Positions 1 to 64,000 of a stretch of 64,000 nt of DNA are shown piece by piece. How positions within the stretch are numbered: the stretch's first letter is position 1; every line of letters begins with the position of its first letter. The notes under the pieces are model-generated. The model was not told the DNA's origin and did not search any database. It worked only from the letters and a program-made list of their open reading frames with translations. A program made the translations under genes and the position numbers. This DNA is from Tubulanus polymorphus (lineage: Eukaryota > Nemertea > Palaeonemertea > Tubulaniformes > Tubulanidae): assembly GCF_964204645.1 (NCBI RefSeq), contig NC_134029.1, forward strand, positions 2,489,001 to 2,553,000, given 5' to 3'.

Positions 1-199
1 AAATTTATTAAGATTGAGGCCATACTTTACAATATATACTGTGTGCTGTCTCACACATAACAGTTATGAATTTCATAAGATAGTGTCTAGGGCTCTATCG
101 AGGTCTGGTGTTATACGGGAAAAACTATGGACTACAGGTCTTTATGAAACAGTGATTTGGTCTCAACACTTTGATAAATCCAGAATAAACCAAAGCTTT

Positions 200-2580
200 A
201 ATTGATTTAATTCATTCCTGAAACACTGCGTCTTGTTTTGGGCGACGCATGATAATTGTTGTTTGACTGACAATTAGCATACAGCCAGGAAAAATGGCTT
301 AGATATTCACAATTAAGATGAATTCAATATTTGATGTTAGATCAAAAACTTTTTATATCATAAATATTTATTGAAATATAGCTGAAATATATAATATATT
401 TGAGCACATCTATAAGGGAATCAGTCTCATTGACTGATCAGTTCTGTATCGCCAACTGCCGCGCTTATGACGACTAGCCATGCTTTTCATTATTGGCAAA
501 ATTTACTCAAACCTAACTGATTCAATTAATATCTAAAAGCCATACTGTGTGTCAAGTGACGCATATTAGATATAGTTTAACTGAAAATTAGAATCTAAGA
601 TGAATTACTCATTAACGTATTACTTAGATCGATTAAGGTTAATTCAATTGTTATGTGAAATTATTTCTAATTCCATGGACATTTAAAATGTAGCTGATAC
701 ATGTGTATCTGAGCACATTTATTTATCTGTATCTAAGTGAACCTATGGTGTCTTCACACAGCTGTATTAGTTTTGATACATATTGCCAAAATCATTTAAC
801 GCAGATTTACTTCCGATCGAATCTGTGCACAAATACATTCCTGGATTTGGAAGGGGGAATATTTCAATTTCACTGTGTATGTCAGATTGAAAGCCTTATT
901 CTGACAGGATATCCTAAACTTAGGTCTTATTCCTCTTGCTAATAGCTCTCTTTTACTAACTCCTCTCCTTCAAACTATTTTCTAGCATCATGACTCGCAC
1001 CGCACCAGGGAGGTCCGGTCATAACAAGGTCTTTTGGTCCTTATACACAGTGTACTATATAAGGGGAATAAAGATTATATAGCCGTTCGGCTAAGGGAAT
1101 TTCTAATTTACCACTAAAAATATGCTTTTTTATCTTTAATTTCTGATGAATTCAAATAGTGACGAATTCACCACATCTTAAATTCTACTCATGTAGATTT
1201 TCAGGCTCCATATAAATATTGTTCAACTGACAATTAAAATATAGTTAGTATGATTACTAATTAATGGTTCGCTTAGATACCTAGAATTTAATAAAAATTA
1301 ATTCAATGTAATGAATATAAGTGAAACTTATTCAAAATTGCACAGTGGATGAGACGACTGTATCGCGCAATGTCATCCGCGTCTAACTGGGATCTGTTGA
1401 ATCAGTTAGGTTTTGGGGGATTCTGGGTTAGTTAAGCTAGGTATCAAAAGCTCTGATGCAAAATTAGCAGTTCAAATAGTGATTAATTCAAATTCGTACC
1501 GGATCTGAAATTCTTCTTGTGTAGAAATTTCAAGCCCCATATAAAATATTGTCCGAGACAATTTCAATTATAGCTAGGACATTATCAATTAACGTATAGA
1601 TTAGGTATCTAATTCAGCATCTTCGTATAAGGTAAAAGTGCTCAAATCTAAACCATAGGGGTTGATAAGTATAATTCAATATTGGTTGATATATAAAGAA
1701 TACTGGGTATGTTTTAACTCTGTCTCTTGTGCGTGGGATTTATTGAATCTTTAAGGCTTTGCAAAATTCTGGATTTGTCGAGTTGTGGGAATGATTCGAG
1801 GTTTCTTAAATCTGTAGAACCATGTTACTTATAGGATCAGTGTGCTCAATGCTGGCAGCGCACTCACTCTTTAGTTAGTTATATTATCATAATTACAAAA
1901 TCATTGTATATATTAGGAGCAATATTTAGAATTAATGAAATGGATTAGAATACCATTCACTGGGTACAGATGTCGCCATCTGTGGGTAGAAAACATCTCT
2001 TAAGTTTATTAACTGACGATGAAGTAAATTTGATAATACGAACATGGTTTAGCTGACAATCGAAATATATATAGGCTAATATTACTAGCAGGTTTGCACT
2101 GTATGATGGGCCTGGGTTTCAATAAAAGACACATCAAGAATTTCAAGAAGATAGAAGAGAAAACAGTTCAAAAACGATTTGATAAGATGGATTATGCATT
2201 ACTAAATTTGTTGTAACTCTGGTATTCCTAGAGATGACTATAGATGCTTTAGTTGAATTGTTGTTAAACTCTAATAATCAACCATTGCTTAGATATTTAG
2301 AATATAGATGAATTACTATATGAGCTGAATTTCATAAATATCATTTAAGACTATTATTAAAATCTACGTATCGATCCACGTTGCTGATCTTATATATGAA
2401 TTGACATGATAATTATGATCAGTGATATTCCAAAGGATTTTCTGCTCAAAAGGTTCTGCTCTTTTCTTCAGCTTGCCATTTCAGACTGATTGAAAGATAG
2501 TTTGAATGAACCGGAATCGAATTTCCCAATTATGTACTTCGATTTCAGACATACTCGAGAAAAACTACAATAAACTTTAA
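200..2580. repeat. AT-rich region with diverged repeated blocks, no gene seen
   Basis: No convincing coding exon is visible. Similar phrases recur at roughly 250-290, 560-600, 1140-1320, 1450-1680, 2040-2100 and again near 3780: a stretch like 'CAGGCTCCATATAAATATTG' followed by 'CTGACAATTAAAATATAGYT', sometimes preceded by 'AATAGTGACGAATTCA'. This looks like several decayed copies of one interspersed or tandem repeat a few hundred bases long. Copies are too diverged to give exact borders by eye. The short ORFs here have no recognisable protein features. Confidence 0.45.
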
Positions 2581-2589
2581 AAAATTAGA

Positions 2590-3270
2590 CAAATTTAAAG
2601 GGTGAAAATGACAAAAAAATTAAAGTTAGACAAAATTCTCCCACCTTGTAAACTTTCGGACTAGTAACATGAAAAAAAGACCAAATATTGTAAAATATAG
2701 TTATTTCCAAAGTCTCGATGTATTAAATTAGGCAGAAAAAAAATAGATAAAATTATTCAACCTTGTAAACTTTCGGACTAGTTACATGAAAAAAAGACCA
2801 AATATTGTAAAATATAGTTATTTCCTAAATCTCGATGTATTAAATTAGGCAGAAAAAAATAGATAAAATTATTCAACCTTGTAAACTTTCGGACTAGTTA
2901 CATGAAAAAAAGACCAAATATTGTAAAATATAGTTATTTCTGAAATCTCGATGTATCAAATAAGGCAGAAAAAAAATAGATAAAATTATTCAACCTTGTG
3001 AACTTTCGGACTAGTTAAATGAAAATAAGACCAAATATTGTAATATATAGTTATTTCCAAAATCTCGATGTATTAAATTAGGCAGAAAAAAAGTTAACCC
3101 CAATCAGTCACTTAATATGTGCTTCGACTATTTAAACGGTGAAAACGACCAAAAAAATTGAAGTTAGACAAAATTATTAAACATTGTAAACTTTCGGACT
3201 AGTTACATTAAAAAAAGACCAAATATTGTAAAATTATCTTCAACAATCAAGTTATTTCCAAGATCAGAAT
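2590..3270. repeat. 117-bp tandem repeat (satellite-like)
   Basis: The phrase 'CCTTGTAAACTTTCGGACTA' starts at 2644, 2761, 2877 and 2994, giving a period of 116-117 bp, with a fifth diverged copy near 3182 after a short interruption around 3100-3170. Each unit also contains 'AAGACCAAATATTGTAAAAT' and 'ATCTCGATGTATTAAATTAG'. The first three copies are nearly identical, so the expansion is recent. Confidence 0.9.
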
Positions 3271-4122
3271 TAGGCAGAATAAAAGATTGTTTGAATGAAC
3301 CGGAACCGAATTACCAATTATGTTCTTGGACTTAAAAAAAAAGATCTGTAAAACGACCGCCGATCACGCAACTATATCTGTACTTCGATTTCCGATTTTG
3401 AAAAAACCGCCGTATCGCTCCCGCCAGGTGTGGTAGGTTTGTAAGGGACACCAACTCGAAAAGTCAAATGAGAGCTTGAGGTCAACAACTCATCAAAAAT
3501 CTGCCAATTAGAGAAAACTGCACAGAAACTAACCGACTTAGGAGATCCTCGTCGATGATGAAACCAGCAATCATAAAAGGTAACTTGATATACATGGAGT
3601 TATTACGATGATTTCTAAATGTCTTGATTACAGGATATATTTATTTACTCATTGCAGCTAAGTTTCAACTATAAGAAAGAGACCAGCTTAAAATCAACTA
3701 CTCATTTGAAATCTACGGATTTGAACAACCCACAGAAGAATCAAACTCATTGGATGGAAATTACCAGTATATAGAAATTTCAGGCCTCATATGAATATCA
3801 GTTGATAAGTGATTATCATCGAAATCTATTTACCTGTCCACATGGCTGATCTTAGAACTTTTATCTTTACTAGTCTTGCACCTTGGAGTAATAAATTTTT
3901 CAAATGATTACTCCAAGCTTAAACATTAATGAACTAGTCCTACTACTGCAATTATTTATTGGGGTTTAAATCGGCAATTGACGTCAATGAACCTAATTCT
4001 GATTTTGGAAATAACTATATTAACTGAAATTAAGTGAAAAACACGGTGGCTTGTAATTTGAAATGACACGTAAGTTATGATAAATCTGTCTAAAATGTTT
4101 TGCTTTCTTCACTTTGTTTCAG

Positions 4123-4319
4123 TCAAACTACATCCCGGAAATAATGGCCTGAAGAAGACACAAGTAGACAAATACCCATTGACCCATTTGCTGATGAAAA
4201 CTGCAGAAGCCCAGATGAGAAGTTTAGGAGCCAGCGACGGATTAATCACTCAACGATGGAATCTTCTACAATCGGTGGTTGATTTCTATAAAACATTTTA
4301 TCAGGAGCAGCAGAGATGA
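4123..4319 (+). CDS. Probable last exon of an unrecognised gene
   Basis: A pyrimidine-rich acceptor (…TTCACTTTGTTTCAG) ends at 4122, followed by an open frame of 65 codons ending in TGA at 4317-4319. The predicted peptide is rich in ordinary soluble residues, contains 'DKYPLTHLLMKTAEAQMRSL' and ends '…VVDFYKTFYQEQQR'; it looks like an amphipathic helical C-terminus rather than random translation. The exon begins with two bases of a split codon. I do not recognise the family. Upstream exons of the same gene were not identified with confidence between 1 and 4000, and may lie outside the window. It could be spurious. Confidence 0.35.
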
Positions 4320-5630
4320 TAGTGTATCTTATAAACACTGATTCGCGCAGCAAAGACAATGGATTATCTTATAAAATCTGATTCAGGATAAACACCGAAG
4401 CAGCAAAGACAATGGTTTATCTCATGAACACTGAGATCTAGCAGCGGCAAAGACCTCTGTAGTAAAGTATTGATTTTTTTACTAATATCACCCTTTTTCA
4501 GACCAGTCTGATAGGTAACATAGTTTAAAAAATTTACCTGATTGCGTGGAATGGAGTATGAAAATAGTTGTTGAGTCGAATATTGAAAATAGTTAAAAAT
4601 TAGTTAGATAATTAGGTTCCTTTGGCCTGAGAAAGGAACTCTACGTTTGAATATTTCAATATAGAGAAAACTATTTTATAACGAGTTTGTAAAAAGATGT
4701 GTCATGTGTTTTGCAATGTGACAGAAATATCCTTCTTAGAGTCTTATAAAAGCTAAGCTCCATTAATTCACGATATTGGTCTTCGATCTTAGGTTGATAG
4801 ATAAGTCGAGTTGGTTAGTCACTAGGAGTAAATGGTCGCGTCGAGCGCCTAGTTTTGAGTCGTAGGTCTGTTGAGTTAACGCCTAAACTGAGATATAGTT
4901 TCAACATGATATTGTAAGTTTTATTGTGCTTACCATAGTTAAACAGAGTCAACACAGTGGCTTTGCCCTGTAGATATCACATGGTTAGGAAACATAGAAC
5001 ATAACGTTCTATGTACAAATAATAAGTATTTGCAGAATTGTAGATGTACTAATTTGACGGCATTGATATTTTCGAAGGCCCGTGTAACCAATTTGAGAAA
5101 TGAATCATATATGTTGATTTTCACATGGAGTTTTAACTTTGAGCCTCCATCAATCTGTTCGATGCTACGTATTTGAAAGCAAAAGCTTTATCTAAAAGGA
5201 GACCATATTTACATTTGAGAGGTAAAGCTAAAGTTATAGCTAGGACTAATTTTGAACGTTTTAACATTGTTTATAGACAACCTTCCCTAAGTATAGCGAA
5301 AACCCGAGATCTTTTCTGTTGTTGTTTTTAGCATTCTATCAATCAGTTATTGTAATAAACAAAACAAATAACTATAAACCTTAACTAAATCGAATACACT
5401 TAAAAAATAGATAGAATGCTTTGAATAACTGTGATGAAAGATCGACCCGTCCTTAGAACTAGCTGCGCTCAATCACTGTTTATTGTTATACTGGGGTAGA
5501 CTTACGGGGCAGACTTACTATCTAAAATCATGTACATACATTTTACTTTTTAGAAAGAATTTAAAACAGCTATAAACTTAAGTTATTGATGTTATCGATT
5601 AGTTACCGATTGTATAATTATGTTGATGTT
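4320..5630. other. Non-coding interval, possible 3' UTR then intergenic
   Basis: Nothing convincing is seen on either strand. A short tandem-like phrase about 'AGCAGCAAAGACAATGG' and 'TATCTTATAAA' recurs between 4320 and 4450. AATAAA-type signals occur only near 5353, so the gene ending at 4319, if real, would have a long 3' UTR. An inverted pair 'GCATTCTATC'/'GATAGAATGC' brackets 5331-5419. Confidence 0.4.
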
Positions 5631-5639
5631 TTCGAAACT

Positions 5640-7910
5640 GGAAGAAAAAACGTCAGAATAGTTAGTATTTAATGCCAAGGTGCTTGAAAATCTTTAAGTC
5701 GGGGCAAAGTTGGCAAAATTCTAGATTTCAAGTGAAAGTAATGTTTACGAAAAAGAAATTAAGAATGATAAATTGATACTCCAAGATTTCTGGAGTGAAT
5801 CAGTATGTTTTATCTCTAGTTTTAACGCTTTATGTTAGAGACTGTTATTGTAATACAGTTCACGTGTTTGTAAATTAGTAACTTACATGATGATTCCTCG
5901 ATTAAGATATTATTGTTGTGTGAATAAAACAATGTACATTTTCATCATTCATGTTGAACCTTTTCAGTTGTTAAGTTTTATAGCAACAATTTCACTTTGG
6001 TGCTTATCAGTCGTTCATAAAATACTGATTTAATTAAGGCCCTGTTGAAAATAGAGGATAACTTGTGGATGCAGTGCTAATTGGTCAATCGTCCAAGCTT
6101 TGTTTTGATTATCGGTTTAACCGCGTCTGTGTGGGGCCTGTAATGTCTGGACAAGAAGAATTTCCTTTATAATAGTTTGCAGGGTTTGATCTAAGGAATA
6201 AATGCCATTCGACCGCAGGGCAGGCATAATATGTAATATCGCTTGCCCTCTCAACGTGCCCTACATGAGCAGTCCGATTGTGACACAATCATCCCTTGCA
6301 TTGAGTGGGATAAAAGCTTTGAGATATAGAATTACACAAGCTCGGTGGATGAGCGATAATGACTACTTGCCCTAATGAAAATATACTTGTCCCGTGCAAT
6401 TGAACTAGTGCTTAGATCAGACCCTGCTTTATTTCAAATGTAACATTTGTGAAATAAGCTAGTTGATAATGTTTGAAGAAATCTCTTAAAGACAAGGATA
6501 ATTTGGCAATGTTTTTAGTTTTCTTGTAATAAGTAAGATTAATTAGTTAACCTTACGCTCTCAAGAGTGTGAGTGAATTTGTAGGTGTAATGTATTCATG
6601 TTTTTATTCTGAACTGTTTTTAAATAACTCATTAAAAAAAACGACATACATGTTCGTCATTCATGTTAAAACTATTCAATTGTTCAGTTACGTGTATTGC
6701 AACTTTTTCACTGTGGTGCTTTTCAGTGGTTCATAAGATACTATTTTTATTAAGGTCCTTATGGAAAATGGAGGAGCAAAATAGAGGAGCATTCTCTTGA
6801 TTAATGAGGATATATGAACAGTATTAATCAGTAAATTGTGCTAGCTATATATGGACTCTAAACCCATGGCTTAAATATGTCTATATGGGTCCTGAAATAT
6901 CTGCATGAGAAGCACCTCAAAAAATTATTGAATCTTACTTAATTTTAGATATCTAAGCAATAAGTTATTACATGTAGTAATTGACCTAGCTGTGTTAAAA
7001 TTGACAGTTGAACAATATTTATATACTCGATTTATCTTGCTGAATGCATAGAAGAGAATGCCTCCAAAATACTTTGCATTAAATGTAACATTTGAGAAAA
7101 TAACCAATTTGATCATGTCTGAAAATCTCTTAAAGACAAGGCAAAGGTGGCAAAACTCTAGTTATCTTTTAAAATAATGTTATCGAAAATTAAATCAAAG
7201 ACTGTTTAAAATCAAAAACGAAATGTTCATGTCAATTGTTCTTCAAACGCTGAATTAAGGTCGTATCGATTCTAGTTGAGCTTTTTCTTGATAATTAAAT
7301 GTCATTTGAAAAGTTGACACGGTAGATTCATATTTCATGAAATATAACAAAGGGTCGGTTATATTGACCTCATGAATTGTCAAATTCATAATCTTAGACT
7401 ATCAGACTAGTCCAATTTTCTGTGTTTTATGGATAAAAGTTTATAATTCTTTGTGTATTTTTGTTATTTTCCTATTGATGCAAATTGTATAAAATCAGTA
7501 ATAGTGGAGATGTATCGTATATTAAAACTTCGAAATACTTTACATGTTACTTTTGTGGTTTAGAGTTATTACAATTTCATTCATAGTAATAGAAATAAAA
7601 TTACTATTAAAATTTGAGAAAATAAGCTAAAAGTTAATAATATGATATGTGAAAATAAAATGATGTAAAAATGTAAATCAGATTGATTACTTAATCCTAC
7701 GCTTTCAAGAGTATATGGCCAGGTTTATCTCTGGTTTTAGTGCGGGGAGCCATGGACGCGAGAGTCCATGGTTGTAGGCCATAGACGTTTCTGTTTTAGA
7801 GTCTATGGTTGGACCATGGATGTATAAACTCTAGTTTATAGTTTATACATCCATGGTTGGACTGTTTTTGAAATACAGTCCACGTGTTTGAGGAGCTTAC
7901 GTTATAATTC
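5640..7910. repeat. Diverged triplicated ~0.7-kb unit
   Basis: Blocks at about 5640-6060, 6450-6790 and 7090-7910 resemble each other. For example 'GCTTATCAGTCGTTCATAAA' at ~6002 matches 'GCTTTTCAGTGGTTCATAAG' at ~6717, an offset near 715 bp, and 'CAGTTCACGTGTTTG' at ~5857 matches 'CAGTCCACGTGTTTG' at ~7875. The 'AAAGACAAGGCAAAGGTGGC' phrase at 7131 matches one at ~5696. Copies are clearly diverged, so this is an old segmental tandem duplication or nearby insertions of one element. No protein-coding content was recognised. Confidence 0.6.
7749..7858. repeat. Cluster of perfect palindromes
   Basis: Three hairpins lie in about 110 bp: CCATGGAC (7750) with GTCCATGG (7764-7771); CCATAGAC (7779) with GTCTATGG (to 7808); and a longer one from 7813 to 7857 with ~17-bp arms (ACCATGGATGTATAAAC against its complement) and a short loop. 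They share the CCATGGA core. Confidence 0.8.
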
Positions 7911-8446
7911 CTCGAGCACAAACCTGGCATTTTGTATGATTGTTGTACACTGTATGAGAATAAATATGATTGAAATTCTTTATCTGTTTAGCTACTCTGT
8001 CTGAACTTTGTTAGTTCACCAGTCAGTGGTTTTTTGTTATCTTGCAATCCACCTCTTCTTTCAAACCAATATTCCCACCAACATTGTGCGGAGACGAGGA
8101 TGTCCGGAAAACATGATAATCGAATATTGGCAATACAGCTTACCACTTCAACCCGGACACACTAACACTTGTTGACCGGTTAGAAGCGAGTGTTGAGCTG
8201 CCGAAGCGTGATTACGAAATTAGCAATCTTTTTGATTGTCACTTTGATCGGTTTGATTTTTATATACAGAAGCAGAGTCCTGAATAGTTAACTTTGCCTT
8301 TAAAAGTGGCACCCCAGTATCCTTCTTTTGGTGTTAACATTACATGATTAATTACATGAGATTTGTGTTTCTCTTGTAAAAATCATTGTTTTTATTTTCT
8401 TCATGCTTTCGGTAAATGTAGCCGATGACCTCCTGATCGTCTCTAA

Positions 8447-9270
8447 GGTTCGAACCCAGTAATTACTGATACTGGTTCAGAGTGGTCCTGATGCTGAATA
8501 GAGGATGCACAGAGGTGTCCCGGGTTCGAATCCAGTAATTACTGATGCTGATTCAGAGTGGTTCTGATGCTGAATAGAGGATGTACAGGGGTATCCCGGG
8601 TTCAAACCCATCCGGCAATTGCTGTGATTCAGAGTGGTCCTGATGGATAAAGGATGGACAGGGCTGTCTAGCGTTCAAACCCAGTAATTGCTGATACTGA
8701 TTCAGAGTGGTTCTGATACTGAATAGAGAATGTACAGGGGTGTCCCAGGTTCAAACCCAGTAATTACTGATACTGATTCAGAGTGGTCCTGATGCTGAAT
8801 AGAGGATGTACAGGGAGGTCCCGGGTTCAAACCCATCAATTACTGTGATTCAGAGTGGTCGTGATGGATAAAGGATGTACAGGGGTGTCCTGGGTTCAAA
8901 CCCAGTAATTAATGATACAGGTTAAGAGTGGTACTGATGCTGAATAAAGGATGTACAGGGGTGTCCAGACCGTACAGTGCTGCCGCTATGCTCATCGTTA
9001 GCGGGATTTTCATACACTAACTAAAGTCAACTCTGGCAATCGACGTGCTGTCCAGTTATACTCCGTGACCTTAGCTTGCCAGAGTTGACTAACGTTAGTG
9101 TATAAAAATCCCGCTAACGATGAGCGTAGAGACAGCACCGTACGGTAAAATGTTGATATCTTAACAAAAGTAATTACTGATAACTGATTCAGGACACCCC
9201 TGTACATCATCTATATATTCAGAATTAGGAACCCAGTAATTACTGATGCTGATTCAGAGTGGTCCTGATG
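8447..9270. repeat. ~75-bp minisatellite with tRNA B-box-like motif, interrupted by an inverted repeat element
   Basis: A unit of 70-76 bp starts with GGTTCGAAYCC or GGTTCAAACCC at 8447, 8523, 8599, 8672, 8748, 8823 and 8892, followed each time by 'CAGTAATTACTGATACTG', 'TTCAGAGTGGTCCTGATG' and 'GAATAGAGGATGTACAGGGG'. The array is broken at 8969-9146 by an inverted-repeat element and resumes in fragments to about 9270. The GGTTCGAATCC motif is identical to the usual tRNA gene B box, but no cloverleaf or A box is present, so these are not tRNA genes. Confidence 0.85.
8969..9146. mobile_element. Foldback/MITE element with ~71-bp inverted arms
   Basis: The left arm (8969-9039) begins ACCGTACAGTGCTGCCGCTA and ends near CTCTGGCAA; the right arm (9076-9146) is its near-perfect complement ending in CCGTACGGT. 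About 36 bp separate the arms. It sits inside the minisatellite. The terminal 'CCGTAC-GTGCTGCC' resembles the ends of the element at 22656-22808, so both may belong to one family of non-autonomous DNA transposons. No coding capacity. Confidence 0.85.
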
Positions 9271-10692
9271 CTGAAATATTTATGGCGAATCCTTTCTAGT
9301 TTGACACCATAACGCGGTATATAGTTTTCAAATTCAAGGAGTTTGATAAGATAAAATCCCAAGGAGTTTGAATTTGTCAGTGGTGGTCAGCGATGGTCAG
9401 TTTATGAATTTGCAATGATTCTTCAGTAGTTTGAAAACAAACTTTGAAAAATTTCCGAAATTTGAAGTCAAGTGGTCAGACTCGGGGATACATCTCAATT
9501 GGTCAGTTTCTGACCATCATGGTGTCAACATTGTGGTCTATAGCTCAAATGAAACATGTGGAACCGACGATCAATGGTCCCAAAAGCGTAAGTCATTTCC
9601 TGAGTTATGTGATCCAAAAATGCCCTAACTGGAAAAGGCAGTCTCTCAATTGGACGAAACCAAATCGGACAGGACAATTGAAATTTGGGAAGGCCACAGG
9701 TAGTGGTCTTTCTACGAAGCCCACGCGGTGAGCGTATTATTATGAAATACGCGGTGAGCGTATTATTATGAAATCTTTTTTTAAACCACCATGTACCACG
9801 AAGTAATAAGCATCGTTGTAAGCACTTGAAACAGTCATTAACCACTCTTGAAACTGTCAGATCAAACATCATACCGCATCCCCGCAAAGAGGGGTAGTTC
9901 AGAAAACCGGGGTTTTCATTGGCCTCTCTAGACTACCCCGCCAGTACGGGTAGCCGAGCAAACCGGAAAACTCATAATGGATCCGGAGAGCCGTGGCGTG
10001 GCATTCACACATCACGTAATGAATTAACACGACAGATTCGAACCGGCGATTCTCTCTCATCTCTATGCATATTCATTATTTTTATTCTTATTCTTTCATT
10101 GTGTTATATGCTGGTGGTCCTTCGTAGTCCTTTTCTATCTTTAACGAAACTGCTATTTGTCATTATTCGGCAAAAATGATATAGATTTATATTGAATTGA
10201 CGAGAGAATAAATATCTGAAGTTCAGGAAATATCCAGTGCCTACCAATTCAATTCAACGCCAAATTTATTACAAGCCGGTATTGTCTTTTTATAAATAGT
10301 ACCCCATTCGATACCATGATCAGAATTTCCATTTATTCAAGATTACTGATATTTTAGAAGGCTGAGCCTTGAAAATGGAGGAGGTCTTAACTTTATAATT
10401 TTTCAGTATTCTGATTAATAATTGACAATTGAATTGTCCAAGTTTGTTTTTGCTATCTGCTAGTGCTATCCAATCGGACAATAAATAATGAGCCAGATGA
10501 TGACCTCTCGAAGAGGTCAGCGTGCAGTAGTGGCCAGACTTGTGAATTTTCATTTATATTTCTATGACAGACTTTTAACCCTGAGAGTCTTTTACTTGTA
10601 GTAGGTTTTAATACAGACACGAGAGAGTGACCAGTGTCAGTGACTGGTCAGTAAGATTGTTGAGAGTTGGGACTGGAAGGAGTATTGAAGAG
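9271..10692. other. Intergenic, no gene seen; small tandem duplication
   Basis: No exon with convincing features was found. A 26-bp unit containing 'GCGGTGAGCGTATTATTATG' is duplicated head to tail at 9723-9774. Open frames in 9431-9887 overlap on both strands and have no recognisable domain. The right end probably contains the promoter and 5' UTR of the carrier gene starting at 10693. Confidence 0.5.
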
Positions 10693-12630
10693 ATGCCTGG
10701 TGAATTTATAGAGAGTGAGCCTATAGCTCATCATGAGAGCATGCGTAATCATACTATAGATACAGCTATAGATCTTACAGCGGGAACTATAGGTAAGCAT
10801 TATTGGATTGAAATATTGGAAGTGGATATTTTGTCTATAGCTTATTCTGATTGGTTTGTGATTGCATTGAGGCACATTGACAGTCGTTCCTCATTAAAGC
10901 CCTCAACCTTACCCTAGTCCTTCTCTTAACCCTAGATTTTAACCCAACCCTAATCCTTGCCCTTAAATCTTACTAGGACCCTTATTCTCACCCTAATTGC
11001 AAAAAATTATTTGTCTTTAATGACATGTATTGGCAAAATAGTATTTACTAGAATGCCTGGAGTTGTATTTGCAAAGTAGTTGTATCCACTTCCTAGATAT
11101 TCATTGTATCTGTGTAGGTTCGGTGTTGAGGGATTAACGTTCTTTCTGTTTAATCATTTAAGGTGGAATTGCTAATTGTTTATCAGCTCAACCATTAGAT
11201 ACGGTCAAAGTTAAAATGCAAACTTTCCCCGGAGAATATAAAAATGCGTTGAATTGTTTAACGCAGACGTTTAAGAAAGACGGATTCACGCGCGGACTTT
11301 ATGCCGGTACCGTCCCTGCTTTAGTGGCGAACGTCGCAGAGAACGCTGTTTTGTTTATGTTTTACGGTATTTGTCAGAAAGCTGTGATGAAAGTCGCTGG
11401 CATTGAGAAGGAACACGATCTCAGTTCAGTGCAGAAAGCGACTGCTGGTTCGGGAGCCGCGTTCTTCGCCGCTCTCGCTCTTACTCCTACAGAACTCGTT
11501 AAATGTCGACTGCAGGCGATGAGAGAGATGGTCGACGCCGGAAAACTAGAAAAATCGAAATCATTCAGGTCAGTTTTACAATCAGACTAGAGTAGTTTGA
11601 GCAGAGCCGTGTCATGCACCGGTAATGAAAGCTGGTGTGAAAGTTCTGACTTATGGCTTTTTAAAAGCGCTGATTTGGCTCAGTCTGACCGCTACAAATC
11701 CTGGTTAACCTAGCACCAGTCTTGATTTAAATTCGATTTTGTGTTTGAATGAGATTGTAGCCGTCATTTTGGGTTTTTCAGCGGTCCGTTTGCTATTTCA
11801 AAACATATCGCAAAAACAGAAGGATTACGGGGATTTTTCCGTGGATTCGTGCCGACCGTCGCCAGAGAGATGCCCGGTTATTTCTTCTTCTTCGGAGCGT
11901 ACGAAACATCAAGACGACTGATGACGCCACCTGGGAAAACGCCTGATGAAATCGGTTAGCGTACATTCACTTGTGTTTTGTAATGTTTGAGATTCAGATG
12001 TCTATAGATTGATATTATTTTCGTAGGGCCGGTGAAAACTGTTATTTCTGGTGGTTTTGGTGGAATAGCGTTTTGGACGTCAGTATTTCCAGCCGATGTA
12101 GTGAAATCACGTGCTCAGATCTCTTCCGGCGCTGCTTTAGGATTCGTACAAACACTTAAACTCATAGTTAAAGAAGACGGTATGTGTCACGTGTGTCCGT
12201 TATACTTCAATAACATACATCCCTTTATCAGGATCCAGCTCAACAATTCATCTGAGGTCAGTTGCATAGTCATGGCTTAGGTTTATAGTTCTCCAATCTA
12301 GCCGACAACCTCAAGATCGGTGTAAGATTCAAGAACCGGCCCCTGGGTTACAATTTGAGTCTACAGTTTCATACTGATTTCTGGGATTTAAAAAAGAAAC
12401 TTCAAGCTGTCTCAACAGTGGAACTGGCTCATGATGTTAAACCTGACCACCCCAATCATCAAGTTTCAAAATTAACTCAATATTTGGGTGTGTATTTTTC
12501 AGGTGTGAAAGCTCTGTATAAAGGCCTCGGGCCGTCACTCGTTCGATCTTTCATCGCCACCGGCTGTCTATTCGTTTCTTACGAATATACGAAGAAATTT
12601 CTGGAATCTCTGGCTTACGGAAACAGCTAA
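10693..12630 (+). CDS. SLC25A15: Mitochondrial ornithine carrier (SLC25A15-type)
   Basis: Five coding exons: 10693-10792, 11163-11568, 11782-11954, 12027-12179 and 12503-12630, all with GT-AG ends and matching phases, giving 319 residues (vertebrate ORNT1 about 301). The protein has the three carrier repeats with signatures [18 protein letters not shown] and FPADVVKSR, and family-specific stretches such as 'DTAIDLTAG', '[12 protein letters not shown]' and '[14 protein letters not shown]'. Members of this family exchange ornithine and citrulline across the inner mitochondrial membrane for the urea cycle and arginine/polyamine metabolism. The start is uncertain: ATG at 10693 gives a longer N-terminus, while ATG at 10741 would match the short vertebrate N-terminus. 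An AATAAA signal lies at 12961-12966. Paralogues (SLC25A2) cannot be excluded. Confidence 0.95.
10905..11000 (+). repeat. Degenerate telomere-like CCCTAA stretch in intron
   Basis: Within intron 1 of the ornithine carrier, 'ACCCTAG', 'AACCCTAG', 'AACCCTAA' and 'ACCCTAA' recur irregularly over ~90 bp. This is an interstitial, decayed version of the (TTAGGG)n complement. It has no coding role. Confidence 0.6.
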
Positions 12631-13398
12631 CGTTGAACAGTATTACTATAAACCAAGCAACAATTTCCAAAACTGTATACATTCCATGAATTCTGAACTT
12701 TATTTCTGTGGGTTTTTTGTGAATATTTTACCGATTATTTTAGTACATATTGACAAATCATGTTTTCAATCGAATATTGATATTGTACTTACCGTAGTTC
12801 CGAGAATAACAAAACATATTTCATGAGTTTGTTTGCGAGCATATCACATGGCTTTACTATGGAAGGATCTGATCTTGTTGTAGTTGTTTTTATTGTAATT
12901 AACATTTAATAGATTGAAGTATTTTAGTCTTGTATTACTTTAAGAGTAACTTATTTCAATAATAAAATATGGTTGAAGTTTTAAGAATTTCTTCAATTTT
13001 TTTCTCGAGTCTCTCTTAAGTTGAACCCTATTGAACGAATAAAAACGATGATTTCCATTTATTCCAGTTTGGAATGAGACAATTTATTCATCCTGATTAA
13101 TACGTGTACATAAATAATTTTCCACATTGAATATTCTACAGTCATTGATTGAGTTTGTTAGAATTATTAGAACATCTGATCCAGTAAAATATTATTTAAA
13201 CACTACAGTAGATTCTGCGTGCCACAGAGCCAATAGCCTTCGATTATTTTGGCAATATCTTAAATTTTCCTACTCCAATTCAGTCAACTGTAGATCAAGG
13301 CGTAGGCTACTTGAGATCGAAGGTAAGCAGTGTTCTGTAGATCTGAGACAAGCGGAGTTAACTGTATCATTCTTAAGCCCCAAATACAAAGAACACGA
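12631..13398. other. Convergent 3' UTR interval between SLC25A15 and MED7
   Basis: The plus-strand carrier probably ends just after AATAAA at 12961, and minus-strand MED7 has AATAAA complements at 13058-13063 and 13083-13088. The ORF at 13127-13423 runs across this interval but has no domain and is antisense to the MED7 3' end. Confidence 0.6.
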
Positions 13399-14154
13399 TC
13401 AACTGATGTCATCGACAATGTGACACATCATTTTATCGATTTCATCGACTTCATGAATTTGTAACGCTGTTTCTGAGTCCGGTTCCTCTGTGTCCATTAA
13501 CTGCGTAGTAACAGCCAGTTTATTATCGATATCGGTATCGGGTAAAGCAGTCGCGCAGCCCTGCAACACTTCGATCACTTTATCTAAATGTTTTTGGAAG
13601 CGGTCAACGGTATCGATACGCTGACGTTTCTGGACCTCCATCATCACTCTCAGAGTCTCTCGCGCCTGATGAGGTCGAAACTCGTTGATCAAATGATGCG
13701 TATTTATGAAAAGTAAATTCAGATCTTGGATTTTTTCGGCGCGTTTCGGCGAATCGGGACATTTAATGAGGATATCGAGCAGATCGAGGAAATTGACAAG
13801 GATCGAATGATTGAGTTTTTTCAGTTCTCGTTTGTGATCGTAAGCCTGAGGGTATAAACGTCGGAATCCGAGGTTCTCTAAAGGTTGGATTATAGTGTCA
13901 TCCGAGTGATACGCGACACCAAACATCGAATATGAATCCTGAAAATATATATAGAAAATCAATGAAAACAGACGATGATGTCAATTTAAATCAAAATGGG
14001 CGATTCAATTTACTGCCAATATAGTACCGACCTGAGGTGGGGGCGGGGGTCGAGGATTTCTACCTCGTTTAATATTCTCATCGCTGTATGCGTTGACATA
14101 TTGCATCGGAGGTAGCGGTAGAGAGCTAACTCCCTGACCCGGATTATCCGCCAT
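13399..14154 (-). CDS. MED7: Mediator complex subunit 7
   Basis: Two coding exons on the minus strand, 14154-14032 and 13938-13399, give 220 residues (human 233). The first encodes a proline-rich N-terminus ([19 protein letters not shown]…, ending in a run of prolines). The second carries the MED7 core with 'LGFRRLYPQ', '[19 protein letters not shown]' and the hallmark '[20 protein letters not shown]'. MED7 is a middle-module subunit that pairs with MED21 in a helical bundle linking Mediator to RNA polymerase II. The tail is acidic. It starts 345 bp from MRPS27 on the opposite strand, suggesting a shared promoter. Confidence 0.97.
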
Positions 14155-14499
14155 CGCCTACAAAAATCAACAAAAAAAGACATTTCCTATTCGGCTTGTG
14201 GTGCCTGGTAGTGGTGGTGGATGGTTTTTGGTAAACAATAAATTCCACTGCCGATTCAAATCGAATCATTAAATATCACTTCAAATCCTAGATCAATACT
14301 CAAATTTAGATATTTTCTTACCTTTCTATCAACTCGTATTACGCATGAAAAGGTAAATAAATGCCAGAAATGAGAGAAAAGAATTCGGTACAATTAAGCT
14401 TGAATATATTGAATTTAATTGAATTGAGTTAATTCTGTTGCTCTTTTGGGTTCGAATCCTGAATTTTCCATCCATTTACGTATATTACGCTAACGCAAT
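14155..14499. promoter_or_regulatory. Bidirectional promoter, MED7 / MRPS27
   Basis: The two start codons point away from each other across 345 bp. Both flanking genes are housekeeping genes, for which head-to-head sharing of a promoter is common. No TATA box is convincing. The MRPS27 start region reads AATATGGCGGCG, a typical YY1-like ATGGCGGC context of mitochondrial ribosomal genes. Function is inferred from arrangement. Confidence 0.6.
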
Positions 14500-17493
14500 A
14501 TGGCGGCGTCCATGAGTATTCGTGCCGCTTGCCGATTGAATACTATATTCAGGCATCGAATCCATTCTCAATTAGGTAATCTTTCGTCGCTTTTGAACAG
14601 AACGAGTTATTTATCGTCAATTTCAGTTTAGAAATGAGGTTTATATAATTTTATTAATAAGAATAGACTGCAATTTTAAGATTTTACGACTGTCTACCCT
14701 ATTCGGCGGATAATGCCAATGGACTCATTTGCCTGTGGTATATTAAAACTTTTTTTCAGGTTGTCAGAAAATCCGGACGCTTTTGTCTAGTGCTTATTCC
14801 TGTGATGAATTGTGGGCGAAACGATCTGAAAATCCGATTTTATCAGCAATTAACGCGAGTAAGTGTTGAAAATTACAATGACTTTAATCTCAGTCACTCA
14901 AAAGACAAAGTCATTCATTCAAAGTGAAGAGTCACTAATTATTGGATTTTTTTCAGATGAATTCATTGTGAAACTTCATGAAAAATATGAAAAAGAAAAA
15001 CTGATTAGTGCAATTGATATAGATATAGTAGGTATCTCATTCCTCCACTACTGCAACCTTTCATTACGATCCTACACTAACAATGAGAAATAGAGATAGA
15101 GATGTTTCCTCGAGATGATGTATTACTATAAAAGTACCACTGAAGATGACTTAAAGAATCTAGTGGAAACGTTAAATAAAAGAATAAATCTCAAGGAAAC
15201 TTTCGTACTCTTTTTTTACTAATTTTTAATTTTTTTTACTAATTGTTAATAATGTTTTTCATCATTCAATGTTTATCGTCACCTATAATTTAAGACAATG
15301 AATTTAACGGTTCTTGCTTATTTAATTTATTTCCAGCTTGCAAATAATATCGAAAATGTTGATTTCACCGAAATTGATTTCACTGAAAATCTTTTTAAAA
15401 GGTATCATCATCTTATACATTTAAAAACAGAGTTTGCAGAAATTGTATAAAATCTAATTTGATGATATTTTTTTCAAAGGTTCCGTAGTTGTCAAGGTGC
15501 ATTAGATGTTTTAGATTCGACACCCTACGCTCTCGTACGGGGATATATCAATATGAAACAGACCGATCGATTTCTAGACATGCTTCAAGATAAGGTTCGT
15601 TTTTCGAGCAACTTACTTGCAACAATGCAACTATGTCACCTATCTTTCAAAACAACTGTTTGATTTCATTTCAGTTTGGTTATGGAATATTTTTGGATCA
15701 TTATTCTGGCAGTTTGTTGATGGACTATTTCATCAAACAAGAAAACTATTACGGTTAGTGTTGTGATTCAATTGCCTCAGATTATTGCATGGATATTACA
15801 TACGACCGAGTCAGAATTCACTCACTCCTCCAAGACCTTTGGGTAATTCTTATACCCTCTCCAGTAATTGTTATATTATTATCTCTCTATTTTTATAGAT
15901 GCGGCTCAAGTTGCTTATGAATTTATGCTTCAAGAAGATTATACGAATCAAACGGTGAAACTGTTGAGTTTGTATTCGTCGTATAAACATCTTATCAATC
16001 CATTACCTGAAGTTGTAGATGAAGAGAGTGGTGAAAATACAGAACAAAAATCAGACGTGAGTTCAGTGATATCAAACAAACAAACTTGCAGGCTAATGGG
16101 GAGGAAGTGTTGAATATACTTTTGTTTATTAATGTCATTCAAGGATTCTGATTAGAGCCTATTCATAAGTATATAATCCTCCATGGGGTAAGGGGTTTCA
16201 AAAATTGGCCAATCGTAATACTTCGAAGCATCACATTTCTGAAGTGGTCTCTATTCTTAAGACCCAATTTATATATGCATTTCAATTTGCTAAGAGTGAA
16301 ACGTAATGGATCATCCAAACTATTACTCTTTTAATCATGTTCAATTTTATTCTGAGAATGTTTGATTTAACCGAAATACTCTATCTGTTACAGGAAACTA
16401 TTTACATGAGGGTTCCGTATGTTCGAAATCCATCATTCGATGATCATTTCGACCTGGTCGAAGACCGACACGTTCTCGGTAAAACTCTTCACTCAATTGG
16501 TAACCACGGCAATGATGATATTATACACCGTAGCTGTCGTTTGATCGGTCTCGGTTTATGGGAGAAAATCAGCGACGGTTTTAAAATACTGCGTGAATAC
16601 ATTTCATCGAACATGAAACACTGTATCACACAAGATGCTGTAAGTATTTCAATCTTGATTCTTGAGCCGCAATCGCACAAGTGTTTTTGACAAGGCCAAA
16701 TTTGGTCTGGCCCAGGATAGGCTTGGGCAAACCATTCACACTGCTTTGATCGGTTGTGTTTTTTCATATTTTATTTTCTTTTTGCAGCTCGATAGATTTA
16801 AAACGGCTCTAGATGAAATCGAAGCCCAACCAGTCGATCCTGAACTGACGAGCAATAGAGGAATTCAGGTGAAATTGACACCTGAGGAAAAAACCAAATA
16901 TCAAGAGGAATTTGAGGTAAGTTCTAATGGGAATAAAATTGAATTCTTTCTGAAATCATTTTAATCTCGTAATTGATAAAATCTTTCTTTTAGGAGTTCA
17001 TCTTTTATGTTAAACTTCACCCTAATAAGGAATGAATGTTCTATTTCAGGAAATTCGTCAATCCCTTCAAAAAGCAAATCTCTTGTCGACGGAGAATCTG
17101 GATGAACTAATTGAAACTTTAGTCAAATCAGAATTACCTAAACTCAAAGCGCACGATATCACGGCACAGGAGCAGCTGTTCGCGCGGTGGGAAATAACAC
17201 GACAAGAAAAACTTAACGAACAATTAGAGAACTATCGATACAACCAACGCAAGAAAGAATTAATCAAACAAATGTTAGAAATCAAAGAGAAAGAGGAATT
17301 ATTGAACTATTACGAGCGAATTCACGATATTCAATTAGCCGCTTCGAAAGCGCCGAAAATAGAAGTGGAAGAAAAACACGATGAAATCGAAGAGGATGTG
17401 AAAAAATATCTGAAAATTCCACGAAAACGAAAAGTTTACGAAATGCCGCGTTCGATATTCGAAGTTGTACACGGAAAACAAGAAGAATACTAA
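14500..17493 (+). CDS. MRPS27: Mitochondrial ribosomal protein mS27
   Basis: Ten coding exons: 14500-14575, 14760-14858, 14957-15027, 15337-15401, 15480-15594, 15675-15753, 15899-16056, 16394-16639, 16788-16916 and 17050-17493; phases all agree and give 493 residues (human 414). Recognisable stretches include 'LLSSAYSCDELWAKR', 'GYGIFLDHYSGSLLMDYFIK', 'QENYYDAAQVAYEFMLQEDY' and 'VLGKTLHSIG'. The family is a PPR-like helical-repeat protein of the small mitoribosomal subunit. The N-terminus (MAASMSIRAACRLNTIFRHR) is basic and fits a mitochondrial targeting peptide. The C-terminal exon is a long charged coiled coil (LNEQLENYRYNQRKKELIKQ). An AATAAA sits only 7 nt after the stop (17500-17505), so the 3' UTR is very short. 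Confidence 0.95.
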
Positions 17494-17576
17494 ACTGTCA
17501 ATAAATATGTGTTATTGTATGATATTGTCGTTTCATTCATTCAAATTCATTTTAAATCGAAACTTAAAGACTTTTG

Positions 17577-17770
17577 TAGGATGCTGTCATAGTGTGGCAC
17601 ATCATAAGCGGTGTGTTCCTACTGTGGCATGCGATTAAAAATTTAGTTCACAGATTTGCCGCTTACATAAGGGCAGCACATAACGGTCAAAATCTGACAT
17701 GCATCGATGTTCCCACTGTGGCATGCGAGTAGTAACTTAGCTCACCTCACCGATGCGGCAACTTAAACTT
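17577..17770. repeat. Decayed MITE-like repeat
   Basis: Contains two copies of 'CACTGTGGCATGCGAGTA' or close relatives (near 17621 and 17717), each followed by 'TTAGTTCAC' or 'TTAGCTCAC', and a terminal-like 'GGGCAGCACATAACGGT' at ~17681. The same phrases occur in the foldback element at 22656-22808 and in a fragment at ~56276, so this is a degraded relative lying upstream of SYAP1. Confidence 0.6.
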
Positions 17771-17994
17771 AAAATTGATCCACCATGTAAATGTTTTTTC
17801 ATGCTCAAGTATAAATTATAGCATTTTAAACCCGGGGATACCCAAACAGCACAAGAAGTTCCCGTGTCCGTGTAGTAGTCCGTTTTCTCGTCCGATCATT
17901 AGTTCACATTGTTTACTTCCGGTTGTCAAATAGTCAATATCTATTGCGTATTTTACAAATAAAAAGAAGACAGTGATCTGAGGAAGAATAGAAC

Positions 17995-19113
17995 ATGTTT
18001 CAATCAATGTCGAACTGGTTTGGAGGAGCAAGTGGGTTCAAGAAAGATCAGGAGGAACTAACTCCTCCTGAGGAGGAGACTGACAGCAGCGTGAATCCGA
18101 CCAAAACCACTGATTCCGAAAACAACAGTGAAGAAGTTAAGAAGGAAACTGAAACTGCCAATGATTCAGCAGCAACTGAGGGGGAATCTGAGGGAGATGA
18201 TTTAGGTCTCCCCAATCTCGATGAAGTCTCCGCGAAAGCTCTAAATACGGCTAAAGTTTGGGGCAGTTTTCTATTGAATGTCGGGAAAGAAGCGACGAAA
18301 ACCGTTACGAAAACCGCGCAACAGCTGAAAGAGAAAACTCCGCTGATCAGCGACTTCCAGAAAGAACAAGATCGATTCAAAAGTGAAATGAAGAAGAAAC
18401 ATTCGGAAGCGGCCGTGCCTCCGTGGGTCGGGTATAACGAAGAGGAAACAATGAAAGAACAAATCATCGCTCTTTCTCAGGATCGACGTAACTTCCTGCG
18501 TAATCCTCCGGCTGGCGTTCAGTTCACGTTCGAATTCGACGCCATGTTCCCGGTCGCCATGGCCACGCTGCAAGAGGATCAGCGTCTCGAGAAAATGCGA
18601 TTCGAACTCGTGCCGAAATCGATCGCGGAAGAGAATTTCTGGCGTAATTATTTCTACCGAGTTTCGTTGATTAAACAATCGACTCAACTTACGTCGATGG
18701 CTCAACAACGAGTCGGAACTGATTCATCCTCAACTTCGTCTTCGGATTACGACAAATTGTCCGATTTACAAGAAAATCGTGCGGAGCCGGCGGCATCGGA
18801 GAGTCCTGAGGCGGAGAAACGCCTCGCTAAACCGGAGGATATCCCTACAGGAAGCAGTCCGCCGGATCACGAATTCATCAGCGACACGTTCCAGACCGAC
18901 GACATCAACGAGGAGGAAATCCGTCAAGAGATGCTGCTACTCGGGATGCAGAGCGGGGAACAGCAAGATGAAAAGAGTTCAGCGGGTGTGGCGCAGTGGG
19001 AGGAAGAGTTACAGCAGGAGTTGAGAGAATATGAAATGGTTGATGACGGAGCAGATGACGACATCGAGAAAGAGATACTAGAACAATTAGAACAAGAATC
19101 ACAACAAACATAA
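17995..19113 (+). CDS. SYAP1: Synapse-associated protein 1 (BSD-domain protein)
   Basis: A single uninterrupted coding exon of 372 residues (human 352). The start MFQSMSNWFGG matches the MF…W…G beginning of the family. A low-complexity acidic N-terminus (~20-70) is followed by a region with 'GDFQKEQ'-like 'ISDFQKEQDRF' (~118-128), 'EAAVPPWVGYNEEETMKEQI' and the BSD domain (~150-235) with the Phe-Trp core in 'EENFWRNYFYRVSLIKQ'. The C-terminus has the conserved 'EFISDTF', 'EEEIRQEM' and 'WEEELQQELREYE'. SYAP1 supports Akt phosphorylation in mammals and acts at synapses in flies. Vertebrate genes have introns, so absence of introns here is notable, though a 5' UTR intron cannot be excluded. AATAAA lies at 20106-20111, giving a ~1-kb 3' UTR. 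Confidence 0.95.
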   Translation: MFQSMSNWFGGASGFKKDQEELTPPEEETDSSVNPTKTTDSENNSEEVKKETETANDSAATEGESEGDDLGLPNLDEVSAKALNTAKVWGSFLLNVGKEATKTVTKTAQQLKEKTPLISDFQKEQDRFKSEMKKKHSEAAVPPWVGYNEEETMKEQIIALSQDRRNFLRNPPAGVQFTFEFDAMFPVAMATLQEDQRLEKMRFELVPKSIAEENFWRNYFYRVSLIKQSTQLTSMAQQRVGTDSSSTSSSDYDKLSDLQENRAEPAASESPEAEKRLAKPEDIPTGSSPPDHEFISDTFQTDDINEEEIRQEMLLLGMQSGEQQDEKSSAGVAQWEEELQQELREYEMVDDGADDDIEKEILEQLEQESQQT

Positions 19114-19129
19114 AAAAACATTCATTTGT

Positions 19130-19400
19130 TACAGTAGAGAATGGGTGCTTACCTTTGATGTACAGTAGATTAAGGCATTTCTTATGATCTACAGTAGTCT
19201 TGACTGTGCGCTTGCCTTTGATTTACAGTAGATTGAGGCATTTCCTCTGATGTACAGTAGTCTAGACTGTGCGCTTGCCTTTGATTTACAGTAGATTGAG
19301 GCATTTCCTCTGATGTACAGTAGTCTAGACTGTGTGCTTATCTTTGATCTACGGTAGATTGAGATCAGGAAATGCCTTTGATCTACAGTAGACTGCGCGC
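19130..19400 (+). repeat. 63-bp minisatellite in SYAP1 3' UTR
   Basis: A 63-bp unit, 'TTTGATTTACAGTAGATTGA' … 'GATGTACAGTAGTCTAGACT' … 'GTGCGCTTGCC', is repeated about three to four times. Each unit contains two half-units around TACAGTAG, about 30 bp apart. It begins only ~40 bp after the SYAP1 stop codon. Confidence 0.85.
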
Positions 19401-20577
19401 TTGATCTAACGGGACCAATATTTTCTCTGATTATAGAATTTCATCACAAGAGGTACTCAATGATCAGAAGCAAGCGCTCTAGTCTACCATATTCTTTTAT
19501 CGGTATCCTTCGGAACCAATGGTTATTTGCGGATTAAGAATGAATGTATCTCCTCCAAGGATCAGGATAGAGTATATGGTCATCGAACTGGGAAGTGGTA
19601 TCAACTTTCTTCTGTTTAATGCAATATTGTTATTTTAGCAAGGGAAAACACTAAAAAAACATTTAGATATTCTCAAACTGTGCTGACTGTATTGAATCAT
19701 GCAGACTTTGGTGGTTTAAGTCAGGCTTTGGAACTTCAATTTGGGATTTATTTGGTCAAAAAACTAATTTAAGAAAAACCTATCATTATCTGAATCTATT
19801 TATTGTAAGTGCTCTTTTAATATGCTTGATTGTGTAATTAATTGTTAATTTCTGATTATTAAAGTTTAACAGACTAGTGTCTCATGGATGATAGTTGATT
19901 CGCATTGTAATGAATACAAGATAGAGTAGTGTCTCACAATCTAAATCTGGGTCCAGGTTTATTTAAGAATGTTTTAGGGATGAATGGTTTGATTGTCTAT
20001 AACCTTGTAAAATAATGAAGTTACATGTATTAATAATGAACATGTAGTGATAGTATAGTGGGGTATAAATATATTGTGTAACTTTCATTTCCGTTTTTCA
20101 TTGTAAATAAATAAAATAATTATATATCAAAGGCCATCCTTTAGCTCAACATTCAGGATTCACTCAATCCGACCTGTTTGGTTTTTCAGTATGAAATTCC
20201 ATGGAGATGTCGACTGAATCGGACAAGGAGGGACGTTTTAGCCTGGCTACGGTTCAGTCAGTTGGGTACAGCTAGTAGATTAGTGGTACTGATGGTGAGA
20301 ATATAAGTACAACGCAGTCTCAAATACTAGTAGTCATTAAACTAACTCCATGTTAAATGTATACGAAATATATTTATTTCAATCAAAAGCATTATAGGCC
20401 ACAGAAATGCAGATAAAGCACAAAACACATTTTTCAGTCAAGAGATACATATAAACTAGGATGAAAGAAAACATTTCAGAATTGATATGTTTTATTGAGC
20501 AGCAGCTAAAGATATGAACTCAGTAGACTGAACATCAGTGAATAAGGATGAAATGAACTAAATTCATGCAGAAACAT

Positions 20578-22390
20578 TCAACAATCTGAAGATGTTTGAA
20601 AGTTCAGTTTAAAACAGGTTGAATTGTCTTCTAACAATTCGATCATCTTTGATTCAAATTTCTCTCTGACTTCGTTAAACTGCATGATATTCTCAGGTTT
20701 AGCATCGATCCAAAACTGATCGAACTCTGTGAATAAATAACCTACAAATAAACAAAACATTGATCATAGAGAACGGCAGCTTACAGCTACTGGAGAGGAG
20801 GAAAGGCAGTTGTGAGTGGAGGAAAGGGAGCGATGTCGAGGAAGAAAGAGGGTCTATTATTAAACAATACTTACAATAAACATAGTGAAAGTGATTGATA
20901 TCGGGAGCTCCTTGAATAACGTTATATAAATGAGTTTTCAAATGTCCTTTCATCAGTAAATCATACGTTAAACTCGTTATATTGATTCCTACTATCGCGA
21001 ACGAATATCTACAAAACAATTAACAGTTAGTAATCAGTAAATGAGTTAGGATTCAATTGTTCTGTACAACTGAATTCTACTGACCCTGTCTGAGGATGAT
21101 TCGAATGCGACAATAACTGCCTCGCTTGATCTTTGTAATTAGTAGAAAAATGTCTGAAATAAAACCACAACAGTTACGTTCAATAACTGAGCACAGTAGC
21201 CATCTTTATCCGGAGGATTACATACACCTTGTTACTTACACGAGATTATTCAAACCTAAAAGTCCCATGCCACGGAAATCTGTTTTCGGATCATCACCTT
21301 GGAAGCCGATATCGGTCCATTGTTTTGTAATACGAGATTCGAGGGGGGTATTCGGCATCAAATTCGCCCAAAGCTAAAAGAAAATGCACTGACCTTTGTA
21401 ATATATACTAGGGCTATACCATTCCCCGAAAACACATGAATAGAATTGACTAAATGCAGTATATGGTAGAACATGTAATAATACCTTCATTAACGAAGCC
21501 TCGTGATTTTGATTCTCATCGGTGTAAATTATCTTCCTCATTTTTTCAACATCAGCCATCAATAATCGGTAACCGCAAAGCTGATTCAAAAATACTTTCA
21601 TAGTCGACTCAAATCTAGAATTCATCAGAAAAATTATCAGTACTTATTGGGCTATTCAATAAGTATGCGCCAGTCATTGAGGATTGGGGACAAAAATCAA
21701 GCACTATGTTTATAATGCTTATGATGGTGTATATGGGAAGAGGGTGATTGAAACTCAACAACTTGTACCATAATCTTCATTGCAGTCGTTATTCTATTGC
21801 AAAAAGTTAAATAATTGATACAATAGATCAGAGATTTCAGTGTCTCCATATTTGTAGGACATTAAGAATACAAATTTATCAAAAGCATCAAACTTTAACT
21901 GTTGCTCCATCTTCAGTGGTGACACCCATGTCTAGCGGTTGCTCCTTCAGCGGTGGCCCCTTTTAAGCACTTGCTCCTGTCTCCTTGCTTTTGACTCACC
22001 GCGGGTAAAGCTGAGGTTTGATATTCTTTATAGTCGCAATTTCACTCGAAATATCGTCGACATTCGCATCTTCCGCATTCTGAATTAATCGCCATGACGA
22101 CTTTAGTTGCTTCGATAATTTCAACGATTTTTCTTTAATACGAAAATAGGGAGAATTTTAACGAGTTTCGCTTGAACACATTTTGATACATACTTCATGA
22201 ATTGCTTCTTAAATCGAAACTTACCGATATTTTTAGTAGTGACACCACGCTGGCGGTTGGCGGAGGGTCCGGCAGTCAATCGTAATAGTTCGCATTGACC
22301 GGTCAGTTGGTGTAGCGTCCATTTATAGATTGGACGCAGCAGTAAGAAATAAACACAATTACAAACACTGAAGAAATATTCAGTAAACAT
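20578..22390 (-). CDS. ELMOD2: ELMO domain-containing protein (ELMOD2/ELMOD1 type, Arf-family GAP)
   Basis: Seven coding exons on the minus strand: 22390-22225, 22132-22000, 21614-21485, 21373-21240, 21153-21085, 21008-20875 and 20741-20578, phases consistent, 309 residues (human ELMOD2 293). The N-terminus (MFTEYFFSVCNCVYFLLLRP…WTLHQLTGQCELLRL) has the hydrophobic start and 'TG-CEL' typical of ELMOD1/2. The ELMO domain (~125-295) contains the GAP signature 'WTDIGFQGDDPKTDFRGMG', including the arginine in TDFRG held to be catalytic, and 'GYSFAIVGINITSL'. These proteins stimulate GTP hydrolysis on Arl2/Arf proteins. An in-frame upstream ATG at 22474 would add 28 residues; I prefer 22390 by similarity. 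ELMOD1 versus ELMOD2 is not resolved. Confidence 0.93.
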
Positions 22391-22889
22391 CACTGAAGCG
22401 TCGAGTCTGAAACTATAGAGCGAAACTTTGACACGACGGTCAACAACACAATATAAATCCGAAGTCACCCTCACAGTGAAATTTTCTGAGGAACTGAGGA
22501 GGCTAAATGAGTTATCAACACACTGAGTAAATGGGTAAAGGATAACTGAAATACAGTTAACCAGTCGAGATCTATCAAAGATCGTATCTTATTGTAGACA
22601 CTTCCTTTATGAACAGTACGTATTATTTACCTGTCATCCAAACCGGTAATTGACTTTAACCGTCCTGTGCTGCCCCTAAATATAACGTTGGCGGTAAATC
22701 TGTGAACTAGCAATAGCTAGCCATACTGCTACTGTGGCACGCGAGTAATGAGTTAGTTCACTGATCTACCGCTAACGTTATATATAGGGGCAGCACTTCA
22801 CGGTTGAACTCTGAGATACCAACTCTGGCATGCGAGTAATAAATGTTAAATTAAACTTTATTATACAAAGTGTAGATAATGTGAGGATA
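22391..22889. promoter_or_regulatory. Bidirectional promoter, ELMOD2 / POLR3K, containing a foldback element
   Basis: Start codons of the two genes diverge across 499 bp. The middle third is occupied by an inverted-repeat element (22656-22808), so the promoter of one or both genes has been interrupted or supplied by a transposon. Role inferred from position only. Confidence 0.5.
22656..22808. mobile_element. MITE with long terminal inverted repeats
   Basis: The left arm starts TTAACCGTCCTGTGCTGCCC and continues to CTGTGAACTA (about 22656-22709); the right arm (about 22751-22808) is its imperfect complement ending GGGGCAGCAC then ACGGTTGAA. The centre holds 'CTACTGTGGCACGCGAGTAA', shared with 17577-17770 and ~56276. 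No coding capacity; likely a non-autonomous DNA transposon. Confidence 0.8.
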
Positions 22890-23563
22890 ATGTTGACTTT
22901 TTGCCCGTGTTGTGCTAATGTACTGATTGTTGAAGAAGGTCCTAAATGTTACAGATTTTCCTGTAATACATGTCCATACATTCATAATATACAGAGAAAG
23001 GTAAGCACTACTGGCCATTATTGTGGTGGCCAAAATGGCAAAAATCAGAGGGAGAGGGGGCCAGGGGGTCTGTCTGTCTCAAACTGTTCCGCCTCTTCTC
23101 AGAAAAGGGTGATCGCTGGATTATAGCATATTTCTACCACTCACAAGAAATTCAGTACAATCCTCTAAATAACTAATTTACCAATCATTAGTGTTTCTAC
23201 TAAGGGACCACCAACCAACCAATCCACCAACCATTAATTATGAAATGATGACCGTGTTAACGTTCTTTTAGATTGCGAATCGGAAATATCCTAAATTGAA
23301 AGAAGTAGATGATGTGTTAGGTGGTGCAGCTGCCTGGGAGAATGTCGACTCAACGGAAGGTACACCTAACAATCCCTCATTTAAACATTTGATTTGTCGG
23401 TCACGTCTCTAATGTGTATTTATATATTTCTGCAGAAACTTGTCCTCGCTGCAGTCACCCGAGAGCGTTCTTCATGCAGATTCAAACACGGTCGGCTGAT
23501 GAACCGATGACAACGTTTTATAAGTGTTGTTCTCAGTCGTGTGGACACAGGTGGAGAGAATAG
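22890..23563 (+). CDS. POLR3K: DNA-directed RNA polymerase III subunit RPC10 (C11)
   Basis: Three exons: 22890-23000, 23272-23359 and 23436-23563, giving exactly 108 residues, the same as the human protein. The N-terminal zinc ribbon uses Cys5, Cys7/8, Cys25 and Cys28 (CPCC…FSCNTC). The linker 'NRKYPKLKEVDDVLGGAAAW' is nearly invariant in animals. The C-terminal TFIIS-like ribbon has CPRC…CC…CGHRW and the 'RSADEPMTTF' loop whose Asp-Glu pair acts in RNA cleavage. The subunit is needed for termination, reinitiation and backtracked RNA cleavage by Pol III. AATAAA lies at 23612-23617, tail to tail with TAF1C. Confidence 0.98.
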
Positions 23564-23822
23564 AAACAATGACAGAATCAGAAATATCTATGTAAATGAA
23601 ATATATTTGTAAATAAACTTTTTTTTATCAAATATGTCAGTGATTTTTCCATTTACTTATTCACTTCTTTAAATCAATTACTGGGATCAATTAGGATGTA
23701 AAATGGGGGAAACCCACAATTACGCAGTAAAATTTGTCAAAATCCTCTATTCCTTTCATATACTTTAATTTACATTCAACTGATCTGGATTTAGCAAAGT
23801 CTAATGTACGAGGGTCTATGGA

Positions 23823-26378
23823 TTAAAAACCATCCAAAAGTGGTTTTCGTTTTTTCGGTTTCTGCTGCTGCGGGGTTGATGAGAAGAAATGAGTATTTGC
23901 CGACTGCGAATTCGTGGCTAGGTTTAAATCGGGCTGCGACGTGAACCAACCGTTAGAATTCATCTGAGATGATTGAAACATTTGTTTATCCAAATCATCG
24001 AAGATATTCTCATTCAGGTAATCGTCGTCAGCACCGCCGCCCGAGTCTAGCTGCGTCGAAAATAAATCCATCGATGAATCGAAAGTTTCCGCTTGAGTTT
24101 CTATATTTTCGGTATCCGTTTGATTCACCTGAATCTCTTCGGATTCATCCGCGGAGACGGCGTTTGAAATTAACCGATCATCGTTAGGTTTCTGCGGCGT
24201 TCCATCTAGCGTTTCGTCTTTGTCGACGTCGTATACGATTTCCTCTTCGTTCCACAAACGGATTAGTATTTTATTTTTCTCCGTATCGTCGGACGGGTCG
24301 TCAGTGCCGATCGCCCGATTCAGTTCGTGTTCTCCATCATCGAGACAATAATCGACGACTTTTCGACGAAACCTGTCCGGATGAGAGTCGACGTCCATCG
24401 AAACGTCTAACCCGCAATGACGACACAGCGAATCGGAGAACACATTCGTAGAATGGATTAAGTTGTCTACATTTTGCGGATTACAGCGCGGGCAGGCTAC
24501 GTGCGCCACCTGCCGACCTATGATTCTAAAAAAAGAATCGGAACCATCGACTTCGGGGAACTTTAAATCATCGGCAGTCGTTCGTTTATTCCTAAACTGC
24601 TGATGCACGCGTTGCAACCAGTCGCGACAGTATTCTGCACTCGTTTGATCGAGCGACACGGCCGCTGACCGGTCACCGATATCCATCTCTTTCGCGACTA
24701 AATCGACATTCTGATAAAATAGGTCGCCGAAACAACTCATCTGAATGACGGTGACCGAACGACTGTCACATCGTCGCTTGAAGCCGCAGATACCGAGCAG
24801 TGACGCATCGCGCACGCGTTTCTCAACGTTTTCTTTTTCAACTCCGTGAGGAATCAGTGAATCGTCGTGGGTAAACCGATTCATCGGAGAAACGCGCCAG
24901 CCGACTTTATCCGCGCGAGGGGTTTCACTCGTCGAGATCGGGTAGCACATACACTCGTCATTCAACCAGGAACTAGCGAGTAGCAGGTCTGGAAGAGCTG
25001 GATCGGGAACAATGTCTCTGATTATATCGGTATACTGCACCGGACAGCGTAGAGGTTGTTTCCAATGCAGCGCGGGATGTTTAGGAAAACGCTCGTCGAT
25101 CAAACTCATAGTGAAATCCGTATTTACGAGGTGATAAAACGGATTCGACGGCAGTGAATGAATCGAAACGATTCGTTCGTAATTCAATAGTAAATCGTTC
25201 GGTAAAATAAACAGATCGATTCCGCGTTGATTTGTGATTCTCTGATCCATCAAAACGACGTTTGTCTGATCAGCTATGCAGTAACACCGAGGGTGAGCCG
25301 TGTAGTGAACCTGTGTCCAATCCTCGCAACACGTGAATCTCGATTCGAACAAATCGCACACTTGATTCACGCGACCGTCACGACCCCACGTGAAAACCTG
25401 ACGCTTGTCGCTCGTTAAGACAGCTTCACCCGCGATGTGAGGACTTAACGCTATCGAACTGATTGAACCGGTGTTCAACACGTGTTCACGCACGAGTTCA
25501 ATTTTCATATGTTCGTCGCACGCATAAATAGAACACGATTTGTCACCCTTAGCGACGATAAGATCGTCAAATTGAACGCAACAATGCTGCAGCCCGGTGA
25601 CTGATTCCCCATAACGCACTTTATCAACATCGATCAATCTAATCGGCTCGCTCTCACCTTCTCTCGACGATGATAACTTTTTAACCAATATCTGGCTTAG
25701 ATTTTTACCCGAACTGTAAATTAAATAATCGTCATCATCGCGGGTGAATTGATTCAAACAACCCCCGGTATAACGATGGTTTACCGACGGTATATACGGA
25801 TCCGTAAACAGCTCTTTCGACCTCGCGAGAAACTTTACGTACGACGGAACCTGCGTTAAAACCGCGCCTACATCTATCGATCCATTTGAATCTTTAAATT
25901 CCCGTAAATGTCGAACCCATTTTTCCATGATTTCTATTTTCGGCGTGGCTTGTCGATTACTGGTATTTCCTAACTTTCTAAACAGAGATCTGTAGCAATT
26001 TGTCAGATTTTCGCGCTTGTTTTCGATTTCTCCGCTATAAACGTCGAATAATGGGAAATTCACAGAGTTCGGCTCAGTAAGAGGAAGACTCGGTTTACGA
26101 CCTCTAAATGTACAATTTACTGACGGATACTGAGGATACCATTTCACTAAGCAACCATCGTCACCTTCATTGTCATTATCATTCTCATTTACAGTAACTG
26201 ATACCGATGAGAAACCCTTCGAGCCGTAATCGTAGAAACACATTCTGTGTTCTGTACTAGTAGTTGTTCTATGTGATGGTTCGAATCCCCTCAATCCGGT
26301 CGGGGGATTTCTTGATGCGAGCGGACGCGGATAGTGATATTCTGGAAATTCGTTTGAGTTTACCCTGTTTTCTTCCAT
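23823..26378 (-). CDS. TAF1C: TATA-box-binding protein-associated factor, RNA polymerase I subunit C
   Basis: One uninterrupted minus-strand frame of 851 residues, close to mammalian TAF1C (~870). Family hallmarks are the propeller-like middle region with 'SISSIALSPHIAGEAVL', 'WGRDGRVNQVCDLF', 'WTQVHYTAHPRCYCIADQTN' and 'DERFPKHPALHWK', and a short conserved basic C-terminus (KPKKRKPLLDGF). TAF1C is part of SL1/TIF-IB, which places RNA polymerase I on the rRNA gene promoter. Around residues 629-655 there is a CPRC…CRHC pair that could bind zinc; I do not recall this in the mammalian protein. The region ~700-800 is acidic and low complexity. It has no introns, unlike the vertebrate gene. The start is 235 bp from AAGAB on the other strand. 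Confidence 0.88.
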   Translation of the reverse strand: MEENRVNSNEFPEYHYPRPLASRNPPTGLRGFEPSHRTTTSTEHRMCFYDYGSKGFSSVSVTVNENDNDNEGDDGCLVKWYPQYPSVNCTFRGRKPSLPLTEPNSVNFPLFDVYSGEIENKRENLTNCYRSLFRKLGNTSNRQATPKIEIMEKWVRHLREFKDSNGSIDVGAVLTQVPSYVKFLARSKELFTDPYIPSVNHRYTGGCLNQFTRDDDDYLIYSSGKNLSQILVKKLSSSREGESEPIRLIDVDKVRYGESVTGLQHCCVQFDDLIVAKGDKSCSIYACDEHMKIELVREHVLNTGSISSIALSPHIAGEAVLTSDKRQVFTWGRDGRVNQVCDLFESRFTCCEDWTQVHYTAHPRCYCIADQTNVVLMDQRITNQRGIDLFILPNDLLLNYERIVSIHSLPSNPFYHLVNTDFTMSLIDERFPKHPALHWKQPLRCPVQYTDIIRDIVPDPALPDLLLASSWLNDECMCYPISTSETPRADKVGWRVSPMNRFTHDDSLIPHGVEKENVEKRVRDASLLGICGFKRRCDSRSVTVIQMSCFGDLFYQNVDLVAKEMDIGDRSAAVSLDQTSAEYCRDWLQRVHQQFRNKRTTADDLKFPEVDGSDSFFRIIGRQVAHVACPRCNPQNVDNLIHSTNVFSDSLCRHCGLDVSMDVDSHPDRFRRKVVDYCLDDGEHELNRAIGTDDPSDDTEKNKILIRLWNEEEIVYDVDKDETLDGTPQKPNDDRLISNAVSADESEEIQVNQTDTENIETQAETFDSSMDLFSTQLDSGGGADDDYLNENIFDDLDKQMFQSSQMNSNGWFTSQPDLNLATNSQSANTHFFSSTPQQQKPKKRKPLLDGF

Positions 26379-26613
26379 TCTGTTCTGTTTGCTTCGTTCG
26401 GATCAAACTCAAAGTTCCTACTTACAGTATAGAATAAAGCCAGTGAAATCAATCAATCAATATCAATAATTCTTCATCAATCAGTTCATGTGTAAGCGGG
26501 AGAGAATCAATCCCTGGCAAGCGATGTCTCCACAGGTCCTTTTAAGTCACTTTTTAAGATGCTTTTAAGTCGGCCACTTGACGGTTTTGGTCGGTAATTA
26601 GAACTACCGCAAA
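26379..26613. promoter_or_regulatory. Bidirectional promoter, TAF1C / AAGAB
   Basis: The two ATGs diverge with only 235 bp between them. AAGAB begins at AAAATGGCGGCGCCC, again an ATGGCGGC context as at MRPS27. No TATA box stands out. Inferred from gene arrangement. Confidence 0.6.
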
Positions 26614-28599
26614 ATGGCGGCGCCCAGTGTTTTGCTGGGAAGCTGTTTTGAGTTTGATTTAAAGAATTTGGTTCGAGGTAAGACTTTAATCGGGTTTTTC
26701 AGTGTAATCGAGTGTGAACGCCAGCACATTCAGTTCGGAAATGAGTTAGATATTTTGCATCTATCGTTGAATCGGTGAAAAACAGTCAAAAAGTAGTCAA
26801 AATATCGCGGTATTTATTTACTTCCGGGTTTTGACGTACCATTTTGATGTACCATTTTTTTTACTTAGGCTATCATAATCGTGAAACCTTTTGACTGTTG
26901 ATTTTTTTCTTTTAAGAAATATTGGATTCTGAAGAATTACCTGCATTTACTTCGCCCCTGCCTGAGATTAGTGCCTATAATTGGGCTGTAGACACCAAGT
27001 ATTACACAGCTGATGTAAATCTATGTATAGCAGCATCAAGAACTATTGGAACTGAAGAATTTGCAGACAGTGTTCAGGCTATTATACTTGTATTTGATAG
27101 TAAAGATGTAAGTATTTTGATCGTGTACAATGAAATGCTCTATCATCCGGGAAAACTCAGGTAATTTAGGAATATAGATCACAAGAGGATGAAAGATTGA
27201 TACTTGCTCAAGGGCAGGATTTTTATGTAATCAACAAGTTGTGTCGATGTTGTTAAAGTTTTGCATCAATAAAATCATTTCAGGAAGATTCGTTCAAACT
27301 TCTGCAGTCATGGATTCCATTCGTTGATCTATTTAAGCCAGCTGTGCAGTTACTAGTCTGTCAAAGATCGACACAAATTGATGGTTAGTTTCCACACTCT
27401 GAGCCTTAACTCTTGAATCATAATCAAATTCGTTATTACTGCTATTGACTTATTTGTAGCTGTTCCGAGGGCTAAAGTTTTCAACTGGTGTTTAGACCAT
27501 GATTTCGAACTGATCGAATTAGATCCAGAAGAGGAAAGCGAAGATGAAGAAGAAGATGGTAATTTCCTCATCTGATTGACGATCGTTGTAATTGAGTTGT
27601 ATTCATTTCTATTGTTTGTTTCTCCATATTTCAGAAGCGTTTAAAGATGTTATTGGTGTAAAACGAATTGTACAAGCACTGCATTCTCATCCCTGGCCAA
27701 ATCTTACTATGAAAGGTACAATATTAACAATTACTGTAAAATCTGCTTGTTACTCAAAACTAGGTACATGTTAACATATCTAGGTTCTAATAAGGATCCC
27801 TTATTCCTTGTGATCAAGACCAGTCAATATGTTCTCTTCAATGGGAAACTTTGTATTATTGCATTATTTTTTGCAACTCAAACATCATGATCCTGGTTTC
27901 CATAGTCAGCTAGCATTGTCAGTTGAATTTGTCAGTTCCACACATTTTATACATTTCAATTTTAGAACAACAACCATTCCATAAACAAGCCCTGATAAAT
28001 GGTCTCATGTCACAGAATGAAATTGCTGCTGGAAATGATGAAATCATAGAAACCTCTCCCGAGCAGGATTCTTCAAACCTACCAGTAGCTGCTGCTACTG
28101 GACAGAATAAGAACAATATTCTAGACGAGCAAATCGGTAAACAATTAAAAGAACAACATTTTCATTCGTGGCCCTGAATTTGATTGAAAAGATTATGGAT
28201 GTTGTTTTAATGATAATGATATCTATTTCAGATGCTTTACTAAAGGAAGATCTGAAAGCATTCGAATCGATTACGGATGAAGATGAAGATTCCTTCGAGA
28301 AATTATTCGAGAAAATGAGTTTAATGAAAGGTATTGAATGATTTGAAATTGTAATTCATTGATTACAACAGTTTTAACATTCAACCATTCATTCTATTTT
28401 TAGAGAAAACGGATAAACTGGATCCTGAAGCTCGGAAACTTTACGCTGAAAAGGTATTGAAGTAATAAATCGTCAATTAACTAAATATCCAATGTATATT
28501 CACTGTGATCTCTTCTGTGGACAGGTTGCTATTAGTTTTTGGAAGGCTATTGGTGGCGATGACAGTGAAATAGAAGGTTTAGATGATGAAAGTGATTGA
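26614..28599 (+). CDS. AAGAB: Alpha- and gamma-adaptin-binding protein p34
   Basis: Nine coding exons: 26614-26677, 26917-27107, 27284-27383, 27460-27558, 27635-27715, 27966-28136, 28232-28330, 28404-28453 and 28525-28599; phases agree and give 309 residues (human 315). The N-terminal half resembles the Rab-like pseudoGTPase fold (LLGSCFEFD, then 'SVQAIILVFDSKD', 'LLVCQRS', 'WCLDHDFELIELDPE'), followed by 'GVKRIVQALHSHPWPNLTMK'. The C-terminus has 'FEKLFEKMSLMKE' and the hallmark 'FWKAIGGDDSEIEGL'. AAGAB is a cytosolic chaperone for assembly of AP-1 and AP-2 clathrin adaptor complexes. The acidic stretch at ~150 lies at an exon end. Confidence 0.95.
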
Positions 28600-29130
28600 A
28601 GACACTAGTTTTAGTTTATGTAATATAGTGTGCAACATGTATGGTTCATGTATTTATAAATAATGTAGCTGTATTATTTTATTGTAAATACTCTAAGTCG
28701 TAAACAATGCTTTGTTTATTTGTAAAAAATAATAATAATGGCAATACTCTAACTGTACAAAAGTGTATTTATTCGATTGGTTAACTACCTCGCTGCAGAA
28801 CATCATCAACTGAGTTGAGAATCTGGGACAATTCGAGAGTGTTTCATACGAAGAAGTCAACAACAGAATTTCTCTTTCGGAGGGAGACTTGAACAAAATT
28901 TATTAATACTGATTGAGCAACCTTTGCTGTTTTCATTACAAACCCTTCCATCAAATTACAAACTTGATTTGATTGCAAACTCCTGTTCATGAGATTATTC
29001 TCTTCATGTATAAATGCATAATAATATGAGACATTCCTCAGATCAGAGGAATCCGCAGCTCAAGAGGAATCATCAACTCTTTAGGAGCAACATTTTAAAC
29101 GTAAGATATGAATCGTTATAGAATAATTAT
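28600..29130. other. AAGAB 3' UTR and intergenic, no other gene seen
   Basis: AT-rich sequence after the AAGAB stop. No consensus AATAAA is obvious close by; TTTATTGTAAATA near 28678 may mark the end. The small minus-strand ORF at 28693-28896 has no recognisable feature. Confidence 0.5.
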
Positions 29131-30019
29131 TGCGGTGGAACCTAGTTATAATGAACTCAGTTATTAAGGCGAAAACAATATGACCGAAATGATTTAATTC
29201 CGTCAGTTCATGAAGTATATTCTATTGAGGTTCCATGGTTAACGAAAAACGCTTTCTGGTCATTGCACTTTTTTAATGATTTATGTACGAACTAAAACTA
29301 AAATCTAATTACTAGCGCTATATGAAATTCTACTCGATCTACTACTGGTAGATAGCACTACAAAAGAAATACAAAATCTAACTCATATACAACAAATAAA
29401 CACTTGCAATTGACAAATTTTGCTTCCATCTTGTCAAAAAAGCAAATTTCCAATGAGACAAACAAATACAAGACAATTCCAGAGGAACCTTGTTTTAACG
29501 ACCTCAGATATTACGATTTATCAGATAATACACAACCAAGAATTTTATCCCAAATAATTTTAATACAGTAGACTCCACTTAAACCCGTACAGTTGGGACT
29601 TTCAACCAAATTAGGTGGTTAAGTCCTTCAATCATTAAACTTGACACTTCATGTTTCTCTTAAATTCCACAACACTTTCCTTTAGGTTGACGCGTGATGC
29701 ACTAGCGTCATGAAAACTATGGCCAATTTAGATCATGAGCGCGCAGTAGAAGTAACATAGAGCCTTAACATTATTGTTTACCAGTTTACATGCTGAATGA
29801 AAGGAAATGATGTCAAAATTTTACCAGATAAGGTTGATTACCGATGAGTAATACCGGACTAGGCGATATCTATGAATTGAAAAACGATAGCAAACGGAAG
29901 TTTTATTTTCATTTCACTGAATTAAAGGGGTTTACGCGGAGTCTACTGTCATTTCATACTGGATACAACAAACAGATTTTCTGGTCCCCTGAGGTTTGTT
30001 GTAACGAGGTTCCACTGTA
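29131..30019. mobile_element. Tigger/pogo-like non-autonomous DNA transposon
   Basis: The left end reads CGGTGGAACCTAGTTATAAT (29133) and the right end GTTGTAACGAGGTTCCACTG (ending ~30018), whose complement is CAGTGGAACCTCGTTACAAC. These are inverted and match the general form of Tigger/pogo terminal repeats. Subterminal 'TTTCTGGTC' phrases occur near both ends. There is no transposase frame inside. A second smaller element is nested within. It lies directly downstream of the Tudor-knuckle gene's polyadenylation signal. Confidence 0.75.
29566..29948. mobile_element. Nested short pogo-like element
   Basis: Ends are CAGTAGACTCCACTTAAACC (29566) and GGTTTACGCGGAGTCTACTG (ending 29948), inverted copies of each other. 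The left flank is TA, as expected for the Tc1/mariner-pogo superfamily; the right flank is TC, so the target duplication is not intact. It is inserted inside the larger element at 29131-30019. No coding content. Confidence 0.75.
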
Positions 30020-30128
30020 GATTGATTGATAACTACAGAAAACATACAACAAAGGAATATGTAAATAATGAAGTAATGAAGATTACGCAATAAATGCCTG
30101 ATTTATTCTTAAAATCAGTGACCGATAT

Positions 30129-32196
30129 TTACTCGGTAACGCGATCTGGATTCATTTGTTTTTGCGGACAGTTTCGTGAAATGTGCCCCAAATTATGGCA
30201 GTTGTAACATCGTACAGCACCCGAATTGTTGTACGGTGGTTTATTATTTTGAGTGTGATGAGAGGGTCGATTAGCGTAACACCTCGCCGTAGTGTGACCG
30301 GCTATCTTACAATTCTGACAATACAGCGGTGTTTTACAAGCTCTATCCGAGTGACCGACCAAGTTACAATATCTGCACGGCTTTGTGCGACAATCGGTGA
30401 TCACGTGACCCGACATTCGACAGTAAGCGCAATACGGACGATTCTCGACGAACCCCGGATATTTCGGACAACAGAACTTTGTGTGATCGCTTCCCCCACA
30501 CATCGTACAGCCTCTGGATTCAACCAGGTTATCACCGCTGAAAACGAAACCGGATCATGGCGGATTAACGAATGTATACTCAGTGACTAAGACAATGATT
30601 AATCCTATAGCAATGATATTTCAAAGTTAATTTATCTGACTATTTCAATATTAGAAATATTCATTGAAACCCCTTGTATAATTCATATTAATGGTTTTGT
30701 AAGCATAAAACAAAATCTTGTATGAATCTCGGATTACATTTTAAATTATTTGAGATATCTAAGATATGATATATTTTCTGAGAGCTCACCTCGCAGCAGC
30801 AGTGAACGTGTCTTTAATTACAGTTGAATCTACAGCAGTATTTGAAGTACGACTCGGCCAACCTGATTTCATCGCATTCCCTATATCTAAATAGATAAAC
30901 TCAGATTACCCGGTAATCATCTAATATTGCAGTTTATTCCAATCGAATGATAAAAACGTTTTAACTGTTTACCAGGCACAGACTGCTCTTCATCCCAAAC
31001 TGGTTCAGGTGATGTAACCACTGTGTGTTGTAATTCTGATGCTATATTTTCACTTGATCTCGTATGTTTCAGTCGGTTTTTCTGGTTTCTCTTTTTCCTA
31101 CCTGAACGTTTTTTCCCACCAGAATCAATAGAATCTACTGGTGATGGGGTAGAGCGTTGAGGTTCAGTAGATGCTGGTCTGTGGGGGTCAGTAGATGCTG
31201 GTCTGTGAGGATCAGTAGATGCTGGTCTGTGAGGTTCAGTAGATGCTGGTCTGTGGGGATCAGTAGATGCTGGTCTGTGGGGATCAGTAGATGCTGGTCT
31301 GTGAGGATCAGTAGATGCTGGTCTGTGGGGATCAGTAGATGCTGGTCTGTGAGGATCAGTAAATGCTGGTCTGTGAGGATCAGTAGATGCTGGTCTGTGA
31401 GGATCAGTGTGAGCTGCTACTGCCGTTGGCTGATGTAATTCTGTCTCCCAGTTCTCTCTGTTTTCAGATTGATATAAACGATTTGAATTCCACGAATCTC
31501 TCTGGTGACCTTGACTGGAAGATGCTGGTTGCCATGATGATCCACTATCACTGTAATGATGTCGATTGTAACCTGTCGGTTGCCATGATGATCCTCTATC
31601 ACTATTGTGATGACTGGAAGCTGCTGGATGCCATGATGATCCATTATCGCCATGGTGATGTTGGTTGCGCGATACCGGTTGCCTCGACGAACCTGTATCG
31701 CCATGGTGATATTGATTATAAGATGCAGGCTGCCATGACGACCTACTATCTCTCTGATATCTGGTTTCATTGAAGTCATGCGACTGGTATGTGGTCGTAT
31801 CCCATGAGCCTCCATTATCAATATGATGCGTTTGCCCTTGACCCCAGTAAGCCTCATTCTGGTGATTGAAGGACTGTCTGCCGGGTTCCTCAATGAGAGC
31901 TGGTGGTGGTGATGGTACAACATCAGTACGTCTAGTTTCAGAGATGTTGCCGGTGCTGGTAGCAGCTGGGTTCACTGCAGATGCAATTGGAGGTGGTGGT
32001 CGGAGAACATCAATAAACGGCGGTGTCCAGGGAACATCAGCTGAATGTGGAATAAACGCACCACTGAAATCTGTAAAGAAGTTTTTATAGTTGAACAATT
32101 TGTCAAATTTCAAAAAGTTGCAAATCATTGACGCAATACGTACTAGGAAACGACTGCATCTGATAAAACTGATATGGATTTACTGGTGCTCCGCCA

Positions 32197-32227
<31 letters not shown>

Positions 32228-35200
32228 CACACATCATCATACGAATGTAAGCCTCAGGAAGATCGGGTTTTAACTGAGCTGTTGAAGCTGGCGGCCGTTT
32301 TCTGATCGGTCTCAGCGGATGTTCAGTCATATCAGCATCAGATTCCGATGTAGAATGAGCCGAAACATTCAAACCTTTCAATTTACGATCAGCTTTTCTC
32401 TGACACTCTGAATAACGAAATCAGTACATGTTTTACTAATAACAGGCATCAAGATTTATGCAATACTCCGAGTCAGTGTGGTAACCATAATATAAACTCC
32501 CACACTGAGAATAAAGAGTCCTTGAGCTAACATCTTCATCAACATTTCAACTCTATCCTAATAAGTCATCTTCAGAATCATATTTAACATTACCCTCATT
32601 GTCCCTATTTCTAACTTAAATTCACCCAAGTATTCCCGTAGATGACTATTAGGATACAGTCAAAAGCTCAAGGAAACATTTTGGACAAGGTTCAGTGTTT
32701 ATTTGTGAGAGAAAGTAAAATAATTACCTATTTTGTATAGATGTTCGTATATATTAACAGCTGGTCCAACCTTTGCGAAATCAATCAGACGAACATGAAC
32801 TAAACCACCAGGACTACATGCCACCTATTAGACAAGTACACAACTATATTCCACAACTCTGTTTCTCACAGGTTTTCTCGAAATGAAGTCACGATTACTA
32901 GTAAATGAGTTCTCACCACTTCGACCCTGAAAGTTTTGTCTTTCGTGAACGTTTCGAAGAAAGTCATCGATTCCCTTGAAAAGGTGGACAGTTCCTGACA
33001 TCCGATTGCGCACTTTACAGCCTTTAAACATAGAACAATACACTGCATCATTCTCGGCAGGTTAGGTGTAATTAACCCAGATATAACACCCACATCGATG
33101 ATCGTGTCAGGCATATCAGGAGTTAAATAGGATAACCACTTTTATTTCACTAGGCTTTTCCTTGACATGTATGTTGCTTTCCCTGACTTGATCTGCTAAC
33201 AATTCAATCAATTAACAGTCAAATTTGATAGACATAACAGAAACTGTTTGCTTTTATGCGTAATCTAGCAATCTCAACACATTTCCCTGACTTTTGGCTA
33301 TTTTCAACAAATTTCCCAGACTGTTTTAAAGAAAAGAAAATTACCCAACTTTTCACTGATTTCCAGGTAAAATGGCCACTCTGTTAATTGTGACAAGTTC
33401 TAAGACAAAATACAGATAGAGATTTCTGTTCTAAGAAAAACCTGGTGTAAGGCGGAGGTGGCGGTATATCATGGGTTCACTGTACCTGAAATGGCGCGAG
33501 ACCGACTAGAGGCATACACCTCAAATGTTCAATACGAACTCTTGCACTCGTTCCGTGATCCAAAAAACGAACTTTCACTTTCTGCAAAAACAAAATCGAT
33601 GGTTTCAAAATAGAGCAGCATCGAAAATTGAGAAATCAGATTTCATTGAGTTCAAAATTGAAAGCAACGTCAATGTCAAACTCATTTAAATAATCATCAA
33701 ATAAGTCATCAAATTACTGTTGCCACTAATTATGAGTCCCATTCAGATAACAACGTAGCCACACTCTGACTAGTGAAGTCATCTGTAATTTTCTGCATGA
33801 ATTTGTACTTCAATTTACTAAGAATCATTTACATCAACGATGACTTTGACAGTACGAAATATGAAATGAATACCGGGTATGTGAAACGAACCTCTGTTCT
33901 CTGGTCAATGTTTTCTAGTTGAGCCCGATACCACACTTTCTGAAACTGAGCCAATACGACAGTTCCTACCGATACTGTTATACACGGGCATGGCGAACTC
34001 TCACCCAGATTTCTGAGAATACCAGAAAAAAGACAAACATCAAACATGAACAAAATGAGTAAATTGCCTGACCCTTGACAAAAACTCGCTTATTAAATCA
34101 TAAGACCTCCTCAGAGGGGACTCTTTCTTCTTGCGCCAAAAATTCAAATTCCCTGACTTTTCCCTGATTTTCAAGAAAAGAGTTAGAATTCCCTCATCCG
34201 TGAAAACCCCGATTAAAGTGAGCATCTTACATCTTAAATATGACTGAATACGGTACTGCATCGTATGATTTCAATATCATAATAGGGGTGGGAATAAATA
34301 AACAATGATTGACAGCTCTTACTGAATCATTCCCTGTAACTGTTGAATTTCCTCTTCAGACCGGACACGATAATGACGCAGCCAAAATGTGCCATCACTG
34401 TGGAGATTGTTCGTTACTTTCGCCAAAAATGTGCAACCTACAATAAATTCACGTTAATCAACGTTTTGACTGATGTAGCAAGTTTTATAATCGATATTGG
34501 AACAACATGTAACACTAACCTGGAGTATAAACACCCGACCAATTGCACGTCTCCTCAGCTTTCATCAGCAATGCATTCATTTGTTCATCGCTCAGTTTAT
34601 TTTCAGTATACAACTCAGGTTTTATTTCAGGAGTTTTTTGTCTCAGTTTCTGTTGATTGTTAATCATAGACTGTTGTCTATTTAACTGATGTTGATCTCT
34701 TGCGGAATCCACTGTATCAGCACCACTCATATTGATAGTTTGATCTATAGCAGCAGTGCTCAAGTTGAAAGTTTGATCTGTATTGGCATTGCTCAAGTTG
34801 AAAGTTTGATCTGTATTAGGAGCGCTCATGTTGAAAGTTTCATCTGTATTTACTGCTTCAGGGATCGATGTTAAAACGCAATCATTTGACAAACTTGGCA
34901 CCGAATCTAAAATATTTTCAAATCACAATTGAACTTAAAGAAGAGGACAAAAGTTCTTAATGATGTTAAACCCCTAAATTGAAGCTTTTTACTGACCTGA
35001 GATATCTACATCTTTAGCAGTAACCCAATGATTGGACACATCAGCAGTAGAACTATCAGGAACACTTATAGGTTCAGCAGTAGAATCAGGTAAAACTGAT
35101 TGATGAGCAACAGATGGAACTGGTTGAATTATACAGGACGATTTGGTGCAAGACTCTCTGCTATCAGGCTCACAGTACTCCCGCCTATCAGGCTCACAGG

Positions 35201-38000
35201 ACTCCTCGCTACCCAGCTCACAGGAGTCTCTGCTATCAGGCTCACAGGACTCCCGCCTATCAGGCTCACAGGAGTCTCTGCTACCCAGCTTGCAGGAGTC
35301 TCTGCTATCTGGCTCACAGGAGTCTCTGCTATCTGGCTCACAGGAGTCTCTGCTATCTGGCTCACAGGACTTCTGGCTATCTGGCTCACAGGACTCTCTG
35401 CTACCAAGCTCACAGGAGTCTCTGCTATCAGGCTCACAGGTATCCATGCTATCTGGCTCACGGGTATCCATGTTATCTGGCTCACCAGACTCTCTGCTAT
35501 CTGGCTGACAGATGTCCTTGCTAACTACCCTCCAGGTCTCACTGCTAGCTACCTCACAGGTATCTATGCTATCTGGCTCACAGGACTTCCAGCTATCTGG
35601 CTCACAGGTCTCCCTGCTGTCCTCAAAGATCTCCCCGCGAACTGGCTCTACGCACGTTTCATTACGAGCATCGTGGTAAATATCCACAGCCGTATTTTCA
35701 CCACCATCAACACTATCAGTCTCTAAAACTGGTGAGGATAACGTGAGACCTTCCTGTAATGAGAGGAAGAAAAAAATACAACTACTGCTATGTGAATCAT
35801 TATTATATCAAAATCTTAAAAATCTAGCGATATAGAATCAGATAACCTGTATAGATTAGCGGGGTAATGCTATCATTTGGTCGAAGTGCAACTTAGTACT
35901 TACTATTTCCATTGCTTTTTTTATGATATCTTCGACGAATTTAGCAATTTTTGCATCGACTTCACCTTCATCAATACTCGAGCAATCTGGAGTCTTGACA
36001 CAGATATTTGGAGGAGTATCCAATGAGACAGCAGCACGTTCATTACGATAATCCATCTTCTCACTCGAGACTTCAGAAACATCGATATCTCGTTCGGGCA
36101 GACGGGTGTAATCTACCGATATCTCATTATGGACCTGGACCAGTAAACCGGAGTTGGTTTGCTCCGAGCTCGCAGTATCTGTTGGAGTATCAGTCACTCC
36201 GGAGGATGTCATCAGATTCTGATTACTGTGTAAATATGCATCACTCTGCATCAATACGTTCACAGCTTCTTCCATTATATCCGAAACTATAGATGATGAG
36301 GAAGCGTTTATTTGATCCTCATGAGTAGTAGAATCACTCACACGTCGAGTGCTATCAGCGTGCTGCTGTCCTGACGTTGTCGCGCTATCAGTATATTCTC
36401 TAATGATATTAGATATGGCTTTTTGAACCTCCAAGTCGGCGACTTCCACAGCAGCTTGCGTTTTATAATTGAGTTTTTTGCTGATATTTCCATTATTATC
36501 GATGAGAGACCCGCGTTGTAGAATGCTGATCGGTTGCGCAATGTCAGCTGAGGTCACTGTGTGTACGATAACAGGGTCAGTAAAATCACCGGATCCTGAA
36601 TTGACTGTTATTTCTTTATCATCAGTTACAGTTTGAGGAGTATTATCAGGAAGAGTTGTGCAGTCCGGTTGTTCTTCGTGTTTCTACAAATATAATCAAA
36701 CAATGAGCAACTGCAAATTCTACTCTCATCTTCTGGGTTCAATTTCTTCTACAAATCTGTTAAAATTGAATGAACTTTTTTTTACAATAAATCAATTATC
36801 AATAAAACCTATTTCAATCACAGAGTAGAAAAATGAATTCGAAGTATATTTGCCGAAAAGTTCAGTTCAAAGTTTATTGATAATGGTCTAATTTTGATGT
36901 TAGACTGGTAGCTTGTCACTTCAACTGGTGAGATAGTTAGTGTCACAAGTCACTGTTATGTTAAAACAAATCAAGAAACTTTGAAGTTCAAATTGACATC
37001 ACAATTTTTACCTCTATTTGATTGTCCTCTTTAATAGTAACGGCATCATCTGAAATAAAGATGTAACTTCATTAAGTGAGAACCACAAATTTAAACAAAA
37101 TACATTCTTTAAAATGATTGACACGAGAAGCAGAACTTACTGTCATATTCAGCTTTAATGCGAGTCAATTTCAAAATTCGACCATCACAGTTGTAATGTT
37201 GAAATTGTTCCATACGTAGATCACATTCATGGTCAGTATGATATCGAATGAAACAAGCCCCTGGTCTGTTTCAAATCATAAAACACATTCAAATAGTTTC
37301 ATTTTTTGGATTACCGGGTTACTGATACAGGTATTAATCTACTGTCTGCACCCTCACCCCTCAGACAACCAACTGTCTGCACCCTCACCCCTCAGACCAC
37401 CAACTGTCTGCACCCTCACTCCTCAGACCACCAACTGTCTGCACCCTCACTCCTCAGACCACCAACTGTCTGCACCCTCACCCCTCAGACCACCAACTGT
37501 CTGCACCCTCACTCCTCAGACCACCAACTGTCTGCACCCTCACCCCTCAGACAACCAACTGTCTGCACCCTCACCCCTCAGACCACCACCTGTCTGCACC
37601 CTCACCCCTCAGACCACCAACTGTCTGCACCCTCAACCCTCATCCTTTCAAGACTTCCGAGATTTGGCCCAAGACATTTTTAATTATCATGGAATTTCAA
37701 TTGGCTTTTCGTTTCGCCACATAGACATGGTTTTATCATTACAGATGGTAAATCAGATTGTACAGATGATTATCTGAGGATGTACAAGGCACAGGCAGCA
37801 GATTGACATCGATATCTCAACGATAAAATCACCACCCAATACTTACGGCTTCTTCTGTATTCTAGATCCTCTTCTGTCCGGTTTTTTCTGATAGCTCAAC
37901 CATATATCAACAGCGTCGGGGAATAATTCAGCAGCTCGCTGATTATCAAATGAAGGTGGTAAATTCCTGATAACTATACCCGGCAGCTTCTTATAATCAA
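30129..38000 (-). CDS. RRM - Tudor - five CCHC zinc knuckle protein (5' end not found)
   Basis: Fifteen minus-strand exons with GT-AG ends and consistent phase: 38000-37847, 37265-37141, 37049-37012, 36683-35904, 35753-34997, 34906-34520, 34437-34323, 34012-33892, 33581-33486, 33042-32917, 32824-32728, 32407-32144, 32070-30973, 30886-30790, 30537-30129; about 1554 residues. An RRM comes first (IVIRNLPP as RNP2, PPGACFIRY as RNP1). Low-complexity repeat regions follow, then an extended Tudor domain (~747-932; 'VGTVVLAQFQKVWYRAQLE', 'KVKVRFLDHG'), a polyQ tract, more repeats and five CxxCx4Hx4C knuckles. RRM plus Tudor resembles TDRD10; the knuckles do not. AATAAA (30107-30102, minus) is 22 bp past the stop. 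The first exon starts in mid-codon, so upstream coding sequence is missing; it may be the 3' part of the gene at 39041-45923. Role in germline RNA granules is inferred. Confidence 0.85.
31160..31410 (-). repeat. 24-bp coding minisatellite (TDPHRPAS repeats)
   Basis: About ten to eleven head-to-tail copies of a 24-bp unit encode the octapeptide TDPHRPAS (variants TEPHRPAS, TDPHRPAF) within exon 32070-30973 of the RRM-Tudor-knuckle gene. Unit length is a multiple of three, so copy-number change keeps the frame. Copies are nearly identical at the DNA level. Confidence 0.95.
31490..31770 (-). repeat. Degenerate coding repeat (GSSWQPAS / HHGD)
   Basis: In the same exon the protein repeats a ~15-17-residue unit of the type 'GSSWQPASYNQYHHGDT', at least five times with substitutions. 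The content (Tyr, Trp, Gln, Ser, His, Arg) is that of a disordered, phase-separation-prone segment; that function is inference. Confidence 0.8.
33130..33385. repeat. Interspersed repeat copy in Tudor-gene intron (copy 1)
   Basis: Shares long similar phrases with 42970-43213: 'AATCTAGCAAT', 'ATTTCCCTGACTT', 'AATTTCCCA' and 'TGATTTCCAGGTAA', in the same order and orientation, over about 230-250 bp. Phrases such as TCAGGGAA and CTGGAAATCA also occur at ~34140-34200. Probably copies of one SINE-like or MITE-like family. Confidence 0.7.
34735..34850 (-). repeat. ~36-bp coding repeat (NTDQTFNLS)
   Basis: Exon 34906-34520 encodes four successive variants of a 12-residue unit: 'NTDETFNMSAP', 'NTDQTFNLSNA', 'NTDQTFNLSTA', 'AIDQTINMSGA'. 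DNA copies are close to identical, e.g. 'AAGTTGAAAGTTTGATCTGT' on the plus strand recurs. Confidence 0.85.
35155..35620 (-). repeat. 24-bp coding minisatellite (CEPDSRDS repeats)
   Basis: About nineteen units of 24 bp encode an octapeptide of the type SCEPDSRD (variants SCELGSRE, TCEPDSMD, SCEPDRRE). The plus strand reads 'CTATCTGGCTCACAGGAGTC' over and over. Because the unit is a multiple of three and stop-free in several frames, long spurious ORFs appear on both strands; only the minus frame continuous with exon 35753-34997 is supported. Cysteine recurs at fixed eight-residue spacing. Confidence 0.95.
37341..37640. repeat. 31-bp intronic minisatellite
   Basis: Nine to ten copies of a 31-bp unit, 'CTGTCTGCACCCTCACCCCT' plus 'CAGACCACCAA', in the intron between exons 38000-37847 and 37265-37141. 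Copies differ at one or two positions (CACCCC/CACTCC, ACCACC/ACAACC). The period is not a multiple of three; the plus-strand ORF across it is a by-product. Confidence 0.95.
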
Positions 38001-39040
38001 CTACAATAGAAAATTATCTCAGTAACCTGCAGTGTATGTTATTCTTTGTGCATCTTTTTGAGTATCAGGATAATTGCCACACATTTTTCATCAACTAAAT
38101 CCTTTATAATCTTTGGAATGAAGTACAACCAACGGTTCACCTTGATACTAACTACTAATTCTAAAGCCTACTTCACTAATCTAAGTAAATAAGTGTACAG
38201 CTTAATACTGTAGGACTAATTGATTGATTTGTCTTATTCTGCTAAAGTATCACCAAAAATAATATTCTGCTTTATACATCTATACTTAACAAAAATATGA
38301 ATGAATTTCAAAGTGAAGTTGTTTTTAGTTATATTCAAAGAATGAAGCTGGCCTTCTTGAGAATAATGAGGGAGGGCAGTTGTCCTTCATGTATTATTTT
38401 GACGTCATTTCTACGGTTTTTATTTCATGCAACTGTTGAGTCATGAGGTATATATACTACTTGACGAGTGACATCAGGCAGTTTGTTCTATTGTAGTGCG
38501 TAACCACCATCAATCAAGTGTATGACAAGTTATATTGTCGTGTCTGTCATGTCTCCTCAGTCTATCGGATATTTCTGACCATAACATCAAATTACCGACT
38601 TGCCTTAGAACTTCTGGATCCAGTTCCTTGATTCTGAATATTTGAGTTATGTTATTTATCGAATATGAACAATTTTCATAAGAGTCTAACTATGGAACTA
38701 TGAAACTGGTCCTGTGGTCACGTGAATGTGTTCATTCAAAGACAAGAACAAAAACACAAATAATTGGTTTTATATGGATTCTTGTTTATTATATTATAGC
38801 AAAAAGCACAGATTTCAATAATCTGCTGTAAATATTTACAGTCACTTGAATTATTACATACTTCGTCTCTCTACACATTTGCGACACTAGTTTTCTAATT
38901 AGTTCATTCTATTAAATCATTTATTCATTTTCTATGTTACATTTATTCATTTTCTATGTTAAGTACATTTTATTGTCATTAGTCTAACAAGCTTACAACT
39001 GATTCATATGCATATAGGCTGGTGCAGCACCTGATGTAGA
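38001..39040. other. Interval between transposase exon and RRM exon; no exon found
   Basis: On the minus strand this holds the 3' UTR of the transposase-containing transcript: AATAAA complements occur at 38785-38790 and in a short tandem duplication 'ATTTATTCATTTTCTATGTT' at about 38918-38960. I searched for a first exon of the RRM gene (an ATG followed by a donor in phase 1) and found none that works with a normal intron length. Confidence 0.55.
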
Positions 39041-40896
39041 TCACAGATTCAGATGCATGATTTGATTAGTTTGCGAATGCGTTGTTTGATGCGTAGGAGG
39101 CTGGTGCAGCACCTGCTGATGCTGCTGCTGCTGCTGCTGCATGTGGTTAGCGTTATGTTGTGTGTTGATATGAGTAACGGGAGGATGAGGAGAATGCATC
39201 GGCGATGGATGTTGCTGCTGCTGATGCTGTTGTTGATGATGCTGCTGCTGCTGCTGCTGCTGCTGGTGTGATACAGGATGACTCATCAGCATCGACTGTC
39301 CACCAGCGGGTGCTATATTAACCGGTTGATAGTGAGGATGTATGATAGTGGCGGTCATCGTGACCGGCGTGTGCAGTAACCCGGCCTGTAAATACCCATC
39401 ACGGACGACGTCCACTTTCTGACTGGTTCTCTCGTGGACGGCCATCAACCACATCGCGTGAACCGGCTTCAGAACGTTCATACGTAGATCGACATTAACC
39501 GCTTCCATACGAGCGACCGTCTGATCGCCGTTATGATACATCTGCTGTTCTAACTGTTTAACCATCTGCTGTAAATACCACGTATGAAAACATTCGCGTA
39601 GATCGTCTTTATAATGTTTGACGACCGTTAAATCGATCGGTTGTAGTTTATCGGCGACCTGCGACGGTACGAACACGACGTAGATCGCGTGCTGTCGTAG
39701 TCGTTCTAACAGACCGTCGCCGCGGAACGGTTTATTAACGTCGAACACGGCCAGCGACGGATGATCGGGAACTAACCCCTGAACGTATCGTTGGTGTCGT
39801 ACGTACGGTACGATCACGTTATCTACGAACTGATACAACGTCGTCTCGTCGGCTTCGTGATTCTCAGAGTGCGTTATATGCCAACCGTTCGGGAAGTTCA
39901 CGTTCGGGTGACACTTATCGGTTTTACCGCCGTAGATCACCTGCGGCGGTAACAAACACCCGGACATCGTTACGGCTAACATCACCGATATCTGACGTTT
40001 ATCCTCGTGGTTGCTGTGATTGACGATAATCGGGGCAGAGTTGGCGTCGTTTTGAGGAACGGTCCAGTCGTTTCCCGGTACGAGATTCAGAGGAATCATA
40101 TCCCAGTTTATAACGAGCGTTTCCGGGATGTTATTCTCTTGCATACACGACCGGACGCCGACGATAAACGACGTTCGCACCGCCTCGAAATCCTCCGGTA
40201 ATTGTTTCGCCGGTTTTTTCTTGTTATCCTTCGCGCCGCGGTGTTTCACGAACCCCATACGCTGCAGGAACGACTTCGCCCACGACATCGTCACGTTTAT
40301 CGGTCCGCCGTATTGCGATAAACTCGTCTTATCGAACTTCGTGATGATTCCCTCGGCGGCGGCCATGACGGTACGAGCGTTCACGACGCCTCCGCTCGCG
40401 TGCGTCTTCTTCACCCATTCCTGAACCATCACGTCGTAGTTGCCAAGTCGAAGCGGTTGACCTCGTTGCCCCTTCGGTAGCGTGTTCACGTCCGTACTGT
40501 CTTTAGCTTTAGCCACCAGTCTCAGATACGTTGATTTCATGTGTCTCACCGTGCTATCGCTGATAGTTTTACCCAATTCGCGGCTGTATATTTTCACCGT
40601 TCGCGGTATGCCGACGTCCAGAGCCGATTTCGCGATCTTCGCTCTCAGCTCGTCCGAGTAATAATTGTACTCTCCTCGTTTACGCTTGGCGCCGCTGGTT
40701 TCTAAAGCTCGTTTCACGCTGTCGTTCGCCGCTTGCATCATCGTATCTGAATCGATATCGACTGATTTATCCGCTTCCTCCGACGCTTGTTTCTTCGGTT
40801 CATCGAAAGACGAACTCAGTTCCTCGTCTAACTCGGCCTGACGAGCCGCAGCTTGCTCCCGGCGAGCGCTCTGACGCGTTTTCTGTCTCGTTCGAC
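39041..40896 (-). mobile_element. Transposase-derived exon, pogo/Tigger-type DDD (DD35D)
   Basis: The exon encodes 618 residues: a lysine/arginine-rich start, a psq-like helix-turn-helix ('YSDELRAKIAKSALDVG' … 'SDSTVRHMKS'), a CENP-B-type second DNA-binding region ('GNYDVMVQEWVKKTHASGG' … 'SWAKSFLQRMGF'), and a DDE_1 catalytic core. Three acidic residues are kept: Asp in NWDMIP (741 of the fusion), Asp in FDVNKPF (861) and Asp in LQPIDL (897), the last pair 35 residues apart. A glutamine/histidine-rich tail follows (polyQ at ~39120-39265). The frame is intact. No terminal inverted repeats were seen around it. The acceptor at 40897-40898 has a good pyrimidine tract (CTTTTCATTGCAG); an ATG at 40924 just before it could start a stand-alone protein. 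Confidence 0.85.
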
Positions 40897-43800
40897 CTGC
40901 AATGAAAAGACTTTTTATTTTCAATTCTGATATGATATCTTACATATTTCTGCTCCGTTCATAAAGGAATCAGGACTCCGAGCCTTGCGCAACAATGACT
41001 CGGTTACACAGTCGGATGTATAGGTGAGAATTTAATCGACTTTAATTTTTTATCCACTTTGAAACTGAGTTCAGGTACAGTGAAAGCCTTCTAAAATGCA
41101 ACTGTTGAGACCGATGAAAAACATGGTGTTATAACCAATTTGGCTTTAGAAAGAATTGGCATTTACATTGAATTTGAGTGAGATTGAGTAAATTCATTCC
41201 CTGAAAATGTTGGTATTTAAAAGGGTGACGTTGTAACGGACTTTGACTGTGTATCGAGTATAATTAAGTAAGTCAAAATTTCTTATAAAACATCATTATA
41301 TGAAATGTTCATTCCCCATTGGGGACGTTGAGAGCACACAAAACATGGCTAGAAGAGGCCTAGGATAGGTATAAATCTGAGAGTGACCTGAACGAGGATT
41401 TGAATGACGCTGAATGCACATACCTGTACGAAACAGCTTTTAGTCTTCATCACTTTATGTTTCCCCCACCAGGTGGACGCACGCTTCTCGAGATTGATTG
41501 ACTACATATTTTCTCATTAATTTGCGACTCCTTTCAAAAGAACATTTTTCAACGGAACTCAAACCCGAAATAATACGCCGGTCATTTTTTTCTTGTTTTA
41601 ATTTGGAAATTCACAAAATACAACATACAAAATACAGAGGGTTTTTTCGTTTCAAAATTCATGATTTTTCATATTAGATCTTGTCAGAACTACCGGTAAA
41701 TATTCACATGCCAAAACTTATTTTAGGGAGGTGATGAAATCCAGACAACCAGCCATGTCTGCACTCCACATTTTCAAAATAATGATGTTTTAGAAGGACT
41801 ATTACAACAATCAGTTAATATATTATACCACACAGGGAGGAGTAGGAAGGAGGAAAGAGGGAGCCGGGAGGGTACAGTTCCAGTTAAGAAATATTAGAAG
41901 GCATCTAAAAGAAAAGGTTATTTCTCGAATGAAGCATAAGAAAGATTTTCCAAGAGAATAAATAAGTTTGTAGGTCCTTGAAATGGAAGGCAGGGAAATA
42001 CACTTTAAGTCCATCCACCTTGGAGTTATAGTGAAGAGTGAATATTCTACCTCTAGTTCTACGCCGAGCGGCTGAAGGTCTATCATCATCCTGCGAATGT
42101 CCCGGGGAACCCATCGTATCAAACGCTTGTGGATTCTCAACGAGGCGATAATCGCGACACGCGATCGTATGCTCTTCTTTAGGCTTCGATTGAAATTCTT
42201 GAACTAGAAAATTCACGTAATAAAAATATTGATTGTATCTTCTCATCAATGTAGTCTAACTGATGTGAAAATGTAATCTATCTTTAGGGAGGAATGAGTG
42301 AAATTATTACTTTTGTTTTCCATGAGGTCATTAAGACAATCAGGTAAGGCAACACCTTGTGTATTGAGGAATCGGAATTCAGCGTGATAAACAGGCATCC
42401 CGTTATCATCAGCCACCTACAAACAATCAATTACAGTCTGTTAATACACTTTCAATCCAATAACTTAATAAAAACCCTCCACATTGTCGGGAATGAAAAA
42501 TGGAGTTCTGTTTTAACCATTCATTCAAATCGAAAAAATGTTGAACCAGCTCGAAATTAAATTGTCATTACTCCGAAATAAAATACTAAATTAATACCTT
42601 TGAGAGAATTTTACATTGAAGTAATTTATTTTTGACGAGGTCATTGAATTCCCAGCGAATTTGTCGATCGAGGTCTTCTTTAGATGTCTCACTCAACGAA
42701 CAGCAAAACGCCTTTAAAAAATATTTAACGATTTGATCAAAACTCATAAATAAACCATGAAAAGATGAAAATAGAGATTTGATTTTTGTGGTAATCAATA
42801 CTGACCTGATACGGTAAATTAGACACGATATCATCTCTGAACGGAAACACTTTATCCAGTGGAATTTCGGCGTTGTTTCCGAAATCTAAAAACCTCACAA
42901 GAGCCAAACTCTACAACAAAGAAATATATACCAGAGATTTCATCTAGATTTTAACCCAGTAGATCATCAGGGTAGCCACTTTAATTTAACTTGCTTATTC
43001 CCTGACTATTCACTGACATGCTAAGTTTTTCCCTGACCTGATCTGCCCAGATCCAATCCACTAACACAGTCAAATATGTAAGACATAGATGGAAACTATT
43101 TGATTTTTCACGCAATCTAGCAATTTCATCAAATTTCCCTGACTTATTGCTTTTTTACAATTTCCCAAACTTTTTTTAAGAAATGAAATTTTTCCGTGAT
43201 TTCCAGGTAACTCGACGTACCTTCTCCTGAGAGACTTTACAAACGAGGCCGCGGTACCAACGTTTATCTTTCTCGTTCTGCGCAAAACACAATGAATCGA
43301 TTTCAGGAACTTTAGACGAGTCGCCGTAAGAAATCCAATCACTACTCGTTAACCACGAACACCTAACGAATAACAATTTCAGTTATAAATACCAGTAGCA
43401 TAATAGAACGATAACCACACTCAAACGTGGTGAACGGATAATAAGATAAAAACCCACTATCTACAGATTAAAAGAATTTAAAAAGAAGAAATTTATTAAT
43501 TCGAACAATCTAAAAGAAATATATATTAGATATATTTTAGATTGTTTGAATTAATAAATTTCTTGTTTTTAAATTCTTTTAATTTGTAGATAGTGGGTTT
43601 TTATCTTAATACCAGTAGCCTTTTTATTAAAAACACGATGAAAGCTACATATCACACACACTTCATAATTAATCATTGATAACACGTATTGAAATGTAAA
43701 CTCACCTGATTTCATAATTCACGTGTAAAAGTCCTGTATAGATTTCTTTCTCTAATTCGGGATGAACCCAGAAATAACCGTTCGGGTTCATCAAATTAGC

Positions 43801-45923
43801 AACTTGAACCGTGTACGTTTCGCCTAGAAATATATAATTACAATCAGAATACACAATACAATAGGATTCATTCATCATTGTGAGGTAAAACTTTATAAAC
43901 TTACCCACTGTGACTTCGATAAGACCGTTCTTATTGATCTTACGTGGAATTTCATCTTTCGGCGCATTCATTTTTACTTTCATTTCAGGTATTGCTTCTT
44001 CGATTTGACCGAATTCCAGTTCGAATGACATGTCTAACTCGGGGAAAGCTTGCTTGTCACAAGAGAATTCAAGTGGATTCAGCTATAAGAAATTCAAATC
44101 CTATCAAACCTGAAACTGTGCAGCTTAAATCTAACTATCAAGAATTGGAGAGCTGAGTGGTTTATTTACCTTTCCATCCAAGTCTTGCATCCCCTTCTGA
44201 AATTCCTCTTCATCGACAACTTCTACTAACGATGCAAGTTTGTCACGAACCTGAAAAATAATATAGCAAGTGATATTTCATTAGAAAACAGAGCTAGGTT
44301 TTTGTCTTTCACATCAATATTTCACTGAGTTGAGAATCAAGGAAGATCAGTAGTAGTACTGTATCTAACAGGATGATGATGGTTTATGTTACCTGTTCCA
44401 TTTGCAGTATGTGTGATTTCTGACTTTGTTTTTGTTCCAGGATCCACGACTGTTTTTTTCCACTCAACTCTTTCAATTCGCTGATTATAGCTTTACCCTG
44501 ATTACGTAACATCACTGTCAGCGCTTGCACTTTATCTTTCACTTCTTGTTCATAAATCGACATCCTATAAAACAACAACATTGATGAAAAATTCAACATC
44601 TAAGGCTAAAAAAAATTGATACCTTGTTTCTCCGCTCTGCTGAGCTTAAATGTTGATCCGGCCGGCCGCCTATCTACCCTATACATTACTTTTTTTTAAA
44701 TCGGGGGATCATTTGTACCATAACAGACCCGGCCGCTATAGAAATGAACTGTTTACAAATTTTATCATATTTTACAAAAATGACCCGGCCGCTGCGGAGA
44801 AACAAGGTATCATTTTTGTTTAGCCAAAATCCCATCAGCAGAGAGAGAGAAATTGTGTTTCTCTGAAGATCATTTAAGTCAAGTTCAGTGTCTTTCAGGG
44901 GTCATTTTCATGAAGAAACTCAAAATGATGAAATAAAAGTTACCTTTCCACTAAATCATGTTCAGCTTTGTCCAACTCCTGGAATTTCCGTTTCACGATA
45001 GTTTCGTTTCTGAAAATGAGCGAAATTGATGAAAATTTCTGACGCACTAAAATAGCAAATATCAGAGAAAGGAAAATTTGAGGCTTACTTCATAAACGCT
45101 TCCAATGTTTCTTGTACATTTTGACGTTTCTGAAATATTAAAAAAGTCCTAATTTCAAATCCAAGTATAAACTAAGCAGAAATAAACGAACCATAAATTA
45201 AAACGTTTTACGGAATTTGCTTCAAATTTTGATATTAATAATTTTCTTTCACAAAGCGACTTACTTTCGACGCCAATGTGACAACTTGATGGTCGCGACA
45301 TTTCCCGCGATGAATAGAAGAGTTACATTCAACACATAACTTATACGCTGGAAGAATAACATAAATATTTCATTCCCAAAGAAAGAAGCAAAAAGAACAA
45401 AAAAGGGAAAGGCCAGGGCTCAACAGAAAATACACGTGCTGTTATTATATCAACAGCAGGACCACTTAACAACAGCATCATTACTTTAAATTTAGAACCA
45501 TAGATTGAATTGGTTCATTATTTGAGAAATTTAATTTTCAGCGATGAAGGAATGACAAATATAAGCGGCGAGTGAAATAAAGAAGAAAGGACAAAAAATA
45601 CAGGCCACACCCAAAAATACATTTAGCTAACCCCTGGGAATAATACAGCATTTACAAGTGTTGTTTATCTATTTTGACGGTTCAAAATATAACGCTTTAA
45701 CTTGGACGAAACAAAAGCGTTAAATAATCATCCGACGAATTCAGTGAAATTCACAAATATATCTTGAAACGGCAGAAATTCCTTTTATTTCTGCGAAAAT
45801 CGACGAATAAAAAGCGTCGAATTTATCGTTAATTAACGCGTTAATTAAACACTAACCTCCTTCACCGATACAATCAGGGCATTCAAACGATATCGGCTGT
45901 TTTTCACAACACTCGCACAACAT
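39041..45923 (-). CDS. B-box-like zinc - coiled coil - Tudor protein fused to a pogo-like DDE transposase
   Basis: Fourteen minus-strand exons: 45923-45857, 45347-45265, 45129-45089, 45009-44944, 44564-44393, 44250-44170, 44082-43905, 43823-43706, 43362-43221, 42910-42806, 42711-42598, 42416-42311, 42203-42051 and 40896-39041; all GT-AG, phases consistent, 1093 residues. Residues ~3-45 form a B-box-like cysteine/histidine cluster (CECC, CPDC, CVEC, H..H); ~50-170 are coiled coil; ~229-430 are an extended Tudor domain (DKRWYRGLVCKV, LALVRFLDFGNNAEIPLDKV). This part recalls RNF17/TDRD-type and TRIM-type proteins; Tudor domains of that kind bind methylated Piwi tails. The last exon is a full transposase-derived protein. 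It splices in frame across a basic junction (ARRRTR|GRTRQKTRQ). Alternatives: the transposase has its own promoter, or it is an alternative last exon. Confidence 0.75.
41078..41249. mobile_element. Short pogo-like MITE in the intron before the transposase exon
   Basis: Ends are CAGTGAAAGCC… (41078) and …GTAACGGACTTTGACTG (ending 41249), imperfect inverted copies of CAGTSAAAGYCC. A TA lies immediately left; the right flank is TG. It is 172 bp long and non-coding. It lies between exon 42203-42051 and the transposase exon. Confidence 0.55.
42970..43213. repeat. Interspersed repeat copy in Tudor-gene intron (copy 2)
   Basis: Second copy of the family at 33130-33385. It fills most of the intron between exons 43362-43221 and 42910-42806, ending less than ten bases from the donor of the former. 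Confidence 0.7.
43388..43619. mobile_element. Hairpin retro-element-like insertion with 12-bp target duplication (copy A)
   Basis: A direct repeat AATACCAGTAGC flanks the body at 43388-43399 and 43608-43619. The body contains two near-perfect inverted arms of about 70 bp (for example 'AAAACCCACTATCTACAGAT' against 'ATTTGTAGATAGTGGGTTTT') joined by a short AT-rich loop. The left end reads 'ATAACCACACTCAAACGTGG'. It lies in an intron of the Tudor-transposase gene. A sister copy is at 51456-51646. Confidence 0.8.
44618..44812. mobile_element. MITE with 18-bp terminal inverted repeats
   Basis: The ends GATACCTTGTTTCTCCGC and GCGGAGAAACAAGGTATC are perfect inverted repeats bounding ~195 bp. Inside, 'CCCGGCCGCT' or a variant occurs three times. 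It is located in the intron between exons 45009-44944 and 44564-44393 of the Tudor gene. No coding capacity. Confidence 0.8.
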
Positions 45924-46757
45924 CCTCACGGCGGCTACGGCTCCGAATTCGGCTAATTTTAAACGTGAAAATCGTCAAAACAACATTATTTTCCACGCGT
46001 GAATCCAAGATGGAGTCGTCAACGCGCGCGACTAAATTCCGAACTCACAACTGGCTCAGCGGTGGGAAACTTTACAAGAAAAACAACGTATAACTCATTT
46101 AAAACATAGCATACAAAGTGATTCTGTGTGTGATTAAACATTTAAGATTGAATTCAAAGTGCTCGCAATTGTGTAAATACAGTTTTGTTTGACGTCAAAT
46201 CTAATCTCTTTTCGTAATTTCGTTTTGTTTCTAGAACGGGCACCAATGCTTCGGCTCAGTAACATTCTGACCTAGCGTTGATTGAAAACCCATCGGATGG
46301 CTCAGTGAGTGGAAACATTCTTAAATCCAAATATTTTTCTTTGATTGATTTTTAACATTTTTCTGTCTTTTATAAAATCAAAAATAAACCCAATAAATAG
46401 ATTCAGATAAATATAGTATTCTTGTTCAAAATGACGATAAATAGCGTTAACTTTTTCATGAGCTTGTTAGGAGGTTATGATTAGGGTTTGATCGGAGGGC
46501 ACTGACAGTGCACGGACTCTTGGCCCAGCGGCGCTCAAACAAGCATCCAGCTGAAAACTGTTACTGATACGACGGTCAATATTTTACTGTCGTTGAAACG
46601 TTTTTATGACTAAATTACACTTTTTCTTTATTAATAATATGTAAATGATGAAATGAGTTATCTAAGTAAGTCTTAGTCAACTTTCTTCACGCAATCAATG
46701 AGAGAAATCACCTCTCTGCGTTTCATGTAGTCGTTTTAATGTTCTATGTTAGTAAAC
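45924..46757. promoter_or_regulatory. Head-to-head intergenic region, Tudor gene / SNX27
   Basis: The Tudor gene start (45923, minus) and SNX27 start (46758, plus) diverge across 834 bp. The stretch near 45970-46060 has more CpG (ACGCGTG, AACGCGCGCGAC) than its surroundings, suggesting a promoter there. Possible untranslated first exons of SNX27 lie further right (a donor-like GTGAGTGG at 46306). Confidence 0.5.
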
Positions 46758-49700
46758 ATGGCGGACAGTGACGAGGAAATCGGATCTATTTCTCCAACAA
46801 CTCCTGACAGTAATTGCGCCCATAGCGGCCCCAGGATTGTGACAATATCTAAAACTGAAACAGGGTTTGGTTTTAATGTTCGGGGTCAGGTTAGTGAAGG
46901 TGGACAGTTAAAGAGTATTAACGGAGAGCTGTATGCACCTTTACAACATGTAAGTGCCGTTTTGGAGGGTGGTGCTGCAGAACGAGCAGGAATTATGAAA
47001 GGAGATAGAATATTAGAAGTGTAAGTTCAGTTTGCATAGTTGTCAAATGTGTTTAGACTGTAGATTCCAGATAATTAAGATGTGCTTATTAAAATGAGAC
47101 TTAAATCTGATACAGCAACACCTGAACCTACCTAGGCTAACCAGCTAATTCTGATTGGATTGATTATTGTGGTTTTGATTTTAGGAATGGTGTAAATGTC
47201 GAAGGTGCTACTCATAAACAGGTTGTGGATTTGATTAAATCTGGTGGTGATGCATTAACATTGACTGGTGCGTAAACATATTTCCAGTTGATGAAGATTA
47301 AAAGATGCTTTTCATAATCAACAGTTATAGAAGTGTTTGTCTAATATTGTGATATGTTCTGTTTTCCTACTATAGTGATTTCAGTTCCGAGGCAAATAGC
47401 AGAGAAGTTAGAACCCAGCGACGACTCATCGGGACCGTCACTTATTGATTATTCTGAGAAAAGAACTTTACCGATATCAATACCAGATTATCAAGCATTA
47501 GAGAAAAACGGTGAAAGATTTGTGGTAAGAAAAATAGACTCTGGGTATTAAAGGATTAAACAGTAATATACTGCTGGTATGAAATGGTTAAACAATGGGC
47601 TAATAGACTCTGGGTATGAAATGGTTAAACAATGGGCTAATAGACTCTGGGTATGAAATATTTAAACAATGGGCTAATAGACTCTGGGTATGAAAAGGTT
47701 TAACAATGGGCTAATAGACTCTGGGTATGAAATGGTTAAACAATGGGCTAATTGACTCTGGGTATGAAAAGGTTTAACAATGGGCTAATAGACTCTGGGT
47801 ATGATAAGTGTAAAATCTTCGATCTCCAGTTTGGTGTATAAGTTAGAACTCTACAAGTATTCAATCATCTTATTATTCAATCAGTGATTTGTTGATTATT
47901 TTCAGGTTTATAATATTTATATGGCTGGACGTCATTTATGCTCAAGACGGTACAGTGAATTCGCGGAATTGCATCGGCAACTTAAAAAAGAATTTTCAGA
48001 CTTCAATTTTCCGAAGATACCGGGGAAATGGCCCTTCCAATTGTCCGAACAGCAATTAGACGCTCGGCGGAGAGGTTTAGAACAGTATTTAGAAAAAGGT
48101 TTGTGCGAATAACTCTTAATTCCTCTACTGGTCTATCTGGTATTCGTTCAGTTCAGTAAAATTAAAATTCGATTTCCATTTGGTATTGTTATTTCAAATA
48201 TCGCCTAGTCCTGCACTGCTCTATTCGATAATCCAACTTATCCGATAAAATTTTGACTTCATATCCCTTTATTCGGCGTCTCAACCATAAAGAATCTTCA
48301 CTTACAATACTTTGTTATGTTCTAATATCGATCTGTTTGGGGGAATATTAGGCCCTATGTTACTGCTACTGCATACTCATGACCTAAATTGACCATTACG
48401 CAAAAGTGTCGCAGAATTTAAGAGAAACATGAAATGTCAAGTTAATTGTGAAGGGCTTGTGTCTGGTATATTATATAAGGAATCATCGTTACGGTCTGAT
48501 TATATGAAATACAAGAAATTAGCAATGCAATATAGAATGCCATTAGACTCAATAATTCAATATTTTTATCCACTGATTTTTGTGGTTCTTCAAACCGGTA
48601 ACCCCCTTGTTCGGTATTCCACTGGTTTAAACAGGGTCTACCTATTATGAAACTAATCTCGGCGATATTGTCGTGATATTTTTTCCAGTTTGTGCAGTTC
48701 GAGTAATAGCCGAGAGTGATGTAGTACAAGAATTCCTATCAGCGTCCGACGATGATTCTGTATGTTTACTCGAAATTAACCGCATTATTTGAAAAATCTT
48801 TCTTTGCGATCACGATTATGATTCATTCATGTTTGCGAATGATGTTTTTAGAATTGTAATACGACCAGTGAGGTGGAGCTGAAAGTTTTACTGCCCGATC
48901 GAAATATACTTACAGTCACAATCAAACGCAATCATAACACTGAGCAGGTCTTTGATGTAAGTTTCTGGATCAATATCATCGCTGTTGACTGTGATTAATT
49001 GGTTATTGACACATTTCAACTCTGCCTAATTCAATCAAGTATAAGGTTAAAAAATGCTATCGCAGTTAAGTAGGTTAAGAATATCTAGCCTTTAATCAGA
49101 GCTTTCATTTGTAATTGATAGCAGCTATGTGTACTGTACTGTGTTGTTTAGGATGATGTTAATCTCGTAGATTATTGATTTTCTGTCAGTGAATTCCCCT
49201 GGGTTCATTCCGAGGATATGATTTACTGGCATTGATTTCTAGTTATTTGTTTGCTGAAATGGATGTTGAGATTATTAATCTTTCTATTTTCTGTGTTGTT
49301 TTTCTAATTTAGGTTGTGGTACAAAGACTTGGTCTCACCGATGACATTTCTATCAATTTTGCGCTATTTGAAATTGAAGAATACAACTTCGGTAAGTGAA
49401 AAGAAATCCCTAGTTTGCATAGATCGAGAGGAAATATATTAACGTTTAGTCCCAAATTGATTGAATACTATCTGTCGTAAGATCTTCTCGTTTGTATTCA
49501 AACCTGTCCAAAGTTCTAGTCAAATTGGCTTTTTGGACAATCATTATGGTGTCTGCTTCTGTAATGTCACATCCAGCTTTTCCAAATGATGACTTATGAT
49601 TAGTAATCTGGAGATATACAAATCGGTACTGGGAAATAGTGACGACTTAATAAAGTGAAAAATTATCCAAATGATGACATAACTGAGTTTGTAACGAGCA

Positions 49701-52700
49701 TCAAATGAAGATTTAGATTATATGTAATAGTTCTTGTAATGATCGGGTAAATTTGTTTTTTTCACAGAACGAAAATTACAACCAAACGAAACTCCACACA
49801 ATTTATACATTCAGAATTACAGCACGGCTACTGCGACATGTATCATGCTGCGTAAATGGATATTTTCAGTCACTCGGGAATCGCAAACTTTGTATAAAAA
49901 TGAACTGGCGTTGAATTTCCTATTCTGGCAGGTTTGTATCGGGATTTCGTCTTTTACTGCAGCACTATATATGTATCACGGATTACGAGTGAAAATGTGC
50001 GTTAATGTCAATGTTTGTATTCAGGCGACTGATGATGTGAGCCGAGGACAAATCAAACCTGGAGAAAAATTGTACGAGCTTAAAAGTTTACAGGATTCCG
50101 GTAAAAAACTAGAGGTACGTCTGAAACAATTCTTAACTTCTGATTTATGAAGAAACTGAATGCAGAACTACAGCTGAGTTATCAGTGAAACACTGAATGC
50201 AGCTCTACTGTTCAGCAACTTCATAAACAACTTGTAATTGGTTTTATTAATAGCCTTTGTTTAAACTATGCATCAATCATTTCGCGTGGAGAAGTTAAGC
50301 AACGTGAGTTTGAATAGCAGGTTATTGTATTTGGTAAATGTTTTATTTGCAGTATTTAAAAGCTCTACGGCACATTGAGGGATACGGTGAAATAACATTT
50401 CCGCATTGCGCGTGTGATTCGAGAAAAGACGGCCACGTTATAGCTACAGTATCATACAAAAACTTCAGACTACAAGCGTGTAAAGAGGATGGAACTCCTG
50501 AGGTATATCATCATCAAAGTTGAAAGTCTAACGTTTACTGCGTATCCCAAGCAAATTATTTTGTATTGTACTACTCCAATACATGTAATGACCCATCATA
50601 GATATCCGATAGCTCCAGAATTCAATTGCTGGCTAGCAGAGATTATCTATTGGTCCTGCGTTATCTGAGGCAAACATATTCTAGCTTTTCTACAAATCAG
50701 GAAATCCGAGATTGCAAATTCCCTGCTGGGAGAATCAAGGAATAATTATCCCTAGCAGACTTAAGCTAAAACCTGCTGTATAATGGATATTGACTGTGGT
50801 CTATCTCTCGAGAAAGAGAGTCGTGGAGTTGCTGAAATATTTCTTCGTTTTGATATGATTTTATAGTCACAAGTGATTGAGTTTTTATGGGATGATGTAA
50901 AACAGTACGACGTCGACGATGAAGGAATTTCGTTTAATTTCGAATACGCGCGTGAAGGAAAGAAACCAAGATGGGTGAAAATATATTCGCCTTACGTAAG
51001 TGATGAAATATAAAGTAAATTTTGCACGATTTTCATTTTCTCCGAATATAAAGTTGAGAAGTATCAATAAATGTGGAGTCAGGTCGCACTACTACAGACA
51101 GGTTTCACTTCACTAGCGTGTAGTATATCTTCATTTGGTAAGTTGAGTCTTGAAGCTACTGGTAACAAAAGTTTGGGATTTCTGATAAGATCAGTTACCT
51201 CCCTGGTATACTAGTGCTATCTGTCTTGATGTACCCCATAAATTCAGAACTCCACGTATTAAGACAACTTTACAGAGAGAGGTTTTTGTATATTACAGTA
51301 TAATTTCCTGATGGATTGCTTTGAGCGTGTTATGACAGAAATAACGTGGGAAGAACAGGTAATTTACACTATCTGTTGGCCTATATCAAAAATTCATAAA
51401 CACTGAAGTTTTGCCTTAAATCAATATTTGTTAACTGAGCTCAGTTACAGTTATATACCGGTATGGATAGAACAATAACCACACTCAAATGTGGTGAACG
51501 GATAATAAGATAAAATCCCACTATTTACAGATTAAAAGAATTTAAAAACAAGAATTTATTTATTAAATCTAAAATATTTAAAAGACACGACGTTTCGACG
51601 TTTTAATCTGTAAATAGTGGGATTTTATCTTATTACCGGTATGGATGATTTCATTTACAGAGTCGGCTTCCTAGTAATACAAATGTCACCATACACTCCA
51701 CTGATGTTGCTGCAAAGGTAAATACAAAATTTTCCGTTATCGAGAACATTTTCCTGACTCAGTCTTTTAAACAATTAATGTACTGGGGAATGAAATGACA
51801 CTTTCAATCCTGGCTATGGTAGAAATTCTTGCTCGAATAACTTAGAATCCTTTACCTTAAACATTGATAAAAGATAAATGATACCCATTATTACGTGTTA
51901 GTTTTTGTACAGTTTGGTTGATGATTCCCTGTCCCCAGTGATAAACACATCTCTGCAGAACCTCAGTATTTCAATTGATCTTTGTTCCTGTATTTAGATA
52001 ATAGAAAATAACACATTTATCAGTACTCGGTGTATGTATTCACTTCCAGTAAATCAATCTCCCATACATGTGCGGTGTGTATTGATGTATTGATTGTATA
52101 TTAAGGAAGCTGTGTTAATTATCTCTCGACACAGACGACTAACCATTAAACTGATTTGTGCGGCGCACTTACTACCGACAAACCTGATTGACCCAGCAGT
52201 GACTTACTAGTTCCTAATGAGCAATCACTAGAGACACGATCACCATTAACAAAGCTATTCATTGCGTTCAGTGATTCAATTTGGTAAATCGTAAATATTT
52301 GCTCACAACTGAAATAAACTATAAGAAGCTATTGGTATTACTTTGTTGTTCCACCTCAAATTCTATGAGCCATTTTTAAAACTGATTTATTCCCAAAACA
52401 GTTGTTACAATAAAAAAAAGGTAGAGACCAGTGCTGGTTTTAAAGACTGGGTATCAAAATTATCCCTTAAGGTAAATTCAACATTGGTGAAAATTCGCTT
52501 ACCGGTAGTAACAATAAGAAACTATATGGTAATAACTGACAAATTTCAAAATGTTCCCGAGGTTATTTTGCCTCCAAATCGATGAAACTGTCATGATACT
52601 TGTAGCATCTATGATATGATTTCAGGGCAGTTGATTCGGGAAAAAAAAACTAAAATAAAGTTCGATTTTACTGCGAAATCTGCGACATTTTCTTCGTTAA

Positions 52701-52787
52701 AAATATTGTTCGTTTTTCTCGTTTCAGAACAAGAACCTCGTAGTGAACAACGCGCAAGTTGAGAATATCGGTGACTTAGATTTATAA
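46758..52787 (+). CDS. SNX27: Sorting nexin 27 (PDZ - PX - FERM-like)
   Basis: Fourteen coding exons: 46758-47020, 47185-47267, 47376-47524, 47906-48098, 48689-48759, 48852-48956, 49313-49391, 49768-49931, 50025-50114, 50353-50502, 50867-50995, 51299-51358, 51661-51717 and 52728-52787; phases agree, 550 residues (human 528-541). The PDZ domain (~24-116) has '[20 protein letters not shown]' and '[20 protein letters not shown]'. The PX domain (~145-250) has 'RRYSEF', 'KIPGKWPF' and '[11 protein letters not shown]', residues used for PI3P binding. A FERM-like module follows (~260-530; '[14 protein letters not shown]', '[19 protein letters not shown]'). SNX27 binds PDZ ligands and retromer to recycle membrane proteins from endosomes. 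The ATG at 46746 would add four residues; 46758 (MADSDEE) matches the vertebrate MAD start. Confidence 0.97.
47525..47808 (+). repeat. ~38-bp minisatellite starting at an SNX27 donor site
   Basis: 'GACTCTGGGTATGAAATGGT' plus 'TAAACAATGGGCTAATA' is repeated with a 37-38-bp period about seven times. The first partial copy begins within 15 bp of the exon 3 donor (GTAAGA at 47525), so the array takes up most of the intron's 5' part. Confidence 0.9.
51456..51646. mobile_element. Hairpin retro-element-like insertion with 13-bp target duplication (copy B)
   Basis: TACCGGTATGGAT is duplicated at 51456-51468 and 51634-51646. The body shares 'ATAACCACACTCAAATGTGG', 'AACGGATAATAAGATAAAA' and 'CCCACTATTTACAGATTAAA' with the copy at 43388-43619. 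Its arms form a perfect ~35-bp inverted repeat. The loop side carries GACGTTTCGACGTT. It ends 14 bp upstream of SNX27 exon 13. Confidence 0.85.
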
Positions 52788-52896
52788 AACGATCAGTTAA
52801 CTGAGATTGTAATCAATCTGCACTGAAAATGAAAACGTCGTTCTGTAATGTTTATTAAATGTTTTATTTCCTCGTTCCTCGCTGAAATCACACGTT

Positions 52897-53025
52897 CTAT
52901 TCGTACAATTCAACAATGAGTTTTTCTAGCTTTATTCGCTTTATTTTCTTGTTTAGATTTGATTTAAGTTGATCCAAACCAGCAGCGTGCGTCGTCTTGT
53001 CTCTAGTTTGTTGAATCCCTTTCAC
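52897..53025 (-). CDS. Probable last exon of an unrecognised gene
   Basis: A strong acceptor (CTTGTTTTTTTTTAAG in minus orientation) precedes 43 codons ending in TAG at 52897. The peptide is lysine-rich and helical: 'VKGIQQTRDKTTHAAGLDQL' … 'NKKIKRIKLEKLIVELYE'. An AATAAA in minus orientation (52868-52863) lies about 30 bp after the stop, which supports a real 3' exon, tail to tail with SNX27. Upstream exons on the minus strand were not found between 53030 and 58300. The gene is not recognised and the exon could be spurious. Confidence 0.4.
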   Translation of the reverse strand: MKGIQQTRDKTTHAAGLDQLKSNLNKKIKRIKLEKLIVELYE

Positions 53026-53029
53026 CTTA

Positions 53030-56000
53030 AAAAAAAACAAGTGTGTTTTCAGACATTCCTCGAACATTAATGGACTCATCCATTCATTGCGTATGCATAA
53101 GGAGGGCTGAGGCAATGTAACGACTACCGCCCTCCTATAGCCATGACAGCTGAGTTCCTAATTACCCCAGATCTAAACCAGATTTAACACTTCATTGTTA
53201 TAGAATTAAAATTCCATGCAATTTACAAATATTTATTACTCATTATAATTATATTGAATAGAACAAAATCTTCATTATCAACTGCAAGCCGTTGTTTTAC
53301 TGATTTGCTCTCGTTGTGTTTTGTAAAATTCGTTTCAACGAAATATTTCTATTCCGTTTATTGATTACTATGTGTTATATGCAAATTACGTATGTAAATT
53401 ACGGTAGCTATATTACTTATCATTGTGATTACTATTGTTATTATTATTATTTGTAAAAGATCAATTAAATGATTTGTCATCAGCAGTTGGAATAGATTGA
53501 GTTTCTCTTGATGAAATGTACATAGATTATTCAAAATTGTTCTTGAAACAAATATCAGCGATTTCACAAATTTTGATCTTGAAACTCTTGATACAATCAC
53601 TAAGATAAACAGTGATGAGATTGAATTTCAATGCTGCATCATTTTTGACTGATATCCTCGTGTTAATAATATTTCTAGTCATATTTAGATTACGATAGAT
53701 ATTAAGTAAAGTTAGTGTCATGTATGATTTGAAAAATCACTCTCAAGTTTAGTTTAGATTAGTTTAGTTTAGTGAGAAGGTTGAAATGTGTTCGACGTAA
53801 GGGTTTAAATAGATGAACTGAATTTGTCATCGTTGAAATGAATGCGATTTTAAGAACAGCCGTGTACAGATTCGTTTTTCTTGAATATTCAGTGTTTTGT
53901 TAAATACAGAATTAATAGTAAAATGTTGAAATAAGGAAGAGCTGTTGTTTAAAGTTAACTATAGTTATTTCAACACTTAAAGTAAACATTAAACATTGTA
54001 TACGTGCTGTTACTGGTCAGTCAAGAAATCTATTCTCTAATAATCAGATTATTCATTATTAGCATGAAGTTATTTTAGTAAAGTGCAGTGATTATGGTAT
54101 GTGTGTTGACAAATATGGTCGGTTGTACTACTCTATTTTAATAAGAATAATATGAACAAATTGTTGTACATTGCAATAGTAAAACCATATTGAATAACGA
54201 AGCTATCTGCGTTTTAAGTGGTCTTGTATTTAAGAAAAAATCACTATTTTGTTATGATCATACATCTGTATGTAATAATGAATATATTGTATATAATTTG
54301 CTTCAACAGTACTCCAATAACTGGAACAATACCCTGTAGTGAAACAGTACCCTAAAAACTGTGAAACAATACCCTGTAGTGAAACAGTACCCTAAAAACT
54401 GTGAAACAATACCCTGTAGTGAAACAGTACCATAAAAACTGTGAAACAATACCCTGTAGTGAAACAGTACCCTAAAAACTGTGAAACAATACCCTGTAGT
54501 GAAACAGTACCTAATAACTGTGGAACATAAGATTGTGTGGCTATCGGGCACTACAAAGAAACTTCACGAAGTCCAACAATTCGTACTGTTTACTATTTTC
54601 TTGCTATCAGATGAAGCCAGGTCCTAGTTCCGTAAAGGTCCAATCTTGAAGTTGTAATTTAGTCCCATTGCTATAATGAATGAGGCTTGTTATATTGAGA
54701 TATTACATTGTATCCACTGTATATTGATTATATTGTACGAGGTTTATATATAAACATACGTTATATATATATATATATAGATATATTTCAGTGTCTTAAT
54801 TTTGGCAGATTTCCTTTACTATGAATGATTCAATATGATGAGAAATCTTCTTGCTAGAATAGTATCATCGAGAAGTGTGTTGTGAATTCACTATACATTT
54901 ACATTTTACGCTTGATGTGTGCATCACTGAAAAATAGCCATTAAACCAAGATATTCATGTTAACTGATGGTAGGTGACTTATTCATTACAATTCCTATTG
55001 TTTCAAGATCATCGAACGCTGTCTACAATCTGCATGAACAAAGTATGAATTTGCATTAAAGACATAAACAAAACCAGTTGAAATTGTTTCCTTCCCGACC
55101 GAGACAGCAGAAATTAAACTTCAATCGGTCAACCATAAAATGTGCTCTTCAAAAAAAAGGTGTGACATACACATCTTTGATAAGCATTACGTAACAGTTG
55201 TACTTATCGTGAAGTATTCATCGGGTTATTAACCTTTTCATTCGTGTTCAGCTTTTTAAATCGGGTATTGTCGGCTTAATTAAAACTGATATCTGATAGT
55301 GAAATTAAACCACAGAATAATACTGACTAGTCTAATGAATGAATGATCCTGTCATGCGTTCAACTTAAATCGTTATTCTTCTATTGTAACGAACACTTTT
55401 TTCATTAGTAAATACATCGTTGTAAATATGATGATCATGAAATACAGATCATAATTTCGAGATCATTGAATCCGATAACCTGCATGCTAAGGATTGTAGG
55501 ATACCCTGGCATGCATTGGTGCAATTAATAAAGGTTGTAATATACGCTGCTACTGAATCAAATTTCCTGTGTTTTTGTTTTTTCATTCTGTATCGTGTCT
55601 GAGTATTGAAAGGAAATTTTCCAAGGATGTTTAAACCTAGAAAAAGGGCAATTTCGCACATGGATAAGACAGCAAGTAAATTTTATCTCCAAATGGTTCA
55701 CTGATACGTACACGGCTGCTAAAAAGTTAAAACCGGTATACACAAAACTAGCCTCAGTATTATAACATTTTGAATAAATGAGACAATCAAGCAATTCCTA
55801 TAACAGCTCAGAATGCATGAAAAATTAGAAATTCCTTGAGGCCATCACCAGTAGAGCACCTCCCCTTGAAAATCGTGGAATCCACCCCCCTCTGACCTGT
55901 CAGCCAGATGCACTTTTTGTTTAGGACTGCACGTGTTAGCGCTTCAAGCTGAAGTTTGTAACAGATCTGCCATCGCACTCGAGGTGTCGTGACATCTCAT

Positions 56001-56330
56001 GCACAATCTTTGGAGATTAGAGTCAAGTATTGTCTGTACCTGGCTAATTAAGTTAATAAAGAAACTCCACTCCGCACCCTTATTGCTGATCGACCCCATA
56101 TACAGATGTTTCCTTCTATTGCGCGTCGAATTGTCAAAGAATCCGGCGCTAGTCCCTTAATGTTTGTGGGACGGAGCGTATTATATCACTTCGACAAAGA
56201 TATTGTGCTTAATCCAATCTGGAGCATTAACATGTTGATTAATTATTGGGTTCGAACCCAAGCTTAAAACATTCTTACTGTGGCATGCGAGTTACAAAGA
56301 ATACCCTGGGAAGCGAGGTTCTACTACTCG
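53030..56330. other. Intergenic region, repeats only
   Basis: AT-rich, with scattered short ORFs lacking protein features. It holds a 40-bp minisatellite at 54303-54532 and a (TA)n run at 54761-54779. A 'TTACTGTGGCATGCGAGTTA' fragment related to the foldback family lies at ~56274. Confidence 0.5.
54303..54532. repeat. 40-bp minisatellite
   Basis: About five copies of a 40-bp unit, 'GAAACAGTACCCTAAAAACT' followed by 'GTGAAACAATACCCTGTAGT'. The two halves are themselves related (GAAACARTACCCT), so the unit is an old 20-bp repeat duplicated. The minus ORF across it is a by-product. Confidence 0.9.
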
Positions 56331-56339
56331 TTTACTACG

Positions 56340-56629
56340 ATGGGCGGGGCTTATTCATTCATTACTTTGTCAAGCAAATCATTCCGCCATTCGTAACTTT
56401 CCCAGCAGCTATTTTGACGTGATTTTGAATTTCTAAACGATTATCCTCTCGAAATAAGCCGAAATATTAAAGATTTATGCTTTAATTAAGTGAATGTAGT
56501 AAATCAATGCAATTTGAGATATTTTCGGGGCTGATATTTAAGATACTATTTGTTGTAGGCGGATAGTGATATCGGTGTGATTGGTATCAGCGGGTATGGG
56601 GTATTCATTCCAGTGCGGGACTCTCAGCT
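56340..56629 (+). promoter_or_regulatory. Possible promoter and untranslated first exon of the FAT-like gene
   Basis: The stretch from GATGGGCGGGGCTTATTC (an Sp1-type GC box) to CTCTCAGCT|GTGAGT has a good donor at 56630. The coding exon's acceptor at 58313-58314 (TCTTATTACAG) lies only five bases before the start ATG, so a 5' untranslated exon must exist upstream; this is the best candidate seen. Inference only. Confidence 0.3.
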
Positions 56630-56639
56630 GTGAGTATCG

Positions 56640-58314
56640 TGTTTTGCTGGATTATTATGGAGCTGTCACGGATATACATGGATTATAAACACAACCTCAA
56701 ACGATTGGTAAAACGAAATATTTCACAATTCGCATTTTATTTCTGTTTCAGAGTGAACTTTTCATGTTTAAAATTGTTAAACGCCACGCACCTCTTCGGC
56801 GTCAAACTTTTTGTTTGAACTGATAAAGAAAAAAGTTTATAGTCTGTGTTTTTACTGTTTAGCTGTAAAGGCCAAGAGTTGTTTCTCAATCTGTACTGTT
56901 CCAATAGTCTGTTTAGTAAGTTTCCTGTGATTTTAAGTACGCCCAAATGAAATACTTACATAGCCTGTGTGTTGGGCCTTTTATTAAAAGTTTATCCAGG
57001 GCCTTCTGGCTTCTAATCTATTGCTTTGTCATTCACTTCTTTATTGAAAATTTGGCCAAGTTTATCGCAGTCTGGATAACAGTTTATCCTGACTGTTTTA
57101 AGGGTATCGGTTCATCCGCCCTGCTCTAGCAGAACAATGATGGTGTCCGGGATCGATTAATAGACTAAGTTAGGCAAAGTCGGACGGCCCAACTTTGCAG
57201 GTCAGAGAATCAGGAGGCCTATTGCGCAATTTTGTCAACAACTACAACTGCTTCATTCGTCGAGATAATCGCGCATCATTTTAAAGTTCTCGCTTTTAAC
57301 AGATTAAAAGATTAAGATTCAATAAAGTTTGAATAACAATTTTTATGAGGAGGATTTTCATCGGAACAATGGGTGTTAGGCCTGCTGTTTATTGAAACAA
57401 ATTTCCACAATAATGACGAGTAATTACTATAAAACTATGTCATCCCGAGGAGTCACATCACAATGATTAATTATTAATGTTGTCTGTATTCAGAGGTTTT
57501 TTGATGGTAATTTACTCGGGGTTCAAATTCTATGTTTGTTACACAGTAATTTTCTTGTCAGAGAAAAATTCAGTGATAAAAGCCACTTAATCATTTCACT
57601 ATTAGCGGAAATAATTTAATGCAAAATTTGATGTATTGTATTAATATATACATATGCAACAATTAGTGCATTTTTGGTGCAATTTTATTTGCTCAGTATC
57701 AGATAAAACGTCTACATTGAGCATGATTCATGTAATTCTAGTAGGACAGTTGCCGATTTAAGTAATTTAGTGACTTTTAAAGCTTTACTGTTTAAAGCTG
57801 AAACATGTTCACTGGATGAAGGCATATGATCCAATAATTCAATGCAGTAGTAAAAGGATTTGTAGTACTGAAAAGTGCCTACTTTTAGAAAGAAATTAGT
57901 AAAAGTTAAGTGCTTACTTTTTAGGATTAATCCTGTAAGTGCTGAAAAGTGATTTTTTTTGTCCTCATGGGATATTTCTGCTGATGAATTAGAATCAAAA
58001 TTGGTCGTTTTTTAACTTAAAAGAATTTCAAAATTTATTGCAAATTAGTTTTTTTTCATATTGTTGCTTTATCATTGATTTAGAAAAAAGTCAGGAACTC
58101 GTCTTTGCCAGAAAAAAGTCCCGACATTTGAATCTTTAAAGGTGCTGACTTTTGCCTCAGCCAAACTGCTAGGCTACGAACTGAAAAATGACAATGATTG
58201 AATCCTGGGCACCAAATGAGCTGGGCCTTTGTCAACTGTAGAATGGGACCCTGAACCCAAAGTCTATCTACTACGTGATACCGTAGCTCTAAATTGATTA
58301 TGTTCTTATTACAG
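56640..58314. other. Probable 5' intron of the FAT-like gene; no coding exon seen
   Basis: No exon-like open frame with plausible splice sites was recognised. Short phrases such as 'AAGTGCTTACTTTT' and 'AAAAAGTCCCGAC' recur around 57850-58150. It ends with the acceptor in front of the FAT-like start codon. Confidence 0.4.
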
Positions 58315-58319
58315 AAATA

Positions 58320-61300
58320 ATGAAATGGAACGATAAGAAATCAGTGAGAATGGATCGTGTTTTTAGGAGTGGTTTGATCATTCTCTGTATCGGCTTCCGA
58401 ATAGCGAATGCCTTCCAGCCGAGTCCCGGAGCGATCCCTCCGACTGTCTCCAGCGACAACTTTAAATTCACCGCCGATGAATACGACGTTTCGATCCACG
58501 AGAACACGATCGGTAAAGTGTTCGCTCGTCCGGTCGTGATCAGGATGGGTATCCGCGTACTGGATCCGGCGCTCGGTATCAGATACCGTATCGTAGAAGG
58601 CGACAGAACGAATTTCTTCAAAGCCGAATCTTTGACCGTCGGAGATTTCTGTTTTCTGTTGATTCGGACTCGTACGAATGCTCCGGGAGTTTTAAACCGC
58701 GAGATGAAACGCGGGTTTTACCTGACAGTGCGGGCGATCGGTAAATACCCGCTCGGTGAAACGTTCACCGCCGATACGAGCGTCAAGGTGAAGGTCGTCG
58801 ATAGGAACGATCTGGCTCCGTTATTTTACCCGATGTCGTACCGGTTCGAGATCGGAGAGGATACTGCGTTATTCTCGACGATCGGTCGCGTCATCGCCTC
58901 CGACGCCGACGAAGGAATCAACGGCGATCTTTATTACCGATTCGTTCAGAAGACGCGTACGTTCGCGGTTCATCCGACGAGCGGAGTGATCACGCTGACT
59001 CGGAGACTCGTTTACTCCGAGCAGAATACGTACGAGTTCGACGTGCTGGCGACCGACCGCGGTCCGAAATATCGATCGTCGTTCTCCGCTCGTCGCAGCA
59101 TGGGTCGAGTCGTCATCCGCGTCGTACAGAAAAACCTGCACGCTCCGAGAATCGACGTTAAAAACCTGCCGATAGTGAACGACGAGGTTTCAGTTGGTAC
59201 GATCTACGCCGTGTTGACCGTCTCCGATAGAGACACCGGTCAAAACGGTCAAATCGGTCAAGTGAACATCGTCAACGGTGATCCTGACGAACGGTTCAAA
59301 CTCGTTCAGAAAACGAAGGCAGACGCCGCGACGACGACGGCAGAATATAACATCGAAATCTCGAAACCGTTAAAGCGAGACGTGATCCCGGCATATAATT
59401 TAACGATTCAAGCGATTGATCGAGGGATGCCACCGCGCATGTCGGTCGTCATCGTTACGGTCAAAATACGAGACTCGAGACAAATCATCGCCGAATTCAC
59501 GACCGAATACACGCTGGACGTCGTAGAGAACACGCCGGTTTACAGTCCGCTGCTGTTCGTACGAGCCGACGATCGCGATAGTAACCTAAAAACACGGTTC
59601 ATCGAGTACGCCATCGAACGCAGTAACGAACTCGATAAATGGTTTAAAGTGAATTCGCGGACCGGACTGATCTCGGTGGCGAGGCCGCTCGATTACGAGG
59701 AGGCGAGTCGCGTGATTCTGATCGTGACGGCTCGCGATGTCAGGAATTTAAACTCTCCGCCGGTCACGCGAACGAAGGTCACGTTTAATATCGTCGATTT
59801 TAACGATAATTCACCGGTTTTCAGCGATGACTCGTCGGATCGTACGGTTTGGATCGAGGAGAATCAACCAATCGGCACGCTCGTTTATCAGGTCTCCGCG
59901 AGTGACGCCGATACCGCGGATAACGGCTACGTCACGTACAGCATCCCGGACTCGGACTCTGCACCGTTTGAAATCGACTATTTCTCCGGGAAGATCACGA
60001 CGAAAAAAGTCCTCGATTTCGAAACGATGCGACGTCGTTATAAACTGCGGATCCGCGCGTCGGACTGGGGAACTCCGTTCCGTCGAGAATCCGAAATCTC
60101 TTTGACGATCGGCGTAAAAGATTTGAACGAAAATAAACCGAAGTTCGAAAAGGTCGATTGTAAAGGTTTCGTATCGCGTGAAGCCGATGTCGGAACCGAA
60201 TTAGTCGTTTTATCGGCGCTCGATTTCGATTCGGGGAATATCATCAGTTACCGGATGTTGTCGGGTAACGATGATTCGTGTTTCTCGCTGGTTTCATCGA
60301 CCGGTGTTTTATCTCTCAGCCGCGACTTACGCGAAATCGATAAGAATTTCTTCAGCTTGAAAATCACGGCGTCCGACGGGACGAATCTCGCCGACCCGGT
60401 TACCGTAAATACGACCGTCGTCGCCGGTAACAATCGCAACAATCAACTGAACGGCGGTAATACCAACGAAGCGTCGACCTTCACGTGTCGCGATAGCGGA
60501 GTTCTCTCCGAACTCGGCGAACTCATCCGTCAGTCGCAAGCCGCGAACGACGACCTCGAAACAGACGACGAAACGATGAATTACGAACATTCCCAGAATT
60601 ACAACTCGCCGAAGTTCGATTCTAATTTACCGCCAGTTGTCAGCGTCGATGAGAATAAACCGGTCGCGTCGACGATTATTAAAATGGCCGCCACCGACGC
60701 GGATGAAGGTTTTAACGGCAAGTTACAGTTCGTCATCTCGGGCGGAAATAACGATAGCTGTTTTACGATCGACACCGATTCGGGGGAAGTGAAGATATTG
60801 TCTCCTCTCGACCGTGAAACCACCGATTATTACGCGTTGAGTATCTCTGTCTCCGATCTCGGACGTCCGAGTTTAACGTCTGTTCGTTCTCTCGGGGTAA
60901 AGATAAACGACGTAAACGACCGCCCGCCGGTATTCACGATGAACGCTTACGAAGCGGAGATTTCGGAGAGCGCCGCGCCCGGATTCACGGTCGTACGCGT
61001 GACCGCCGAAGATTCGGACCTCGGCGAAAACGCTCGCGTTTCGTATACGTTGGTTTCGGACGAACCGGCGTTTAGTGTAGAGTCGGAGACCGGTATCATC
61101 CGAGTAAACGACGTCCTCGACCGCGAGAAACAATCCGTTTACGAGTTACACGTTCGAGCAGTCGATCACGCTCCGTCGAATCCGTTATCGTCGACGGCGA
61201 CCGTCGTCGTTCGGTTGACAGACGTCAACGATAACCCACCTCGCTGTCAGCCGGAGCAGACGATCGTTAAAGCTCGCGAGGATTTACCGATCGGCGCCGT

Positions 61301-63632
61301 CGTTTCCGTGTTGAGAGCTCAAGATCCCGATCTCGAAGACGGAGGGTTAATCACGTTCAAATTTCAAACCGGTCACCGAGACAAATTCGAAATTGATCGC
61401 AAAACAGGCGTCGTTCGTGTCGCCGACGAGCTCGATTATGAGTCCGACCAGCGTTTTAATATAACCGTACGAGTCCGCGATAAAGGCCGACCGTCTCTGG
61501 CGTCGTGGTGTCGACTGATCGTGGAAGTCGTCGACGTCGACGAGAATCTGCAGACTCCGATGTTTTCGCGATTCGTTTTGCGAGGTTCGGTTAAAGAGAA
61601 TCTACCGATCGGAAGCAGCGTGATGAGTTTGAAAGCGAAAGATGACGATCGGGCGTTGATCGATCGTACGATATCTTACTCAATAGAGGGCGGCACCGGT
61701 CTCGGTCGATTCACTATCGATGAATCAGGTATGTAGGATTCCCCGTTACTGATTCCGGGGTTTGTACAGATCGGGGAACATTTGATGAATTTTTGGTGAT
61801 TCGTTGTTTTTGCTGGTGACGAGTGACATAAAGAACCTCTCGAGAAGAAATGGTCCTCACTGAGTCCTATGTAAATCGGGGAATACTTTATCGAGGATCA
61901 GTTCAATATCTATAAGAACCCTGTGATTCAATAAGAGGCCAAATTAAGATATATTTTGTTGAATTTTAGATTAAAACTGTTGCCTCTCTAGTGAATGATT
62001 CCACGTGGATCGATGTGGACTGTGTTAAAGTACCCACGAACTGAATTCAATAGTTTTCCAAAAAACCCTCCTGACTAATGCTTTTGAAGAACTCCCGGAC
62101 ATTTTCTCTATTCAGATTTTTTTGTGAATGGATACATTTAACTAGCGTGTCTCTGTCTGCGGTTTCTCAAGGGTTTGAAACGCGCTCATAAAATATCAGA
62201 AAGAGAGAGATAACCGGTCATGTATTGAAGTTCAGTTTAGTGTGGGCTGGTTGTGTGGGCCTTGTATTACTATTCATATAAGGTCACACAATGATTGAGT
62301 TGAGTCTTGTTTTGATTTTGTTTAGTATTAATAGGATTGGTGTATTATGGATATACGCTGAACATGATTTTGTCTTTAAGAAGTTTCTCTTGATCTTTAT
62401 CCCCGCAATACATTACGGTGAAGTGTTAGCATTGAAAGACACTCTCACAATATACAATACAAAACCAACCTTAGTACGATGTATGAAGTGATACAGTTGT
62501 TTATGGGTCTCCTACGTATGGTAGGCAGGTCTGAACTGTTTCCCCTAAGCTATTTCCACTGTGTATTTGACTTTACGAGTCCTTTTTACAAAAAAAAAAA
62601 CTGAGTTTGCCGTTCAGTGTTTCATCTCAAATAGAATCGGAGAGAACATTCAATGTAGCTCGGCGATAGTTATTTTCATTCTATACTCTACCACTCTGAT
62701 AAATGAGCGATAAATAGGTAGATAAATGCATATAATCAGACCATAAAGTATTATAGTAAAATACCTTTCTCGGCAGCACAGAGAGGAGAGTAGAGATAGT
62801 GTTATATCAGCAGTAAGTGGAGTTTAAAAGAGTTTCAGTCTAAGAATGTGTAACACAGAGACATGCAACAACTCGTATATCCACGAATAGACATGTATTT
62901 TACCACTGAGATACATACTGTACTGAACGCTATGATCTAACGAAGGAGGGCAGATCTCAGGGGGGGGGGGTATTTCTGAGGGATTCCTGCCATCTCATCG
63001 ATGTTGTCACCCTTTTTGTCAAGAGAGAGATCGTTAAAACTTGAACGTTTGATAAACATTTCTTATACCCGCTAGGGAGGAACCGCGGTTGTGGTTTTCA
63101 GCGTGGTCGCTATCTGAGAAATGCCCTTCCTTTTTTCGGACCCCGCCTTCCAATTTTCGTAGATGTGTCCCTGATTTCTGTACTCGTCGATATGATTCCT
63201 GTTTATTATCTGTTAATGCTCCACCTTGCCCTAAGGGAACTGTGTAATTATAACGTGATCCCCTCTGATCCGTTATTTAGAAAATAAAAGTTTTTATATC
63301 GTCGTTTTTTTTTCCAGGTGTCGTAAAGACGGCCGTCGTTCTGGACCGGGAATCGACCCCGTTTTACTGGATAACGGTTTACGCTACGGACCACGGCGCG
63401 GTGCCGCGGTCCTCGTACGCCGAGGTTTATATCGAGATTATCGATGTAAATGATAATATCCCCCAGGCCGAGGAACCGGTGTATTACCCGTCGGTTTATG
63501 AGAACAGTAAACCGGGCACGACCGTCATTCAGATTCAAGGTTACGACCTCGATGACAATCAGAAACAAAAACTGACGTATAGAATCACAGGCGGAGACCC
63601 TCAGAGTCTGTTCCAAATTAACCAGTATACAG
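58320..63632 (+). CDS. FAT1/2/3-type giant cadherin (fat-like), 5' part
   Basis: Two coding exons are inside the window: 58320-61728 and 63318-63632 (phase 1 junction); the gene runs off the right edge after a donor at 63633. The N-terminus has a hydrophobic signal segment (VFRSGLIILCIGFRIANA); ATG 58350 is an alternative start. Residues from ~49 match the FAT1-3 N-terminal cadherin repeat, with 'DEYDVSIHENT', 'VRYKIV'-like 'IRYRIVEGD', 'NFFKAE', 'VGDFCFLLIRT' and 'VLNREMK'. About ten cadherin repeats are visible, marked by DxNDN-type calcium sites (VVDRNDLAP, IVDFNDNSP, INDVNDRPP, LTDVNDNPP, IIDVNDNIP). A ~3.4-kb first coding exon is a trait shared with vertebrate FAT1. The exon is richer in CpG codons than flanking DNA. 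Fat-like proteins act in planar organisation of epithelia. Confidence 0.95.
61729..63317 (+). other. Intron 1 (coding) of the FAT-like gene
   Basis: It begins with GTATGT and ends with a long pyrimidine tract (TCGTCGTTTTTTTTTCCAG). No other gene was seen. It includes a short G-run near 62961-62970 and the small ORF 62291-62491 without features. Confidence 0.7.
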
Positions 63633-63935
63633 GTAAGTCTGGCTGGTCAGTCATGGCATTTCTCTTCATCTTAATTCAAACCCTGGCCTCATCTGGGCGT
63701 AGTCAAGTGACTATTTAGTAGAAGAAAGATCCACCAGTATGATGATAAACTATGAGAGTACTGAAGTTTCCCTCGTTTCTATCCGCCAGTTTCAAAAGCT
63801 TGGAAAAGTCAATTCTCACTTAGTTTTTTCATCATGATTGTGTGTTTTTCGTCAATGGTTAATCCATTGTCAACTCCCTACAGACCTCGTATGGCGCAGA
63901 ATTCAATGTTACAAAAATCCATTTATTTGATTGGC

Positions 63936-63961
63936 CTCTCTCTCTCTCTCTCTCTCTCTCC
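63936..63961 (+). repeat. (TC)n microsatellite
   Basis: About thirteen TC dinucleotides in the intron following the second FAT-like exon, near the right edge. Confidence 0.95.
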
Positions 63962-64000
63962 TGCACTGCACATATTCCTGTCTGTAAATTTCATAAATGT

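Follow-up and report, generated by a model that had tools for sequence, protein, structure and literature searches.

The gene under study lies on the minus strand of a 64,000-nt stretch of the Tubulanus polymorphus genome (the window; NC_134029.1, positions 2,489,001 to 2,553,000). Rebuilding the gene model independently from the sequence, we found 14 exons running from 45923 to 39041, with GT-AG boundaries at all introns. The coding sequence starts with an ATG at 45923 and closes with a TGA at 39041; it comprises 3,282 nt including the stop, encodes 1,093 residues and contains no internal stop codon. This model agrees exactly with the preliminary description, in which exon 13 ended in phase 1 at 42051, the next exon was a 1,856-nt frame starting at 40896 and the total of 3,282 nt was open throughout. 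Three AATAAA poly(A) signals (minus strand, 38920..38979, starting at 38974, 38947 and 38925) lie just 3' of the stop codon. At its other end the gene stands head to head with a plus-strand gene whose ATG is at 46758; we take this neighbour to be an SNX27-like gene, and the layout fits what is expected of an ordinary host promoter region. Elsewhere in the window, minisatellites with 24-31-nt units lie inside or overlap open frames at 31158-31408, 35152-35618 and 37341-37642 (PHRPASTD, CEPDSRDS and similar repeats), and at the one near 35 kb both strands are open.

All exons of the gene are given here on the minus strand. Exon 1 (45857..45923) carries the start codon and the Cys-rich first half of a B-box-like zinc module (ligands C3-C6-C15-C18), and exon 2 (45265..45347) carries the second half (C27-C30-H35-H42). 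The B-box-like module proposed earlier is visible only as this eight-ligand pattern, the Pfam match to zf-B_box (E 3.3) falling below the cut-off. Exons 3-6 (45129-45089, 45009-44944, 44564-44393 and 44250-44170) encode a heptad-like region that, judged from sequence only, would form a coiled coil. They are followed by an extended Tudor domain in exons 7-12 (44082-43905, 43823-43706, 43362-43221, 42910-42806, 42711-42598 and 42416-42311). Exon 13 (42051..42203) encodes a linker with a basic stretch, RRRTRG, at its end, and leaves in phase 1 through the donor GAG/GTAGAA. Intron 13 (40897..42050) is the longest of the gene, with 1,154 nt against 79-509 nt for the others. Exon 14 (39041..40896; 1,856 nt, 619 codons) is entered in phase 1 and encodes a pogo-type transposase with two putative helix-turn-helix (HTH) regions, a DDE_1 domain and a Gln-rich tail. 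Two short elements were also observed in other introns. Intron 8 holds a foldback MITE-like element (43434-43616) with 90-nt arms that are 90% complementary, of which there are dozens of scored copies and 1,442 first-look candidates across the genome, and intron 4 holds an element (44604-44825) whose 32-nt inverted ends are 94% complementary.

The Tudor part is well defined. Residues 285-358 match the Pfam TUDOR family with 50.4 bits (cut-off 23; E 2.8e-13), and the closest solved structures are those of TDRD1 (5m9n, E 7e-8) and Drosophila Tudor, so that the region both passes the Pfam cut-off and resembles solved extended Tudor domains. As in these two proteins, a Tudor core (WYR...FLDFGNNA) is followed by an SN-like part; unlike them, the protein has one Tudor domain only, and N298 replaces the first aromatic residue of the cage, where both have Phe. 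The other cage residues, Y305, F323, F326 and N328, are kept (three of four aromatics plus the Asn), and binding of methyl-arginine is plausible. The Tudor half is single copy in the genome. We also found Piwi/Argonaute-family exons at several loci, together with one 3,029-codon open frame that contains at least 12 Tudor domains (G000:C2:2664274-2671314), indicating that a Piwi-Tudor network is present in this animal. The intronless state of that multi-Tudor frame is unusual.

The transposase exon was previously described as pogo-like, with a DDD triad whose last spacing was 35, and our searches bear this out. Residues 775-926 match the Pfam DDE_1 family with 33.3 bits (cut-off 22; E 4.4e-8), and the triad consists of D741, D861 and D897, separated by 119 and 35 residues (D-119-D-35-D). 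Nearly all Passer and Fot elements have DD35D, and the host genes POGZ and POGK descend from Passer (PMC7386202). Exon 14 combines a DDE_1 domain with a DD35D triad, the pairing that marks Passer, which supports a pogo origin and a Passer-like assignment on the basis of DD35D. In a tree restricted to DDE_1 copies of the same genome, exon 14 fell loosely near three DD35D relics (L010, L012 and L013; support 65/62) and away from a Tigger-like group with spacings of 29-36. Two HTH regions had likewise been proposed; matches to HTH_Tnp_Tc5 (15.5 bits, cut-off 22.2) and HTH_Tnp_1 (12.9 bits, cut-off 24.1) were recovered, but both are below the Pfam cut-offs. The Passer N-terminus carries HTH_Tnp_Tc5 either alone or with BrkDBD (PMC7386202), and the Pfam search found no BrkDBD in our protein. 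Searches with the pogo core gave no match among PDB sequences even at E 5 and none in NCBIfam, nor did scans of viral and prokaryote collections yield any relatives, in keeping with an animal gene. AlphaFold, run on 421 residues without an alignment, returned a model with pLDDT 34 and pTM 0.25, and because of these values the model was left out of the fold search.

Whether the two halves form one gene depends on the junction between exons 13 and 14, which reads RPSAARRRTRGRTRQKTRQSARREQ at the protein level. To score coding potential we used a codon model trained on the other host genes of the window. The 155 nt from the exon-14 acceptor to the first in-frame ATG, which is 52 codons past the acceptor, scored 39.5 bits in the true frame versus 21.9 and 11.9 in the other two, and none of 2,000 shuffles equalled the true-frame score. 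The 150 nt immediately 5' of the acceptor scored -7.4. Exon 13 is coding-like as far as its donor, where the coding signal ends without a stop codon; the open read-through past the donor is non-coding by score, at about -23 bits over 150 nt. The reading frame across the junction is not due to chance. With the coding signal already present at the exon-14 acceptor and the first in-frame ATG lying 52 codons further on, translation must come from a coding exon further 5' that has a phase-1 donor. Since coding ends at the exon-13 donor and resumes at the exon-14 acceptor, both sides need a phase-1 partner. When intron 13 was scanned, no other coding-like segment was found, the best reaching 8.0 bits, whereas exon 13 reached 23.2 and the 5' part of exon 14 reached 39.0. 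Splicing of exon 13 to exon 14 is the most parsimonious interpretation. At the sequence level the locus is a candidate host-transposase fusion, in which one ORF passes from host exons into a transposase domain over a junction with legal splice sites.

An alternative is that two adjacent genes lie here. The Tudor gene would end within exon 13 or shortly beyond it, and a separate domesticated pogo gene would start at an ATG at 41421 and be spliced from 41388 to exon 14. We consider this unlikely, though less so than the other alternatives discussed below. It draws on a candidate 36-nt exon in intron 13 (41388..41423, minus strand; AG/GTATG...TCAG/gtcact), which is open, runs from phase 1 to phase 1 and contains the ATG at 41421. 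Its acceptor is fair (5.3) and its donor strong (8.7), better than the one at 42050, and about 3% of Markov-simulated introns attain its score. The exon-13 donor scores 3.8 in a gene whose donors range from 3.3 to 9.8, and is thus among the weaker ones; intron 13 far exceeds the others in length; and an ATTAAA at 41602 could terminate a short Tudor transcript. We weighed the weak junction donor, together with the stronger in-phase donor and separate ATG inside intron 13, against the one-gene model, as we did the missing first cage aromatic of the Tudor domain and the low pLDDT of the AlphaFold model. However, a 36-nt exon with a good acceptor and phase 1 at both ends suits a cassette exon of the fusion equally well. 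If real, it may be such a cassette, in which case it inserts MCIQRHSNPRS into the protein, or else the place where a pogo transcript of its own begins. Furthermore, the read-through to the Tudor-only stop at 41907 is non-coding in character, AATAAA signals cluster after the pogo stop but none was found near exon 13 or in intron 13 until 40919, and the basic stretch at the phase-1 end of exon 13 continues into exon 14. Intron 13 also contains an old dispersed repeat (41250-41072), with at least 39 other copies in the genome at 70-82% identity. We considered it as a remnant of the captured element's own end, which was not supported, the 3' flank being without a matching repeat.

Apart from CAG-repeat matches, we found no other DNA copies of exon 14 in the 268-Mb genome, and its closest protein matches there are about 25-30% identical. 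No pair of terminal inverted repeats (TIRs) was found flanking the exon, and its 3' flank has no repeat and is unique in the genome. Exon 14 forms the longest branch (2.37) in the tree of same-genome DDE_1 copies. Its synonymous codon score is +0.136, which is host-like, while all 11 other DDE_1 sequences are negative (-0.02 to -0.14). Because it is single copy, lacks TIRs, has only distant kin and uses host-like codons, exon 14 appears to be old and tamed and not a fresh insertion. The in-frame model supports capture as the last exon, in line with the earlier proposal that splicing of a host gene captured the transposase. Near-identical DDE_1 frames of about 740-775 codons (L046-L053) occur on several chromosomes, and this family is young and probably recently active.

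The catalytic surroundings of exon 14 have also changed. Among the same-genome DDE_1 copies, Glu follows the first Asp in 11 of 11 other rows and is Met in exon 14 (DE to DM), His stands at +5 of the second Asp in 12 of 12 and is Phe in exon 14, and Thr stands seven residues before the third Asp, ahead of QPxD, in 11 of 12 and is Ala in exon 14. The three Asp are present, but with these near-invariant neighbours replaced we do not retain the description of the transposase as intact, and its catalytic activity is probably lost. The properties of an active pogo element, namely TIRs, sister copies and unchanged triad neighbours, are lacking.

These observations bear on two further readings. In the first, the fusion is real and the DDE domain serves the host as a working nuclease under the guidance of the Tudor part, as might happen in programmed DNA cutting. 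This is a sub-case of the fusion model and does not exclude it. In its favour, exon 14 retains the three catalytic Asp and the Passer spacing, and POGZ, JRK and JRKL are host genes in which recognisable triads are likewise kept (PMC7386202). Nevertheless, the loss of Glu, His (+5) and Thr, near-invariant in the other copies of the genome, makes a working nuclease improbable. The second reading, a recent selfish capture in which a still active pogo transposon in the intron uses the Tudor promoter, was an option of the preliminary description and could appeal to the open frame, to the three Asp and to the young, multi-copy DDE_1 elements of the genome, but it is largely refuted by the single copy, the missing TIRs, the deep divergence (kin about 25-30% identical), the host-like codons and the changed signature residues.

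Taken together, the data point to one host gene as the likely explanation, a single-copy Tudor gene whose terminal exon is a whole Passer-like (DD35D) pogo frame, captured long ago and attached through a phase-1 splice. Under this model, the gene that gained the pogo frame would have had a B-box-like zinc module, a coiled coil and one extended Tudor domain. After the capture, the element would have lost its ends and sister copies, and exon 14 would have taken on the codon usage of its host. The exon may have kept its fold and its DNA-binding regions while the catalytic surroundings decayed. In the working model that we regard as most likely, by analogy with POGZ, POGK and CENP-B, the pogo part would bind particular DNA sites or act as a platform for chromatin proteins, and the Tudor and zinc/coiled-coil part would recruit or oligomerise partner proteins. 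These partners could plausibly be arginine-methylated, for example Piwi-type proteins, and we infer a possible germline role for the gene. The more specific proposal, that a domesticated pogo transposase joined to a Piwi-pathway Tudor protein supplies the small-RNA silencing machinery with a sequence-specific DNA-binding arm, is speculative and we hold it to be rather doubtful.

The proposed gene resembles several known systems. POGZ, a Passer-derived vertebrate gene with zinc fingers, HTH_Tnp_Tc5 and DDE_1, similarly is a single-copy host gene that joins a zinc-containing N-terminal host part to a whole pogo DDE_1 domain with DD35D spacing and the Asp triad kept (PMC7386202). It differs in having 7-9 zinc fingers and neither a Tudor domain nor such a coiled-coil module, it is of vertebrate origin, and orthology is not expected. 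POGK places an N-terminal protein-recruiting domain on a Passer-derived transposase (PMC7386202), although that domain is KRAB in place of Tudor, the gene is mammalian, with BrkDBD/HTH_Tnp_Tc5 and DDE_1, and one catalytic Asp is changed (DN35D). In-frame splicing of host 5' exons to a transposase encoded by one exon is likewise known from CSB-PGBD3 (PMC3459987) and SETMAR (PMC6326780), as well as from KRABINER, as cited in PMC10799480. In these three fusions the partners are instead CSB, SET and KRAB, the elements involved being mariner and piggyBac. They are also younger, and their transposon ends or sister copies survive. CENP-B and fission yeast Abp1-Cbh1-Cbh2 are likewise domesticated DNA-binding pogo proteins, and the yeast proteins silence retrotransposons (PMC10799480), but they are without a Tudor part and belong to a different pogo subfamily. 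A literature search across about 5.4 million open papers, supplementary tables apart, turned up no Tudor protein carrying a DDE domain. This is consistent with the earlier remark that no described Tudor-DDE fusion was known, and with novelty, without proving it. Thus, host-transposase fusion as a kind is already known from POGZ, POGK, SETMAR, CSB-PGBD3 and KRABINER, and the Tudor partner seems to be new.

New regulators have repeatedly arisen by host-transposase fusion, and in most known cases the partner is a KRAB, SET, zinc finger or F-box domain. A Tudor partner, if true, would connect proteins of the network for germline silencing with a DNA binder that derives from a transposon. In this network, recruitment to DNA is thought to go via nascent RNA. 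The fusion would thus allow a direct question to be asked, namely whether Piwi factors may be brought to DNA sites without RNA. Even without the Piwi link, the gene would clearly illustrate the ancient capture of a single-copy, one-exon transposase in a genome that still has young DDE_1 elements.
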